Assembly: GCF_900107175.1 (NCBI RefSeq)
Contig: NZ_FNOZ01000003.1
Span: 62,001 to 126,000, forward strand
Length of the DNA stretch: 64,000 nucleotides
Direction: 5' to 3'
From: Modestobacter sp. DSM 44400
GTDB lineage: Bacteria > Actinomycetota > Actinomycetes > Mycobacteriales > Geodermatophilaceae
Shown here: positions 1 to 64,000 of the stretch, piece after piece
Position numbering within the stretch: position 1 is the stretch's first letter
Layout of the letters: each line of letters opens with the position of its first letter
Notes under the pieces: model-generated
Databases searched by the model: none
Told to the model about the DNA's origin: nothing
Seen by the model: the letters and a program-made list of their open reading frames with translations, nothing else
Made by a program: the position numbers and the translations under genes

Positions 1-84
1 CACCCCGCAGCCGGCCAGCACCGGCAGGGCCGCAATGCTGACGACGACGACGGCGGCCAGCAGCCGGCGGGACGGAGAGGGCAT
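1..84 (-). CDS. Lipoprotein, N-terminal fragment (runs off left edge)
   Basis: Only the first 28 codons are inside the window. They encode a bacterial lipoprotein signal: a short Arg-containing n-region (MPSPSRR), a hydrophobic stretch of Ala, Val and Leu, and the lipobox LAGC with the modified Cys at residue 26. The mature protein should be lipid-anchored on the outer face of the membrane. The ATG at 84 follows GGGAG, a plausible ribosome binding site. Nothing can be said about function because the mature part lies outside the window. It reads away from the glycogen operon on the same strand, separated from glgB by a strong hairpin, so it is probably a separate transcription unit. Confidence 0.7.
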   Translation of the reverse strand, partial: MPSPSRRLLAAVVVVSIAALPVLAGCGV

Positions 85-140
85 GAGCTCCCGATCGGTC
101 GGGCCGGGACGATCCGGCAGGCCGTTCCATCCTGCCGGAC

Positions 141-184
141 CCGGTGGTCCCCCGCCCTCTCGAGGGAGGGCGGGGGACCACCGG
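141..184 (-). terminator. Strong hairpin after glgB
   Basis: A perfect 19-bp inverted repeat (arms 141-159 and 166-184, 6-nt loop) starts 13 nt past the glgB stop. There is no T tract, as is common for GC-rich actinobacterial terminators. It probably ends the glgE-treS-mak-glgB transcript. Confidence 0.75.
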
Positions 185-196
185 CCGGACTCAGGC

Positions 197-3100
197 CTAG
201 GGGATGTCGAGCCCCTCGACGCCGCCGGAGGCCTCGCCGGCCGCCTGCTCCGGGTCGGCCGCCGCCTCGTCGGGGTCGGGCCCCTCGTGGACCAACCACA
301 CCGTGGCCAGGGGGGGCGCGGTCAGCGTTGCCGAGTAGGGCTGCCCGTGCCAGGATTCCGCCACCGCGTCCACGCCGCCGTAGTTGCCGACCCCCGAGCC
401 GCCGTAGCCGTCGAAGTCGGTGTTGATCAGCTCGCGCCAGCGACCCCCGCGGGGCAGCCCGATCCGGTACTCCTGGTGCGGATTGCCGGCGAAGTTCGCC
501 ACGCAGGCCAGCACCTGGCCGTCGGCGCCGTAGCGCAGGAACGACAGCGTGTTGCCGCCCGCGTCGTTCGCGTCGATCCACTGGAAGCCGGCCGGGTCGG
601 AGTCCTGGGAGTACAGCGCCTCGGTGTCCTTGTAGACGGTGTTGAGGTCGCGGACCAGCCGCAGGACGCCGGAGTGCGCCGGATCGTCGAGGTGCCACCA
701 GTCCAGCGAGCGGCTCTCCGCCCACTCCGACAGCTGGCCGAACTCCGAGCCCATGAACAGCAGCTGCTTGCCCGGGTGCGCCCACATGTACCCCAGGAAG
801 GCGCGCAGGTTGGCCAGCTGCTGCCAGTGGTCCCCGGGCATCTTCCGCAGCAGGGAGCCCTTGCCGTAAACGACCTCGTCGTGGCTGATAGGCAGCACGT
901 AATTCTCGGAGAAGGCGTAGACCAGGGAGAACGTCAGCTGGTTGTGGTGGAAGCTGCGGTGCACCGGCTGCTTGGACATGTAGGCCAGCGAGTCGTGCAT
1001 CCAGCCCATGTTCCACTTGAAGCCGAAGCCCAGACCGCCCAGGTGGGTGGCCCGGGTGACCCCCGGCCAGGACGTCGACTCCTCGGCGATGGTCACCACG
1101 CCGGGGATCTCGCGGTAGAGCGTGGCGTTCATCTCCTGCAGGAACGCCACCGCCTCGAGGTTCTCCCGTCCGCCGTAGACGTTGGGCGTCCACTCGCCGT
1201 CGTTGCGGGAGTAGTCCAGGTAGAGCATCGAGGCGACGGCGTCGACCCGGATGCCGTCGACGTGGAACTCCTTGCACCAGAACAGGGCGTTGGCGACCAG
1301 GAAGTTGCGCACCTCGGAGCGACCGAAGTCGAAGACGTAGGTGCCCCAGTCTGGCTGCTCCCCGCGGCGCGGGTCGCCGTGCTCGTAGAGGGCGGTGCCG
1401 TCGAATCGGCCCAGCGCCCACTCGTCCTTGGGGAAGTGCCCGGGCACCCAGTCGACGATGATCCCCAGCCCGGCCTGGTGCGCCCGGTCGATGAGGTACC
1501 GGAGGTCGTCCGGGCTGCCGAACCGGGAGGTGGGGGCGTAGTAAGAGGTGACCTGGTAGCCCCACGAGCCGCCGAAGGGGTGCTCGGCCAGCGGCATGAA
1601 CTCCAGGTGCGTGAACCCCGCGTCGGTGGCGTAGGCGACCAGCTCGTCGGCCATGTCCCGGTAGGACAGGCCCTGCCGCCAGGAGCCGGCGTGCACCTCG
1701 TAGACGCTCATCGGGCGCTGGTGCCAGTTGCCCTCGGCCCGCTGGGTCATCCACTCGTCGTCGCCCCACACGTGGGCGGACTCGGTGACGACCGAGGCGT
1801 TGGACGGCGGGACCTCGGTGGCGAAGGCCATCGGGTCGGACTTGACCACCCACTGCCCGTCGGTACCGAGCACGTGGAAGCGATAGCGGGTGCCCACCTG
1901 CACGCCCGGGATGAAGACCTCCCAGACGCCGGAGGAGCCCAGTGACCGCAGCGGGTAGGCGCGGGCCTCCCAGTAGTCGAAGTCGCCGGTCACCTTCACG
2001 CCGCGCGCGTTCGGGGCCCAGACTGCGAAGGAGACGCCCTCGACGTGGCCGCCGGGGGTGTCGAACCCGCGCACGTGCGCGCCCAGCACGGTCCACAGCT
2101 GCTCGTGCCGGCCCTCGCGGATGAGGTGCTGGTCGAGCTGGCCCAGCGTGGGCAGCCAGCGGTAGGGGTCGTCGACGACGTGGGTGTTCGTGCCGCCCTC
2201 GGCGTCGGGGTAGGTGACCTCCACCCGGTAGTCGCCGGGCTGGCCGCGCAGCCGGGCCTCGAAGACCCCGCCGTCGTGCACCTGGGTGGCGTCGTACCGG
2301 CTGCCGTCCTGGTCGACGATGGTGACCGCCGCGGCGTCCGGCCGCAGCGTGCGGACCGCCCACCCGGAAGGCAGCTGGTGGGTGCCCAGCACGCCGTGCG
2401 GGTTGTACGACCGGCCCTCGACGACGGCGCGCAGCTCCTCCTCGCTGACCTCCCGGCCCTGCGTCGTCGTCGGCACCCCGGCGGCGGACGGGGCGCCGGA
2501 CCCGGCCGGCTCGGCCAGCGCCGGCTCGGCACCGGCGGGCACGGCGGCGGCCGGCGTGGCCGCCGGGGTGGGTGCGGACCCGCCAGGCGTCGTCACGGCA
2601 CCGCTGGCGCTTTCGGGGCCGGTGTCCGTGCGGCCCGGGTCGCCGGGCTCGGACGCCGTCTCGGCCGGGGAACTGCCGCCCGTGCCGGCCTGCTGGCCGT
2701 CGGCCGGGGCCTGCGGGGTACTCGGCTCGGCCGGGTCGCGGCTCGGCGGCTCCGGCTGCGGGGCCGAGGGTGCCGAGGGGTTGCCCGGCTCGGCGATGGG
2801 GGCGGGCGCGACAACCGGGGTGGCCGTCACCTTCTTCGTCGCCCGGGCGCGCTTGGTGGCCTTCGCCGGCGCGGACGCGTCGCCATCGGGCACCGGGGCT
2901 GCGGCGGTCTTCTTCGCCGCAGCCGGCTTCGTCGCCTTCTTGGCCGGGGCCGGGGCCTGGTCCTCGCCCACGGCGTCCTCGCCTGCGGCCGGGGACGCCT
3001 TCTTGGCGGCGGCCTTGCGCACCGCCGGTGCCCGCTTGGCCGCGGTCTCCCTGGCCGGGGCGGCGGCTGCCTGCGGTGCCGTCGGCTCGTCGGCGGTGGC

Positions 3101-3208
3101 GGCGTCGGACCGCACGGACTCGGTGATCTCCTCGACCCGGCGCATCAGCTCGGCCTTGTCGGCAGGCTCGCCGCCGGGCGCGGGGGTGGAAGCGTCGTCG
3201 ATCGTCAT
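197..3208 (-). CDS. glgB: 1,4-alpha-glucan branching enzyme with long basic N-terminal tail
   Basis: Forms alpha-1,6 branches in glycogen-like glucan, the last step of the GlgE pathway. The GH13 catalytic part is clear: the nucleophile Asp region [12 protein letters not shown], the acid/base Glu in [10 protein letters not shown], and [12 protein letters not shown]; the N1/CBM48-like modules begin near residue 255. The ATG at 3208 gives 1003 aa; typical actinobacterial GlgB has about 730. The surplus is an N-terminal tail of about 250 residues: Lys/Ala-rich from about 55 to 127 (KKA, AAAKK and AKKATK motifs like histone H1 or HU tails), then a Pro/Ala/Ser/Thr linker to about 250. It sits 29 nt after mak in one operon. 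The enzyme call is secure; the tail function is unknown. Confidence 0.95.
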
Positions 3209-3237
3209 GGTGCGAGGTCCCTCGTTCCTGTCTGCAG

Positions 3238-4623
3238 TCAGTCGGTCGTCGTCAGCCGGGACACCGACTGGAGGGGGATCATGAGCCAGTGTGGGCGGTT
3301 GCGCGCCTCGTAGACGCACTCGTACACCGCCTTGTCGGCCTCGAACGCGCGCAGCAGCGGGGATGCGGCGTCCAGCCCGACGCCCGCGGCGGCCGCGTAG
3401 CCGGCGCGGAAGGCGTGCCGGTTGCGCTCGGCCCACTCCTGGGCCCGGTAGGCGCGCTGCGGGTCGCCGGGCTGCTCGACGAGCATGTGCCGGGCGGCGT
3501 AGTCGAAGGAGCGGAGCATCCCCGCCACGTCGCGCAGCGGGGTGTCCAGCTGGCGACGGGAGGCCAGCGGCCGGGCCGGCTCGCCCTCGAAGTCCAGCAC
3601 GATCCAGCCCGTGGTGGTGCGCAGCACCTGACCCAGGTGCAGGTCACCGTGCACACGCTGGCGGACCACCGGCTCATCGGAGGCGGCGGCCGCGGCGTAC
3701 AGCGCCCGCAGTCCGTCGGCGTGCTCGGCCAGGTCGGGTACCACCTCGACGGCGGCCTCGAGCCGGGCGGTCATCTGCTCGGCGGTCGTGGTGTACCAGT
3801 CGCGGTCTGCCGGCTCGGTGGGGAGCACCCGGGCGAGGTCGGCGTGCACCGAGGCGGTCGCCTCGCCCAGCCGTTCGCTCTCCCCGGCGAAGTCGCCGCC
3901 CACCTCGTCGGCGTGCAGGTCGGCCTCGGCGTACAGGTCGCGCACGCTGGAGGTGGCCAGCCGCCAGCCGTCGCTGGCGTTGGGCACGAAGGCCTGCAGC
4001 ATCGCCACCGTCGCCGGTTCCTGCGCCGGGTCGGGGTCGTTGACCTCGATGTACCCCAGCAGCGGCGCGATGTGCGGGTTCTCCGTGCCGCGCAGCGCGT
4101 CGTGCACCTCGACGTCGGGGTTGAGCCCTGGCTCGAGCCGGCGGAACAGCTTGAGGATCGCGCTCTCGCCGTAGACCAGCGAGGTGTTGCTCTGCTCGGT
4201 GGAGATCACGTCACCGGGTAGACCCTCGGGGATGTGGGCCCCGCCCGACGAGGAGCTGCCCGCGGGGTGGAAGTGCATCGGCCCGACAGTCGAGGCGGCC
4301 ACCAGGTGGGTCAGCCACGGCACGGTCGAGTCACGGTCGCGCATCGCGTCGTAGGCGTAGTTCGACCCGTGTGCGCCCGAGACCGCGCCGACGAAGGCGT
4401 TGGCCAGCTCGTCGGCCGGGGCGTCCCGCCAGGACAGCGGCACCAGGTAGGTGTCGGTGCCGCCGTCGGTGTACCTGATCCGCACCCGGTGCACCGAGAG
4501 CGCGGGGTCGGACTGGTCGAGGAAGAAGCCCTCCTCGGTGACGCCGGCCCAGTGCCGGCCCTTGCCCCCGAACCAGCGCTGGTTCGGGATCCAGTCAGCC
4601 AGGATGTCGGTCAACGCGCTCAT
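3238..4623 (-). CDS. mak: Maltokinase
   Basis: Phosphorylates maltose with ATP to maltose-1-phosphate, the donor used by GlgE. The 461-aa protein has the maltokinase N-terminal cap ([12 protein letters not shown] near residues 13-24) and an aminoglycoside-phosphotransferase-like kinase core. The catalytic loop is [10 protein letters not shown] and the metal-binding Asp is in IVLDFEGEP. The length is usual for stand-alone actinobacterial maltokinase; in some species it is fused to TreS, but here the two are separate adjacent genes. An SD sequence (GGAGGTG, 7 nt before ATG) supports the start. It lies between treS and glgB on one strand with gaps of 52 and 29 nt, indicating co-transcription. 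Confidence 0.93.
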
Positions 4624-4675
4624 CGACCCACCTCCGGTGCAGGAGCGGAACGGTTACACCGTGCTGTCGAGAGTC

Positions 4676-6577
<1,902 letters not shown>

Positions 6578-6625
6578 GGGGCGGGGGTGTCCTCGATCTC
6601 GGGTGTGCTGGTCGGGCTGGGCCGG

Positions 6626-8644
6626 TCAGGCGAGGGAGATGGGCCCCGGCGGCAGGGCGCGGTGCACGGTGAACACGTGCGCGGGCTCGCGGTGGGGGTC
6701 GAGCTCGACGTAGTTGAACTGGCCCCAGTCGTAGGTCGCGCCGGTGATCTCGTCGGTGACGGCGAACCGGTCCGACCAGTCCAGGCCCAGCGCCGGCAGG
6801 TCCACCGAGGTGGTCCCGATCTGGGTGTTGGTGCTGTCCAGGGAGACGACCACGAGGACGGCGTCGTCCGAGCCGGGGTCGGTCTTGGAGAAGCAGAGCA
6901 GCCGCGGGTTGTCGACCGGGTGGAAGCGCAGGGTGCGCAGCTGCTGCAGCGCCGGATGCGCGCGCCGCACCTCATTGAGCCGACGCAGGTAGGGCGCCAG
7001 GCTCCGCCCGGCGGCCTCCGCACCCGCCCAGTCCCGGGGGCGCAACTGGAACTTCTCGGTGTCCAGGTATTCCTCGCTGCCCGGGCGCACGGCGACGTGT
7101 TCGAACAACTCGAAGCCGGAGTAGACGCCCCAGGTCGGGCTGAGCATCGACGCCAGGACAGCCCGGATCTTGAACATCGGCGGGCCGCCGAGCTGCAGGG
7201 ACTCGTGCAGGATGTCCGGGGTATTGACGAAGAAGTTGGGCCGCATGTAGTGCGCGGACTCCACCAGCTGCTGGCCGTACTCCTCGAGCTCGGCGCGCTG
7301 GGTGCGCCAGGTGAAGTACGTGTAGCTCTGGGTGAAGCCGATCCGGGCCAGCTGGTGCATCATCGCCGGCCGGGTGAACGCCTCGGCCAGGAACAGCACG
7401 TCGGGGTCGGCCTTCTTGATCTCCCAGATCAGCCAGTGCCAGAAGTTCAGCGGCTTGGTGTGCGGGTTGTCCACGCGGAAGATCCGGACGCCGGCGTCCA
7501 TCCAGTGCCGCACGACCCGCAGGACCTCGGTGTAGAGACCGTCGGGATCGTTGTCGAAGTTGAGCGGGTAGATGTCCTGGTACTTCTTCGGCGGGTTCTC
7601 CGCGTAGGCGATGGTGCCGTCGGGCTTGGTGGTGAACCACTCCGGGTGCGAGGTGACCCACGGATGGTCCGGGGCCGCCTGCAGGGCCAGGTCGAGCGCG
7701 ACCTCCATGCCCAGCTCCCGGGTCCGGTCGACGAAGGCGCGGAAGTCCTCCAGCGTGCCCAGCTGCGGGTGGACGGCGTCGTGACCGCCCTCCTCGCTGC
7801 CGATGGCCCACGGCGACCCGGTGTCGTCGTCGTGCGCGACGAGGGTGTTGTTCTTGCCCTTGCGGTTGACCGTGCCGATCGGGTGGATCGGCGGCAGGTA
7901 CACCACGTCGAAAGCCATCTCGGCGATCGCCGGGAGCCGCTCGGCGGCCTGGGCGAAGGTGCCGTGCGTCCTCGTGCCGCCGACGACCGGGCCCTCCGAG
8001 CGGGGGAAGAACTCGTACCAGGAGCCGTAGAGAGCGCGGGGCCGGTCGACCCACACCTCGTAGCGCGGCGACCGGGTGACCAGGCGGCGCACCGGGTTGT
8101 CCTGCAGTACGCGCTGCAGTGCGGGGGACAGCGCGGGGGTGAGGCGGGCGATGAGCTCCAGCGACGTGTCGCGCAGCGCGACGGCGGCCGCGGTGAGCGC
8201 GGCCCGGTGCTCCCGGGGTGCGGCCTCGGCGACCTCGTCGAACAGCCGGGCGCCCGACTCGAGGTCGTTGGCCAGCTCGTCGGCGCCCTGACCGGCCTCA
8301 ACCTTGACCTCGACGTCGTGGTGCCACGTGCGCAGCGGGTCGTCCCAGGCCTCGACCTGGAAGGTCCACAGCCCCTCCCGGTCGGGGACGACGGTCGCCA
8401 GCCACCGGTCGGGCTCGGGACCGAACTCCACCATGCGCACCAACGGGGGGCGACCGGCCCGCCGGTCCGGCTCGGCCGGCGGGGTGAACACCACGTTGGC
8501 GCCCACCGCGTCGTGGCCTTCCCGGAAGACGGTGGCGGTGATCGGGACGTGCTCACCGACCACGGCGCGGGTCGAGAACGACCCGCAGGACACGACGGGG
8601 GCGACATCGGTGATGCCGAGGCGGAGGTCAGCGCGGCCATTCAT
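6626..8644 (-). CDS. glgE: Alpha-1,4-glucan:maltose-1-phosphate maltosyltransferase
   Basis: Extends alpha-1,4-glucans by transferring maltosyl units from maltose-1-phosphate. The 672-aa protein has the GlgE architecture: an N-terminal beta-sandwich ([10 protein letters not shown]-like opening, here [14 protein letters not shown]), an alpha-helical insertion domain, and a GH13 barrel. Active-site signatures are [14 protein letters not shown] (nucleophile Asp) and [12 protein letters not shown] (acid/base Glu), with [10 protein letters not shown]. The start ATG is 8 nt from a TAGCGT box on the same strand, so the mRNA is probably leaderless. It is the first gene of the operon and is divergent from glgP, with which it shares a 138-bp control region. 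Confidence 0.95.
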
Positions 8645-8652
8645 CGCCGGTC

Positions 8653-8658
8653 ACGCTA
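8653..8658 (-). promoter_or_regulatory. -10 box of glgE operon (leaderless)
   Basis: TAGCGT on the minus strand, 8 nt before the glgE ATG. The spacing would place the transcript 5' end at or next to the start codon. No good -35 is visible. Confidence 0.5.
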
Positions 8659-8722
8659 GCGATCAACTGCCCCACGGGCACATCGGCGGTCCACGCCCCG
8701 TCGCCGCGGGGTCAGCGCGGAG

Positions 8723-8747
8723 GGTCCTCGGGATCTGTTCGAGGACC
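8723..8747. promoter_or_regulatory. Inverted repeat between glgE and glgP
   Basis: GGTCCTCG (8723-8730) and CGAGGACC (8740-8747) form a perfect 8-bp inverted repeat with a 9-nt spacer. It lies between two divergent promoters and ends about where the glgP -35 should be. It is a candidate operator for coordinating glucan synthesis and breakdown; no regulator is identified. Confidence 0.4.
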
Positions 8748-8769
8748 GGTGCAGGGCCTCCTCGGCCGC

Positions 8770-8775
8770 TAGGGT
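8770..8775 (+). promoter_or_regulatory. -10 box of glgP (leaderless)
   Basis: TAGGGT followed by 7 nt and the GTG start of glgP. No SD is present, consistent with leaderless initiation. Confidence 0.5.
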
Positions 8776-8782
8776 CGGACCT

Positions 8783-11332
8783 GTGCGAGCCCTCCGCCGA
8801 CTGACCGTCCGAGCATCCCTCCCCGGGGCCTTGCTGCCGCTGTCGCAGATCGTCATGAACCTGCGGTGGTCCTGGCACCCCGAGACCCGTGACCTGTTCG
8901 AGGCGCTGGACCCCGAACTGTGGGGTAGTTGCGGCGGGGACCCGGTCCAGGTGCTGGGCGAGGTGTCCGCCGAGCGCCTGGCCGCGCTGGCCAAGGACCG
9001 CCGCTTCCTGCGCCGCATGCAGGACGTCACCGACGACCTGCAGGAGTACCTCGACGCTCCGCACTGGTACCAGTCCCTCGGCGCGGACGCCCCGGCCACC
9101 ATTGCCTACTTCTCCGCCGAGTTCGGCATCACCGAGGTGCTCCCGCAGTACTCCGGCGGCCTGGGCATCCTGGCCGGCGACCACCTCAAGGCGGCCTCCG
9201 ACCTCGGCGTCCCGCTCATCGGCGTCGGGCTGCTCTACCGGGCCGGCTACTTCTCCCAGGGCCTGTCGGCCGACGGCTGGCAGCTGGAGCACTACCCCGC
9301 GCTGGACCCGCACGGCCTGCCGGTGAAGCTGCTGCGCGACGCCGATGGCAACGCCGTGGTCATCACCGTGCCGCTGCCCGAGGGCCGCATGCTGCACGCG
9401 CACGTCTGGCGCGCCCAGGTCGGCCGGGTGTCGCTGCTGCTGCTCGACAGTGACATCGAGGAGAACGCCCCCGCCGAGCGCGGGGTCACCGATCGGCTCT
9501 ACGGCGGCGGGGAGGACCACCGGCTGCGCCAGGAGATGCTGCTGGGCATCGGCGGCGTGCGCGCGCTGCGCGCCTACTGCTCGCTCACCGGCACCGCCCA
9601 GCCGGAGGTCTTCCACGCCAACGAGGGCCACGCCGGCTTCCAGGGCGTCGAACGGATCCGGGAGCTGACCGAGTCACACGGGCTGACCTTCGGCGAAGCG
9701 CTCCAGGCCGTGCGCGCGGGGACGGTCTTCACCACCCACACCCCGGTCCCGGCCGGCATCGACCGTTTCCCGCGCGCGCTGATCGAGCGGTACTTCGCCG
9801 GCTTCGGCGTCCCGGTCGACCAGCTCCTCGCGCTGGGCGCCGAGGAGGACCCGAGCAAGTTCAACATGGCGCACATGGGCCTGCGGCTGGGTCAGCGCGC
9901 CAACGGCGTGAGCCAGCTGCACGGCCACGTCAGCCGCGGCATGTTCGGCGATCTGTGGCCCGGGTTCGACGAGGACGACGTGCCGATCTCCTCGATCACC
10001 AACGGCGTGCACGCCCCCACCTGGACCGCTCGGGAGCTCGTCGAGCTGGGCACCCAGTCGACCAGCCAGGGCGAGCCGGTCGACGTCGTCGGCGACGTGT
10101 TCTTCGACGGCGTGGACCGGATCGACGCCGGCGAGCTGTGGAACACCCGTCGCCTGCTGCGCGGACGGCTGGTGGGGGAGGTCCGCCGTCGGATCCAGGA
10201 GACTGCCTTGTCCCGCGGGGCCGCGGAGGCCGAGCTCGGCTGGACCGATACCGCCTTCGACCCCGACGTGCTCACCATCGGCTTCGCCCGCCGGGTGCCC
10301 TCCTACAAGCGGCTCACCCTCATGCTGCGCGACCCCGTGCGGCTCAAGGCGCTGTTGCTGGACCCCCAGCGACCGATCCAGCTGGTCATCGCCGGCAAGA
10401 GCCACCCGGCCGACGACGGCGGCAAGCAGCTGATCCAGCAGATGGTGAAGTTCGCCGACGACCCGGAGATCCGGCACCGGATCGCGTTCCTGCCCGGCTA
10501 CGACATCGGCATGGCCCGCTACCTGTACTGGGGTTGCGACGTGTGGCTGAACAACCCGCTGCGCCCGCTGGAGGCGTGCGGCACCTCGGGCATGAAGTCC
10601 GCGCTCAACGGCGGCCTCAACCTCTCCATCCGCGACGGCTGGTGGGACGAGTGGTTCGACGGCCAGAACGGCTGGGCGATCCCGACCGCGGACGGCGTGG
10701 AGGACCACGACCGGCGCGACGAGGTCGAGGCGCACGCCATCTACGAGTTGCTGGACCGGCAGGTGCTGCCACGCTTCTACGAGGTCGACGCCGACGGCAT
10801 CCCGACCCGCTGGGTGGAGATGGTGCGGCACACCCTCCGGGTGACCGGGCCGAAGGTCCTGGCCACCCGGATGGTCCGCGACTACGTCCAGCAGCTGTAC
10901 GTGCCAGCGGCGGGCTCGGCCCGGTCGCTGGCCACGGGAGGATACGAGGTCGCGCGCAGCGAGGCCGCCTGGCGCGGGCACCTGCTGGAGAACTGGCACG
11001 GCATCCGGGTCGCCCACGTGGAGGCCACCGGGGTGGGCGACACCCCGGAGATCGGCTCCAGCATCGACCTGCGGGCCGAGGTGGAGCTGCCGGGCCTGAC
11101 CCCCGGCGACGTCCGGGTCGAGGCCGCCTTCGGCCGGGTCGACGACGCCGACGGCCTGCACCAGATCACCACCGTGCCGATGCGGCACGACCTCACGGAG
11201 GGCTCCCGGCACTGGTTCTCCGCGAACGTGCCGCTGGAGCGCACCGGTGCCTTCGGCTACACGGTGCGGGTGCTCCCGCACTCCGAGCACCTCGCGGACC
11301 CCGCCGAGCTGGGCGTGGTCGTCAACGCGTAG
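8783..11332 (+). CDS. glgP: Alpha-glucan phosphorylase
   Basis: Releases glucose-1-phosphate from alpha-glucans using phosphate and PLP. The 849-aa protein begins with an N-terminal domain of the DUF3417 type (LRWSWHPETRDLFEALDP), found in the short bacterial/archaeal phosphorylase group. The PLP-site region is CGTSGMKSALNGGLNLSI, with the Lys in GMKSA, and GWWDEWFDG follows. Other motifs are FSAEFGI near residue 110 and HANEGHAGF. A GTG start is chosen because a TAGGGT box lies 7 nt upstream and no SD is visible. It is divergent from the glgE operon, so breakdown and synthesis share one control region. Confidence 0.94.
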   Translation: MRALRRLTVRASLPGALLPLSQIVMNLRWSWHPETRDLFEALDPELWGSCGGDPVQVLGEVSAERLAALAKDRRFLRRMQDVTDDLQEYLDAPHWYQSLGADAPATIAYFSAEFGITEVLPQYSGGLGILAGDHLKAASDLGVPLIGVGLLYRAGYFSQGLSADGWQLEHYPALDPHGLPVKLLRDADGNAVVITVPLPEGRMLHAHVWRAQVGRVSLLLLDSDIEENAPAERGVTDRLYGGGEDHRLRQEMLLGIGGVRALRAYCSLTGTAQPEVFHANEGHAGFQGVERIRELTESHGLTFGEALQAVRAGTVFTTHTPVPAGIDRFPRALIERYFAGFGVPVDQLLALGAEEDPSKFNMAHMGLRLGQRANGVSQLHGHVSRGMFGDLWPGFDEDDVPISSITNGVHAPTWTARELVELGTQSTSQGEPVDVVGDVFFDGVDRIDAGELWNTRRLLRGRLVGEVRRRIQETALSRGAAEAELGWTDTAFDPDVLTIGFARRVPSYKRLTLMLRDPVRLKALLLDPQRPIQLVIAGKSHPADDGGKQLIQQMVKFADDPEIRHRIAFLPGYDIGMARYLYWGCDVWLNNPLRPLEACGTSGMKSALNGGLNLSIRDGWWDEWFDGQNGWAIPTADGVEDHDRRDEVEAHAIYELLDRQVLPRFYEVDADGIPTRWVEMVRHTLRVTGPKVLATRMVRDYVQQLYVPAAGSARSLATGGYEVARSEAAWRGHLLENWHGIRVAHVEATGVGDTPEIGSSIDLRAEVELPGLTPGDVRVEAAFGRVDDADGLHQITTVPMRHDLTEGSRHWFSANVPLERTGAFGYTVRVLPHSEHLADPAELGVVVNA

Positions 11333-11407
11333 CCAGACTGTCGTCCTCCGGACTCCCACCGCGGCCAGGAGCCGTGCCCGGTCCGCGCGGAGCCGTTTCG
11401 TGATACC

Positions 11408-11463
11408 CCGGCGGGAACCCTCCGGGTCCCGCGCCGGATTGTCACAGCGGTCCTCCGGACCGC
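11408..11463 (+). terminator. Tandem hairpins after glgP
   Basis: Two GC-rich hairpins lie 75-130 nt past the glgP stop: an imperfect one at 11408-11437 and a perfect 7-bp stem with a 3-nt loop at 11447-11463 (GCGGTCC/GGACCGC). Neither has a T tract. They are the only structures seen in the 260-nt gap before the FHA gene and may end the glgP transcript. Confidence 0.4.
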
Positions 11464-11579
11464 GTGCACAGCAGTGGTTGGTGCGACCGGTGGTGACCGG
11501 TGGTGCACGGGGTGCGGTGGACGCCGCCAAGATCCGGCGTGCCACGGGGCGCCCGGCTCCGCATCCCGCTGGGCGCAAC

Positions 11580-11585
11580 TAGGCT
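11580..11585 (+). promoter_or_regulatory. -10 box of FHA gene (leaderless)
   Basis: TAGGCT followed by 7 nt and ATG. It decides the start at 11593 over in-frame upstream GTG codons. Confidence 0.5.
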
Positions 11586-11592
11586 GGTCCGC

Positions 11593-12564
11593 ATGCCCGA
11601 CCGCTGTGAGGTGCTCCCCGGAGACTCTGTCGTCGCCCGACGTGGCGGCGGCCTGCTGTGGGTGGACGCTCCCGGTTCCCCCGCCCTGGTGGCCGCCCTG
11701 CACGCCTGTCTCGGGGTGGCCGGTCCCGGCGCCGAGCGCGTGCTGGCCGCCGTCGCCGGGCAGGTCTCCCGGCTGTCCGACGGCCCGGCGTCCTTCGCCC
11801 TGGTGCTCGCCGACACCGCCGCCGGCTCGGGCTCCGGCGTCGCGCTGTGGTCGGGCAAGGGCCAGCCGGCCGTGGACGGCGTCCCGGTGTCCGGCTCCTC
11901 GGTGGACGGCTGCACTCTCGCCAGCGGCTTCGCCCTGGGCCAGACCCTCTACGTGGGCCCCGGCCAGCCGGCCGCCTCGATGCCTCCGGGCGTCGCCTTC
12001 GACCTGACCGAGGGAACCGTGCCCGGCGCCGGCGCGCTGCTGCAGCTTGCCGTCGCGGGCCCCTCCGGCGTGGTCGTTCCGCCGGCCACCGCGCTGCCGC
12101 CGGCCGAGTCCTTCACCGCCGGCTCCGACGCCGGCTTCGGAAGCTCCAGCCGCGGCCCGGTCTCCCAGCCGATGGGCCAGGTCGGGGAGTCCACCGCTTT
12201 CTGGCGCCCGGAGTCCACCGCGGCGCCGGTGCTCCGCTTCGACGACGGCATGGTCGTCAACGTCGATGAGGACCTGGTCCTCGGGCGCCGTCCCGACGGC
12301 CACGAGCTGGTCACCAGTGGCAACGCCAGGCCGGTCCCGATCGCCGACACCCAGAACGTGCTGTCCTCCGCCCACGCGGCGATCCAGCGGACCGGTCGCG
12401 AGGTCTCGCTCACCGACCTCGGTTCGCTCAACGGCACGCACGTCGCCGGCCCCGAGGCCACCGAGTGGACGCAGCTGGAGCCCGGCGTCTCCCACCCGCT
12501 CGCCGACGGCGACCGGCTGCTGCTGGGCTGGACCGTGATCACCTTCGAGCAGCCCGCGGAGTAA
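11593..12564 (+). CDS. FHA-domain protein
   Basis: A 323-aa predicted soluble protein. The C-terminal about 110 residues form a forkhead-associated domain that should bind phosphothreonine peptides: LGRRPDG, SSAHAAIQR and SLTDLGSLNGTHV carry the conserved Gly-Arg, Ser-x-x-His and Asn-Gly positions. The N-terminal about 200 residues are Ala/Gly-rich, with no family I recognise. The ATG fits a leaderless promoter. It lies between glgP and the convergent glgX. In mycobacteria the unrelated-length FHA protein GarA affects glycogen and central metabolism, so a regulatory link to glucan enzymes is tempting but is inference. An alternative is a role in Ser/Thr kinase signalling unrelated to its neighbours. 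Confidence 0.8.
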   Translation: MPDRCEVLPGDSVVARRGGGLLWVDAPGSPALVAALHACLGVAGPGAERVLAAVAGQVSRLSDGPASFALVLADTAAGSGSGVALWSGKGQPAVDGVPVSGSSVDGCTLASGFALGQTLYVGPGQPAASMPPGVAFDLTEGTVPGAGALLQLAVAGPSGVVVPPATALPPAESFTAGSDAGFGSSSRGPVSQPMGQVGESTAFWRPESTAAPVLRFDDGMVVNVDEDLVLGRRPDGHELVTSGNARPVPIADTQNVLSSAHAAIQRTGREVSLTDLGSLNGTHVAGPEATEWTQLEPGVSHPLADGDRLLLGWTVITFEQPAE

Positions 12565-12590
12565 TCCGCCGCAGGCGTATTACTCCGCGG
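12554..12590. terminator. Bidirectional hairpin between FHA gene and glgX
   Basis: A perfect 12-bp inverted repeat (arms 12554-12565 and 12579-12590) includes the FHA stop codon and lies 13 nt from the end of convergent glgX. It can serve both genes. Confidence 0.65.
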
Positions 12591-12603
12591 CGCCCGCTGC
12601 GCC

Positions 12604-14811
12604 TCAGGTCGCGCTCAGCACGGCGTAGCCGTTCCTGCCCATCGCCGGAGGTGGGTTGCGGAGCACCCGCAGCGCCCAGACGGACCGGCCGGGCAGCTCG
12701 ACCGGGCCCGGCGCCATCGCGGTGGGCCGCGGCGGCGCGCCCGTCGGGTACTCCGTGGCCACGACCAGCTCGTAGCCGTCACCCCACGGGGGCCCGGGCA
12801 GCTCCACCTGGAGCGCGTCCGGGCCGGCGTGCAGCCACACCAGGTAGGAGTCGTCGACCACCGGTCGGCCCCGCTCGTCCCGGTGCCGGATGCCGCGGCC
12901 GTCCAGGTACATCCCGATGGTCTGCAGCCCGGTGTCGAACCAGTCGCTGCTGGTCAGTTGACCGCCACCGGGGGCGAACCAGGCGAGGTCGCGGGTGCCC
13001 CCGGTGCCGGGCAGCGCTGTGCCCGGTATCTCGCCGCCCTCGAAGAAGGCCTCCTGGCGCAGCACCGGCGAGCCCCGCCGCAGCGACACCAGCCGGGACA
13101 CGAACGTCCACAGGTCGGCGTCGATCGCGCCCCAGTCCAGCCAGGAGACCTCGTTGTCCTGGCAATAGGCGTTGTTGTTGCCGCCCTGGGTGCGGCCCAG
13201 CTCGTCGCCGCCGGTGATCATCGGCACGCCGGTGGACAGCAGCAGGGTCGCCAGGTGGTTGCGCACCTGCCGGCCGCGCAGCTCCTGCACCGCCGGGTCG
13301 TCGGTGGGCCCCTCGACCCCGCAGTTCCAGTTCCGGTTGTGGCTCTCGCCGTCCCGGTTGTCCTCGCCGTTGGCCTCGTTGCGCTTGCGCTCGTAGGCGA
13401 CCAGGTCGGCCAGGGGAAACCCGTCGTGGGCGGTGACGAAGTTGACCGAGGCGAAGGGCCGGCGCCCGTCGGAGCGGTACAGGTCCGAGGAGCCGGTCAG
13501 CCGGTAGGCGAGGTCCCGGACGCCGACCCGGGCGCCGGACCACACGTCGCGCACGGTGTCCCGGTACTTGCCGTTCCACTCCGTCCACGGCGGCGGGAAG
13601 TTGCCCACCTGGTAGCCGCCCTCGCCGACGTCCCACGGCTCGGCGATCAGCTTGACCTGGCTGACCACCGGGTCCTGGTGGACGACGTCGAAGAACGCCG
13701 ACAACCGGTCGACGTCGTGCATCGAGCGGGCCAGCGCAGAAGCCAGGTCGAAGCGGAAGCCGTCGACGTGCATCTCCTCGACCCAGTAGCGCAGCGAGTC
13801 CATCAGCAGCGCCAGTACCGGCGGACGGCGCACGTCCAGGGTGTTCCCGCAGCCGGTGTAGTCGGTGTAGCGCGAGCGGTCCTCATGGCCGAGCCGGTAG
13901 TAGCCGGCGTTGTCGATCCCCTTGAACGACAGCGTCGGGCCGGTGTGGTCGCCCTCGGCGGTGTGGTTGTAGACGACGTCCAGCACGACCTCGATGCCCG
14001 CGGCGTGCAGTGCCTTGACCATCGCCTTGAACTCGGTGACCTGCCCGCCGCCCGAGCCGGTGGCGCTGTAGGCGGCGTGGGGGGCGAAGTAGCCCAGGGT
14101 GTTGTAGCCCCAGTAGTTGGTCAGCCGCCGGCGCAGGAGGTGCGGTTCGCTGACGAAGTGGTGCACCGGGAGGAGTTCGACCGCCGTGACGCCCAACGAC
14201 TCCAGGTGTTCGACGAAGGCGGGGTGGGCCAGGCCGGCGTAGGTGCCGCGCAGCGCCGGCGGGACGTCGGGGTGCAGCATGGTCGCGCCCTTGACGTGCA
14301 CCTCGTAGACGACCGTGTCCGACCAGGGGGTGTGCAGCCGCGCGTCGCCCTCCCAGGGGAAGGAGTCGTGGATGACCACGCCCCGCGGCACGAACGGCGC
14401 GGAGTCGGCGGGGTCGGCCGCGGAGGGGTCGGACTGCCGGTGGCCGAAGAGGGCGGGGGACAGGCGCAGCTCGCCGTCCACGGCGCGGGTGTAGGGGTCC
14501 AACAGCAGCTTCGCCGGGTTGTGGCGCGCGCCGGAGGCCGGGTCGTGCGGTCCGCGCACCCGGTAGCCGTACGGCTGCCCGGGGCGGACCCCGGGCAGCC
14601 GGCCGTGCCAGACCTGGTGCGTCGTCTCCTGCAGGCGCTCGCGGTGCTCGGTGCCGTCGGCGTCGAACAGGCACAGGTCCACGCCGGTCGCCCCGGCCGA
14701 CCACAGGGCGAAGTTGGTGCCCGTGCCGTCCCAGTGCGCGCCCAGCGGTGCCGACGTGCCGGGCCAGACCTCGACCGAGGGGCCCGTTCTCGATGCACTC
14801 ACCCGTCGCAT
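12604..14811 (-). CDS. glgX: Glycogen debranching enzyme
   Basis: Hydrolyses alpha-1,6 branches of glycogen (isoamylase type). The 735-aa protein has an N-terminal CBM48 module (VEVWPGTSAPLGAHWDGTGT) and a GH13 barrel. Visible motifs are LDVVYNHTAEGDHTG, the nucleophile Asp in DGFRFDLASALAR, the Glu in LIAEPWDVGEGGY, FVTAHDGFPL, and the GlgX-specific run NGEDNRDGESHNRNWNCG. The ATG at 14811 is chosen because homology to the family starts a few residues later; upstream in-frame codons lack similarity. No good SD or TAnnnT box precedes it. It is convergent with the FHA gene and divergent from the ABC ATPase. Confidence 0.93.
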   Translation of the reverse strand: MRRVSASRTGPSVEVWPGTSAPLGAHWDGTGTNFALWSAGATGVDLCLFDADGTEHRERLQETTHQVWHGRLPGVRPGQPYGYRVRGPHDPASGARHNPAKLLLDPYTRAVDGELRLSPALFGHRQSDPSAADPADSAPFVPRGVVIHDSFPWEGDARLHTPWSDTVVYEVHVKGATMLHPDVPPALRGTYAGLAHPAFVEHLESLGVTAVELLPVHHFVSEPHLLRRRLTNYWGYNTLGYFAPHAAYSATGSGGGQVTEFKAMVKALHAAGIEVVLDVVYNHTAEGDHTGPTLSFKGIDNAGYYRLGHEDRSRYTDYTGCGNTLDVRRPPVLALLMDSLRYWVEEMHVDGFRFDLASALARSMHDVDRLSAFFDVVHQDPVVSQVKLIAEPWDVGEGGYQVGNFPPPWTEWNGKYRDTVRDVWSGARVGVRDLAYRLTGSSDLYRSDGRRPFASVNFVTAHDGFPLADLVAYERKRNEANGEDNRDGESHNRNWNCGVEGPTDDPAVQELRGRQVRNHLATLLLSTGVPMITGGDELGRTQGGNNNAYCQDNEVSWLDWGAIDADLWTFVSRLVSLRRGSPVLRQEAFFEGGEIPGTALPGTGGTRDLAWFAPGGGQLTSSDWFDTGLQTIGMYLDGRGIRHRDERGRPVVDDSYLVWLHAGPDALQVELPGPPWGDGYELVVATEYPTGAPPRPTAMAPGPVELPGRSVWALRVLRNPPPAMGRNGYAVLSAT

Positions 14812-14875
14812 CGTGCCCGACCGCCGGCCACCGGACTGCTGGCCGCGTCGCCGACACTCCCGCGGGGTTGGTTGG

Positions 14876-15676
14876 ATGGCGTCCGTGGACAGTGAACCCG
14901 TCGTCGAGATCCGGGACGTCGACGTCATCCGCGGCCAGGCCCACCTGCTGCGCCGCGTCGACTGGACCGTCCGGGCCGACCAGCGCTGGGTGCTCCTCGG
15001 GCCCAACGGCGCGGGTAAGACGACGTTGCTGCAGCTCGCCTCGGCGCAGATGCACCCCAGCTCCGGCGAGGTGCGCATCCTGGGGGAGACCATGGGGGCG
15101 GTCGATGTCTTCGAGCTGCGGCCGCGGATCGGGCTGACCAGCGCGGCCATCGCCCAGCGGATCAGCGCGGCGGAGCGGGTGGGCGACGTGGTGGTCAGCG
15201 CCGGCTATGCCGTGGTCGGGCGGTGGCGGGAGCGCTACGACGTCCACGACCTGACCCGGGCGGCGATGCTGATGCAGCAGTGGGGGGTGGCGCCGATGGC
15301 CCACCGGCCCTTCGGCACGCTCAGCGAGGGGGAGCGCAAACGCACCCAGATCGCCCGCGCGCTGATGACCGATCCAGAGCTGCTGCTGCTCGACGAGCCG
15401 GGTGCCGGGCTGGACCTGGCCGGCCGGGAGGACCTGGTCTCCCGGCTGACCGACCTGGCCCGCGACGCGTACGCGCCGGCCCAGGTGCTGGTCACCCACC
15501 ACGTCGAGGAGATCCCGCCCGGCTACACCCACGCGCTGCTGCTGCGCGAGGGCGAGGTCCTGGCGGCCGGGCCGGTGGGGGACGTGCTGACCGCACCGCT
15601 GCTGTCGGAGGCGTTCGCACTGCCGCTGACGGTGCAGCGGCAGGACGGCCGGTTCACCGCCCGGCGCTCGGGCTGA
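14876..15676 (+). CDS. ABC transporter ATP-binding protein
   Basis: A 266-aa nucleotide-binding subunit. Walker A is GPNGAGKTT, the ABC signature is LSEGERKRTQIARAL, Walker B is LLLLDEPGAGLD, and the switch His is in VTHHVEEI. The signature with EGERKRT and the C-terminal HHVEEIP run resemble the MolC/PhrA-like ATPases often annotated as metal or molybdate transporters, but no permease or binding protein lies nearby, so the substrate is unknown. The start could be ATG 14876 or GTG 14885; the latter is 7 nt from a TTGGAT box. It ends 8 nt before a membrane protein gene and may be co-transcribed with it. Confidence 0.85.
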   Translation: MASVDSEPVVEIRDVDVIRGQAHLLRRVDWTVRADQRWVLLGPNGAGKTTLLQLASAQMHPSSGEVRILGETMGAVDVFELRPRIGLTSAAIAQRISAAERVGDVVVSAGYAVVGRWRERYDVHDLTRAAMLMQQWGVAPMAHRPFGTLSEGERKRTQIARALMTDPELLLLDEPGAGLDLAGREDLVSRLTDLARDAYAPAQVLVTHHVEEIPPGYTHALLLREGEVLAAGPVGDVLTAPLLSEAFALPLTVQRQDGRFTARRSG

Positions 15677-15684
15677 CCCGCGGC

Positions 15685-17406
15685 GTGGGCGGGCGGTCCG
15701 ATGCGGGGACCGGGCGCCGGTCGCCGGGGTCCCGGGTCGGGTGGGCCCGGGCGCGCTGGCCCACGGTCCTCCTGCTGACCGGCCTGGCGGTGCAGTTGGC
15801 CCCGTGGCTCCTCCTGCCGGTGGTGCTCACTCAGGACGGCCCGGCGCACGTCGACGGCGCCTGGGTCCTGCTGCACCACGGGGACGACGGGGCCGTGGGC
15901 GAGCTCCTCCGGACGCACTACGCGATCGACCTCGATCCGGTGCCCAACATGCTGACCACCGCGCTGCTGGCCCTCCTGCTGGCGGTGCTGACCCCGGGCG
16001 CCGCTGAGAAGGTGGTGGTTGCCGGGTTCGTCGTGCTGCTGGTGGCCGGCCTGCACTACGCCCTGCGCGGGGTGCACCGCCGGGCCGGCTGGCTGGCCGT
16101 CGCGGCGCTGCCGCTGGCCGGCAGCGAGCTGGTCGTCTACGGCTTCTACAACTTCTGCTGGGGCGTGGCCCTGGCGCTGTTCGCCATGGGTTGGGCCCTG
16201 CGCCGCCGCGACGGATGGACCCTGGCCGGCGCCGGGGTGCTCAGTCTGCTCCTGCTGCTCACCTGGTCGGCGCACCTGCTGCCGTACACGGTGGCCACGG
16301 TGGTGGTCGCCGGGCTGGGCGTCGGCCGGGTGGTCAGCGACGTATCGTGCGACCTGCGGCCGGCTCGGGCGGTCTTCCGCCACCTGGCCGGCCCGGCCGT
16401 GGCGGTGCTGCCGTCGCTCGCGCTCAGCGTCGGCTTCCTGGTCGGTGGCGACGGTCGGCACGGGGCCGCCGCCGGTTGGCCGGGGGCTGCCCGCGTGGCG
16501 TCGCTGCTGACCCTGTACCGGCCGCTGGTGGTCGGCAGTTGGTGGGAGATCGTGCCGTCGGTGCTGGTGGCCGGCGTGCTGGCCGGGCTCCTGGTGCGGG
16601 CGCTGCGGCCGGCTCGCGTCGATGAGGTGCTCTCGCTCGGGGCGCCGGGCCGGGCCGGCGTGGGCCGGGCGCGGGCGGACCGGGTGATCCTCGGGACCGC
16701 CACCGCGCTCTCCGCGGTCGGGTTCCTGCTGTCCCCGGAGCAGCTGGGGGAGGAGTATGGGTTCCTGTCCGACCGGCTGGCCTGGTTCCCTCCGCTCCTG
16801 CTCGTGCTGTTCTGCGCCACAGCGCCACCGACCCGGGTCTCTACCCGCCAGCTCGCGGCGGGCTGCCTGGTCGTCGCGGCGACCGCTGCCGTGCTCGTGC
16901 GGCTCCCCAGCCAGCTGCACGACCAACGTGACGCCGCGGAGGTCCTGTCGGTTGCGGCGGACCTGCCGGCGGGCGCCACCTTCGCCGTCCTGCGGTTCAG
17001 CGGCAACCGGGACGGTGTGGCGCCGGTGCCGGGCGGCCCCGACCCGCTGCGCCACCTCTCCAGCGGCTTGGCCGTCCGGGCGCAGGGCGTGGACATCGGC
17101 CATTACGAGGCGATCTACCCCTACTTCCAGGTCCGGTTCGCCGACGGGGCGGAACTCCGTCGGGCCCTCGACCCGGGGCTGGACGGGTTGGACGCGGTGC
17201 CGCCCTGGGTGCACCTGGCCGCCGTCACCGGGCGGCTCGACTACGTTCTGGTCGTTGGGCTGGACCGTGCGCAAGGCTGGGTGCGGCACGCCCAGCGGAC
17301 GACGCGGGTGCTCGCTGACCTGCGCGCCGGGTACGTCGAGGTCGCCCGGTCACACCCGTCCGGCCACGTCTCCGTGTGGAGGTTGCAGGGCGAAACGGGC
17401 GGGTAG
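15685..17406 (+). CDS. Polytopic membrane protein, possible GT-C glycosyltransferase
   Basis: A 573-aa protein with about ten to twelve hydrophobic segments. The first loop after TM1 carries QDGPAH, which resembles the acidic first-loop motif of GT-C glycosyltransferases. Beyond TM2-TM4 the run YGFYNFCWGVALALF is characteristic of a family of uncharacterised actinobacterial membrane proteins. The C-terminal about 180 residues after the last TM are soluble and probably extracytoplasmic. The GTG start lies 8 nt after the ABC ATPase stop. A GT39-like gene lies 1.7 kb downstream, which supports an envelope glycan role, but there is no proof of enzyme activity. Confidence 0.65.
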   Translation: MGGRSDAGTGRRSPGSRVGWARARWPTVLLLTGLAVQLAPWLLLPVVLTQDGPAHVDGAWVLLHHGDDGAVGELLRTHYAIDLDPVPNMLTTALLALLLAVLTPGAAEKVVVAGFVVLLVAGLHYALRGVHRRAGWLAVAALPLAGSELVVYGFYNFCWGVALALFAMGWALRRRDGWTLAGAGVLSLLLLLTWSAHLLPYTVATVVVAGLGVGRVVSDVSCDLRPARAVFRHLAGPAVAVLPSLALSVGFLVGGDGRHGAAAGWPGAARVASLLTLYRPLVVGSWWEIVPSVLVAGVLAGLLVRALRPARVDEVLSLGAPGRAGVGRARADRVILGTATALSAVGFLLSPEQLGEEYGFLSDRLAWFPPLLLVLFCATAPPTRVSTRQLAAGCLVVAATAAVLVRLPSQLHDQRDAAEVLSVAADLPAGATFAVLRFSGNRDGVAPVPGGPDPLRHLSSGLAVRAQGVDIGHYEAIYPYFQVRFADGAELRRALDPGLDGLDAVPPWVHLAAVTGRLDYVLVVGLDRAQGWVRHAQRTTRVLADLRAGYVEVARSHPSGHVSVWRLQGETGG

Positions 17407-17538
17407 CGGCTGGCGCACAGGGTCGTCAGGTACGACTGTCCCCGTCGACCCCGCAGGCGTCAGCCCCGCGCCGCGGACATCAGTCAGTCTCACCGATCCG
17501 GCGCGTCCGCCGGGGGAGTGACTCCTCATGGAGGTTCG

Positions 17539-19095
17539 GTGCCCGAGTTCCCTTCCGACCATTCGGACGTCGTCGTCATCGGCGCCGGGCCCGCCGGGCT
17601 GACCGCGGCCCACGAGCTGACGCGCCGCGGCCTGCCGGTGACCGTCCTCGAGGCCGACGACGTAGTCGGCGGGATCAGCCGCACGGTCGAGCGTGAGGGC
17701 TGGCGGTTCGACATCGGCGGCCACCGCTTCTTCACCAAGGTCCCGGCCGTCGAGGCCTGGTGGCACGCGGTGCTCACCGACGACGAGTTCCTGTCGCGCC
17801 CGCGGATGTCGCGCATCCTCTACGCCGGCACGCTGTTCGACTACCCGCTCAAGCCGATGAACGCGTTGCGGAGCCTCGGGGTCGTCGAGGCGGTGCGCTG
17901 CGTGGCCTCCTACGTGCAGGCGCAGGTGCGGCCACCGGCGGACCAGTCGCACTTCGAGGGTTGGGTCTCGGCCCGGTTCGGTCGCCGGCTGTACGAGATG
18001 TTCTTCAAGACCTACACCGAGAAGGTGTGGGGGATGCCGGCGACCGAGATCCAAGCCGACTGGGCGGCGCAGCGGATCAAGGACCTGTCCCTCGGGACGG
18101 CGATCCTGCACGCCTTGCGCCCGGGCCGGCACACGACCACGGTGACCACGCTGATCGAGGAGTTCCAGTACCCGAAGACCGGGCCCGGACTGATGTGGGA
18201 GCGGGCCACCGAGCAGGTCCGCGCGGCAGGTGGGGTGGTGCGGATGCGCACCGCGGTCACCGCGCTCCACCGGGAGGACGGCCGGGTCACCGCGGTGACG
18301 ACACAGACCACGGACGACACCGGCCAGCCGACCGCCGGCCACCGGCTGCCCGCGGCTGAGGTGATCAGCTCGATGCCGCTGCCGGAGCTGGTGCTGGCGA
18401 TGGACCCGCCGGCTCCCGAGCACGTCCAGGTCGCCGCCCGCGCGCTGTCCCACCGCGACTTCCTCACCGTCGCCCTGGTGGTGCCCGAGTCCGCAGGGTT
18501 TCCGGACAACTGGATCTACGTCCACTCGCCGGAGGCCCGGGTCGGCCGGGTGCAGAACTTCGGCAGCTGGTCGCCGTACCTGGTCAAGGACGGGCGTACT
18601 TGCCTGGGACTGGAGTATTTCGTCGACGAGGGCGACGACCTGTGGGAGTCCCCGGACGACGACCTGATCGTCCTGGCGACCAAGGAGCTGGACCTCCTCG
18701 GCCTGGTTCAGGCCGGCTCGGTCGAGCGCGGCTACGTGGTCCGGATGCCCAAGGCCTACCCGGTCTACGACAAGGGCTATGACCGGCAGGTGGACCTCAT
18801 CCGCGCCTGGCTGGCCGAGGCGGCGGTGAACGTGCACCCCGTGGGGCGCAACGGCATGCACCGGTACAACAACGCCGACCACTCGATGGTCACCGCCATG
18901 CTGACCGTGGAGAACATCGTCGACGACGCCCAGCACGACGTCTGGTCGGTCAACGTGGAGGAGGACTACCACGAGCAGGCAGCCGTCCCCGACGTCGGCC
19001 CGTCGGGCAGTGACCGGCCTGCGGCGACCGTGGCGGCCGTGGGGACGGGGCGGTCTGCGCCCGTCCGGCCGCGGCAGCCGGTCCAGGCTGCCTGA
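17539..19095 (+). CDS. FAD/NAD(P)-dependent oxidoreductase (UDP-galactopyranose mutase-like/amine oxidase fold)
   Basis: A 518-aa flavoprotein. The N-terminal dinucleotide-binding motif is [16 protein letters not shown] (residues about 10-25), followed by [14 protein letters not shown] and [10 protein letters not shown], a pattern shared with UDP-galactopyranose mutase and protoporphyrinogen-oxidase-like proteins. [16 protein letters not shown] and [11 protein letters not shown] match the subgroup often found beside polysaccharide genes. The GTG start at 17539 is preferred because GGAGG lies just upstream. The substrate is unknown; the neighbouring glycosyltransferase suggests sugar-nucleotide or polyprenyl-linked chemistry. 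The C-terminal about 40 residues are low complexity. Confidence 0.75.
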
Positions 19096-19120
19096 GGTCG
19101 CCGCCGGGGAGGACGGTCCG

Positions 19121-20686
19121 GTGTCCCTCCTCCCCGGCGTCGTGTCCGTGGATCGACCCGGCACGGCCGCCCGCGGGTCGGCAGCCTGGCTCGCGGGCGG
19201 GCTGGTCGCTGCGGCACTGCTCGCCGGGGTCGCGCTCCGCTTCGTCGCACCGGCCGACCTCTGGCTGGACGAGGCGCAGAGCGTGGCCATCGCGCGGCTG
19301 CCGCTGCCCGAGCTGTTCACGGCGCTGCGGCAGGACGGTTCGCCGCCCCTGTATTCTCTCCTGCTGCACGGGTGGGTCGGGGTGTTCGGCCAGGGTGCGG
19401 TCGCGGTGCGCGCACTGTCGGGGCTGCTCGGCGTGCTCGCTCTTCCGCTGGCCTGGGTGCTGGGCCGGGAGGTGGCCGGACGGCGGGGCGCGGTCGTGCT
19501 GACCCTGCTGCTGGCCAGCAACCCCTTCCTGATCCGCTACAGCAGCGAGACCCGGATGTACTCCCTGCTGGTGCTCCTGGTGCTGGCCACCGCGCTGGCC
19601 GCCCGGTGGGCGGTGCGCTCTTCCGGCCCGGTCCCGGTGGTGGCGCTGGCGCTGGGCGCGGCCGCGCTGCTACTGACCCACTACTGGGCCGCCTACCTGA
19701 TCGCGGTGGCGGGACTGCTCGCCCTGGCCGGGCTGCGTCGGCACCGCCGCCCGGCCCTGCGGGTGTTGGTCGCGCTCGGCCTGGCGGCCCTGGCCTTCCT
19801 GCCGTGGCTGCCCAGCCTTCGGTTCCAGCTCGCCCACACCGGCACCCCGTGGGCGGAGGTCGGGGGCCTTTCGGTGGTCCCGACAGCGCTCACCGCGTGG
19901 CGGGGCGGGGGCAGTTTCGCGGCCGTACTCCTGGGTCACGCGCAGTTCTGCCTCGCCGCGCTCGGGCTGGTCGCGGTGCCCGTGGCGGAGGCCACCGCGG
20001 GCGGGCGTCCACCGGTCGTCGGCCTGGGGGTCACCCGGAGCCGGACGCGCTGGTCGCTGCTGGCGCTGTCGGCCGGCACGGTGGTCCTGGCCGGTCTGGC
20101 CAGCCTGCTGACCGACAGCGCGGTGAGCTCGCGGTACACCAGCGTCGCGGTGCCGGCCTACCTGGCGCTGGTGGCAGCCGGCCTGGTGTCGCTGGCGGGC
20201 CGGCGGGCCGGTGCAGCGCTGCTCGCGGTCGTCGTCGTGCTCGGGCTCGCCGTGGCTGCGGCGGCGGTGCGCACGCCCCGCACCCAGGCCGGGCAGGTCG
20301 CCGCCGCACTGGCGGGGGCGAACCTCGGGGATACCGTCGCCTTCTGTCCCGACCAGCTCGGGCCGCAGGTGAGCCGGCTGGCCCCGCCCGGCCTCGACAT
20401 GGTGGTCTACCCCGACCTCGGCCCCGCGGACCGGGTCGACTGGACCGACTACGCCGAGCGCAACGACTCGGCCGACCCCGCTGCCGTGGCCGCCGCTCTG
20501 AGCGCCCGGGCCGGGGACCACGCCATCTGGGTGGTGAGCGGCAACGGCTACCGGGTCCCGTCCGACGCCGACTGCCGCGAGCTGCGGACGGTGCTGGGCG
20601 AACTGCGCGGAAAGCCGGAGGAAGTGGTGGCGCGGGACCCGGGCGTGCCCGACAGCATGCGCATGCACCGCTTCCCCGCGGCCTGA
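19121..20686 (+). CDS. GT39-family membrane glycosyltransferase
   Basis: A 521-aa polytopic protein with about ten TM segments and the fingerprints of the ArnT/PMT-like GT-C superfamily. The first periplasmic loop has LWLDEAQSV with the catalytic-type Asp-Glu, then DGSPPLYSLLLHGWV, and RYSSETRMYSLLVLL after TM3-4. It should transfer a sugar from a polyprenyl-phosphate donor to a protein or envelope acceptor on the outer face; donor and acceptor are not predictable. The GTG start follows GGAGG by 8 nt. It lies 25 nt after the FAD oxidoreductase, so the two are probably one operon. Confidence 0.82.
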   Translation: MSLLPGVVSVDRPGTAARGSAAWLAGGLVAAALLAGVALRFVAPADLWLDEAQSVAIARLPLPELFTALRQDGSPPLYSLLLHGWVGVFGQGAVAVRALSGLLGVLALPLAWVLGREVAGRRGAVVLTLLLASNPFLIRYSSETRMYSLLVLLVLATALAARWAVRSSGPVPVVALALGAAALLLTHYWAAYLIAVAGLLALAGLRRHRRPALRVLVALGLAALAFLPWLPSLRFQLAHTGTPWAEVGGLSVVPTALTAWRGGGSFAAVLLGHAQFCLAALGLVAVPVAEATAGGRPPVVGLGVTRSRTRWSLLALSAGTVVLAGLASLLTDSAVSSRYTSVAVPAYLALVAAGLVSLAGRRAGAALLAVVVVLGLAVAAAAVRTPRTQAGQVAAALAGANLGDTVAFCPDQLGPQVSRLAPPGLDMVVYPDLGPADRVDWTDYAERNDSADPAAVAAALSARAGDHAIWVVSGNGYRVPSDADCRELRTVLGELRGKPEEVVARDPGVPDSMRMHRFPAA

Positions 20687-20701
20687 GGACGCTCCCGTGG
20701 C

Positions 20702-20731
20702 TAGGGTGCCGGGGGACGACGACGTCCCCCG
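20702..20731 (+). promoter_or_regulatory. Promoter box and hairpin before enoyl-CoA hydratase
   Basis: TAGGGT (20702-20707) is followed at once by a perfect 9-bp hairpin (arms 20710-20718 and 20723-20731, loop ACGA). If TAGGGT is the -10, the transcript would start inside the hairpin. The hairpin may instead terminate the upstream glycosyltransferase gene, which stops at 20686. Confidence 0.45.
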
Positions 20732-20747
20732 CCCGACAGGAGCCCTC

Positions 20748-21533
20748 ATGGCAGCGCCGAAGTTCGTCACCCTCCAGGTCCAGGACGGGATCGGCACGAT
20801 CCGCCTCGACCGGCCGAAGATGAACGCGATCAACGAGCAGCTGCACTGGGAGGTGCGTGCCGCCGCGATGGAGGCGAGCGCGGACCCCGGCGTCCGCGCC
20901 GTCGTGCTCTACGGCGGTGAGCGAGTGTTCGCCGCCGGCGCCGACATCAGGGCGATGTCCCAGCTGTCCGGCTCGGCGATGGTCGCCTGGGGCCGGGAGC
21001 TGACCTCCTCCTTCGGCCAGGTCGCCGCTATCCCCAAGCCGGTCATCGCCGCGATTACCGGGTACGCGCTGGGCGGTGGCTACGAACTGGCGCTGTGCGC
21101 CGACTTCCGCGTCATGGGCACCACCGCCAAGATCGGCCAGCCGGAGATCCAGCTGGGCGTCATCCCCGGTGCCGGCGGCACCCAGCGGCTGGTCCGGCTG
21201 GTGGGCCCGGCCAAGGCCAAGGACCTCGTGTTCACCGGCCGGCACGTCGGCGCGGAGGAGGCCCTGGAGATGGGCCTGGCCGACGCGGTGGTCCCCGACG
21301 ATGAGGTCTACTCGACCGCCGTGGCGATGGCGCGGAAGTTCGCCGCCGGCCCGCCGTTGGCGCTGGCCGCGGCCAAGCAGGCGATCGACACCGGTGGGGA
21401 CGGCGACCTGGCCGCCGGCCTGGCGCTGGAGAGCCGGCTGTTCGCCGAGCTGTTCGACACCGAGGACCAGAAGACCGGGATGGCGTCGTTCCTGGACAGC
21501 GGTCCCGGGAAGGCCACGTTCCAGGGCCGCTGA
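20748..21533 (+). CDS. Enoyl-CoA hydratase/isomerase family protein
   Basis: A 261-aa crotonase-fold enzyme, probably hydrating trans-2-enoyl-CoA in fatty-acid or amino-acid degradation. The oxyanion-hole motif is [10 protein letters not shown] and the second is [15 protein letters not shown]; the catalytic Glu lies in [19 protein letters not shown], and [12 protein letters not shown] follows. The length and both Glu-containing motifs match active hydratases (EchA type). The ATG at 20748 follows AGGAG by 7-8 nt. It is a single-gene unit by appearance. The precise acyl-CoA substrate cannot be told from sequence. Confidence 0.9.
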
Positions 21534-21809
21534 CACGGCGGTGACCGTTCCCCAGCGCTCGTGGTTCGTCACTCCGGTGTCCACGACGTCGGGCGCGCAG
21601 GTGTTGGCAGCGCCGGTGGATCGGGATGGCGGCGGCGCCCGCGGCTACCTCGCCGATCCACAGGACACCCGCTTGTCGGGATCTGTGGACGGCTCGGGTT
21701 CAAGGAGACCCCGACAGGTGGACAACGGGGACGGACTCACGTCGGTGGGGATCAGGCGCGCATGACCGGGGCATCGATCGGCACCGCAAGGACGAATCGA
21801 CTCTTCCGG
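21534..21809. other. Gene-free stretch
   Basis: 276 nt between enoyl-CoA hydratase and the convergent vapC. I see no convincing ORF, promoter or hairpin in it. Confidence 0.4.
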
Positions 21810-22202
21810 TCACTGCAGCAGATCGATCTCGCAGCGCAGTCCGGGAGCGCGGGACAGCCGCCGGTCAGCAGTGACGAGGGGCACCTCGAGGACCTCGGCG
21901 AGCGCCACGTAGATGGCGTCGTAGGCGCTGACGCCGTCGCGGAGCTGCCACGCGCGGGCCAGCAGCGGTAGATGAGGGAAGCGTCCGAGGATGAGCTCGG
22001 CGTAGTCCTGAAGCGCTCCCGCGCCGCGCTCCGATGCCACGGCGCCCGACAGAACTCGTCGTCGCACCGCGGAGAGCACCTCGACATCGGCCAGCTCCGG
22101 CACATGGACGTCGTGGGCCAGCAGACGCTCGCGAGCCAGAGCGCCGGCGCTGCCCTCGTCCAGCAGCGCTGCGACGAGGACGGACGCATCCGCCACGATC
22201 AT
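21810..22202 (-). CDS. vapC: VapC-type PIN-domain toxin (pair 1)
   Basis: A 130-aa PIN-domain ribonuclease, toxin of a type II toxin-antitoxin pair. The acidic residues of the PIN site are visible: Asp in [10 protein letters not shown], Glu in [11 protein letters not shown], Asp in [12 protein letters not shown] and Asp in VTADRRLSR. The ATG overlaps the stop of the upstream antitoxin gene by four bases (ATGA), so translation is coupled. Its RNA target is unknown. A second, unrelated VapBC pair lies 11 kb downstream. Confidence 0.88.
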
Positions 22203-22435
22203 GCGCCGTGCTCCGGGCGATCCGCGTGCACCGCCTCGACGGCTTCGGTGAAGCTGAGCCGCCCGCCGCGGCGGGCGGCGCGAGCCAGCACCTCTGCCTT
22301 GCTGGGCCGCTCGGCGATGGTCGTCAGCTCCCGGAGGACGAACTCGGACAGGCTCAGTCCGCTCGCGGCTGCGCGAGCACGCAGCGCGGCGTGCACATCG
22401 TCAGGCATGTGGCGAACCTGGAGCATCTTGCTCAT
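22199..22435 (-). CDS. vapB: VapB/FitA-like ribbon-helix-helix antitoxin (pair 1)
   Basis: A 78-aa antitoxin. The N-terminal half ([19 protein letters not shown], then [13 protein letters not shown]) is a FitA-like ribbon-helix-helix DNA-binding domain; the C-terminal half should bind and block the PIN toxin. The ATG at 22435 is chosen because a TAGCCT box lies 7 nt upstream, and residues encoded further upstream do not fit the family. Several CATGCG repeats upstream are likely operator half-sites for autoregulation. It overlaps vapC by 4 nt. Confidence 0.85.
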
Positions 22436-22442
22436 GGAAGCC

Positions 22443-22530
22443 AGGCTACATGCGCTGAGCATGCGTTTCGAGGCCGAGAACATGCATGCGCGTCATGTGC
22501 GCATCGTCGACGAGTTGCGTGGCGCATGCG
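22443..22530. promoter_or_regulatory. vapBC promoter and CATGCG operator array
   Basis: The minus-strand -10 TAGCCT (22448 to 22443) lies 7 nt before the vapB ATG. CATGCG occurs at 22449, 22460, 22485 and 22525, with a variant CATGTGCG at 22494. The first two are 11 bp apart, one helical turn, and abut the -10. This is a likely binding array for the ribbon-helix-helix antitoxin. The divergent gene starting at 22544 may also be affected. Confidence 0.55.
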
Positions 22531-22543
22531 TGATCATTCGGGC

Positions 22544-23668
22544 ATGACGACTGCCGCGGGTACGAACGCCGCACGGCCCGACGTCGACCGCTCTGACCGC
22601 GGCGGGCGGGCCTGGCTGGAACGGGCGGTGGCCCTGGTGGAGGCCGACGCGCTGCGCAGCGCCGACACCCACCTGCTCGTGTTCCCGCTCCCGCCGGAGT
22701 GGGGGGTCGACCTTTACCTCAAGGACGAGTCGACGCACCCGACCGGCAGTCTCAAGCACCGGCTGGCGCGCTCGCTGTTCCTCTACGCGTTGTGCTCCGG
22801 GCAGATCGGCGAGGGCAGTACGGTCGTGGAGGCCTCGAGTGGGTCGACCGCGGTCAGTGAGGCCTACTTCGCCCGGATGCTGGGTCTGCCGTTCGTCGCA
22901 GTGATGCCCGCCTCGACCAGCCCGGAGAAGATCGCGCTGATCGAGTTCCACGGCGGCCGGTGTCACCTGGTGGCCGACCCCTCGACCGTCTACGACGAGG
23001 CCCGGCGGATCGCCGCGGAGTCCGGCGGGCACTACCTCGACCAGTTCACCAACGCCGAGCGGGCCACCGACTGGCGGGGCAACAACAACATCGCCGAGTC
23101 GATATTCGAGCAACTGGGCCTGGAGCGGCACCCGACGCCGGAGTGGGTGGTGGTCGGCGCGGGCACCGGCGGCACCAGTGCGACGATCGGCCGCTACCTG
23201 CGCTACCGCCGGTTGCCCACCCGGTTGGCCGTCGTCGATCCGGAGGGATCGGCGTTCTTCCCCGGCTGGCGGGACGGCGATCCGGCCGCGACCGGCCAGC
23301 CGTCCCGGATCGAGGGCATCGGGCGGCCGCGCGTCGAGCCGTCCTTCGTCCCGACGATCGTCGACCGGATGACCTGCGTCCCCGACGCCGCGTCGCTGGC
23401 CGCGATGCGCCACCTGAAGACGGTGACCGGACGGCGGGCCGGCGGCTCCACCGGAACCAACCTGTGGGGTGCCTTCGGGCTGGTCGCGGAGATGATCGCC
23501 GCCGGACGCGTCGGCAGCGTGATCACCCTGCTCTGCGACGGCGGCGAGCGGTACGCCCACACCTACCACTCCGACGCCTGGGTGGCCGCGCAGGGACTCG
23601 ACCTCGCCCCGTACACCGCCGTCCTCGAGCACTTCCAGCGCACGGGGGAGTGGCGGCCGCCGTCCTGA
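22544..23668 (+). CDS. PLP-dependent cysteine synthase-fold enzyme (Cds1-like L-cysteine desulfhydrase)
   Basis: A 374-aa fold-type II PLP enzyme. The PLP Lys is in [14 protein letters not shown], the substrate loop is [13 protein letters not shown], and the phosphate-binding glycine-rich loop is [14 protein letters not shown]. The wording [16 protein letters not shown] and the [12 protein letters not shown] run match the mycobacterial Cds1 (L-cysteine desulfhydrase) group rather than CysK or CysM, so release of H2S from cysteine is the best guess. Start choice is uncertain; ATG 22526 is also in frame. It is divergent from vapBC across the CATGCG array. Confidence 0.75.
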
Positions 23669-23686
23669 CCTGCGTGGAGAGGCAGG

Positions 23687-23702
23687 GGTGAGCGAGCTCA
23701 CC
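23687..23702. terminator. Short hairpin after the Cds1-like gene
   Basis: GGTGAGC and GCTCACC form a perfect 7-bp stem with a 2-nt centre, 19 nt past the stop. It is a weak terminator candidate. Confidence 0.3.
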
Positions 23703-23737
23703 GCCGGCCCGGCCGCCCGGCGTTCGTTACCCCGAAG

Positions 23738-23743
23738 TAGCCT
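23738..23743 (+). promoter_or_regulatory. Possible -10 of etfBA
   Basis: TAGCCT about 66 nt before the etfB ATG. Unlike many genes here, etfB has an SD (GGAGG at 23794-23798) and so a normal leader. Confidence 0.3.
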
Positions 23744-23809
23744 CGACGATCGGCAGCAGTGCGGGCGCCCCCGCCCGCGCCCCGAACCACCGCGGAGGTT
23801 GGTCTGACG

Positions 23810-24589
23810 ATGAACATCGTCGTTCTGGTCAAGCAGGTCCCCGACTCCGGCAGCGAGCGGAAGCTGGACCCGTCGGACAACACCGTCGCGCGGGCCACCG
23901 CCGACAACGTGATCAACGAGATGGACGAGTACGCCATCGAGGAGGCGCTGCTGGTGAAGGAGGCGCAGGGCGGTGAGGTCACCGTGCTGACCGTCGGCCC
24001 CGACACCGCCACCGACGCCATCCGCAAGGCGCTGTCGATGGGTGCAGACAAGGCCGTGCACGTGTCCGACCCGGCCATCCACGGCGCCTGCGCTCCGCAG
24101 ACCTCCGCGATCATCGCCGCGGCGCTGAGCCAGCTGGAGTACGACCTGGTCCTCTGCGGCGCCGAGTCCACCGACGGCCAGGTCTCGGTGATGCCGGCGC
24201 TGCTGTCGGAGCGGCTGGGCATCCCGCAGCTGTCCGGGGCCCGCAAGCTCACCGTCGAGGGCCAGACCGCGACGGTCGAGCGTCAGACCGACGGCGGCTA
24301 CTGGCAGCTGCAGGCCTCGCTGCCGGCGATCGTGTCCACCTGGGACACCATCAACGAGCCGCGCTACCCCTCCTTCAAGGGGATCATGGCGGCGAAGAAG
24401 AAGCCGGTGCAGACCCTGACGTTGGCCGACCTGGGCATCGATCCGGGGACGGTCGGCCTGGCCACCGCCACCAGCCAGGTCCTCGACTTCGCCGGCCGCC
24501 CGCCCAAGGGCGAGGGCGTAAAGGTCACCGATGAGGGCGACGGCGCCGAGAAGCTCGTCGGTTACCTCGCCAGCCAGAAGATCGTCTGA
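23810..24589 (+). CDS. etfB: Electron transfer flavoprotein beta subunit
   Basis: The 259-aa beta subunit of ETF, which takes electrons from acyl-CoA and related dehydrogenases and passes them on to the quinone pool. It opens with MNIVVLVKQVPDSGSERKLD and has the family AMP-site region: VGPDTATDAIRKALSMGADKAVHV and LCGAESTDGQVSVMPALLSERLG. The ATG follows GGAGG. etfA starts 32 nt downstream, so the two are co-transcribed. The nearby enoyl-CoA hydratase would fit a shared role in fatty-acid oxidation. Confidence 0.95.
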   Translation: MNIVVLVKQVPDSGSERKLDPSDNTVARATADNVINEMDEYAIEEALLVKEAQGGEVTVLTVGPDTATDAIRKALSMGADKAVHVSDPAIHGACAPQTSAIIAAALSQLEYDLVLCGAESTDGQVSVMPALLSERLGIPQLSGARKLTVEGQTATVERQTDGGYWQLQASLPAIVSTWDTINEPRYPSFKGIMAAKKKPVQTLTLADLGIDPGTVGLATATSQVLDFAGRPPKGEGVKVTDEGDGAEKLVGYLASQKIV

Positions 24590-24621
24590 CCGGCCCGACT
24601 CAGAGCTGAGGAGAAACTGAC

Positions 24622-25584
24622 ATGGCAGAAGTCCTGGTCCTTGCCGAGCTCAACCCCGCCGGCACCGGCGTCCGCAAGACCACGCTGGAGGCGCTGACCG
24701 CCGCCCGTGTCCTCGGTGAGCCCTCGGCCGTCGTCTTCGGCGCCCCCGGCACCGCGGCCACGGTCCGCGATGGCCTGGCCGAGTACGGCGCCGCGAAGGT
24801 CTACGTCGCCGAGTCCGCCGACATCGATGGCTACCTCGTCGCCCCCAAGGCCGAGGTGCTGGCCCAGCTCGTCGTGGAGAAGTCCCCGGCCGCCGTCGTC
24901 ATCCCCTCCTCCCCGGAGGGCAAGGAGATCGCCGGGCGGCTCGCCATCAAGACCGGCAGCGGGTTCCTGACCGACGTCACCGACATCAGCCCCGACGGCA
25001 CCGCCACCCAGGTGGCTTTCGCCGGAGGGGTCATCGTGCACTCCAAGGTCACCGTCGGGACGCCGATCTACACGCTGCGCGGCAACTCGGTCACCCCCGA
25101 GTCCGCCGCTGGCGCCGCGGCCGAGGAGACCGTCTCCGTCTCGATCTCCGAGCAGGCCAAGCTGACCCGCGTCGTCGACCGGATCGTGGAGCAGAAGTCC
25201 TCCCGCCCGGAGCTGACCGAGGCCGCGATCGTGGTGTCCGGCGGCCGCGGGGTGGCCTCGGCCGAGAATTTCTCGGTCATCGAGGGCCTTGCCGATTCCC
25301 TGGGTGCCGCGGTGGGTGCCTCCCGGGCGGCGGTGGACTCCGGCTTCTACCCGCACACCTTCCAGGTCGGGCAGACCGGGAAGACGGTGTCCCCGCAGCT
25401 CTACATCGCGGTGGGCATCTCCGGTGCCATCCAGCACCGGGCCGGCATGCAGACGTCGAAGACCATCGTCGCGGTCAACAAGGACCCTGAGGCGCCGATC
25501 TTCGAACTCGCCGACTTCGGCGTCGTGGGCGACCTGAACACCGTCGTCCCCGCCGCGACCGAGCAGATCACCGCCCGCAAGTAG
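24622..25584 (+). CDS. etfA: Electron transfer flavoprotein alpha subunit
   Basis: The 320-aa FAD-binding alpha subunit of ETF. The C-terminal FAD domain is typical: [43 protein letters not shown] and then [19 protein letters not shown], ending in [18 protein letters not shown]. The N-terminal domain pairs with EtfB. The ATG follows AGGAG by about 9 nt. The stop codon TAG runs directly into a copy of the intergenic repeat described at 25584-25642, which probably terminates the etfBA transcript. Confidence 0.95.
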
Positions 25585-25642
25585 AAGGACCACCCTTCCC
25601 CCCACGCCTCGCAGGCTCGGCGCGGGCCCCTGAAGGGCGGCC
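25584..25642 (-). repeat. Gene-end repeat, copy D
   Basis: A 59-nt copy of a family seen four times here, in reverse orientation (GAAGGACC end next to the etfA stop). Read on the minus strand it runs from GGCCGCCC to GTGGTCCTTC. The outer stem pairs over 10-11 bp. It is a likely terminator. Confidence 0.65.
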
Positions 25643-25750
25643 GTTCCAGCACGACACGACGAGCGCCTGTCCCCCCGCGGGGCCGGCGCTCGACGTGTGT
25701 GGGGAGGGGGAAGCAGGCGAGGGGAGCACGCGGTTGGGGAGGAGGTGGCC

Positions 25751-27142
25751 ATGGACGCGCCCGCGGGTGTGCTCGACCCGCGGCACCGGCTGACCACCGC
25801 CGGGCTGCTGATGCTGGTCACCTTCGTCGCGTTCGAGTCGATGGCGGTGGCGACCGCGATGCCCACCGCGGTCGCCGAGCTCGATGGGCTGGTCTGGTAC
25901 GGCTGGCCGTTCACCGCCTTCCTCGTCGCCCAGGTCGTCGGGATGGTGGTCGGCGGGGACGTCGGTGACCGCCGGGGACCCCGCGTCGCCCTGCTCTGGG
26001 GCGTGGGTGTCTTCGCCGCCGGGCTGCTGGCCTGTGGCCTGGCCGCGGACATGGCGCTGTTCGTTGCCGGCCGGGCGGTCCAGGGTTTCGGTGGCGGGCT
26101 GATCGGCGTCTGCCTCTACCTGGTCGCCGGGCAGGCCTACGACGAGGCGCTGCGGCCGCGGCTGTTCGGCGCGATCGCCGCCGCCTGGGTCCTGCCGGCC
26201 CTGGTGGGACCACTGGTGGCCGGGCTGGTCACCAGCGCGGCCAGCTGGCGCTGGGTGTTCCTCGGCCTGCTGCCCCTCATCGCCGTCGGCCTGGCGCTGG
26301 TGCTGCCCGCGCTACGAGGGCTACCGGTACCGGCAGACCCACCGCGACCGGCGCGGGCCCGCCACTGGTGGGCGCTGCTCGCCGGGGCCGGCGTGGCGCT
26401 GCTGCAGTACGCCGGGCAGCGGCTCGACGCGTTCGCCGCGGTGCTCGCCGTCGCCGGGCTCACCGCGCTCGTCCTCGGCCTGCGGCCGCTGTTCCCACCG
26501 GGTACTGCCCGGCTGCGGCGCGGCCTGCCCACCGTCGTCGCCGCGCGCGGGCTGCTGGCCGGCGCCTTCTTCGGGGTGGACACGCTGCTGCCGCTGGCTC
26601 TCACCGCCGTGCACGGCTACCGCCCGACCGCCGCCGGTGTGCCGCTCACCGCCGGGGCGGTCGGCTGGGCGCTGGCCTCGCAGTGGCAGGGCAGGCACCC
26701 CGGGGCCTCCCGGGTCCGGCTGCTGCGGGCCGGCTTCGTACTGGTCGCCATCGGCCTGGCCTTTACCGCCGTCGTCGCGGTGCCCGGGGTCGGCGGTTGG
26801 CCCGCCTACCTGACCTGGGGCATCGCCGGACTCGGGATGGGGCTGGGCATGCCGAGCCTGAGCGTGCTGCTGCTGGCCGCCTCGCCGGAGCACCGCCGGG
26901 GCGCGGACTCCGCGGCGCTGCAGATCGCCGACGTCACCGGGTCGGCGTTGTGCATCGGCCTGACCGGGGTGCTGGTGGCCGCCGCGACGGCGGGGGCCTT
27001 CCCGCTGCGCGTCGCCGTCCTGGTCGTGGTCGCCGGCTACGCCGCGCTGGCCGTGCTGGGTGCGCTCGTGTCGCGCCGGGCGGCCGGCCCGCTCGCGCAA
27101 CCGGCAGCATCGGCGGACGCGGTTACGCTGGTGGCGCCATGA
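25751..27142 (+). CDS. MFS transporter (drug exporter-like)
   Basis: A 463-aa major facilitator with about twelve or more TM segments. Motif A after TM2 is [14 protein letters not shown], and TM1 carries [16 protein letters not shown], typical of DHA2-like exporters (often annotated EmrB/QacA). [13 protein letters not shown] is the TM4 motif. Substrate unknown; proton-driven export of small molecules is the family norm. The ATG follows GGAGG by 5 nt. It overlaps the cysteine desulfurase start by 4 nt (ATGA), so it is upstream in the same transcript, though the desulfurase also has its own promoter-like box. Confidence 0.85.
27124..27129 (+). promoter_or_regulatory. Possible internal -10 of cysteine desulfurase
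   Basis: TACGCT lies 9 nt before the ATG and inside the end of the MFS gene. It may give a leaderless transcript independent of the transporter. Confidence 0.35.
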
Positions 27143-28329
27143 CCTACCTGGACCATGCGGCGACCACGCCGATCTTGCCCGCTGTGCTGACGGCGATGAC
27201 CGAGCAGCTGGCCAGGTTCGGCAACGCCTCGTCGCTGCACGCCAGCGGGCGCCATGCGCGGCGCGTCGCCGAGCAGTCCCGCGAGCGGCTGGCCGAGGCG
27301 CTGGGCGCCCGCCCGTCGGAGGTGCTCTTCACCGGCGGCGGGACCGAAGGCGACAACCTGGCGGTCAAGGGCATGTACTGGGCTCGCCGGACCGCCGACT
27401 CCCGCCGCCGCCGGCTCGTGGTCAGCCCCGCCGAGCACCATGCGGTGCTCGACAGCGTGGAGTGGCTGGAGAAGCACGATGACGCCGAGGTCACCTGGCT
27501 GCGGGTCGAACCCACCGGCCGGATCACCCCCGAGGCGCTCGCCGACGCCCTCGGGGACGGCGTGGACGTCGCCGCGGCCAGCGTGATGTGGGCCAACAAC
27601 GAGATCGGTGCGGTCAGCGACCTCACCGCACTCGCCGCCACCGCGCACGCCGTCGGCGTGCCGCTGCACACCGACGCGGTCCAGGCCGTCGGACAGCTGC
27701 CGGTGGACTTCACGGCCACCGGCGTCGACGCGCTGACCATGACCGGCCACAAGGTGGGCGGCCCGATGGGTGTCGGTGCGCTGCTGCTGCGCCGCGACGC
27801 CGAGTGCACGCCGCTGCTGCACGGCGGCGGCCAGGAGCGTGACGTGCGCTCGGGCACCCTGGACGTCGCCGCCATCGTCGGGCTCACCGTCGCGACGGTG
27901 ACCTCGGTGGGGGAGCGCGACGTCCGCACCCCTCGTCTGGCGGCGCTGCGCGACCGGCTCGTCGCCGGGATCGTCGAGCAGGTGCCCGACGCCGACCTCA
28001 ACGGTCCCCCGCTGGACGACGTCCTGGCCGGTGGGCCCGGGCGGCTGCCCGGCAACGCCCACCTGTCCTTCCCCGGTACCGAGGGCGATGCCCTGCTCAT
28101 GCTGCTCGACGCCCGCGGCATCGAGTGCTCCACCGGCTCGGCGTGCAGCGCCGGGCTGGCCCGGCCGAGCCACGTGCTGCTGGCCGCCGGTGCCGACGCC
28201 GACCGGGCGCGCAGTTCCCTGCGGTTCAGCCTCGGGCACACCTCGACCGACGCGGACGTCGACGCCGTCCTCGCGGTGATCGCGCCGGTCGTCGAGCGGG
28301 CACGTAGGGCGGGGACTGGACGGCGGTGA
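27139..28329 (+). CDS. iscS: Cysteine desulfurase (IscS/NifS family)
   Basis: Removes sulfur from cysteine as enzyme-bound persulfide for tRNA thiolation and Fe-S assembly. The 396-aa protein has YLDHAATTP at the start, the PLP Lys in [30 protein letters not shown], and the active-site Cys loop [12 protein letters not shown] of class I desulfurases. It overlaps the MFS gene by ATGA and mnmA by GTGA. The direct link with mnmA, which uses sulfur for 2-thiouridine, points to a tRNA-modification supply role. In other actinobacteria this gene next to mnmA is named iscS or nifS-like. Confidence 0.93.
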
Positions 28330-29432
28330 GCGGCATGCGGGTCATCGCGGCCATGAGCGGCGGAGTGGACTCCGCCGTCGCCGCGGCGTTGGCCGTCGGC
28401 GCCGGGCACGAGGTGACCGGGGTGCACCTGGCCCTGTCGCCGGACCGGCAGACGCTGCGCAGCGGTGCCCGCGGCTGCTGCAGCGTCGAGGACGCCAACG
28501 ACGCGCGCCGGGTCGCCGACGAGCTCGGCATCCCCTTCTACGTGTGGGACCTGGCCGACCGGTTCCGCGAGGACGTCGTCGACGACTTCGTCGCCGAGTA
28601 CGCCGCCGGCCGGACGCCGAATCCCTGCCTGCGCTGCAACGAGAAGATCAAATTCTCCGCGTTGCTCGACCGGGCCCGGGCACTGGGCTTCGATGCTGTG
28701 GTCACCGGGCACCACGCCCGGCTGGCCGACGGCGAGCTGCGCCGCTCGGTCGACGCGGCCAAGGACCAGTCCTACGTGCTCGGCGTGCTCACCGCCGACC
28801 AGCTGGCCGGCGCGCTCTTCCCGCTCGGGTCGATGACCAAGGACCGGGTGCGCGAGATCGCCGCCGAGCGTGGGTATGCGGTCGCCACGAAGCCGGACTC
28901 GCACGACATCTGCTTCATCCCCGATGGCGACACCCGCGGCTTCCTCGCCCGCCGGCTGGGGGCCGCGCCCGGCCCGGTGGTCGATGCAGCCACCGGTCGT
29001 ACGGTCGGCGAGCACGCGGGCACGCACGGGTTCACGATCGGCCAGCGCCGCGGCCTCGGGATCGAGGTCGGGGACCAGCGGCCCCGCTTCGTGCTGGGCA
29101 TCGAGCCGGTGACCCGCACGGTGACCGTGGGCACCGCCGAGCAGGCCGGGATCGACGAGGTCGTGACCGCGGCGCCGACCTGGGGTGGCGCGGAGCCGGA
29201 GCTGCCGTTCCTGGCCCAGGTGCAGCTGCGCGCGCACGGCGCCGCGGTGCCGTGCGAGGTCAGTGCCACCGAGGACGGTGGGCTGCGCCTCGCGCTGTCC
29301 GACCGGCAGCGCGGAGTGGCGCCGGGACAGTCCGCCGTGCTCTACGCCCCGGACGCCGAGCGCGGGGACCGGGTGCTCGGCCAGGGCGCGGTGTTGCGCG
29401 CCGGTGAACGGCAGCCGTCGATCCACAGCTGA
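28326..29432 (+). CDS. mnmA: tRNA-specific 2-thiouridylase
   Basis: Makes 2-thiouridine at the wobble position (U34) of tRNAs for Glu, Gln and Lys. The 368-aa protein has the ATP-pyrophosphatase P-loop [14 protein letters not shown], the catalytic Cys in [18 protein letters not shown], and the second Cys in [14 protein letters not shown]. The RNA-binding region [17 protein letters not shown] follows. The GTG start overlaps the desulfurase stop (GTGA); ATG 28335 is an in-frame alternative. Its sulfur donor is presumably the adjacent desulfurase. Confidence 0.95.
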
Positions 29433-29435
29433 CGC

Positions 29436-29464
29436 TTGGCTGATCAGCGGCCGACCGCTACGGT
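29436..29464 (+). promoter_or_regulatory. Promoter of 5'-nucleotidase gene
   Basis: TTGGCT (29436-29441) and TACGGT (29459-29464) are 17 nt apart, a good housekeeping-type -35/-10 pair. The leader would be about 90 nt and ends with an SD before a TTG start. Confidence 0.5.
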
Positions 29465-29560
29465 CCTGTGACGAACCGGTCCAACCCGGATCTCTTGCCC
29501 TGATCGTGAGCCGAGCTACTGAGATCGGCTACCCGGCCGCACGTCCTCTGGAGGACCTCC

Positions 29561-31921
29561 TTGCGCCGTACGCGCCTGTCCCTGGCAGCCCTTGCGGTGG
29601 CCTCTGTCGCCGTCCTGGGAGTGCCGACCGCGGCAATCGCCGCCCCCGCCACCGACTCCTCGACGGAGTCGACGACGACCGTTGCACCGACCGGTTCTGC
29701 GGAGTCGACGGAGGCCGCGGAGTCGACCGAGGCCGCCGAGTCGACGGAGCCCGCCGCGTCGACCGGGACCGCGGAGTCGACCGGGACTGCCGGCGCCACC
29801 GAGGTCGCGGAGTCGGGCGAGGCTGGCGCGCCGGCCGAGGAGGCCGCGCCGGTCGCTGCTGAGCCGGAGCCGGCCGTTGGCGCTGGGGCTCCGGCCGTGG
29901 TGGCAGCCGCCGCACCCGCCGACATCCCGGTGCAGCTCGTCGCGATGAACGACTTCCACGGGCGGATCTCCGAGACCACCGGTGGGGACAGTCAGCTCAC
30001 CGATGCCGGTGCTGATGGGGTCATCGGCACGGCCGACGACGTGGTGCTCACCGTCGGCGGCTCGGCCAACGTGGCCTCGACCGTGGAGTCGGTGCAGGCC
30101 TCCTTCGTCGGCGACGGCGGGGACGCCGGCAGCTCCTTCTTCGTCGGCGCCGGGGACCTGATCAGTGCCTCGCCGTTCAACTCCAGCGTCTTCAAGGACG
30201 AGCCGACCATCGAGGTCCTCAACGCGATGGGCCTGGACGTCTCCTCCGTCGGCAACCACGAGTTCGACCGCGGCACCGAGGAGTTGCGCCGGATCTCCGC
30301 GGCCACCGACGGCTTCTACTCCGACGACGTCAGCGCGTGCGAGGGCATCGAGGTCGGCGTGACCGGCTGCTTCGGCGACACCGGCCACGAGTTCGAGGGC
30401 GCCGACTTCCCGTACCTGGCGGCCAACGTGGTCATGAAGGACACCGGCGCACCGATGCTCCCGCCGTTCCAGGTCTTCGACGTCGGCGGTGGCAAGCAGA
30501 TGGCCCTGATCGGCGTCGTCACCGACACCACACCCACCATCGTGTCGCCCGGCGGGATCGCCGACGTCGAGTTCATCGACGAGGCCACCGCGGTCAACCG
30601 GTGGGTGCCGACCATCCAGGCCCTCGGCATCCAGTCGATCGGTGTCCTGGTCCACGAGGGGGGCACCAACGAGGGCGCCGACGCCGCGGACAGCAACGGC
30701 TGCGACACCCTCACCGGTCCGATCACCGACATCAATGCCGCCGTCTCACCGGCCGTCGACCTGATCATCAGCGCGCACACCCACCAGGCGTACAACTGCC
30801 TGCTCGACGACCCGAGCGGTCAGCCCCGACTGGTGACCCAGGCCGGCTTCTACGGCCGTCTGGTCACCGACATCCGGCTCTCGCTGGACCCGCTGACCGG
30901 CGACGTCGACCGCTCCGCCACCTACTCGGCGCTCAACGTTCCGGTCACCCGGGACGCCCCCGACGCCGGGGTCCAGGCGATCGTCGACTACTGGACGGCG
31001 CAGTCCGCGGTGGCCGGCGACGTCGTCGTCGGCGAGGCAAGCGCCGACATCCTGCGCGCCGGGGCGCCGCCGGCCGCCGCCACCCGCGACGCCGAGTCCT
31101 CGCTGGGCAACCTGGTGGCGCAGGCGCAGCTGGAGGCGCTCCAGCAGACCCAGTACGGCGACCCGGTGATCGCGTTCATGAACCCGGGTGGGCTGCGCAC
31201 CGACATCGCCGCCGGCCCGGTGACCTACGGCGAGCTGTTCGACGTCCAGCCCTTCGGCAACACGGTCAACGCGATCACCCTGACCGGGGCGGACATCAAG
31301 CAGGTGCTGGAGGAGCAGTTCCAGAAGGACCAGGCGCGCGCCTCACAGCTGGTCCTCGGGACCTCGGAGGGCTTCGCCTACAGCTACGACCTGACCCGCG
31401 CCTACGGGGACCGGGTCGACCCGTGCTCCATCACGCTGGACGGTCAGCTCATCGACCCGGCCGGCAGCTACCGGGTCGTCGCCAACAGCTTCCTGATCGC
31501 CGGGGGCGACAGCTTCACCGGCTTCACCAACGGGACCGACCCGGTGACCGGGCCGGTCGACGTCGACACCTCGGCGGAGTACTTCCGGACGCACTCGCCG
31601 GTGAGCCCCCCGGCGGCGGACCACGCCATGGCGACCTCGGACCGTCTGGACTGCGCGGGGACCACGGCGCCGGTCCCGGCCCCGGCTCCGACGCCTGCCC
31701 CGCCGGTCGCCAGCCCGGCGCCGGCGCCGACGCCGGCCGTGCTGCCGATCGCGGGCAGTGGGTCCCGGACCGGCAGCGGCACCGGGCGTAGCACCGCCGC
31801 TTCGCTGGCCTACACCGGCGCGCCTGTGCTGCAGCTGACCGGCATCGCCGGGGGCCTGCTGGCGGCCGGTGGGGTCCTGATGGCGGCGGGCTACCGTCGC
31901 CGGCGTGGCCTCGCCGACTGA
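29561..31921 (+). CDS. Secreted 5'-nucleotidase/phosphodiesterase with LAYTG wall-sorting signal
   Basis: A 786-aa exported metallophosphoesterase, probably hydrolysing extracellular nucleotides. A TTG start follows GGAGG. Residues 1-33 are a signal peptide ending near AIAAPA. A Ser/Thr/Glu/Ala linker built from 18-bp DNA repeats follows. The metallophosphoesterase domain has VAMNDFHGRI, GAGDLISASPF, VGNHEFDRG and SAHTHQAYN; the C-terminal nucleotidase domain has FMNPGGLRTDI and SFLIAGGDSF. After a Pro/Ala/Thr spacer the protein ends with LAYTG, a hydrophobic segment and RRRR, a sorting signal of the LAxTG type recognised by class E sortases. No sortase gene is in the window. Confidence 0.92.
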   Translation: MRRTRLSLAALAVASVAVLGVPTAAIAAPATDSSTESTTTVAPTGSAESTEAAESTEAAESTEPAASTGTAESTGTAGATEVAESGEAGAPAEEAAPVAAEPEPAVGAGAPAVVAAAAPADIPVQLVAMNDFHGRISETTGGDSQLTDAGADGVIGTADDVVLTVGGSANVASTVESVQASFVGDGGDAGSSFFVGAGDLISASPFNSSVFKDEPTIEVLNAMGLDVSSVGNHEFDRGTEELRRISAATDGFYSDDVSACEGIEVGVTGCFGDTGHEFEGADFPYLAANVVMKDTGAPMLPPFQVFDVGGGKQMALIGVVTDTTPTIVSPGGIADVEFIDEATAVNRWVPTIQALGIQSIGVLVHEGGTNEGADAADSNGCDTLTGPITDINAAVSPAVDLIISAHTHQAYNCLLDDPSGQPRLVTQAGFYGRLVTDIRLSLDPLTGDVDRSATYSALNVPVTRDAPDAGVQAIVDYWTAQSAVAGDVVVGEASADILRAGAPPAAATRDAESSLGNLVAQAQLEALQQTQYGDPVIAFMNPGGLRTDIAAGPVTYGELFDVQPFGNTVNAITLTGADIKQVLEEQFQKDQARASQLVLGTSEGFAYSYDLTRAYGDRVDPCSITLDGQLIDPAGSYRVVANSFLIAGGDSFTGFTNGTDPVTGPVDVDTSAEYFRTHSPVSPPAADHAMATSDRLDCAGTTAPVPAPAPTPAPPVASPAPAPTPAVLPIAGSGSRTGSGTGRSTAASLAYTGAPVLQLTGIAGGLLAAGGVLMAAGYRRRRGLAD
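29702..29791 (+). repeat. Five tandem 18-bp repeats in the 5'-nucleotidase linker
   Basis: Units start at 29702, 29720, 29738, 29756 and 29774 and encode variants of EST(E/G)(A/P/T)A. They share GTCGAC and differ by a few bases. The array is in frame, so unit gain or loss would change linker length only. Confidence 0.75.
31892..31897 (+). promoter_or_regulatory. -10 box of MetE-like gene
   Basis: TACCGT 7 nt before the GTG at 31905, inside the end of the nucleotidase gene. Confidence 0.4.
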
Positions 31922-32966
31922 AGAAGGACCCCATCCTCATCCCTCGCAGGCTCGGGACGAGCCTCGGGACGGAGCCGCGGGGCCGGCCCCCTTTCCGTGG
32001 GGGCCGGCCTCCGGCGTCGGTTCGCTGCCCGGCACCGACCCGATCGAGGCGCTGCGCCTGGTGACCGGTGAGCTGCCGGACTTTCCGCACCTGCCCGAGC
32101 TGCCCGCCCGCGGCGCCGGAGCGGACCTGATCGGCCGGACGGCGGGGTTGCTGGTCGACCTGTTCGTCGACCTCACCCCGGCCGGTTGGCGGCTGGTCTC
32201 GCGACCCGGCGTGGACCAGCGCCGAGCCCGCGAGATGCTCGAGCGCGACCTCGACTCCCTCTACGAGGTCGCTGAGCGCTACGCCGGTCCGTTCAAGGTC
32301 CAGGCGGCCGGTCCATGGGCGCTTGCTGCCGGCCTGGAGCGCACCCGCGGCGACCGGGCCGTCGTCGACCCCGGGGCCCGCCGGGACCTCGCGCAGTCGC
32401 TGACCGAGGGGCTCGCCGCGCACGTCGCCGCCGTCGCTGCGCGGGTGCCCGCGGGCGGCGTCGTCGTGCAGCTCGACGAGCCGTCGGTGCCCGCCGTCCT
32501 GCAGGGCGGGCTGCCCACCGTCAGCGGGTTCGGCAAGCTCGCCGCCGTCGAGTCCCACCTCGTGGAGCAGGGGCTGACCGACGTGGTCGACCAGCTGTCC
32601 GTACCGGTGGTCGTGCACTGCTGCGCCAGGCGCGCCCCGCTGGAGCTGTTCCGCGCGGCCGGCGCGGCCGGGCTGTCCTTCGACCTGGCCCTGGTGCAGG
32701 ACCTCGACGCCATCGGCACCGCGGTCGAGGCCGGTACCCACCTGCTCGTGGGGGTGGTGCCGGGCACTGACACCGATCTGCCCGCACCCAGGGCCACCGC
32801 CAGCCGCCTGCAGGCCTGGTGGCGGGAGCTGGGCTTCCCGGCCGAGCAGCTGCACGGTGCGGTGACGCTCACGCCGTCCTGTGGTCTGGCCGGAGCCAGT
32901 GCCGCCTACGCCCGGACGGCGATGGGCCACGTGCGGGAGGCGGCGAAGTACCTGCTGCCGGAGTGA
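31905..32966 (+). CDS. Short MetE-like (cobalamin-independent methionine synthase) protein
   Basis: A 353-aa protein matching only the C-terminal catalytic domain of MetE, which is about 750 aa in full-length enzymes. The barrel starts at GVGSLPGTDP. Zinc ligands are preserved: His and Cys in VVHCCARRAP and Cys in TPSCGLAGAS, so it can probably transfer methyl groups to a thiol, but the methyl donor is unknown. The only in-frame start upstream is GTG 31905, 7 nt from TACCGT; this makes the first about 30 residues a translation of the intergenic repeat (copy C). The start is therefore uncertain. Confidence 0.75.
   Translation: MASPTEEGPHPHPSQARDEPRDGAAGPAPFPWGPASGVGSLPGTDPIEALRLVTGELPDFPHLPELPARGAGADLIGRTAGLLVDLFVDLTPAGWRLVSRPGVDQRRAREMLERDLDSLYEVAERYAGPFKVQAAGPWALAAGLERTRGDRAVVDPGARRDLAQSLTEGLAAHVAAVAARVPAGGVVVQLDEPSVPAVLQGGLPTVSGFGKLAAVESHLVEQGLTDVVDQLSVPVVVHCCARRAPLELFRAAGAAGLSFDLALVQDLDAIGTAVEAGTHLLVGVVPGTDTDLPAPRATASRLQAWWRELGFPAEQLHGAVTLTPSCGLAGASAAYARTAMGHVREAAKYLLPE
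31923..31984 (-). repeat. Gene-end repeat, copy C
   Basis: A 62-nt copy in reverse orientation, starting 1 nt past the nucleotidase stop. Read on the minus strand it runs GGCCCC to GGGGTCCTTC and has an extra strong inner hairpin (AGGCTCG/CGAGCCT). It overlaps the 5' end of the MetE-like ORF. Confidence 0.6.
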
Positions 32967-32989
32967 GTACGGGAGTATGGGTCCGCGCG

Positions 32990-32995
32990 TACGGT
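32990..32995 (+). promoter_or_regulatory. -10 box of vapBC pair 2
   Basis: TACGGT 7 nt before the antitoxin ATG, with no SD. Confidence 0.45.
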
Positions 32996-33002
32996 GGCCC
33001 GC

Positions 33003-33245
33003 ATGAAGACCACCGTGGAGATCGCGGACGCCCTGTTCGCCGAGGCGCGCGAGGTAGCAGAGCGGAGAGGGCAGACGATGCGGTCGTTGCTGGAAGAGGG
33101 GCTCCGTCGCGTGCTCGACGAGGTGTCGCCCCCGCCCGGCTATACGTTGCCCGACCTCAGTTACGGGACTGGTGGCATCCGTCCGGAGTACCTGGCCGGC
33201 GGACATGATGCATTTCTCGAAGCCGCTTACGGGCCCGACCGGTGA
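33003..33245 (+). CDS. vapB: VapB-type antitoxin (pair 2)
   Basis: An 80-aa protein starting MKTTVEIADALFAEAREVA, the ribbon-helix-helix pattern of VapB antitoxins of the DUF2191 group. The C-terminal half (PPGYTLPDLSYGTGGIRPEY) is the part expected to thread into the PIN toxin. The ATG at 33003 is chosen by the TACGGT box 7 nt upstream. Its stop overlaps the toxin start by 4 nt (GTGA). It is not similar to the VapB of pair 1, so the two systems have different origins. Confidence 0.85.
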   Translation: MKTTVEIADALFAEAREVAERRGQTMRSLLEEGLRRVLDEVSPPPGYTLPDLSYGTGGIRPEYLAGGHDAFLEAAYGPDR

Positions 33246-33682
33246 TTGCGCTCGATACCAATCTCCTCGTTTATGCGCACCGGCCGGATACGCCCGAGTT
33301 CGGCCGAGCGAGCTCGGCGGTCGCTTCGCTGCTGGAGACGAGCGAGGAGCGCGTCGGGATCCCGGCTCCGTGCATCGGTGAGTTTCTTACCGTCGTCACC
33401 GGTCGACGCCTCTCCTCTGACCCGACCCCCCTGACCAGGGCGCTGGCACAGGTCGACGCCTGGCTGAACGCCCCGGTTGCCCAGGTGATCGGAGAACGGG
33501 CCGGGTACTGGCCACTCCTGCGCGGGCTGCTGGAACGCTCCGGGTTCACGGGTGCCCGCATCCACGATGCCCGGATTGCGGCGATCTGCCTCGACCACGG
33601 GGTGCGGGAATTCTGGACGGCAGACCGCGACTACGGCTGGTTTCCCGAGCTGCGCACCCGCAATCCGCTGGTCGGCGGCTGA
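33242..33682 (+). CDS. vapC: VapC-type PIN-domain toxin (pair 2)
   Basis: A 146-aa PIN ribonuclease. Acidic residues are visible in MIALDTNLLVYAHR, PCIGEFLTVVTG, ARIHDARIAAICLDHG and WTADRDYGWF. GTG 33242 overlaps the antitoxin stop (GTGA). The spacing of the first motif and the C-terminal REFWTADRDY resemble mycobacterial VapC toxins of the group often annotated TA system VapC family. RNA target unknown. Confidence 0.88.
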   Translation: MIALDTNLLVYAHRPDTPEFGRASSAVASLLETSEERVGIPAPCIGEFLTVVTGRRLSSDPTPLTRALAQVDAWLNAPVAQVIGERAGYWPLLRGLLERSGFTGARIHDARIAAICLDHGVREFWTADRDYGWFPELRTRNPLVGG

Positions 33683-35878
<2,196 letters not shown>

Positions 35879-35880
35879 TC

Positions 35881-35941
35881 GGCCCCTTTGCAGGGTCCCG
35901 GCCCGAGCGTCAGCGAGGGTTGGGGGGCAAAGGGGTCCTTC
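35881..35941 (+). repeat. Gene-end repeat, copy A
   Basis: A 61-nt copy from GGCCCC to GGGGTCCTTC between convergent ligA and the ACT gene. The outer stem pairs CCCCTTTGC (35883-35891) with GCAAAGGGG (35927-35935). It is a likely bidirectional terminator. Confidence 0.7.
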
Positions 35942-35942
35942 C

Positions 35943-36605
35943 TCAGGCGGGGGGTAGCCGGGAGACGGTGGCAGCGATCCCGGTCAGGTGGGCGAACCGC
36001 AGCAGCTCCGAGCGCCGGAAGGCCGGCCCACCGGAGCGGCCCAGCAGTGCCGCGGTGCCGGCGTCGTCCAGCGGTGAGGCCATCATCTCCACGGCCAGCT
36101 CCTGCCAGCGCGGGGGCACCCAGTCGCCCTCGCTGGGCAGCAGCAGGGGAGAGCTCAGCGGCAGCCAGGGCAGCGGCACCCCATCGAAGGACGGCGCCGC
36201 CTCCGACGCCGCGAGCACGGTGGATGTTGCCGGCGGGCCGGCCAGCACCACTGCCCACCCGCTGTGGAAGACCCGCGGCAGCTCGGCGGCCAGCAGCTTC
36301 GGGGTCCCCGACCCGGCCCGGACCAGCGCTTCCAGCAGCAGCAGCTCGCGGTGGGTGTCCAGTGGTCCGGCGAAGGGCCGCAGCGACTCCACCCGTACCC
36401 CGGGCACGGCAGTGACCGCGGTGATCAGGCTGTCGGCGACCCGGTCCGGTGGCAGCTCCACCACCACGTCGTCGACGGCCGTCCCGCCTCCGCGTTCGAG
36501 CACGTCGACGGAGACGATGTCGATCCCGGCGGTGCCGAGCGCCGTGGCGACCGCCCCGAGGATGCCGGGTCGGTCGGGGACCACCAGTCGCAAGAGGTAG
36601 GACAC
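35943..36605 (-). CDS. ACT-domain protein
   Basis: A 220-aa protein. Residues 1-75 form an ACT fold (LLRLVVPDRPGILGAVATALGTA, then IDIVSVDVLERG), a small-molecule, often amino-acid, sensing module. The rest has no recognised domain. No catalytic domain is attached, so it may regulate another protein. The GTG start follows GGAGG by about 5 nt. It is divergent from the gatC operon and convergent with ligA. Similar stand-alone ACT proteins sit near ligA and gatC in related actinobacteria from memory; this was not checked. Confidence 0.75.
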   Translation of the reverse strand: MSYLLRLVVPDRPGILGAVATALGTAGIDIVSVDVLERGGGTAVDDVVVELPPDRVADSLITAVTAVPGVRVESLRPFAGPLDTHRELLLLEALVRAGSGTPKLLAAELPRVFHSGWAVVLAGPPATSTVLAASEAAPSFDGVPLPWLPLSSPLLLPSEGDWVPPRWQELAVEMMASPLDDAGTAALLGRSGGPAFRRSELLRFAHLTGIAATVSRLPPA

Positions 36606-36752
36606 GGGTGCCTCCGGTGCCGTCCACGTCAGGGCCCCGCCGGATGCACGGGTGTGCGGGCCGATCGCCGTCGATCGAGAGCGGTGTCAGCTTCCCGCAT
36701 GGAGGGGCCCGGTGGTCAACCCGGGGCGCACGGACCTCGCCCGTGTCCCACG

Positions 36753-36758
36753 TAGAGT
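36753..36758 (+). promoter_or_regulatory. -10 box of gat operon (leaderless uORF)
   Basis: TAGAGT followed by 8 nt and GTG 36767, the start of a 24-codon ORF that ends on the gatC start. Confidence 0.45.
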
Positions 36759-36766
36759 GGCCGGTC

Positions 36767-36841
36767 GTGGAGCGCAGTCGAGGCCGGTCGGACCGGCAGC
36801 CGGAGCGGGGTCGTCGCACCCCGGGTCCCAGCCCAGCATGA
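36767..36841 (+). CDS. Leaderless 24-aa upstream ORF coupled to gatC
   Basis: A short ORF beginning with GTG 8 nt after TAGAGT and ending TGA that overlaps the gatC start as ATGA. The peptide is Arg/Pro/Ser-rich (starts VERSRGRSD, ends TPGPSPA). gatC has no SD, so ribosomes finishing this ORF could re-initiate on gatC. It could act only as a translation primer or as a sensing leader. Its existence rests on promoter spacing and the overlap; it is not recognised as a known family. Confidence 0.5.
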   Translation: MERSRGRSDRQPERGRRTPGPSPA

Positions 36842-37137
36842 GCAGCCTGTCCCGAACGGACGTCGAGCACCTGGCCCGCCTCGCCCGGCTCGCGGTGACC
36901 GACGAGGAGCTGGACCTCTTCGCCGGCCAGCTGGACGTCGTCCTCACTGCCGTCGCCCGGGTCGGTGAGGCGCCGGTCGCCGACGTCCCGCCCACCTCCC
37001 ACGTCGTCCCGCTGACGAACGTCTTCCGGCCCGACGAGGTGACCCCGAGCCTGCCGCGCGATGCGGTCCTGGCCGGCGCGCCCGCGGCCGAGGACGACCG
37101 GTTCCGCGTGCCCCGCATCCTGCAGGAGGAAGCGTGA
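36838..37137 (+). CDS. gatC: Aspartyl/glutamyl-tRNA amidotransferase subunit C
   Basis: The 99-aa small subunit that stabilises the GatA-GatB complex. The N-terminus [21 protein letters not shown] and the central [15 protein letters not shown] are typical. The complex converts misacylated Glu-tRNA(Gln) and Asp-tRNA(Asn) to the correct forms. The ATG overlaps the upstream short ORF (ATGA) and the stop overlaps gatA (GTGA). No SD is seen. Confidence 0.95.
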
Positions 37138-38675
37138 GCACCAGCCCCGATCTGACGGCGCTGGACGTCAACGCGCTGACCGCCCTGCTGTCCGCCGGCG
37201 AGGTCAGCGCCGTCGAGGTCACCCGGGCCCACCTGGACCGGATCGCGGCCGACGACGCGACCCTGGGCGCCTATCTGCACGTCGACGGGAACGCGGCGCT
37301 CGCCGCCGCCGCGGCGGTCGACGAGGCCCGTGCCGGTGGTGCCGCGCTCGGCCCGCTGGCCGGGGTGCCGGTCGCGCTCAAGGACGTCGTGGTAACCGAG
37401 GGCGTGCCCACCACCAGCGGCTCGAAGATCCTCGAGGGCTGGCGACCGCCGTACGACGCCACGGTGGCCGAGCGGCTGAAGAGCGCCGGCACCGTGCTGC
37501 TGGGCAAGACGAACATGGACGAGTTCGCCATGGGCTCGTCCACGGAGAACTCGGCCTACCGGGTCACCCGCAACCCCTGGGATCCCGACCGCATCCCGGG
37601 CGGCTCCTCCGGCGGGTCCAGCGCCGCGGTGGCCGGGCACCTCGCGCCCTGGGCGATCGGCACCGACACCGGTGGCTCGATCCGCCAGCCCGCCGCAGTC
37701 ACCGGGCTGGTCGGGCACAAGCCCACGTACGGCTCGGTGTCCCGCTACGGCCTGATCGCCTTCTCCTCCAGCCTTGACCAGGCCGGCCCGATGGCCCGCA
37801 CCGTGCTGGACGCCGCCGTCCTGCACGAGGCGATCGGCGGGTACGACCGGCGCGACTCCACCAGCATCGACGTCCCGCTGCCCCGGCTCGCCGACGCGGC
37901 GCGGGCCGGCGCCACCGGCGACCTGGCCGGCCTGCGGATCGGCGTGGTCACCGAGCTGGGCGGCGAGGGGCACTCCGACGGTTACGAGCCCGGCGTCCTG
38001 GCCCGGTTCGGTGAGGCGCTCGAGGTGCTGGCCGGCCTGGGCGCGGAGATCGTGCCGGTCTCCTGCCCCACCTTCGACCTGGCCCTGGCCGCCTATTACC
38101 TGATCGCACCCAGCGAGGCCTCGTCCAACCTGGCCCGCTTCGACGGCGTCCGCTTCGGCCTGCGCGTCGGCGACGACGGCAGCCACGACCTCGACGAGGT
38201 CATGGCACTGACCCGGGAGCAGGGCTTCGGCCCGGAGGTCAAGCGCCGGATCATCCTGGGCACCTATGCGCTGTCCAGCGGCTACTACGAGGCCTACTAC
38301 GGCCAGGCGCAGAAGGTCCGCACGCTGATCAGCCGGGAGTTCGCGGCTGCGTTCGACCGGACGGACGGCGCCGGGGTCGATGTCCTGGTCAGCCCCACCA
38401 CCCCGACCGTGGCGTTCCCGATCGGCTCCCGGGTCGACGACCCGATCGCCATGTACGCCGCGGACCTGTGCACCCTGCCGGCCAGCCTGGCCGGCGTGCC
38501 GGCGATCTCGGTGCCCTGTGGCCTGTCCGAGGGGCTGCCGGTGGGGCTGCAGGTGATGGCCCCCGGCCTGGCCGACGACCGCTGCTACCGGGTCGCTGCC
38601 GCGCTGGAAGCCGCGCAGGACGCCGCCCGCGGGCACCGGCTGCTCGACGAGCTCCCCGCCCGGACGACGGCATGA
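37134..38675 (+). CDS. gatA: Aspartyl/glutamyl-tRNA amidotransferase subunit A
   Basis: The 513-aa amidase subunit that releases ammonia from glutamine. The amidase-signature catalytic triad is visible: Lys in [11 protein letters not shown], the cis-Ser in [13 protein letters not shown], and the nucleophile-Ser loop in [27 protein letters not shown] and [15 protein letters not shown] are GatA-specific. GTG 37134 overlaps gatC by 4 nt, and its stop overlaps the following small membrane protein gene by ATGA. Confidence 0.96.
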
Positions 38676-38863
38676 ACGGCGCACTGAAGGCCGCCTGGGG
38701 GCTGGTTGTCTTCGTCATCGTGGTCGGCGCGGTGCTGTGGGCGACCACCGGCCGGGCGGTCTTCGCCGTCTTCATCGTGCTCGGCGTGCTGACCGGGATC
38801 GGCGCGTGGCTGACCGGCCGCAGCCTGCCGGCGGCACCCACCCGCAAGGAGCAGAAATCGTGA
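38672..38863 (+). CDS. Small membrane protein between gatA and gatB
   Basis: A 63-aa protein with two hydrophobic helices (about residues 7-25 and 29-47) and a short basic tail ending RKEQKS. It overlaps gatA by ATGA and gatB by GTGA, so it is translated within the gat operon. I do not recognise the family. The overlaps on both sides and the absence of stop or frame damage argue that it is a real gene. A membrane partner for an amidotransferase is not known to me; it may simply share the operon. Confidence 0.7.
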
Positions 38864-40362
38864 GCACCGACCGCCTCCTCGACTTCGACGAGGTCGCCAC
38901 GCGCTACGAGCCGGTGATCGGCCTGGAAACCCACGTCGAGCTGGGCACCGCCTCGAAGATGTTCTGCGGCTGCTCGACGACCTTCGGCGCCGAGCCCAAC
39001 ACGCAGACCTGCCCGGTCTGTCTGGGCCTGCCCGGCTCGCTGCCGGTGGCCAATGAGGCTGCAGTCGCCGCGACGATCAAGATCGGCCTGGCGCTCGGCT
39101 CCGAGATCGCCTCCTGGTGCCGCTTCGCGCGGAAGAACTACTTCTACCCCGACATCCCCAAGGGCTTCCAGACCAGCCAGTACGACGAGCCGCTGTGCGT
39201 CGGCGGGCACCTGGACGTGGTCGTCGACGGCGAGACCCACCGAGTGGAGATCGAGCGGGTGCACCTGGAGGAGGACACCGGCAAGAATCTCCACGTGGGC
39301 GGCTCGACGGGCCGCATCCACGGGGCGGACCACTCGCTGGTCGACTACAACCGGGCCGGCATCCCGCTGGTGGAGATCGTCACCAAGCCAGTCCCCGGCG
39401 CCGGGCTCAAGGCCCCCGAGGTGGCCCGCGCCTACGTGACCGAGCTGCGCGAGATCGTCCAGGCCCTCGGCGTCTCCGACGTGCGGATGGAGCAGGGCAG
39501 CCTGCGCTGCGACGTGAACATCTCCCTCAACCCGGTGCGTGCCGCCGAGTGGGGCACCCGCACCGAGACCAAGAACGTGAACTCGCTGCGGTCGGTCGAG
39601 CGGGCGGTGCGCTACGAGATGCGCCGCCAGGCCGTCGTGCTCGACGAGGGTGGCCGGATCGTCCAGGAGACGCGGCACTTCCACGAGGACACCGGCTCCA
39701 CCTCCTCGGGCCGCTCCAAGGAGGAGGCGACCGACTACCGGTACTTCCCCGAGCCCGACCTGGTGCCGATCGCCGCCGACGCGGCCTGGATCGAGGAGCT
39801 GCGGGCCGGGCTCCCCGAGCTGCCGGCGGCGCGCCGCGAGCGGCTGCAGCAGGAGTGGGGGATCTCCGGCACCGAGATGCAGTGGCTGGCCAACGCCGGC
39901 GCCCTCGGGCTGGTCGAGCAGACCGTCGCCGCCGGTGCCACGCCGGGCGATGCCCGCAAGTGGTGGCTGGGTGACCTCGCGCGGCGGGCCAACGAGGCCG
40001 GCAGCGAGCTCGCCGAACTGGCCGTCACCCCGGCGCAGGTCGCCGAGCTGGCCGGGCTGGTGGAGGCCGGCACGATCAACGACAAGCTCGCCCGGCAGGT
40101 GCTCGACAGTGTGCTGGCTGGCCGTGGCGGACCAGCCGACGTCGTCGCAGCCCAGGGCCTGGCGGTGCTGGGGGAGTCCGACGAGCTGGTGGCCGCCGTC
40201 GAGGCCGCCATCGCCGGTGCCCCCGACATCGTGGCCAAGGTGCAGAGCGGCAAGGTGCAGGCCCTCGGCGCCCTCGTCGGCGCGGTCATGAAGACCACCC
40301 GGGGCACCGCGGACGCCGCAACGGTCAAGCGGATGCTCGAGGAGCGCGTGCTCAGCTCCTGA
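38860..40362 (+). CDS. gatB: Aspartyl/glutamyl-tRNA amidotransferase subunit B
   Basis: The 500-aa tRNA-binding kinase-like subunit of GatCAB. It opens with [13 protein letters not shown] and has the zinc-binding Cys pairs CGCS and CPVCLG, then [20 protein letters not shown] and [11 protein letters not shown], all hallmarks of the GatB cradle. The C-terminal YqeY-like tail domain runs from about residue 350. The GTG start overlaps the small membrane protein stop (GTGA) and has AAGGAG upstream. It is convergent with the sugar dehydrogenase gene, 9 nt apart, with no clear terminator between them. Confidence 0.96.
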
Positions 40363-40371
40363 GCCGCCCGG

Positions 40372-41520
40372 CTACAGCGGCGAGTCGGCGGCCGACGACG
40401 GCGGGAGGACCCGCAGCACCCGGTCGTCGTCGGCCTCCGGGGTGCCGGCGCCGTCCTTGTTCGACGTGGTGATCCACAGCGCGCCGGTCGGGTCGAGCGC
40501 CACGCTGCGCAGCCGGCCGTACCGGTCGGGCAGGAAGTCCGCCGGGTCGCCGACCGGAGCGCCGGTGCCGTCCAGCTCGGCCGTCACGACCTTGCGGCCG
40601 GTCAGCGCACCCAGGAACACGTAGGGGCCGGACACCGCGCAGCCGGCCAGCCCCGCCTCGTCCTCGGGCACCGTCAGCACCGGCCCGGTCCCGTCCGGCC
40701 CCTGGTCGCCGCCGGCGACCAGCGCGTCGAACTCGTCCGGCCCGGTCGGCAGGTTGTCGGTGGCGAAGACGCGCTCGTCGCCGCCGGAGCACAGGGCGGT
40801 GACGTCGCTGTGGCCGCGGCTGAAGACCGGATCGGCGCCGACGGGCTGGCCGAAGACGTCCACCGCCAGCACCTTGCCGGCCAGCGAGGCCGGGTCGGCG
40901 GCCAGCGCCGGGTCGCCGGTGTCGCCGGTGCCCACGTACAGCGTGCCGTCGGAGCCGAAGAGCAGGCCGCCGCCGTTGCGCACCTCGCCGCGCGGGATGC
41001 CGGTCAGCACCGGGTTGGGCGTGCCGCCCACCGGGAAGCGCACCACCCGGTTGTCGGTCGCGGTGGAGAGGTAGGCGTAGTACAGCCCGTCCTCGGGGAA
41101 CGTCGGCGACAGCGCCAGGCCGAGCAGCCCGCCGTCACCGCCGGTGTCGATGCCCGGCACCGTCATCAGCTCGCGGGCGGGGGAGCGGTCGGGGAAGACC
41201 TGCAGCAGCCGGCCGGAGTCGCGTTCGCCGACCACCGCCGTGCCGTCGGGCAGCACGACCAGCCCGGTCGGCACGGTCAGCTCGGTGGCCACGACGTTCG
41301 GGTCGCCGGCCTGCTCGTCGCTGCTGCCCGGGGTGGACGGGTCGCCGGGCACGGGAGCCGGGGCGGAACCGGTGGGCGGGGCGACCTCGGGGGGCGCGCC
41401 CCGCGGCAGCTCACGGAAGGGGCCGGAGGGGGAGTAGCCACTGCCGCAGGCCACGGTGAGCAGGACCCCCACCAGGGCCGTCGCCAGCCCGGTGCCGCGT
41501 GCCGCCCTCCGCCGTCCCAC
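40372..41520 (-). CDS. PQQ-type sugar dehydrogenase-like lipoprotein (beta-propeller)
   Basis: A 382-aa exported lipoprotein. GTG 41520 is chosen because TACTGT lies 7 nt upstream; it gives a compact signal (VGRRRAARGTG then hydrophobic) with lipobox LTVAC. The mature part is a six-bladed propeller of the glucose/sorbosone dehydrogenase group: PTGLVVLPDGTAVVGERDSG, GGLLGLALSPTF, NGGGLLFGSDGTLYVGTGD and LRSVALDPTGALWITTSN. Many actinobacterial members are not proven to bind PQQ, so the activity is uncertain. A Pro/Ser/Thr-rich spacer follows the Cys. Confidence 0.82.
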   Translation of the reverse strand: MGRRRAARGTGLATALVGVLLTVACGSGYSPSGPFRELPRGAPPEVAPPTGSAPAPVPGDPSTPGSSDEQAGDPNVVATELTVPTGLVVLPDGTAVVGERDSGRLLQVFPDRSPARELMTVPGIDTGGDGGLLGLALSPTFPEDGLYYAYLSTATDNRVVRFPVGGTPNPVLTGIPRGEVRNGGGLLFGSDGTLYVGTGDTGDPALAADPASLAGKVLAVDVFGQPVGADPVFSRGHSDVTALCSGGDERVFATDNLPTGPDEFDALVAGGDQGPDGTGPVLTVPEDEAGLAGCAVSGPYVFLGALTGRKVVTAELDGTGAPVGDPADFLPDRYGRLRSVALDPTGALWITTSNKDGAGTPEADDDRVLRVLPPSSAADSPL

Positions 41521-41527
41521 CCCGGCC

Positions 41528-41533
41528 ACAGTA
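41528..41533 (-). promoter_or_regulatory. -10 box of sugar dehydrogenase gene
   Basis: TACTGT on the minus strand, 7 nt before GTG 41520. It sits where the -35 of the divergent gene should be. Confidence 0.45.
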
Positions 41534-41549
41534 CGTGCGGGGCCGCGCC

Positions 41550-41555
41550 TAGGGT
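41550..41555 (+). promoter_or_regulatory. -10 box of hydroxyacid dehydrogenase gene
   Basis: TAGGGT 8 nt before GTG 41564. It overlaps the expected -35 of the divergent gene. Confidence 0.5.
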
Positions 41556-41563
41556 CGGCAGCC

Positions 41564-42523
41564 GTGCCCGATGCCAGCACCGCACCCCGCCTGGACCTGT
41601 CCCCCGACGAGACGCTGCACGTGCTCGTCCCCTCCCGGGCGGTGGCCGCCGCGGTCGAGGCGCTCTCGCCCCGCGTGCGCGCCCACCGCTACGACCCGGC
41701 CGACGGTGCACCGACCGGCGAGGCCGCCTCAGCCCAGGTGCTCGTGCCCCGCGGCGGCGCCGAGCTCCCCGCCGAGTTCCTCGCCGGGCTGCCGCGGCTG
41801 CGCCTGGTCCAGCTGATGAGCGCCGGCGCGGAGAAGTTCGCCGGGCGGCTGCCCGAGGGCGTCGCGCTGTGCAACGCCCGGGGAGCGCACACGCCCTCGA
41901 CCGCCGAGTGGGCGGTGACCGCGATGCTGGCCGCCCAGCGCGGCATCCCGCACTTCACCCGCCAGCAGGACGCCGGCCGCTGGGCCCCGCGCACCGAGCA
42001 CTCGATGGTCGGCGCCCGCGTGCTGATGGTGGGCGCCGGGGACATCGGCCGGACCATCGGCGCAATGCTCGCCGGCTTCGACGTCGCGCTGACCTACGCG
42101 GCCCGGACGGCGCGCGACGGCGTGCGCAGCACCGACGAGCTGGCCACCCTGCTGCCCGACGCCGACGTGGTCATCGTGATCGTCCCGGTGACGCCGGAGA
42201 CCATCCGCCTGGTCGACGCCGGCTTCCTGGCCGCCATGGCCGACGACGCCCTGCTGGTCAACGCCGCCCGCGGGGTGGTCGTGGATACCGACGCGCTGCT
42301 CGCCGAACTGCAGTCGGGCCGGCTGCGGGCCGCGCTGGACGTCACCGATCCCGAACCTTTGCCCGACGGGCACCCGCTGTGGTCGGCGCCGGGGCTGCTG
42401 CTCACCCCGCACGTCGCCGGGGACGTCCCCGGCACCAACGCGCGGGCCACCGCGGCGGTCACCGACCAGTTGACCCGGGTGCTGGCGGGGGAGCCGCTGC
42501 GCAACGTCGTCGGCGACTACTGA
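41564..42523 (+). CDS. D-isomer-specific 2-hydroxyacid dehydrogenase
   Basis: A 319-aa NAD(P)-dependent oxidoreductase. The nucleotide-binding loop is [17 protein letters not shown]; the catalytic Arg is in [16 protein letters not shown], the Glu in [15 protein letters not shown], and the His in [12 protein letters not shown]. The substrate-binding N-terminus is typical of the short, phosphoglycerate-dehydrogenase-like group; no ACT domain is present, unlike serA further on. Substrate unknown. The GTG start is fixed by TAGGGT. It is divergent from the sugar dehydrogenase with only 43 nt between start codons. Confidence 0.88.
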
Positions 42524-42582
42524 GGCCCCGCCGCAGGGTCCCGCCGCGAGCTCGCGAGCGGTGGGGGGCAGCGGGGTCCTTC
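42524..42582 (+). repeat. Gene-end repeat, copy B
   Basis: A 59-nt copy directly abutting the TGA of the hydroxyacid dehydrogenase. The outer stem is CCCCGCCGC with GCAGCGGGG. Compared with copy A, both arms have changed so that most pairs are kept. Confidence 0.7.
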
Positions 42583-42591
42583 CAGGGGTCG

Positions 42592-42954
42592 CTAAGGGGC
42601 GGGGATGCGGCCGCCGGACGCCGTGGACAGCCGGGGCAGGTCGCGGGCCCGCAGCGCCGGCAGCCGCACCTGGGTGTGCGCGGTCGTCACCAGCCACAGC
42701 CGACCGCGGCCGCCCACCCGGAGGCCGGCGACCCGGTCCCACGGCACGTGCCGGGAGCCGACCAGCGAGCGGACGGTCACGCCGTCCTCGCCGACGTCGG
42801 CGCCCACCCGCAGCACCCAGGCGGCCGCGAGCACGGGCAGCAGGAGCAGCAGCGCCATCCAGGGGGTGGCGGCCGCGGCCGGGACCACGCACAGCGCCAG
42901 CAGGACGACGGGGAGCAGGGCGGTGCGGTTCATCCGCATCCGGGCGACGGCCAC
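42592..42954 (-). CDS. Small membrane protein with PH-like C-terminal domain
   Basis: A protein of about 120 aa with two hydrophobic segments (from [14 protein letters not shown] through [19 protein letters not shown]), then about 60 residues resembling a bacterial PH-like domain ([25 protein letters not shown]). The start is uncertain: GTG 42954, ATG 42939 or ATG 42933. A similar membrane gene lies beside ilvD in mycobacteria from memory. Function unknown. It is divergent from ilvD. Confidence 0.6.
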
Positions 42955-43005
42955 GTCGGGACATGCTTCCAGGGGTCCGGGAACGTAGCCGCGCCGACCC
43001 GGGCC

Positions 43006-43011
43006 TAGCAT
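43006..43011 (+). promoter_or_regulatory. -10 box of ilvD (leaderless)
   Basis: TAGCAT 8 nt before GTG 43020. Confidence 0.45.
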
Positions 43012-43019
43012 CCAGGACC

Positions 43020-44729
43020 GTGACCACCGTCGAAGAGCGCCCCGCCGGCAGCGATCCCGCGACCCTGAAGCCCCGCAGCCACGAGGTGACCGACGGGATC
43101 GCCAAGGCCCCCGCCCGCGCGATGCTGCGGGCGGTCGGCATGGGCGACGACGACTGGGTGAAGCCGCAGATCGGGGTGGCGTCGTCCTGGAACGAGATCA
43201 CCCCCTGCAACCTGTCCCTCGACCGGCTGGCCAAGAAGGTCAAGGAGGGCGTGCACGCCGGCGGCGGTTTCCCGCTGGAGTTCGGCACCATCTCGGTTTC
43301 CGACGGCATCTCGATGGGCCACGAGGGCATGCGCGCCTCGCTGGTGTCCCGCGAGGTCATCGCCGACTCGGTGGAGACCGTGGTCTTCGCCGAGCGGCTC
43401 GACGGCTCGGTGCTGCTGGCCGGCTGCGACAAGTCGCTGCCCGGCATGCTGATGGCCGCCGCGCGGCTCGATCTGGCCAGCGTCTTCCTCTACGCCGGGG
43501 CCACCCTGCCCGGCCGGCTCGGTGACCGGGACCTGACGATCATCGACGTCTTCGAGGGCGTCGGTGCCTGCGCCGCCGGCAAGATCACCCGCGACGAGCT
43601 CACCGCGATCGAGAAGGCCACCTGCCCCGGCGAGGGTGCCTGCGCCGGCATGTACACCGCCAACACGATGGCCGCCGCGGCCGAGGCGCTGGGCATGAGC
43701 CTGCCCGGCAGCGCGGCCCCGCCGGCGCCCGACCGCCGCCGCGACGGCTACGCCGTGGCCTCCGGTGAGGCCGTGGTGGGCATGCTGCGCCAGGGGATCA
43801 CCGCCCGCCAGATCATGACCAAGGAGGCGTTCGAGAACGCCATCACCCTGGTCATGGCGCTGGGCGGCTCCACCAACGCGGTGCTGCACCTGCTGGCCAT
43901 CGCGCACGAGGCCGACGTCCCGCTGACCCTCGACGACTTCAACCGGATCGGCGACCGCACCCCGCACCTGGCCGACGTGAAGCCCTTCGGCCGGTACGTG
44001 ATGAGCGACATCGACCGGATCGGCGGCGTGCCGGTGGTGCTCCGCGCGCTCCTGGACGCCGGTTTGCTGCACGGCGACTGTCTCACCGTGACCGGGAAGA
44101 CGATGGCCGAGAACCTCGCCGAACTGTCCCCGCCGGACCCCGACGGCGCGATCATCCACGCGATGAGCTCCCCGATCCACACGACCGGTGGGCTGACCAT
44201 CCTGCGCGGCTCGCTGGCGCCCGAGGGCGGCGTGGTGAAGTCCGCCGGCTTCGACGCCGACGTCTTCGAGGGCACCGCGCGGGTCTTCGACGGCGAGCAG
44301 GGCGCGATGGACGCCGTCACCGAGGGCACGCTCAGCCCCGGCGACGTCGTGGTCATCCGCTACGAGGGGCCGAGGGGCGGGCCGGGGATGCGGGAGATGC
44401 TTGCCGTCACCGGTGCCATCAAGGGCGCAGGGCTCGGCAAGGACGTGCTGCTGCTGACCGACGGGCGCTTCTCCGGCGGCACCACGGGGCTGTGCGTCGG
44501 CCACGTCGCCCCCGAGGCCATGGACGGCGGGCCGATCGCCTTCGTGCGGGACGGCGACCCGATCCGGCTGGACCTGACCGGCCGGACCCTCGACCTGCTG
44601 GTCGACGAGGCCGAGCTGGCCCGGCGGGCCGAGGGCTGGATGCCGCCGGCCCCGCGCTACACCCGGGGTGTGCTCGGCAAGTACGCCAAGCTGGTCGGCT
44701 CGGCGGCCCAGGGCGCGATCTGCGGCTGA
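43020..44729 (+). CDS. ilvD: Dihydroxy-acid dehydratase
   Basis: Dehydrates 2,3-dihydroxy-3-methylbutanoate and its ethyl analogue to the keto acids of valine and isoleucine. The 569-aa protein has Fe-S ligand cysteines in [20 protein letters not shown] and [16 protein letters not shown], plus [18 protein letters not shown] and [19 protein letters not shown]. Length and motif set match the mycobacterial [2Fe-2S]-type enzyme group. The GTG start fits a leaderless promoter. It lies 5.8 kb before ilvBNC, separated by two c-di-GMP genes. Confidence 0.96.
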
Positions 44730-44739
44730 CCGGGAGAGT

Positions 44740-44768
44740 CCGGCCCGACCCGTTCGGGTGAGGGCCGG
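44740..44768 (+). terminator. Terminator after ilvD
   Basis: CCGGCCC (44740-44746) pairs with GGGCCGG (44762-44768), with an inner ACCCG/CGGGT stem and a TT loop. It begins 11 nt past the stop and has no T tract. Confidence 0.6.
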
Positions 44769-44813
44769 GCAGCGGGGCTTGGGCATCCCCCCGGCCAGGT
44801 CGACAACCAGGGT

Positions 44814-47507
44814 GTGGACCACGAGCGCCGTCGCGCACCCGGATGGTGGCTGCTCCTCGCCCCGGTGCTGGCCGGCGCAGCCGCAGGCGCCGTCCCGCTG
44901 GCCGCCGACCTGCTGCTCCTCGTCGCCGCGCTGACCACCGCCGCCCTGCTGTGGCGGGGTGGCCGGCGGGCCGGTGCCGGGTTGCGCGGCTGGACGTTGC
45001 TGGCCGTGGCGGTCGGCCTCGGCCTGGCCAGCACCGCCGCCGCCGACCTGCTCCTCCCTGCCGCCCATCGGCAGCTGCTCGACCCGGCCGCGGTGCTCGT
45101 GCCCCTGCCCTCTCTGCTGCTGGCCATCGGCGGCGTGCTGAGCCTGCTCAGCTCCGGCGAGCTCCGTCGCGGCGGCGCCCGACTGCTCACCGAGACCGCC
45201 CTGTTCTTCAGTGCGGCCCTGGTGCTCGGCCAGGTGCTGGTCGTCGGCCCGGTCCTGGCCGCCTGGCCGCCCGGTGCCCCGGCCGGTGCGCGCCTGGCCA
45301 TCGAGCTGTCCTGCCTGACCACCGCGGCGCTGCTGTCCAGCGTGCTGGTGCTGGTCTCCGCCGGGGCGCGCCGCGTCCCCGGCGCCCTGCTGCTCCTGGC
45401 CGCCGGCAGCCAGGCGGCTGCCCACGGCCTGTCCGTGGTCGGCGCGGACCGCTCGCTCGCCGTGCTGGAGGCCGCCGTGCCGGACGTCCAGCTCGCCAGC
45501 CTGCTGCTCATCTGCCTGGCCGTGCTGCAGGACCCTGGCTCGCACTGCGACGCCCCGCCCACCCGCAGCGACGTCCGGCTCAGCCAGGCCGGCCAGCTGC
45601 TGCCGCACCTGGTCATGGTCGCCGCGGCCCTGCTCTTCGTCGGGTCCGCGGCGCTGGGCACCCAGCCGACCCTGGTCGCCGCGCTGGCCCTGCTGACCGG
45701 CCTCGGGCTCACCGCCGTGCACCGTGCGGTCACCGCCCGCGACGAGTCCCGGGTCGGCGCCCGGCTGCGGGACAGCGAGGCCTACTTCCGTTCGCTGGTC
45801 CGTTCCAGCAGCGACGCGGTGCTCATCCTGGACGGCGAGCTCCAGGTCACCTGGGCCGCCGCCGTCCTGGAGCAGGCCGCGGTCGCCGCCGGCTCCGGCC
45901 TGGTGGGCCGCCCGCTGCCGACCGTGGTGCACCCGGCCGACGCGGACGCCGTCACCACCTGGCTGGCCGCCGAGGCGACCACCGCCGGGCTCACCGGACT
46001 TCGCACGTTCCGGCTGCCCGCCGCCGACGGCAGCTGGCGCGTGCTGGAGGCCGGGGTCAGCGACCTGCGGGCCGACGCCGACGTCCGCGCCCTGGTGCTG
46101 CACTGCCGCGACATCACCGCCCGGCTGGACCGGGAGGACGAGCTGCACTCCCTCGCCTTCACCGACCCGCTCACCGGACTGCCCAACCGGGCCGCCCAGC
46201 TGGCCGTCCTGGGCCGCCGGCTGGGCGCGCTCGCCGACGGGGCCGGCGGGCGGTCCGTGGACGGCAGCGAGGACGGTACCGACGAGGACGACGTCGCAGC
46301 CTCCCTGCTGGTTTTCGAGGTGCAGGGCCTGCTCGAGTCCCGCGAGAACGTCGGCGGCGACGTCGTGGACCTGGCGCTGCAGGAGATAGCCCGCCGGCTG
46401 CGGGCCACGCTGCGCAGCGAGGACCAGGTGGCCCGGCTGGGCGCCGAGTCCTTCAGCGTGCTGGCCGTGGGCACCCGCGCGGACGCCGACAAGGTCGCCG
46501 CGCGTTGCCTGTCGGTGATCGAACAGCCGCTGGTCACCGACTTCGGGCTGGTCGACCTGACCGCCGCCGTCGGCGTGGTGCCGTTGGTCGCCGGGCTGAC
46601 CGAGCGGGAGGCGCTGGACCACGCCGAGCTGGCCGTCCGGGACGCCCGGGCTGTCGCCCCGGGCAGCGTGCGCCGCTACCACGACGGTCTGGGCGCGGCC
46701 CGCGACCGGCGCGAGCAGCTGCGACGTGACCTGATCGGCGCCCGCGAGCGCGGTGAGCTGACCCTCGCCTGGCAGCCCATCGTGGCCCTGGCCGACCACC
46801 GGGTCACCGGTGTGGAGGCCTCCCTGCGGTGGCGGCACCCGGTGTACGGCGACGTGCCACCGGAGGAGTTCCTGCCCGTCGCCGGGCGCGCCGGTCTCGA
46901 CGTGGACCTGCAGCGCTGGGTCCTGCGGGAGGCCACCCTCGCCGCGGTCGGCCTGCCCGTCCACGGCGTGGAGCTCAAGCTGGGCGTCGACATCTCGGCC
47001 CGGCACCTGGCCGCCGGCACGTTGGTCGGCGACGTCTCGGCCGCCCTGCAGGCCAGTGGTTTGCCGCCGGAGCGGCTGATCGTGGAGATCGCCGAATCGG
47101 CGGTGGCCTCCGGCGGTGAGCACGACCTCGCCGACGTCTCCGCGCTACGGCTGATGGGCGTGCACGTCGCGCTCGACGGCTTCGGCAGCAGCCACTCGAC
47201 CCTGCCGGCTCTGGCGCGGCTGCCCGTCGACGTGCTCAAGCTCGACCGCGGCTTCCTGGCCCGGATCGACCGGGACGCCTACACCCGGGCGCTGGTCGAG
47301 TCGGTCGTCGGGATCGGCGCCGCCCTCGGGGTGGACGTCGTGGCCGAGGGCGTGGAGACCACCAGCCAGCTGGCCGTCCTCGAGGCGATCGGCTGCGGCT
47401 TCGCCCAGGGTTTCCTGCTCTCCCGGCCGGTGGCCCTGCCCGGTGTCGTGCAGCTCCTCGACCAGGGAGCCGGCCAGCTCTGGCCGGGCGTCCCGAGCAG
47501 AACGTGA
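44814..47507 (+). CDS. Membrane PAS-GGDEF-EAL protein, both catalytic sites degenerate
   Basis: An 897-aa protein. Residues 1-320 hold about eight to nine TM helices; a PAS domain follows (SEAYFRSLVRSSSDAVLIL), then GGDEF and EAL domains. The GGDEF signature is GAESF near residue 543, so cyclase activity is unlikely, but an I-site-like RSED lies five residues before it. In the EAL domain the motif is EASLRW, the Asn of NIS is Asp (VDISARHL), and the DDFG loop is LDGFGSSHS, so phosphodiesterase activity is doubtful. It probably senses or scaffolds c-di-GMP. The stop overlaps the next, intact paralogue (GTGA). Confidence 0.88.
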   Translation: MDHERRRAPGWWLLLAPVLAGAAAGAVPLAADLLLLVAALTTAALLWRGGRRAGAGLRGWTLLAVAVGLGLASTAAADLLLPAAHRQLLDPAAVLVPLPSLLLAIGGVLSLLSSGELRRGGARLLTETALFFSAALVLGQVLVVGPVLAAWPPGAPAGARLAIELSCLTTAALLSSVLVLVSAGARRVPGALLLLAAGSQAAAHGLSVVGADRSLAVLEAAVPDVQLASLLLICLAVLQDPGSHCDAPPTRSDVRLSQAGQLLPHLVMVAAALLFVGSAALGTQPTLVAALALLTGLGLTAVHRAVTARDESRVGARLRDSEAYFRSLVRSSSDAVLILDGELQVTWAAAVLEQAAVAAGSGLVGRPLPTVVHPADADAVTTWLAAEATTAGLTGLRTFRLPAADGSWRVLEAGVSDLRADADVRALVLHCRDITARLDREDELHSLAFTDPLTGLPNRAAQLAVLGRRLGALADGAGGRSVDGSEDGTDEDDVAASLLVFEVQGLLESRENVGGDVVDLALQEIARRLRATLRSEDQVARLGAESFSVLAVGTRADADKVAARCLSVIEQPLVTDFGLVDLTAAVGVVPLVAGLTEREALDHAELAVRDARAVAPGSVRRYHDGLGAARDRREQLRRDLIGARERGELTLAWQPIVALADHRVTGVEASLRWRHPVYGDVPPEEFLPVAGRAGLDVDLQRWVLREATLAAVGLPVHGVELKLGVDISARHLAAGTLVGDVSAALQASGLPPERLIVEIAESAVASGGEHDLADVSALRLMGVHVALDGFGSSHSTLPALARLPVDVLKLDRGFLARIDRDAYTRALVESVVGIGAALGVDVVAEGVETTSQLAVLEAIGCGFAQGFLLSRPVALPGVVQLLDQGAGQLWPGVPSRT

Positions 47508-50269
47508 CCGAGCTAGCGAGGTCACGCAGGTGCACAGCACCTCCGGACACCGCGCTGCCCGGCCCCCGCGCCGACCCGGCGTCCGCTCTGCGGGGGCCGG
47601 GCGGCTGGCCGCGGACCGCCGTCGTCGGCGCGCTCGCCGGACTGGCCGTCGTCCTGGGGCTGATGGAGCTCCTCGCTCCCGCGTGGACCGGCCACGGCGG
47701 CCCGCTCGTCCTGGCCGCCGCGACCTGGGTGGTCGGCGCGCTGGTTGTGGACCACTGCCGCTGGATCGACCCGGTCGCCGCCCAGGCCTGGCGGGCCCTC
47801 GCGGTCATCGCCGGGCTGCTCGGCCTCGGCCAGGCCGGCCGCGGGCTCGTCGGCGTCGGGGTCAACCCCGACGTGTCGGGGCTGTCGGACCTGCCGCTGG
47901 CGGCCGCCGGCCTGGTCACCGTGCTGTTGTGCGCGCGGCTGGTCCGGGCCACCGGCGGGCGCGTCCGGGCCCGGGTGGTCCTGGACGCCACGGTCGCGCT
48001 CGTCGCGATCGGCGTGCTGATGGAGGTGGTCGTGCCGGCTGCCGTCGGCATCTCCGACGCCGCGGCCGACCCGTTGCTGACCGTGGGCTACCCGGCGGTC
48101 AGCGCGGTGCTGTGCGCAGCCGGCCTGGTGACCCTGGCCGGGGTCCGCGCCGCGCGCCGCGCCGCCGCCGGCTGGCTGCTGCTGGCCTTCGGCTCGCTCG
48201 CCGTGGCGATGCTCAGCGGGGCACTGGCGGTCGCGTCGCCCTCGCCCGCCCTGGACGTGGTCAGCAGCACCGCCTACCTGGCGATGCTCGTCGCCGCGAC
48301 ACTGGCACTCGCCGCCGACCCCGGCCCGCGGGCCGGCGGCGCCCCGGCGGCCGCGGTGCCGCTGGCCGGCATCGTCGTCAGCTACTGCCTGGCCTTCGGC
48401 GTGGTGCTGCTGCTGCTCGGCGGCTGGGCGACCGTCCGGTCGGTGACGAGCGGAGAGGCGGCGGTGCTCACCGTGCTGCTCCTGCTCACCTTCGTGCGGA
48501 CCCTGGTGTGGGCCGGCGACAGTGCCCGCCTGACCCGGCACGTCCTGCGTACGGAGGCCTACTTCCGCACCCTGGTCAACAGCTCGGCCGACATCACCAT
48601 CGTGCTGGACCACCACGGCCAGATCACCTGGTCCTCCGGTGCCGAACACGGCCCCACCGCATGGGCGGCGCGGGACCTGGAAGGCCACCGCCTGCAGGAG
48701 TTCGTGCACGCCGACGACCGCGCCGAGCTCGAGCGCGCGCTGGCCGCCACCGGCGTGCACGACGGTCCCGGCCGGGTGTTCCGGCTCCGCACCCGCGACG
48801 GCGGCTGGCGCGCCTACGAGACCGTCCGGGTGGTCTCCTCCGCGGCGTTGCAGGCCGGTCCGTCCGGACGGGACGCCGACGGTCTGATCCTGCACCTGCG
48901 GGAGCTCGACGGCCGGCGCGTGGACGAGCGGGAGCTCGAGCGCCTGGCCTACACCGACTACCTGACCGGGCTGCCCAATCGCGCTCGGCTGATGGCCGCC
49001 GCGGCGGCCGCCCGCAGCCGGGCGGCTGAGGGCGACGCGGCCTGCCTGCTGCTGCTGGACCTGGACGGCTTCAAGGCCGTCAACGACATCGCCGGGCACG
49101 AGGCGGGGGATCTGCTGCTGGTCGAGGTCGCCGCGCGGCTGCGCACCACGGTGCGGGACCGGGACCTCGTGGGCCGGCTGGGCGGCGACGAGTTCGCCGT
49201 CCTGGTGTCGGCCGACCTCGAGGAGGCCAGCGCTCTCGCCGAGCGCATCGTGGTCGAACTGCACGGGGTGCACCGCTCGGTGCCCACGCCCGGCGCCGAC
49301 CCCGACCTGGTCTTCGACGTCTCGGCCAGCATCGGGGTCACCGCCCTGGACCCGGCCGAGGACGTGCCGGTCGCCTTCCGGCAGGCCGACCTCGCGCTGC
49401 GGGCGGCCAAGGCCGCCGGCAAGGACTGCGTGCGCCGGCACGGCGAGGCCGCCGACAGCGCCACCGGCCGGCGCACCCGGCTGGCCCGCGACCTGCCCGA
49501 CGCGCTGGACCGCGGGCAGCTGCGGCTGGTCTACCAGCCGGTGGTCGGCCTGGCCGAGCGCCGGGTGCTGGGACTGGAGGCGCTGCTGCGGTGGGACCAC
49601 CCGCTGCTGGGTGAGGTGCCGCCGGAGGAGTTCATCCCGCTGGCTGAGGACGACGGCCTGATCGTGCCGATGCAGCGGTGGGTCCTCGACCAGGCCACCG
49701 CCGAGCTGGCCGGGCTGCTGCGCCAGGGCCGGGACCTGCAGCTGGGCGTGAACATCAGCGTCCGGCACCTGCAGGCCGGCTGCCTGGTGCCCGATGTCGC
49801 CGCGGCGCTGGGCCCTGCGGGGCTGCCGCCCCGCAGGCTGATGCTGGAGGTCACCGAGTCGGTGTTCATCGGCGAGCGAGACCGCGCCGAGGGCGACCTG
49901 TCGACCCTGCACGACATGGGCTGCGTCATCTCCCTGGACGACTTCGGGCGTGGGTACTCGACGTTCGCCTACCTCGCCCGCCTGCCGGTCGACGTGCTGA
50001 AGATGGACCGGGAGTTCCTGGCCGGCATCGAGGACGACGAGCGCAGCGCTGCTCTGGTGGGCAGCGTCATCGACCTGGGCCGCCGACTGGACATCGACGT
50101 GGTGGCCGAGGGCGTGGAGACGCGCGGACAGCTGGCCGCGCTGAGCGGGCTGGGCTGCCGGTACCTGCAGGGCTTCCTGCTGGGCCGGCCGACCGCCGCC
50201 GCCGAGTTGCCCGCCCTCATCGACGGCTTCGACGCCGCGCTGCTGGACGGCCCGCTCGCGCTGAACTGA
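47504..50269 (+). CDS. Membrane PAS-GGDEF-EAL c-di-GMP enzyme, sites intact
   Basis: A 921-aa paralogue of the preceding protein: about nine TM helices, PAS (TEAYFRTLVNSSADITIVLD), GGDEF and EAL. The cyclase motif RLGGDEFAVL (near residue 559) is intact, with the I-site RDRD five residues before it. EAL residues are intact: LEALLRWDHP, GVNISVRHLQ, EVTESVF, SLDDFGRGYST, DVLKMDREF and VVAEGVET. It could make and degrade c-di-GMP. The GTG start overlaps the upstream stop, so the pair is co-translated and may form a heterocomplex in which the degenerate partner regulates this one. Confidence 0.92.
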   Translation: MTELARSRRCTAPPDTALPGPRADPASALRGPGGWPRTAVVGALAGLAVVLGLMELLAPAWTGHGGPLVLAAATWVVGALVVDHCRWIDPVAAQAWRALAVIAGLLGLGQAGRGLVGVGVNPDVSGLSDLPLAAAGLVTVLLCARLVRATGGRVRARVVLDATVALVAIGVLMEVVVPAAVGISDAAADPLLTVGYPAVSAVLCAAGLVTLAGVRAARRAAAGWLLLAFGSLAVAMLSGALAVASPSPALDVVSSTAYLAMLVAATLALAADPGPRAGGAPAAAVPLAGIVVSYCLAFGVVLLLLGGWATVRSVTSGEAAVLTVLLLLTFVRTLVWAGDSARLTRHVLRTEAYFRTLVNSSADITIVLDHHGQITWSSGAEHGPTAWAARDLEGHRLQEFVHADDRAELERALAATGVHDGPGRVFRLRTRDGGWRAYETVRVVSSAALQAGPSGRDADGLILHLRELDGRRVDERELERLAYTDYLTGLPNRARLMAAAAAARSRAAEGDAACLLLLDLDGFKAVNDIAGHEAGDLLLVEVAARLRTTVRDRDLVGRLGGDEFAVLVSADLEEASALAERIVVELHGVHRSVPTPGADPDLVFDVSASIGVTALDPAEDVPVAFRQADLALRAAKAAGKDCVRRHGEAADSATGRRTRLARDLPDALDRGQLRLVYQPVVGLAERRVLGLEALLRWDHPLLGEVPPEEFIPLAEDDGLIVPMQRWVLDQATAELAGLLRQGRDLQLGVNISVRHLQAGCLVPDVAAALGPAGLPPRRLMLEVTESVFIGERDRAEGDLSTLHDMGCVISLDDFGRGYSTFAYLARLPVDVLKMDREFLAGIEDDERSAALVGSVIDLGRRLDIDVVAEGVETRGQLAALSGLGCRYLQGFLLGRPTAAAELPALIDGFDAALLDGPLALN

Positions 50270-50321
50270 CCCGTCGTCCCACGAATGCCGTCAGCGCGGT
50301 CCACCTGGTGGGACAGCTCGG

Positions 50322-50351
50322 TTGACGTGGAGACCGTCGCGGGCGCACAGT
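50322..50351 (+). promoter_or_regulatory. Promoter of ilvB leader
   Basis: TTGACG (50322-50327), 18 nt spacer, CACAGT (50346-50351), then 6 nt to the leader peptide GTG. This is the best -35/-10 pair in the window. Confidence 0.6.
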
Positions 50352-50357
50352 GTCGAG

Positions 50358-50393
50358 GTGCCCAGCACTCGCCTGCTCGTAGCGATCCGCTAG
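50358..50393 (+). CDS. ilvB leader peptide (leaderless)
   Basis: An 11-codon ORF encoding [11 protein letters not shown], with Leu-Leu-Val-Ala-Ile just before the stop. It starts where transcription should begin. The branched-chain codons fit the ribosome-stalling control sequence of a transcription attenuator for acetolactate synthase. A hairpin starts at the TAG stop, followed by an intrinsic terminator. Confidence 0.7.
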
Positions 50394-50453
50394 CGCGCCG
50401 GTCCTCCCGACCGACGCGCCGCCCCTCAGTGCCTCCGGCACGAGGGGTTTTTT
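50394..50453 (+). promoter_or_regulatory. ilvB transcription attenuator
   Basis: The first hairpin directly after the leader stop has the core GGTC-CTCCC-GACC (50400-50412) flanked by CGCG arms. The terminator is CCCCTC, bulged A, GTGCC, TCC loop, GGCAC, GAGGGG (50422-50447), then six T (50448-50453). The T run is exceptional for this GC-rich DNA. An antiterminator pairing was not resolved by eye. Confidence 0.7.
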
Positions 50454-50456
50454 GTT

Positions 50457-50474
50457 GGCCGGGCGTGCCCGGCC
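50457..50474 (+). promoter_or_regulatory. Second hairpin in ilvB leader
   Basis: GGCCGGGC and GCCCGGCC, perfect 8-bp arms with a 2-nt centre, just after the T tract. Its role is unknown. Confidence 0.4.
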
Positions 50475-50524
50475 AGCGACTGCGCCCGCCGCCGCACCCA
50501 CCCCGTCCAGGGAGATCGTCGACC

Positions 50525-52471
50525 ATGAGCACTACCACCAGCAGCGCCGGCCGCTCCACCCCGGCCGGCTCCGCGCCCGCGGCGTTCGCGCCGGGCGCCG
50601 GCCCCGACCAGGCCGTCCTCACCGCACCCACCGAGTCCGCCGCGCGGGCGACCCTCGGAGTGGAGACCACCGCCCGGTCGATGGCCGAGGCCGCCGCCGA
50701 GCCCGTCTCCGGCATCACCGGCGCGCAGAGCCTGGTCCGGTCGCTGGAAGCCGTCGGTGTCGAGGTCATCTTCGGCATCCCCGGCGGGGCGATCCTGCCG
50801 GCCTACGACCCGCTGTTCGACTCCGCGCTGCGGCACGTGCTGGTCCGCCACGAGCAGGGCGCGGGGCACGCCGCCACCGGGTACGCCCAGGCCACCGGCA
50901 AGGTCGGGGTCTGCATGGCCACCTCCGGCCCCGGCGCGACGAACCTGGTCACCCCGCTGGCCGACGCCTACATGGACTCGGTGCCGATGGTGGCCATCAC
51001 CGGGCAGGTGCCCTCGGCGGCCATCGGCACCGACGCGTTCCAGGAGGCCGACATCCGCGGCATCACGATGCCGGTCACCAAGCACAACTTCCTCGTCACG
51101 AGCGCCGACGAGATCCCGCAGCGCATCGCCGAGGCCTTCCACCTCGCCTCCACCGGCCGGCCCGGCCCGGTGCTGGTCGACATCCCCAAGGACGTCCTGC
51201 AGGCGCACACCGACTTCAGCTGGCCGCCGCGGATCGACCTGCCCGGGTACAAGCCGACCGTCCGCCCGCACGGCAAGCAGGTCCGCGAGGCCGCCGCGCT
51301 CATCGCGGGTGCCCGCCAGCCGGTCCTCTATGTCGGTGGCGGGGTGCTGAAGGCCCACGCGACCGAGGAGCTGGCCGAGCTCGCCGCGCTGACCGGCGCT
51401 CCCGTCGTGACCACCCTGATGGCCCGTGGCGCCTTCCCCGACAGCCACCCGCAGAACCTCGGCATGCCCGGCATGCACGGCAACGTCACCGCGGTGACCG
51501 CGCTGCAGAAGGCCGACCTGCTGGTCGCCCTCGGCGCCCGCTTCGACGACCGGGTCACCGGCGAGCTGTCGAGCTTCGCGCCGGATGCCGCCATCGTGCA
51601 CGCCGATATCGACCCGGCCGAGATCGGCAAGAACCGGCGGGCCGACGTGCCGATCGTGGGTGACGCCAAGGCCACGATCGCCGAGCTGGTGATCGCGGTG
51701 CGCGCCGAGCAGGAGGCCGGCCGGACGCCGCAGTTGACCGCCTGGTGGGCGCAGCTGGACCAGTGGCGGCAGAAGTACCCGCTGGGCTACGACTGGCCCG
51801 GGGACGGTGCGCTGTCGCCGCAGTACGTGATCGAGCGGCTCGGTGCGATCGCCGGCCCCGACGCGATCTACGCCTCCGGCGTCGGCCAACACCAGATGTG
51901 GGCCGCGCAGTTCATCTCCTACGAGAAGCCGGGCACCTGGCTCAACAGCGGCGGGCTGGGCACCATGGGCTACGCCGTCCCGGCCGCGATGGGTGCCAAG
52001 TACGGCTGCCCGGACACCACCGTGTGGGCGATCGACGGCGACGGCTGCTTCCAGATGACCAACCAGGAGCTGGCCACCTGCGCCATCGAGGGCATCCCCA
52101 TCAAGGTCGCCGTCATCAACAACGGCAACCTCGGCATGGTCCGGCAGTGGCAGACCCTGTTCTACGAGGGCCGCTACTCCAACACCCGGCTGAACACCCA
52201 CACCGGCGACGGCTCTGCCAAGCAGGTTCGCATCCCCGACTTCGTCACCCTGGCCGAGGCGCTGGGCTGCGTCGGCCTGCGGTGCGAGGGCAAGGACGAC
52301 GTCGACGCGGTGATCGAGAAGGCCATGGCGATCACCGACGCCCCGGTGGTCATCGACTTCATCGTCGGCTCCGACGCCCAGGTGTGGCCGATGGTCGCCG
52401 CCGGGGCCAGTAACGACGACATCCTGGCCGCGCGCGACGTGCGCCCGGTCTTCGGCGAGGGACAGGTCTGA
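50525..52471 (+). CDS. ilvB: Acetolactate synthase large subunit
   Basis: The ThDP-dependent first common enzyme of valine, leucine and isoleucine synthesis. The 648-aa protein has an Ala/Thr/Pro-rich N-terminal extension of about 65 residues, then [14 protein letters not shown], the catalytic Glu in [32 protein letters not shown], and the ThDP motif [14 protein letters not shown] to [28 protein letters not shown] is typical of the FAD-containing anabolic enzyme. The ATG at 50525 follows GGGAGA. It is controlled by the attenuator upstream; ilvN follows after 2 nt. Confidence 0.96.
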
Positions 52472-52473
52472 CG

Positions 52474-52998
52474 ATGACACGACACACGCTCTCGGTCCTG
52501 GTCGAGAACAAGTCCGGGGTGCTGGCCCGCGTCTCGGCACTGTTCAGCCGGCGCGGCTTCAACATCGAGTCCCTCGCGGTCGGCCCGACGGAGAACCCGG
52601 ACCTGTCCCGGATGACGATCGTGGCCGACGCCGAGTCCCAGCCGCTGGAGCAGATCACCAAGCAGCTGAACAAGCTCATCGAGGTGATCAAGATCGTCGA
52701 GCTGGACACCGCCGCCGTCCAGCGTGAGCTGCTGCTGGTGAAGGTGCGCGCACCACTGGCCGACCGCTCGCAGGTGCTGCAGACCGCCGAGCTCTTCCGG
52801 GCCCGGGTCATCGACGTCAACACCGACACGGTCACCCTCGAGGCGACCGGCACCCCGGACAAGCTGCAGGCGTTGCTCGCCGTCCTCGCCCCGCTGGGCA
52901 TCAAGGAGATGGCGCAGTCGGGCACCGTGGCCCTGGGCCGCGGACCCCGGTCGATGAATGGCGCCGGTACCTTGCGCCCCGTCGAGCGCACCGCGTGA
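52474..52998 (+). CDS. ilvN: Acetolactate synthase small (regulatory) subunit
   Basis: The 174-aa regulatory partner of IlvB. The N-terminal ACT domain (HTLSVLVENKSGVLARVS, FSRRGFNIESLAVGPTE) should bind valine for feedback inhibition, and the C-terminal half is the IlvN-specific dimerisation domain (ELLLVKVRAPLADRSQVLQ). It begins 2 nt after ilvB, so the two are co-translated in balance. Confidence 0.96.
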   Translation: MTRHTLSVLVENKSGVLARVSALFSRRGFNIESLAVGPTENPDLSRMTIVADAESQPLEQITKQLNKLIEVIKIVELDTAAVQRELLLVKVRAPLADRSQVLQTAELFRARVIDVNTDTVTLEATGTPDKLQALLAVLAPLGIKEMAQSGTVALGRGPRSMNGAGTLRPVERTA

Positions 52999-54204
<1,206 letters not shown>

Positions 54205-54233
54205 CCCACCGGGGGAGGACCACCCCCGACACC

Positions 54234-54275
54234 ACGACGGCCCCTGCCGCGCAGCTGCGCGGCAGGGGCCGTCGT
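54234..54275. terminator. Perfect 42-nt palindrome after ilvC
   Basis: Arms of 21 nt (54234-54254 and 54255-54275) are exact reverse complements with no spacer. It lies between convergent ilvC and the next gene and should stop transcription from both sides. Confidence 0.75.
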
Positions 54276-54304
54276 ACGTGGGTGGTGTGCCCCCGCAATG
54301 CCGC

Positions 54305-55114
54305 TCAGCGGCCGCGGCGGGCCCGGGACGCGGCGAAGAACTCGATCGCGGGCGGCAGGCACAACAGGACGACGGTGGCGACGGCGGCAGCGAAGAGCAG
54401 CAGGGCGAACACGATGCCGCCGCGGTCCCCGTCGCTGAGGCTCCCGATCAGCGTGACGCCGGTGGCCAGGATGGCGATGGACCCACCGACGATCAGCATC
54501 ACCCTGGTGCGCCCGGTCAGCGCCCACGCCGAACCCCAGATCATGAGGACCGTCCAGACCGCGGCGAGCAGGCCCAGCACCAGGAGCACGCCGGCGAACG
54601 CGCCGCTGAACACGTCGAGGCCGGGGACGTCCTGCAGACTGCTCGCCCCGCCGGCCACGGCCGCGCCGAAGACGACCAGAAAGAAGCTGACGACGACGCC
54701 GAGGGCGCCCAGAACGAACCCGAGGACGGCGGCGGTGATGACACCGCCCGGGCGGGCCGGCGCCGCGGTCTGCCCGTAGCCGCCGTACTGCCCGTACCCG
54801 GGCTGCCCATAGGGCTGCGGCTGTCCGTAGCCGGGCTGGCCGTACCCAGGCTGGCCGTAGCCCGGCTGCCCGTAGGGCTGGGGCTGGCCGTACCCGGGCT
54901 GGCCGAAGGGCTCAGTCCGGCCGTAGCCGGCCTGTCCGTAGCCGGCCTGTCCGTAGCCGACGTCGCCGTACTGCTCGGTCTGGCCGTACGGCGAGGGTTC
55001 CCCGTGGGCGTCCGGCTGCCCGTGTGCGGACGAGTCGTGCGCCTCCGGCCGCTGGCCGTAGGGCTGCTCCTGGTCCTCGGACCGGCCCTGGGCGTCGTCC
55101 CGCTCGTTGCTCAT
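54305..55114 (-). CDS. Membrane protein with Gly-Tyr-Gln-Pro repeats
   Basis: A 269-aa protein. Residues 1-115 are hydrophilic, with many tandem GYGQP/YGQPQP units; residues about 120-260 contain four TM helices. The repeat domain is cytoplasmic by simple topology or exposed if inverted. Such YGQPG-rich tails followed by TM helices occur in many actinobacterial membrane proteins without known function. The ATG follows GGAGG. It is convergent with ilvC and divergent from serA. Confidence 0.7.
54780..54965 (-). repeat. Tandem GYGQP-coding repeats
   Basis: About ten 15- to 21-nt units of the type CCGGCTACGGCCAG (minus strand) coding PGYGQ and variants. In-frame expansion or loss is likely between strains. 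Confidence 0.6.
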
Positions 55115-55228
55115 GATCTCCTCCGGGTGCGGCCGGCGGCACCGGCGCTGCGCCGCCAGGATGGTAGGGGCGAGTCGGGCGGAGCAAGCGTGCGCGGGTG
55201 CTGGTGTGTCGTCCCCGCCGCCACCTCC

Positions 55229-55234
55229 TAGGCT
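55229..55234 (+). promoter_or_regulatory. -10 box of serA (leaderless)
   Basis: TAGGCT 8 nt before GTG 55243; no SD. Confidence 0.5.
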
Positions 55235-55242
55235 TCTGCCCC

Positions 55243-56844
55243 GTGACCACGTCCGCGCCCGTCGTCCTGATCGCCGAAGAGCTCGCCCCCAGTGTGCTGG
55301 AGGTGTTGGGGAACGACGTGGAGATCCGCCACGTCGACGGAGCCGACCGTGCGGCGTTGCTCCCGGCGCTCGCCGACGCCTCCGCCGTGCTCATCCGCTC
55401 CGCCACCCAGATCGACGCCGAGGCGCTGGCCGCGGCACCGGGGCTGAAGGTCGTCGCCCGGGCCGGCATCGGCCTGGACAACGTCGACGTCGCCGCCGCC
55501 ACCGAGCGCGGTGTGCTGGTCGTCAACGCCCCCACCTCGAACATCGTCAGCGCCGCCGAGCACGCCGTCGCCCTGCTGCTGGCCGCCGCCCGGCACATCC
55601 CGGCCGCCGACGCCTCGCTGCGGGAGGGGAAGTGGGCCCGGTCGAAGTTCACCGGCGTCGAGGTGACTGAGAAGACCGTGGGCGTCGTGGGCCTGGGGCG
55701 CATCGGCGTCCTGGTCGCCCAGCGGCTGGCCGCTTTCGGCGTCACTCTCATCGCCTACGACCCGTACATCCAGCCGGGCAGGGCCGCCCAGCTCGGCGTG
55801 CGGCTGGTCTCCCTGGACGAGCTGCTGCGCGAGTCGGACTTCATCACCATCCACCTGCCCAAGACCCCGGAGACCCTCGGGCTGATCGGCGCGGAGCAGC
55901 TGGCCGCCACCAAGCCAGGGGTGATCATCGTGAACGCCGCCCGCGGGGGCCTGGTCGACGAGGCCGCGCTGGCCGCAGCCCTGCGGTCGGGTCAGGTCGG
56001 CGCGGCCGGCATCGACGTGTACGCTAAGGAGCCGTGCACCGACAGCCCGCTGTTCGGCCTGCCCAACGTCGTGGTGACCCCGCACCTGGGTGCTTCGACC
56101 ACCGAGGCCCAGGACAAGGCGGGGACCGCCGTCGCGCGCAGCGTACGGCTCGCCCTGCAGGGCGACTTCGTCCCGGACGCGGTCAACGTCCAGGCCGGTG
56201 GCATCGTGGCCGAGGACGTGCGTCCCGGGCTGCCGCTCGCGGAGAAGCTGGGGCGGGTGTTCACCGCCGTCGCCGGGGGACTCGCCCAGTCGGTGACCGT
56301 CGACGTGCGCGGCAAGATCGCTGAGTTCGACGTCTCGGTCGTCCAGCTCGCGGTGCTGCGCGGCGTCTTCGCCGACGTGGTCGAGGAGCCCGTCACCTAC
56401 GTGAACGCGCCCCTGCTGGCCGGTCAGCGGGGCCTGGAGGTGGCGCTGACCAGCGACCCGGAGAGCCCCGACTACCGCAACCTCATCACGGTCCGCGGCG
56501 CGATGGCCGACGGGGCGGAGGTCACCGTGTCCGGGACGCTCTACGGCAAGAACCAGGTGCCGAAGCTCACCGAGGTCGGCGGCTTCGATCTCGACCTCGA
56601 GGCGGCCGGCTATCTGCTCTTCTTCGTCTACGCCGACCGGCCCGGCGTCGTGGGCACCGTCGGCGCGGCGCTGGGGGCGGCCGGGGTCAACATCGCCGGC
56701 GCCCAGGTGAGCCGGACCACCCAGGGCGGCGATGCGCTGATGGCGGTCACCGTGGACAGCCCGGTCAGCGGTGATCTGCTGGCCGGTATCGCCGGTCAGA
56801 TCGGGGCGCGGCAGGCCCGGGCCGCCGACCTGAACCCGCTCTGA
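55243..56844 (+). CDS. serA: D-3-phosphoglycerate dehydrogenase
   Basis: The first enzyme of serine synthesis, oxidising 3-phosphoglycerate. The 533-aa protein is the long type: a catalytic/nucleotide core ([67 protein letters not shown]), an intervening allosteric-substrate-binding domain, and a C-terminal ACT domain ([21 protein letters not shown]) that should bind serine, as in the mycobacterial enzyme. The GTG start fits a leaderless promoter. Location between ilvC and leuB is common in actinobacteria. Confidence 0.96.
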
Positions 56845-56893
56845 CCCCCGCTGACCGGCCGTCCGCTTCCCGCGGCGGCCACCCCGGCCACCA

Positions 56894-56923
56894 GGCCGCG
56901 TCGTCCCTCCGGACGGCGCGGCC
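56894..56923 (+). terminator. Terminator after serA
   Basis: A 13-bp stem with one G-U pair (arms 56894-56906 and 56911-56923) and a CTCC loop, 49 nt past the stop; no T tract. Confidence 0.6.
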
Positions 56924-57322
56924 TCGCTGCGTTCGACGGATGCGCGCGGGCTGAGCCGTCTTCAGGGCCGGCTGACAGGTCGCCGACAGGGCGGCGCCAC
57001 GACCGGCGGTGTCCCCGACGCTTGAGCCTTCGTGCAACGTGGCGTCCGGCTCAATGCACTCGGGCCATCTGCGCTGATTGCTGCGCGCCCGGACAGCAGT
57101 TGCTCTGGATCACACGTCGCGAAGAGGGCCGTTGGGCCCGAGTGCGTCATGTGACGGATCGCGGTGCTCCGAACGGCCTATTGGCCGTTGACGATGGCAA
57201 CGACCACGGTGGAGGGGCTTGCATTCCGTGAACAGGTGCACACAGTCTGTCGCAGCTCGGTTCTCTGCGTTCCCGGGAGGGCCGGCGGGCAGTCCGATGG
57301 AATTCCGCTGACAGGGGTGCAC
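56924..57322 (+). promoter_or_regulatory. Upstream region of the subtilase gene
   Basis: About 400 nt without a convincing gene and less GC-rich than its surroundings. It holds two dyads: CGTCA/TGACG (57145-57156) and AACGGCC/GGCCGTT with a TATT loop (57172-57189). An in-frame ATG at 57194 exists but would give an implausibly long n-region. No clear TAnnnT promoter was found. Confidence 0.4.
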
Positions 57323-60300
57323 GTGGGTCCGAGAACATCACTGACGACCCGGACGGGACGCCGACGCGTCGCCGTCCGTACCGGGGTCGTCGCCATCGCC
57401 GCCGCGCTCGCGGCCACCGGGGGGACCGGCAGCGCGCTGGCCTCACCGGCCACCATCGTCGACCGCTTCGGCGGCCAGGGCCTGACGCTGAACGGCGAGC
57501 AGCTGCAGCAGGTCCGCGACCAACTCGCCGTCCGTCAGGACGGGACCCGCCCGTCCGGGCTGCCCGGCAGCGGTCCGGCGTCCTTCTTCATCGAACTGGC
57601 AACGCCGTCGACCTCACAGGTCTACGCCGACGCGCTGCCCCAGGGCGAGGCCAAGGCCTCCGCGGCTGCGCGGGCCGCCAAGCCCGAGGCCGAGGCCGCC
57701 GCCGAGGAGGTGGTGGCCGAGCTGCCCGCCGCCGTCCCGGATGCCGACGTGCTCTACACCGCCTCGACGGTGCTCTCCGGCGTCGCGGTCAGCGCGGACG
57801 CGAGCGACTACGACGCGCTCCGCCAGCTGCCCGGTGTCACCGCCGTGCACGCGATCACCCCCAAGAAGGTCAGCAACACCGGCGCGGCCGGCGTCACCCG
57901 CGCGGTGCAGGCGTGGGCCGACCTCGGCAACACCGGCAAGGGCGTCCGGATCGGTATCATCGACACCGGGATCGACTACACCCACGCCGACTTCGGTGGC
58001 AACGGCGACGTGGACCAGTTCCACGCGCTGCAGGCCGCCGAGGCCGCCCCGGCTCCCGACGGCGTCTTTCCCAGCGTCAAGGTCGTCGGCGGCTACGACT
58101 TCGTCGGGGACGGCTACGACGCCAGCACCCCCGACAAGGACGTGCCTGCCCCTGACCCCAACCCGCTGGACTGCAACGGCCACGGCAGCCACGTCGCCGG
58201 CACCGCCGCCGGCCAGGGCGTCACGGCCGAGGGTGCGACCTACACCGGCGGCTACGGCGCCGGGTTCGACCCCGACGCACTGCGCATCGGCCCCGGCATG
58301 GCGCCGGACGCCTCGCTCTACGCGCTGAAGGTCTTCGGCTGCGAGGGCTCCACCAACGCCACCATCCCGGCCCTCGAGTGGGCGATGGACCCCAACCACG
58401 ACGGGGCGATCACCGACCACCTCGACGTGGTCAACCTCTCCCTCGGTTCGGACTACGGGGTCGCCGACGACGCCGACGCGCTCGCCGCCGACCAGGCGAT
58501 GGCCAACGGCATCCTCGTGGTCATGGCCGCCGGCAACGCCGGTGACAGCTACGACATCGGCGGTTCCCCGGGCAACGCGCCGCGCAGCATCGGCGTCGCC
58601 GCCAGCAACGACGGCTACGGCGTCTTCGACGGCTGGCAGGTCGTCTCGCCCGCGGGCGTCGTCGACGGCATCCGGCCGGGCCTGCGCTCGGTCACCTACA
58701 CCGGCATCGCGGACATCACCGCACCGGTGGCGTCCCCGGTCGCCGGGGACGACCCGACCGCGTGTGCGCCGCTGACGGGCGACTACGCCGGGCAGATCCT
58801 GCTCATCGAGGCCGCCGGCTTCGGCTGCGGTTCGGTGACCAAGGGCACCAACGCGGCCAATGCCGGGGCCGCCGGCTTCATGATCATCGCCGACGACGAC
58901 CTGCTGGAGACCGGCATCACCGGAGTTGCCTCCATCCCGGGACTCCTCACCACCAACACCGACGGTGAGAAGCTCGCGGCCGCCGCCACCACGGGCACCG
59001 TCACGGTCACCTTCGGGCCCAGCCTGAAGGACGAGGCGACCGTGAACGACCCGGCCCAGGTGGACCTGCTCGCCTCCTTCTCCTCCCGGGGGACCCGGCA
59101 GGCCGGCGACCTGAAGCCCGACGTCTCGGCGCCGGGCGTGACGCTCTACTCCGCGGCCGTCGGCACCGGCAGCCAGGGCGTCAGCGAGTCCGGCACCTCG
59201 ATGGCCACCCCGACGACGGCCGGGGTCACCGCGCTCATCCGCGCGGCGCACCCGGACTGGACGACCGAGCAGGTCAAGGCGGACCTGATGAACACCGCCG
59301 GCCACGACGTGCACACCGCGGACGGGACCTTCTACGGTCCCAACCGCCAGGGTGCCGGACGGATCGACGCCAAGGCGGCCCTGGACAACCAGGTCCTCGC
59401 CTACTCCGACGCCGGCTCCGGTGTGGTCTCGGCATCCTTCGGGGTCGTCGAGGTGGCGGACGAGCAGGTGACGGCGACGAAGACCATCACGCTCCAGAAC
59501 ACCGGAACGTCGCAGGTGGCGTACCGGGTGGCCTACGACTCGGTGGTGTCCCAGCCGGGCGTCTCCTACTCGCCGGACACCCAGTACGTGGTCGTCCCTG
59601 GTGGGGAGACCCGGACCGTGGCGGTCACCATGACCGCCGTCCAGGACCGGCTGCGCAAGGGCGCCGATCCCACGGTCGCGACCAGGGACGGTCGACAGTT
59701 CGTCGGCGAGTCCAGCGGGCGTGTCCTCTTCACCCCGGCGGATGGCGGCGTGCAGTTGCGCGTGCCGGTGCACAGCAACGCCAAGCCGTCGTCCACGCTG
59801 ACGGCCACGGGGAGTCCGGATGGCTCGACCATCACCCTGACCGGGGAGGGCGTCGCCAACGGCGAGGCCTACCAGCAGGACTCCTACACCTCGCTGGTCG
59901 ACGTCTTCGAACAGCTCGGGGCCAGCCCCGAGATGTCGAAGTGCACGACCGACGTCGGGCCGGGCTGCTACAAGTCCGAGCTCGAGCGTTCGGTGGACCT
60001 GGCCGCAATCGGGGCGACCTCGGACGTGGGCTCCTATGCCGACGACCCGGGGCTGTACTTCGCCGTGTCGGCGCACGGCAAGTACACCTCGGCCGAGACG
60101 ACCGTGAACTACGGCGTGTACCTCGACGCGACCGGCGACGGTCTGTGGGACTACCAGGTGACGACCACCCGGATCCCGGACTTCGACGTTCCGCTGGTGG
60201 TCGTCACCGACCGGGACTACAACCTGATGCCCAGCAACGGCGCCCTTCATCGGCTTCATGAACCTGGTGGACGGGAACGTCGACACCAACGCCCTCGACT

Positions 60301-60806
60301 CCGACGTCCAGGTCCTGGGTGCGCCGCTGTCGGCCATGCCGCTCATCGGTACCGAGCGACCCGGTGCCGGGGACCACGGGGGCGGCCAGGGCAACGGCAA
60401 CGGCAAGGGGAACGGCGGTGGCAACAGCAACGGTGCTGCCAACGGTCACCTCGGCCGCATCTCCTTCGGGGTCGAAGCGATCAGTGCCTACGGGACGGTC
60501 GACGATCTGGGGACCGTGGCCACGCCGAGCGGGACCGAGCTCGCGCCGCAGGCGATGAGCTTCGACCCGCTGCACCCGGGGCTGTCCTTCACCGGGCCCG
60601 ACGGCGGGACGGCGCTGCTGCTGCCGGCCGGGGACGGGACGACGCTGACGGTCATCCAGGACCCGGCGTCCTACGCCGCCGACGTCGCCATCGGGGGAGC
60701 GCAGAAGGGGGCTCTGGTCGTGTTGCCGCACAACGACACCGCCACCGGCCGTGCACAGTCCGTCCCGATCGTCGGCGGGGAGGCCACCCCGCCGCCCGCG
60801 GGGTGA
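57323..60806 (+). CDS. Secreted subtilisin-like (S8) protease, apparent frameshift near 60241
   Basis: A large exported serine protease (about 1160 aa if the frame is restored). GTG 57323 gives a good signal peptide (VGPRTSLTTRTGRRR then a hydrophobic core ending GSALA). A propeptide-like inhibitor region follows, then the S8 domain: Asp in GIIDTGIDYTH (about 214), His in CNGHGSHVAGTAAG, Asn in MAAGNAGD, and Ser in ESGTSMATPTTAGV (about 625). A PA-type insert (residues about 470-560) has GCGSVTKGTNAANAG. After MPSNG the reading frame shifts by one base; the other frame continues PFIGFMNLVDGN, a Gly/Asn-rich linker and a C-terminal domain to 60806. The triad lies before the shift. Confidence 0.85.
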
Positions 60807-60848
60807 GCTGACCCGGCCGGCGGGCCCTACCGCACCACCCAGCGACAC

Positions 60849-60890
60849 CCGGACGCCCCCGGCGAGGACCTCCTCGCCGGGGGCGTCCGG
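60849..60890. terminator. Terminator after the subtilase
   Basis: A perfect 20-bp inverted repeat (60849-60868 and 60871-60890) with a 2-nt centre, 42 nt past the stop. Confidence 0.75.
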
Positions 60891-60924
60891 CGCGTGCGGT
60901 GGCGGTCTCCGCGAGGCCGCCCAC

Positions 60925-60930
60925 TAACCT
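60925..60930 (+). promoter_or_regulatory. -10 box of leuB (leaderless)
   Basis: TAACCT 8 nt before ATG 60939; no SD. Confidence 0.5.
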
Positions 60931-60938
60931 CTGGCCTC

Positions 60939-61961
60939 ATGCGCCTGGCAGTCGTCCCTGGAGACGGCATCGGTCCCGAGGTGGTGGCGGAGGGGCTCAA
61001 GGTCCTGAACGCGGTCGCCCCCGACATGGAGAGCACGCCCTACGACCTGGGTGCCGCCCGCTGGCAGCGCACCGGGGAGCTGCTCCCGGACTCGGTGCTG
61101 GACGAGCTGCGCCAGTACGACGCGATCCTGCTCGGTGCGGTCGGTGATCCCACCGTCCCGGCCGGCATCCTCGAGCGGGGGCTGCTGCTCAAGCTCCGCT
61201 TCGAGCTCGACCACCACGTCAACCTGCGGCCGGCCAAGCTCTACGACGGCGTCCGCAGCCCGCTGGCCGAGCCCGGCGAGATCGACATGCTCTGCATCCG
61301 CGAGGGCACCGAGGGCCCCTACGTGGGCAACGGCGGAGTGCTCCGCCGTGACACCCCGCACGAGGTGGCCACCGAGGTGAGCCTGAACACCGCCTTCGGC
61401 GTGGAGCGGGTGGTCCGCTACGGCTTCGAGCGCGCGGTCGCCCGGCCGCGCAAGCACCTGACGCTGATCCACAAGACCAACGTGCTCACCCACGCCGGGT
61501 CACTGTGGTCGCGAACGGTCGAGGAGGTGGCCGCCGAGTTCCCCGAGGTCACCGTCGCCTACTCGCACGTGGACGCCGCGTCGATGTTCTTCATCACCGA
61601 CCCGGGCCGCTACGACGTCATCGTCACCGACAACCTCTTCGGCGACATCATCACCGACGTGGCGGCCGCGGTCACCGGCGGCATCGGGCTGGCGGCCAGC
61701 GGCAACCTCGACGTCTCCGGCACGAACCCGTCGATGTTCGAGCCGGTGCACGGCTCGGCGCCCGACATCGCCGGTCAGGGCATCGCCGACCCGACGGCCA
61801 CCGTGCTGTCCGTGGCGCTGCTGCTGGAGCACCTGGGCCGGCCGGACCAGGCGCGGAAGGTCAACGCCGCAGTGGCCTTCGACCTGTCCACCCGCGACCC
61901 GAAGGGTCCGGTGCGCACCAGCGACGTGGGCGACCGGCTGGCGGCCCTCGCGGGCGGCTGA
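60939..61961 (+). CDS. leuB: 3-isopropylmalate dehydrogenase
   Basis: NAD-dependent oxidative decarboxylation of 3-isopropylmalate for leucine; it also serves the citramalate route to isoleucine through 3-methylmalate. The 340-aa protein opens [19 protein letters not shown] and has [65 protein letters not shown] and [13 protein letters not shown]. These match the short actinobacterial LeuB. It lies directly before cimA, whose product it may process. Confidence 0.95.
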
Positions 61962-61968
61962 GCGTTCC

Positions 61969-62000
61969 GCGCCGACCCGGGCGGCTCCCCGGGTCGGCGC
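61969..62000 (+). terminator. Terminator after leuB
   Basis: A perfect 13-bp stem (61969-61981 and 61988-62000) with a 6-nt loop, 8 nt past the stop. It separates leuB from the cimA attenuator. Confidence 0.7.
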
Positions 62001-62004
62001 GTGC

Positions 62005-62010
62005 TGTACT
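62005..62010 (+). promoter_or_regulatory. -10 box of cimA leader
   Basis: TGTACT 7 nt before the leader peptide ATG. It deviates from TAnnnT at position 2; TACTGG at 62007 is an alternative. No clear -35: the upstream DNA is the leuB terminator. Confidence 0.4.
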
Positions 62011-62017
62011 GGTCGCG

Positions 62018-62050
62018 ATGTACGCCACCGACACGATCATCATCACCTAG
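62018..62050 (+). CDS. cimA leader peptide with three Ile codons (leaderless)
   Basis: A 10-codon ORF encoding MYATDTIIIT, with three consecutive ATC codons two codons before the TAG stop. cimA makes isoleucine precursors, so Ile codons are what an attenuator for it would use. A perfect 10-bp hairpin starts on the last base of the stop codon, and an intrinsic terminator follows, all within 95 nt of the cimA start. Confidence 0.72.
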   Translation: MYATDTIIIT

Positions 62051-62103
62051 CGCGCAGTCCTCCCCGACTGCGCGCCGACCTCCCGTACCCCGGGGGGTCT
62101 TTT
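62050..62103 (+). promoter_or_regulatory. cimA transcription attenuator
   Basis: Hairpin 1 has arms 62050-62059 and 62066-62075 (perfect 10 bp, loop CTCCCC). The terminator is GACCTCCC (62077-62084), 7-nt loop, GGGGGGTC (62092-62099, one G-U), then TTTT (62100-62103). The loop of hairpin 1 with its flank (CCTCCCC) resembles the terminator 5' arm and could compete for its G-rich 3' arm; that is only a suggestion. Confidence 0.7.
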
Positions 62104-62144
62104 CGCGTTCAGGGCCTGCGCACACCTCATCCCCGGAGCGACCC

Positions 62145-63788
62145 GTGCCCACCGAGCTGGACTTCCACGTCTTCGACACCACGCTGCGCGACGGCGCGCA
62201 GCGGGAGGGTGTCAGCTACTCCGTCACCGACAAGCTGGCCGTCGCCCGGCTGCTGGACGAGATCGGTGTCGGGTTCATCGAGGGCGGCTGGCCGGGGGCG
62301 CTGCCCAAGGACACCGAGTTCTTCGCCCGGGCGCGCACCGAGCTGACGCTGCGGCACGCCCAGCTGGTCGCCTTCGGCGCCACCCGCAGGGCCGGCGTCC
62401 GGGTCGAGGACGACCCGCAGGTGAAGGCCCTGCTGGACGCCGGAACGCCGGTGATCTGCCTGGTCGCCAAGTCCGACGTCCGGCACGTGCGAGAGGCGCT
62501 GCGCACCACGGTGGCGGAGAACCTGGCGATGGTGGCCGACACCGTGGCCTTCCTGGTGGACCACGGACGCCGCGTCTTCCTCGACTGCGAGCACTTCTTC
62601 GACGGGTACGCCGCCGACCCCGACCACGGCGTTCAGGTGCTGCAGGCCGCCTTCGCCGCCGGCGCCGAGGTCGGCGTCCTCTGTGACACGAACGGCGGCA
62701 TGCTGCCGATGGGCGTCGGGCGCGTGGTGGCCGACGTGCGGGCCCGCACCACGGGCCGGCTGGGCATCCACTGCCAGGACGACACCGGCTGCGCGGTGGC
62801 CAACACGCTGGCCGCGGTGGAGGCCGGGGTCACCCATGTGCAGGGGACGGCGAACGGCTACGGAGAGCGCGCCGGCAATGCCGACACCTTCGCCCTGATC
62901 GGCAACCTGGTCACCAAGATGGGGCTGCCGGTGGTGCCGGCCGAGTGCCTGCCCGAGCTCAAGCGGGTCAGCCACGCCATCGCCGAGCTGGCCAACATCG
63001 CCCCCGACGACCACCAGCCCTTCGTCGGCGCGTCGGCGTTCGCGCACAAGGCCGGCCTGCATGCCAGCGCGATCAAGGTCAGCCCGGGGCTCTACAACCA
63101 CCTGGACCCGACGGTCGTGGGCAACGACATGCGCATCCTGGTCACCGAGATGGCCGGGCGCGCCTCGGTCGAGCTGAAGGGCCGGGAACTCGGGGTCGAC
63201 GTGACCGACCAGTCCGACGCGATCGGCCGGGTGGTCGACCGGGTGAAGGTGCTGGAGGCCGACGGCTGGTCCTTCGAGGCCGCCGACGCCTCCTTCGAGC
63301 TGCTGCTGCGCGCCGAGCTCCCCGGCGCGCCGGAGCCGCTGTTCGAGCTGGAGAGCTACCGCACGTCGGTCGAGCACTGGGGCAACGGGGTGGTGGTGAG
63401 CGAGGCGACGGTCAAGGTGCACCTCCCCAACGGCGACGGGACGGCGGAGCGGATCATCAGCACCGGCGAGGGCAACGGCCCGGTCAACGCTCTGGACAAC
63501 GCCCTGCGTCAGGCGCTGGTCGCCCGGTATCCCCACCTGGCCGGGGTCTCGCTGGCCGACTACAAGGTGCGCATCCTGGGCTGGAAGGGCGGCACCGGCG
63601 CCACCACCCGGGTGCTCGTCGACACCACCGACGGGGTGGGGGAGTGGACCACGGTCGGGGTGCACGCCAACATCGTCGAGGCGTCCTGGCACGCGCTGGT
63701 CGACGCGCTGACGTACGCCGTTCGTCACCGTGACACTGTCGGCCTTCGGCCGACACCGCGGCCGGGTGCTGTGCCCGAGGGGCGCTGA
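62145..63788 (+). CDS. cimA: (R)-citramalate synthase
   Basis: Condenses pyruvate with acetyl-CoA to citramalate, giving isoleucine without threonine. The 547-aa protein has the HMGL-like barrel (FDTTLRDGAQREGVSYS), GVLCDTNGGMLPMGV, VQGTANGYGERAGNADTF and AFAHKAGLHASAI, plus a C-terminal LeuA-type regulatory domain from about residue 400 that should sense isoleucine. This motif set matches the citramalate synthase branch rather than isopropylmalate synthase. The usual metal HxH is HCQ here (GIHCQDDTGCAVAN). The GTG start follows CGGAG. It lies downstream of an Ile-codon attenuator. Confidence 0.93.
   Translation: MPTELDFHVFDTTLRDGAQREGVSYSVTDKLAVARLLDEIGVGFIEGGWPGALPKDTEFFARARTELTLRHAQLVAFGATRRAGVRVEDDPQVKALLDAGTPVICLVAKSDVRHVREALRTTVAENLAMVADTVAFLVDHGRRVFLDCEHFFDGYAADPDHGVQVLQAAFAAGAEVGVLCDTNGGMLPMGVGRVVADVRARTTGRLGIHCQDDTGCAVANTLAAVEAGVTHVQGTANGYGERAGNADTFALIGNLVTKMGLPVVPAECLPELKRVSHAIAELANIAPDDHQPFVGASAFAHKAGLHASAIKVSPGLYNHLDPTVVGNDMRILVTEMAGRASVELKGRELGVDVTDQSDAIGRVVDRVKVLEADGWSFEAADASFELLLRAELPGAPEPLFELESYRTSVEHWGNGVVVSEATVKVHLPNGDGTAERIISTGEGNGPVNALDNALRQALVARYPHLAGVSLADYKVRILGWKGGTGATTRVLVDTTDGVGEWTTVGVHANIVEASWHALVDALTYAVRHRDTVGLRPTPRPGAVPEGR
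63737..63755 (+). terminator. Hairpin inside the end of cimA
   Basis: TGTCGGCC and GGCCGACA with a 3-nt loop, about 35 nt before the cimA stop. It is a possible coding-overlapping terminator, weakly supported. Confidence 0.3.
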
Positions 63789-63812
63789 GCCGCTGCCCGT
63801 TGGGCCCGCTCG

Positions 63813-64000
63813 TCACAACGGGGCGACCCGGGAGCGCAGCAGGCAGAACTCGTTGCCCTCGGGGTCGGCCAGCACGTGCCAGGTCATCGCCTCGGTGAGC
63901 GGGCCCTGTCCCACGTCGGCCCGGGTGGCGCCCAGGGCCAGCAGCCGCTCCAGCTCGGCGTCCTGGTCGCGGTCGGTGGCGTTGAGGTCGAGGTGCAGCC
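63813..64000 (-). CDS. VOC-family (glyoxalase-like) protein, C-terminal part
   Basis: The last about 62 residues of a gene that continues past the right edge. HLDLNATDRDQDAELERLLALG, here quoted in part as LDLNATDRDQDAELE, and the ending MTWHVLADPEGNEFCLLRS are typical of small vicinal-oxygen-chelate (glyoxalase/bleomycin-resistance-like) proteins, with the Glu of DPEGNEF as a likely metal or structural site. It is convergent with cimA. Function of the whole protein is not predictable. Confidence 0.8.
   Translation of the reverse strand, partial: LHLDLNATDRDQDAELERLLALGATRADVGQGPLTEAMTWHVLADPEGNEFCLLRSRVAPL

Follow-up and report, generated by a model that had tools for sequence, protein, structure and literature searches.

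Predicted ribosome-mediated attenuation of citramalate synthase genes by a conserved isoleucine-codon leader in Actinomycetes

We analyzed a 64,000-nt stretch of the Modestobacter sp. DSM 44400 genome (hereafter, the window), in which the citramalate synthase gene cimA is preceded by a short leader. This leader is very probably a ribosome-mediated transcription attenuator that makes cimA expression dependent on charged tRNA-Ile. Since an isoleucine-rich leader peptide, a hairpin, and a terminator are conserved together, cimA would very probably be switched off when isoleucine is plentiful. Through citramalate synthase, pyruvate is committed to a threonine-independent route to isoleucine; citramalate itself is also a target of biotechnology. 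The leader locus and its gene consist of the following features.

62005..62010, + strand: −10-like hexamer TGTACT, ending 7 nt before the leader ATG
62018..62050, + strand: leader ORF MYATDTIIIT, 10 codons, ATG to TAG (read from the sequence; Ile-rich leader kept in relatives)
62036..62044, + strand: putative sensor codons ATC ATC ATC, the first beginning 14 nt 5′ of the base of hairpin 1
62050..62075, + strand: hairpin 1, proposed antiterminator, 10 bp, arms GCGCGCAGTC / GACTGCGCGC (RNAfold, covariation)
62077..62103, + strand: intrinsic terminator, GACCTCCCG TACCC CGGGGGGTC followed by TTTT (RNAfold, conservation)
62027..62104, + strand: match of covariance model R1, spanning sensor codons, hairpin 1, and terminator (82.4 bits, E 1.3e-19)
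62145..63788, + strand: cimA, citramalate synthase, GTG start (TIGR00977, 607 bits, cut-off 450)

The original prediction had described a 10-codon leader with three consecutive ATC codons 7 nt after a −10-like box and, ahead of cimA, a 10-bp hairpin that begins at the leader stop codon and a terminator with TTTT. The letters read as claimed (ATG TAC GCC ACC GAC ACG ATC ATC ATC ACC TAG, 62018–62050), RNAfold reproduced the hairpin and the terminator, and the TIGR00977 score confirmed the identity of the gene. Hairpin 1 opens with the G of the leader stop TAG and has the loop CTCCCC (62060–62065), and the terminator, one base further downstream, has a 9-bp stem (62077–62099 by RNAfold) followed by TTTT at 62100–62103. 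The folding of the leader hairpins was more stable than that of shuffled sequences (z = −3.54), with 0 of 200 shuffles equally stable. When the whole genome was searched, the R1 match at this leader scored 82.4 bits with an E of 1e-17. A comparison with Rfam, including T-box, riboswitches, and known leaders, returned no match at gathering score for the cimA leader.

The cimA start codon (GTG, 62145) is preceded by GGAGCG and lies ~95 nt downstream of the leader stop. Upstream, leuB ends at 61961, ~56 nt before the cimA leader. A perfect 12-bp inverted repeat without a U tract (61970–61999) directly follows leuB and overlaps the presumed −35 region of the leader promoter. The same genome also encodes a threonine ammonia-lyase that scored above the TIGR01127 cut-off, and therefore cimA is not the sole predicted isoleucine route, but probably one of two.

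We gathered cimA genes from 80 genomes across Actinomycetota and compared their upstream regions. Where upstream sequence was available, most cimA genes were preceded by a short ORF containing tandem Ile codons, behind which came a hairpin and then a T-rich terminator. The leader peptides included MDATRTIIIS (Modestobacter), MHTTGTIIIA (Klenkia), MTHSVLIIGT (Actinoplanes), MTFSAVIIIAERVG (Actinophytocola), MPPQAIIIVRRAG (Thermobifida), and MLSFATIIGSRRAGPQ (Streptomyces). Nearly all of 73 distinct relatives had a −10-like box 5–7 nt ahead of the leader start, and its position suggests that the leader mRNA is itself leaderless. Thus, the upstream alignment in which the original prediction had expected conservation bore it out: relatives keep the Ile-rich mini-ORF, the promoter box near its start, a covarying hairpin, and the terminator.

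Covariance model R1 (81 positions) was built from 47 copies of the cimA leader, and its matches at an E of 0.01 or better covered 248 of 395 Actinomycetes genomes and 86 of 122 genera. TIGR00977 (cimA) was present in 309 of the 395 genomes. When the two genome lists were compared by hand, 243 genomes had both, 66 had cimA only, 5 had the element only, and 81 had neither, although phylogenetic relatedness makes these counts non-independent and R1 itself derives from cimA leaders. Among the 66 genomes with cimA and no R1 match, 45 came from one family (f22) with genomes of 1.2–2.2 Mb, and 11 from another (f17) in which R1 matches are weak. The best 30 genome matches of R1 all had the cimA motif ~120–270 nt downstream. 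The attenuator was absent from loci where cimA closely follows leuB or overlaps the end of ilvE (L052, L055, L065, L076, L078, L080, L081, and L092). In small-genome Actinomycetes (L065, L078, L080, L081, and family f22), cimA overlaps or directly follows ilvE, with no attenuator. Of 115 Geodermatophilaceae genomes, 105 had a citramalate synthase gene. A chance origin of the element is excluded because it is conserved upstream of cimA throughout Actinomycetes.

The structure was examined in 98 aligned copies, with an alignment that was fitted to the model and therefore leans towards it: 97.3% of the cells of hairpin 1 and the terminator were paired, 9 of the 15 pairs had changed on both sides, and double changes amounted to 170 cells as against 52.5 in shuffles. 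Hairpin 1 alone had changes on both sides in 7 of 10 pairs, and the covariation signal was lost when pairing partners were slid by 1–3 columns. In addition, RNAalifold recovered the identical two helices from an unfitted MAFFT alignment, with 8 pairs changed on both sides. The gap between hairpin 1 and the terminator was 0 nt in 78 of the 98 copies, 1 nt in 18, and 2 nt in 2, and the terminator with its U tract was kept in nearly all copies. In Geodermatophilaceae and most Micromonosporaceae, the leader stop codon coincides with the base of hairpin 1, and in Streptomyces, Thermobifida, and Pseudonocardiales it falls within the 5′ arm. Despite this variation, a ribosome located at the stop would melt hairpin 1 in every case.

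Among the 98 copies, Ile occupied the codon 14 nt before the base of hairpin 1 in 71, that at 11 nt in 90, and that at 8 nt in 76. At least two of these three codons encoded Ile in 93 copies, and several of the others carried an additional nucleotide ahead of the hairpin. ATC and ATT are used interchangeably, a change that is synonymous in the leader frame only; the other two frames over the sensor codons read mostly Ser/Leu and His/Tyr.

Because sensor codons would otherwise be built into the search, we made a codon-blind model (R2) of hairpin and terminator only and ran it on 59 genomes. It was trained on cimA, ilvB, leuS, and leuA members with no sensor codon, and ilvA-like leaders were not included; the genes behind its hits were identified with tblastn, using five references, and with hmmscan. 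R2 yielded 86 copies ahead of known genes, with fitting codons in nearly all. The 28 cimA copies had tandem Ile codons in nearly all cases, the exceptions being two split Ile codons (L191), one Ile (L209), and no listed leader (L199). The 33 ilvB copies had a Leu/Val core (LV/VV), and the single leuA copy read LLL. Most of the 20 leuS copies had a Leu-Leu core, although in four of them the Leu reading was the second candidate frame, and one (L256) had a single Leu. Four copies ahead of ilvA-like threonine ammonia-lyase genes, which score below NCBIfam equivalog cut-offs, read MAIT or MVIT. The scaffold, a GCGCG-type hairpin base ~14 nt after the first sensor codon with an abutting terminator, was present at cimA with an R2 score of 64 bits. 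The match between leader codons and pathway product, claimed originally for cimA, thus extended to sibling scaffolds, in which the codons change with the downstream gene. As the identity of the amino acid follows the target at a fixed position, this pattern is hard to explain without codon sensing, for which the tracking of codons with pathway is strong evidence.

One such sibling lies in the window, 12 kb upstream of the cimA leader.

50358..50454, + strand: ilvB sibling attenuator (R1 37.6 bits, match at 50376–50454; R2 46.7 bits)

Its leader runs from GTG to TAG at 50358–50393 (11 residues), its hairpin starts at 50393 with arms GCGCGCCGGTC/GACCGACGCGC, its terminator ends in TTTTTT, and the gene that follows is ilvB by TIGR00118. 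A third copy in the same genome (L218, G000:C107:9819-9882) precedes leuS with the leader MTGGFLLLRPC. In family f17 (L246, L252, L258, and L270), the scaffold stands ahead of an ilvA-like threonine ammonia-lyase with leaders ending in M(A/V)IT, and the papers examined contained no description of ilvA-like leaders. In genus g67, second copies detected by R1 have Ile-rich leaders (MFTPRIII in L160 and MFALVIIM in L167) ahead of a small protein of ~100 aa, which has a sub-threshold Pfam match to an ACT domain.

We propose that RNA polymerase would start at or next to the leader ATG and that its leaderless transcript would be loaded with a ribosome at the 5′ end. Under ample isoleucine, this ribosome would reach the stop codon and cover the 5′ arm of hairpin 1; with hairpin 1 melted, the terminator would form and transcription would end near 62103. 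When isoleucine is scarce, the ribosome would stall as the first Ile codon enters its A site. Its leading edge lies ~12–13 nt downstream of the first A-site base and would come to rest just short of hairpin 1. Hairpin 1, standing against the terminator, would then prevent its full closure, and the polymerase would read into cimA. Leaderless initiation, the response to isoleucine, and premature termination at the cimA leader are all predictions made from sequence.

As hairpin 1 would stand under starvation and be melted under plenty, it would be the antiterminator, a role that we assign to it with modest confidence. It may act by steric or kinetic exclusion and not by shared base pairs, and the RNA exit channel may have no room for a standing hairpin so near to a closing terminator. 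Free-RNA folding formed both hairpins together, with a terminator probability of about 0.99 when hairpin 1 was available, and gave no thermodynamic switch. Hairpin 1 is conserved and abuts the terminator, and folding calculations show no competition for base pairs. No conserved base-paired antiterminator was detected in folds of ten divergent relatives with the 5′ edge set at each stall position, nor by terminator pair probabilities in the 98 copies. Competition between a C-rich loop and the terminator was seen in some lineages, Geodermatophilaceae included, but required masking of the 5′ arm. Hairpin 1 might also be extended at its base into the terminator (C-U of CUAG with A-G of AGACC), a pairing that we rejected because its C is not conserved. 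Tentatively, these leaders might form one modular family of attenuators in Actinomycetes. Exchange of two to three codons ~14 nt before a terminator-abutting hairpin would give the fixed RNA scaffold a new target, and the upstream hairpin, without base-pair competition, would prevent termination by steric blockage in the exit channel of the RNA polymerase.

The opposite role for hairpin 1 would be that of a protector (anti-antiterminator) of the classical trp type, which a stalled ribosome would disrupt so that the freed 3′ arm or loop pairs with the terminator and causes antitermination. The conservation of hairpin 1 and its position next to the terminator would suit this arrangement, as would the Geodermatophilaceae loop (ACCUCCCC), which can pair with the G run of the terminator, comparable to a proposal for Corynebacterium ilvB-II (PMC10272879). 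However, the base of hairpin 1 lies 14 nt away from the first Ile codon, beyond the reach of a ribosome that holds this codon in its A site; the loop complementarity is absent in Pseudonocardiales and several other lineages; and the alternative fold arises only with the 5′ arm covered, as by a ribosome that has arrived at the stop, the reverse of what this arrangement needs. We therefore regard a protector role as rather unlikely. Control might also operate via translation, RNA stability, or Rho-dependent termination, or the leader might mainly feed ribosomes to cimA by re-initiation, all of which we consider improbable. Results for S. coelicolor ilvB are ambivalent; codon changes in its leader were without effect, as cited in PMC1262725, which counts against codon attenuation. 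For Actinobacteria, leader genes have been suggested as sites of ribosome re-initiation (PMC4833913). Nevertheless, a canonical terminator with a U tract is present in nearly all copies, and ~95 nt between leader stop and cimA start is too far for the proposed 10–11 bp effect.

The nearby end of leuB, at 61961, raises the question of whether the terminator simply serves the leuB transcript and the mini-ORF is fortuitous. Conservation of the in-frame Ile codons, and of the start codon, across orders refutes this as the sole explanation; moreover, a promoter-like box directly precedes the leader, leuB has its own 12-bp inverted repeat, and the element stays with cimA elsewhere in the class, so that a leuB terminator is very improbable. 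Conservation of the leader structure would also be compatible with direct ligand sensing by a riboswitch or with a tRNA-binding T-box, but with no Rfam match and no conserved unpaired core, and with sensor codons that differ from one downstream gene to another on an unchanged RNA scaffold, we give this explanation hardly any weight.

If the attenuation reading is true, most Actinomycetes with cimA would share a conserved isoleucine-dependent control point that has not been listed before and that the deletion of a single terminator would remove. A common scaffold with gene-specific codons would make amino-acid specificity directly testable by codon exchange, and the cimA leader would be a clean system for studying how two abutting hairpins exclude each other in termination.

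Tandem end-product codons in a leader peptide ahead of a terminator are familiar from the trp, ilv, and leu attenuators of E. coli, whereas the 2:3 antiterminator that competes with the terminator there was not detectable in the cimA leader folds. The mechanism is known, and cimA as its target appears not to have been reported before: we found no report of a cimA attenuator in the searchable open-access literature or Rfam, a scope that leaves priority less than certain. As a candidate attenuator, that of cimA is notable for its breadth and its clean codon-to-gene correspondence. Attenuators of ilvB, leuS, leuA, and trp genes are known in Actinobacteria (PMC1262725, PMC8079986, PMC10272879, and PMC11857589), and none of these papers, as far as examined, has cimA on its list. 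In the Streptomyces studies (PMC1262725, PMC8079986), the leuS MRAVRLLLSEPR and ilvB MRTRILVLGKRVG leaders are short and leaderless, and R2 found both. Corynebacterium ilvBNC and ilvB-II, as described in PMC11857589 and PMC10272879, resemble the cimA leader in having a leaderless leader rich in branched-chain amino acid codons, an adjacent antiterminator and terminator, and a U tract. In those accounts, however, a GCC trinucleotide is common to both Corynebacterium hairpins and a third hairpin is involved, whereas the cimA hairpins abut within 0–1 nt, with no conserved bases in common and no third hairpin seen. For C. glutamicum ilvBNC, PMC11857589 stresses both the overlap and the adjacency of antiterminator and terminator on mutational evidence. 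The logic proposed for cimA is also that of M. tuberculosis ilvB1NC (PMC13236596), in which a stalled ribosome allows the antiterminator and a ribosome at the stop masks it. In that experimentally tested system, induction was lost when the ilvB1 codons LVVI were replaced by AAAA, and deleting the terminator relieved the defect. R2 recovered an LVVI ilvB leader from a same-order genome (L254). Both systems have a uORF with regulatory codons and an intrinsic terminator with a U tract, whereas ilvB1NC uses Leu/Val/Ile codons and targets acetohydroxyacid synthase, and the cimA leader uses Ile codons only and targets citramalate synthase.
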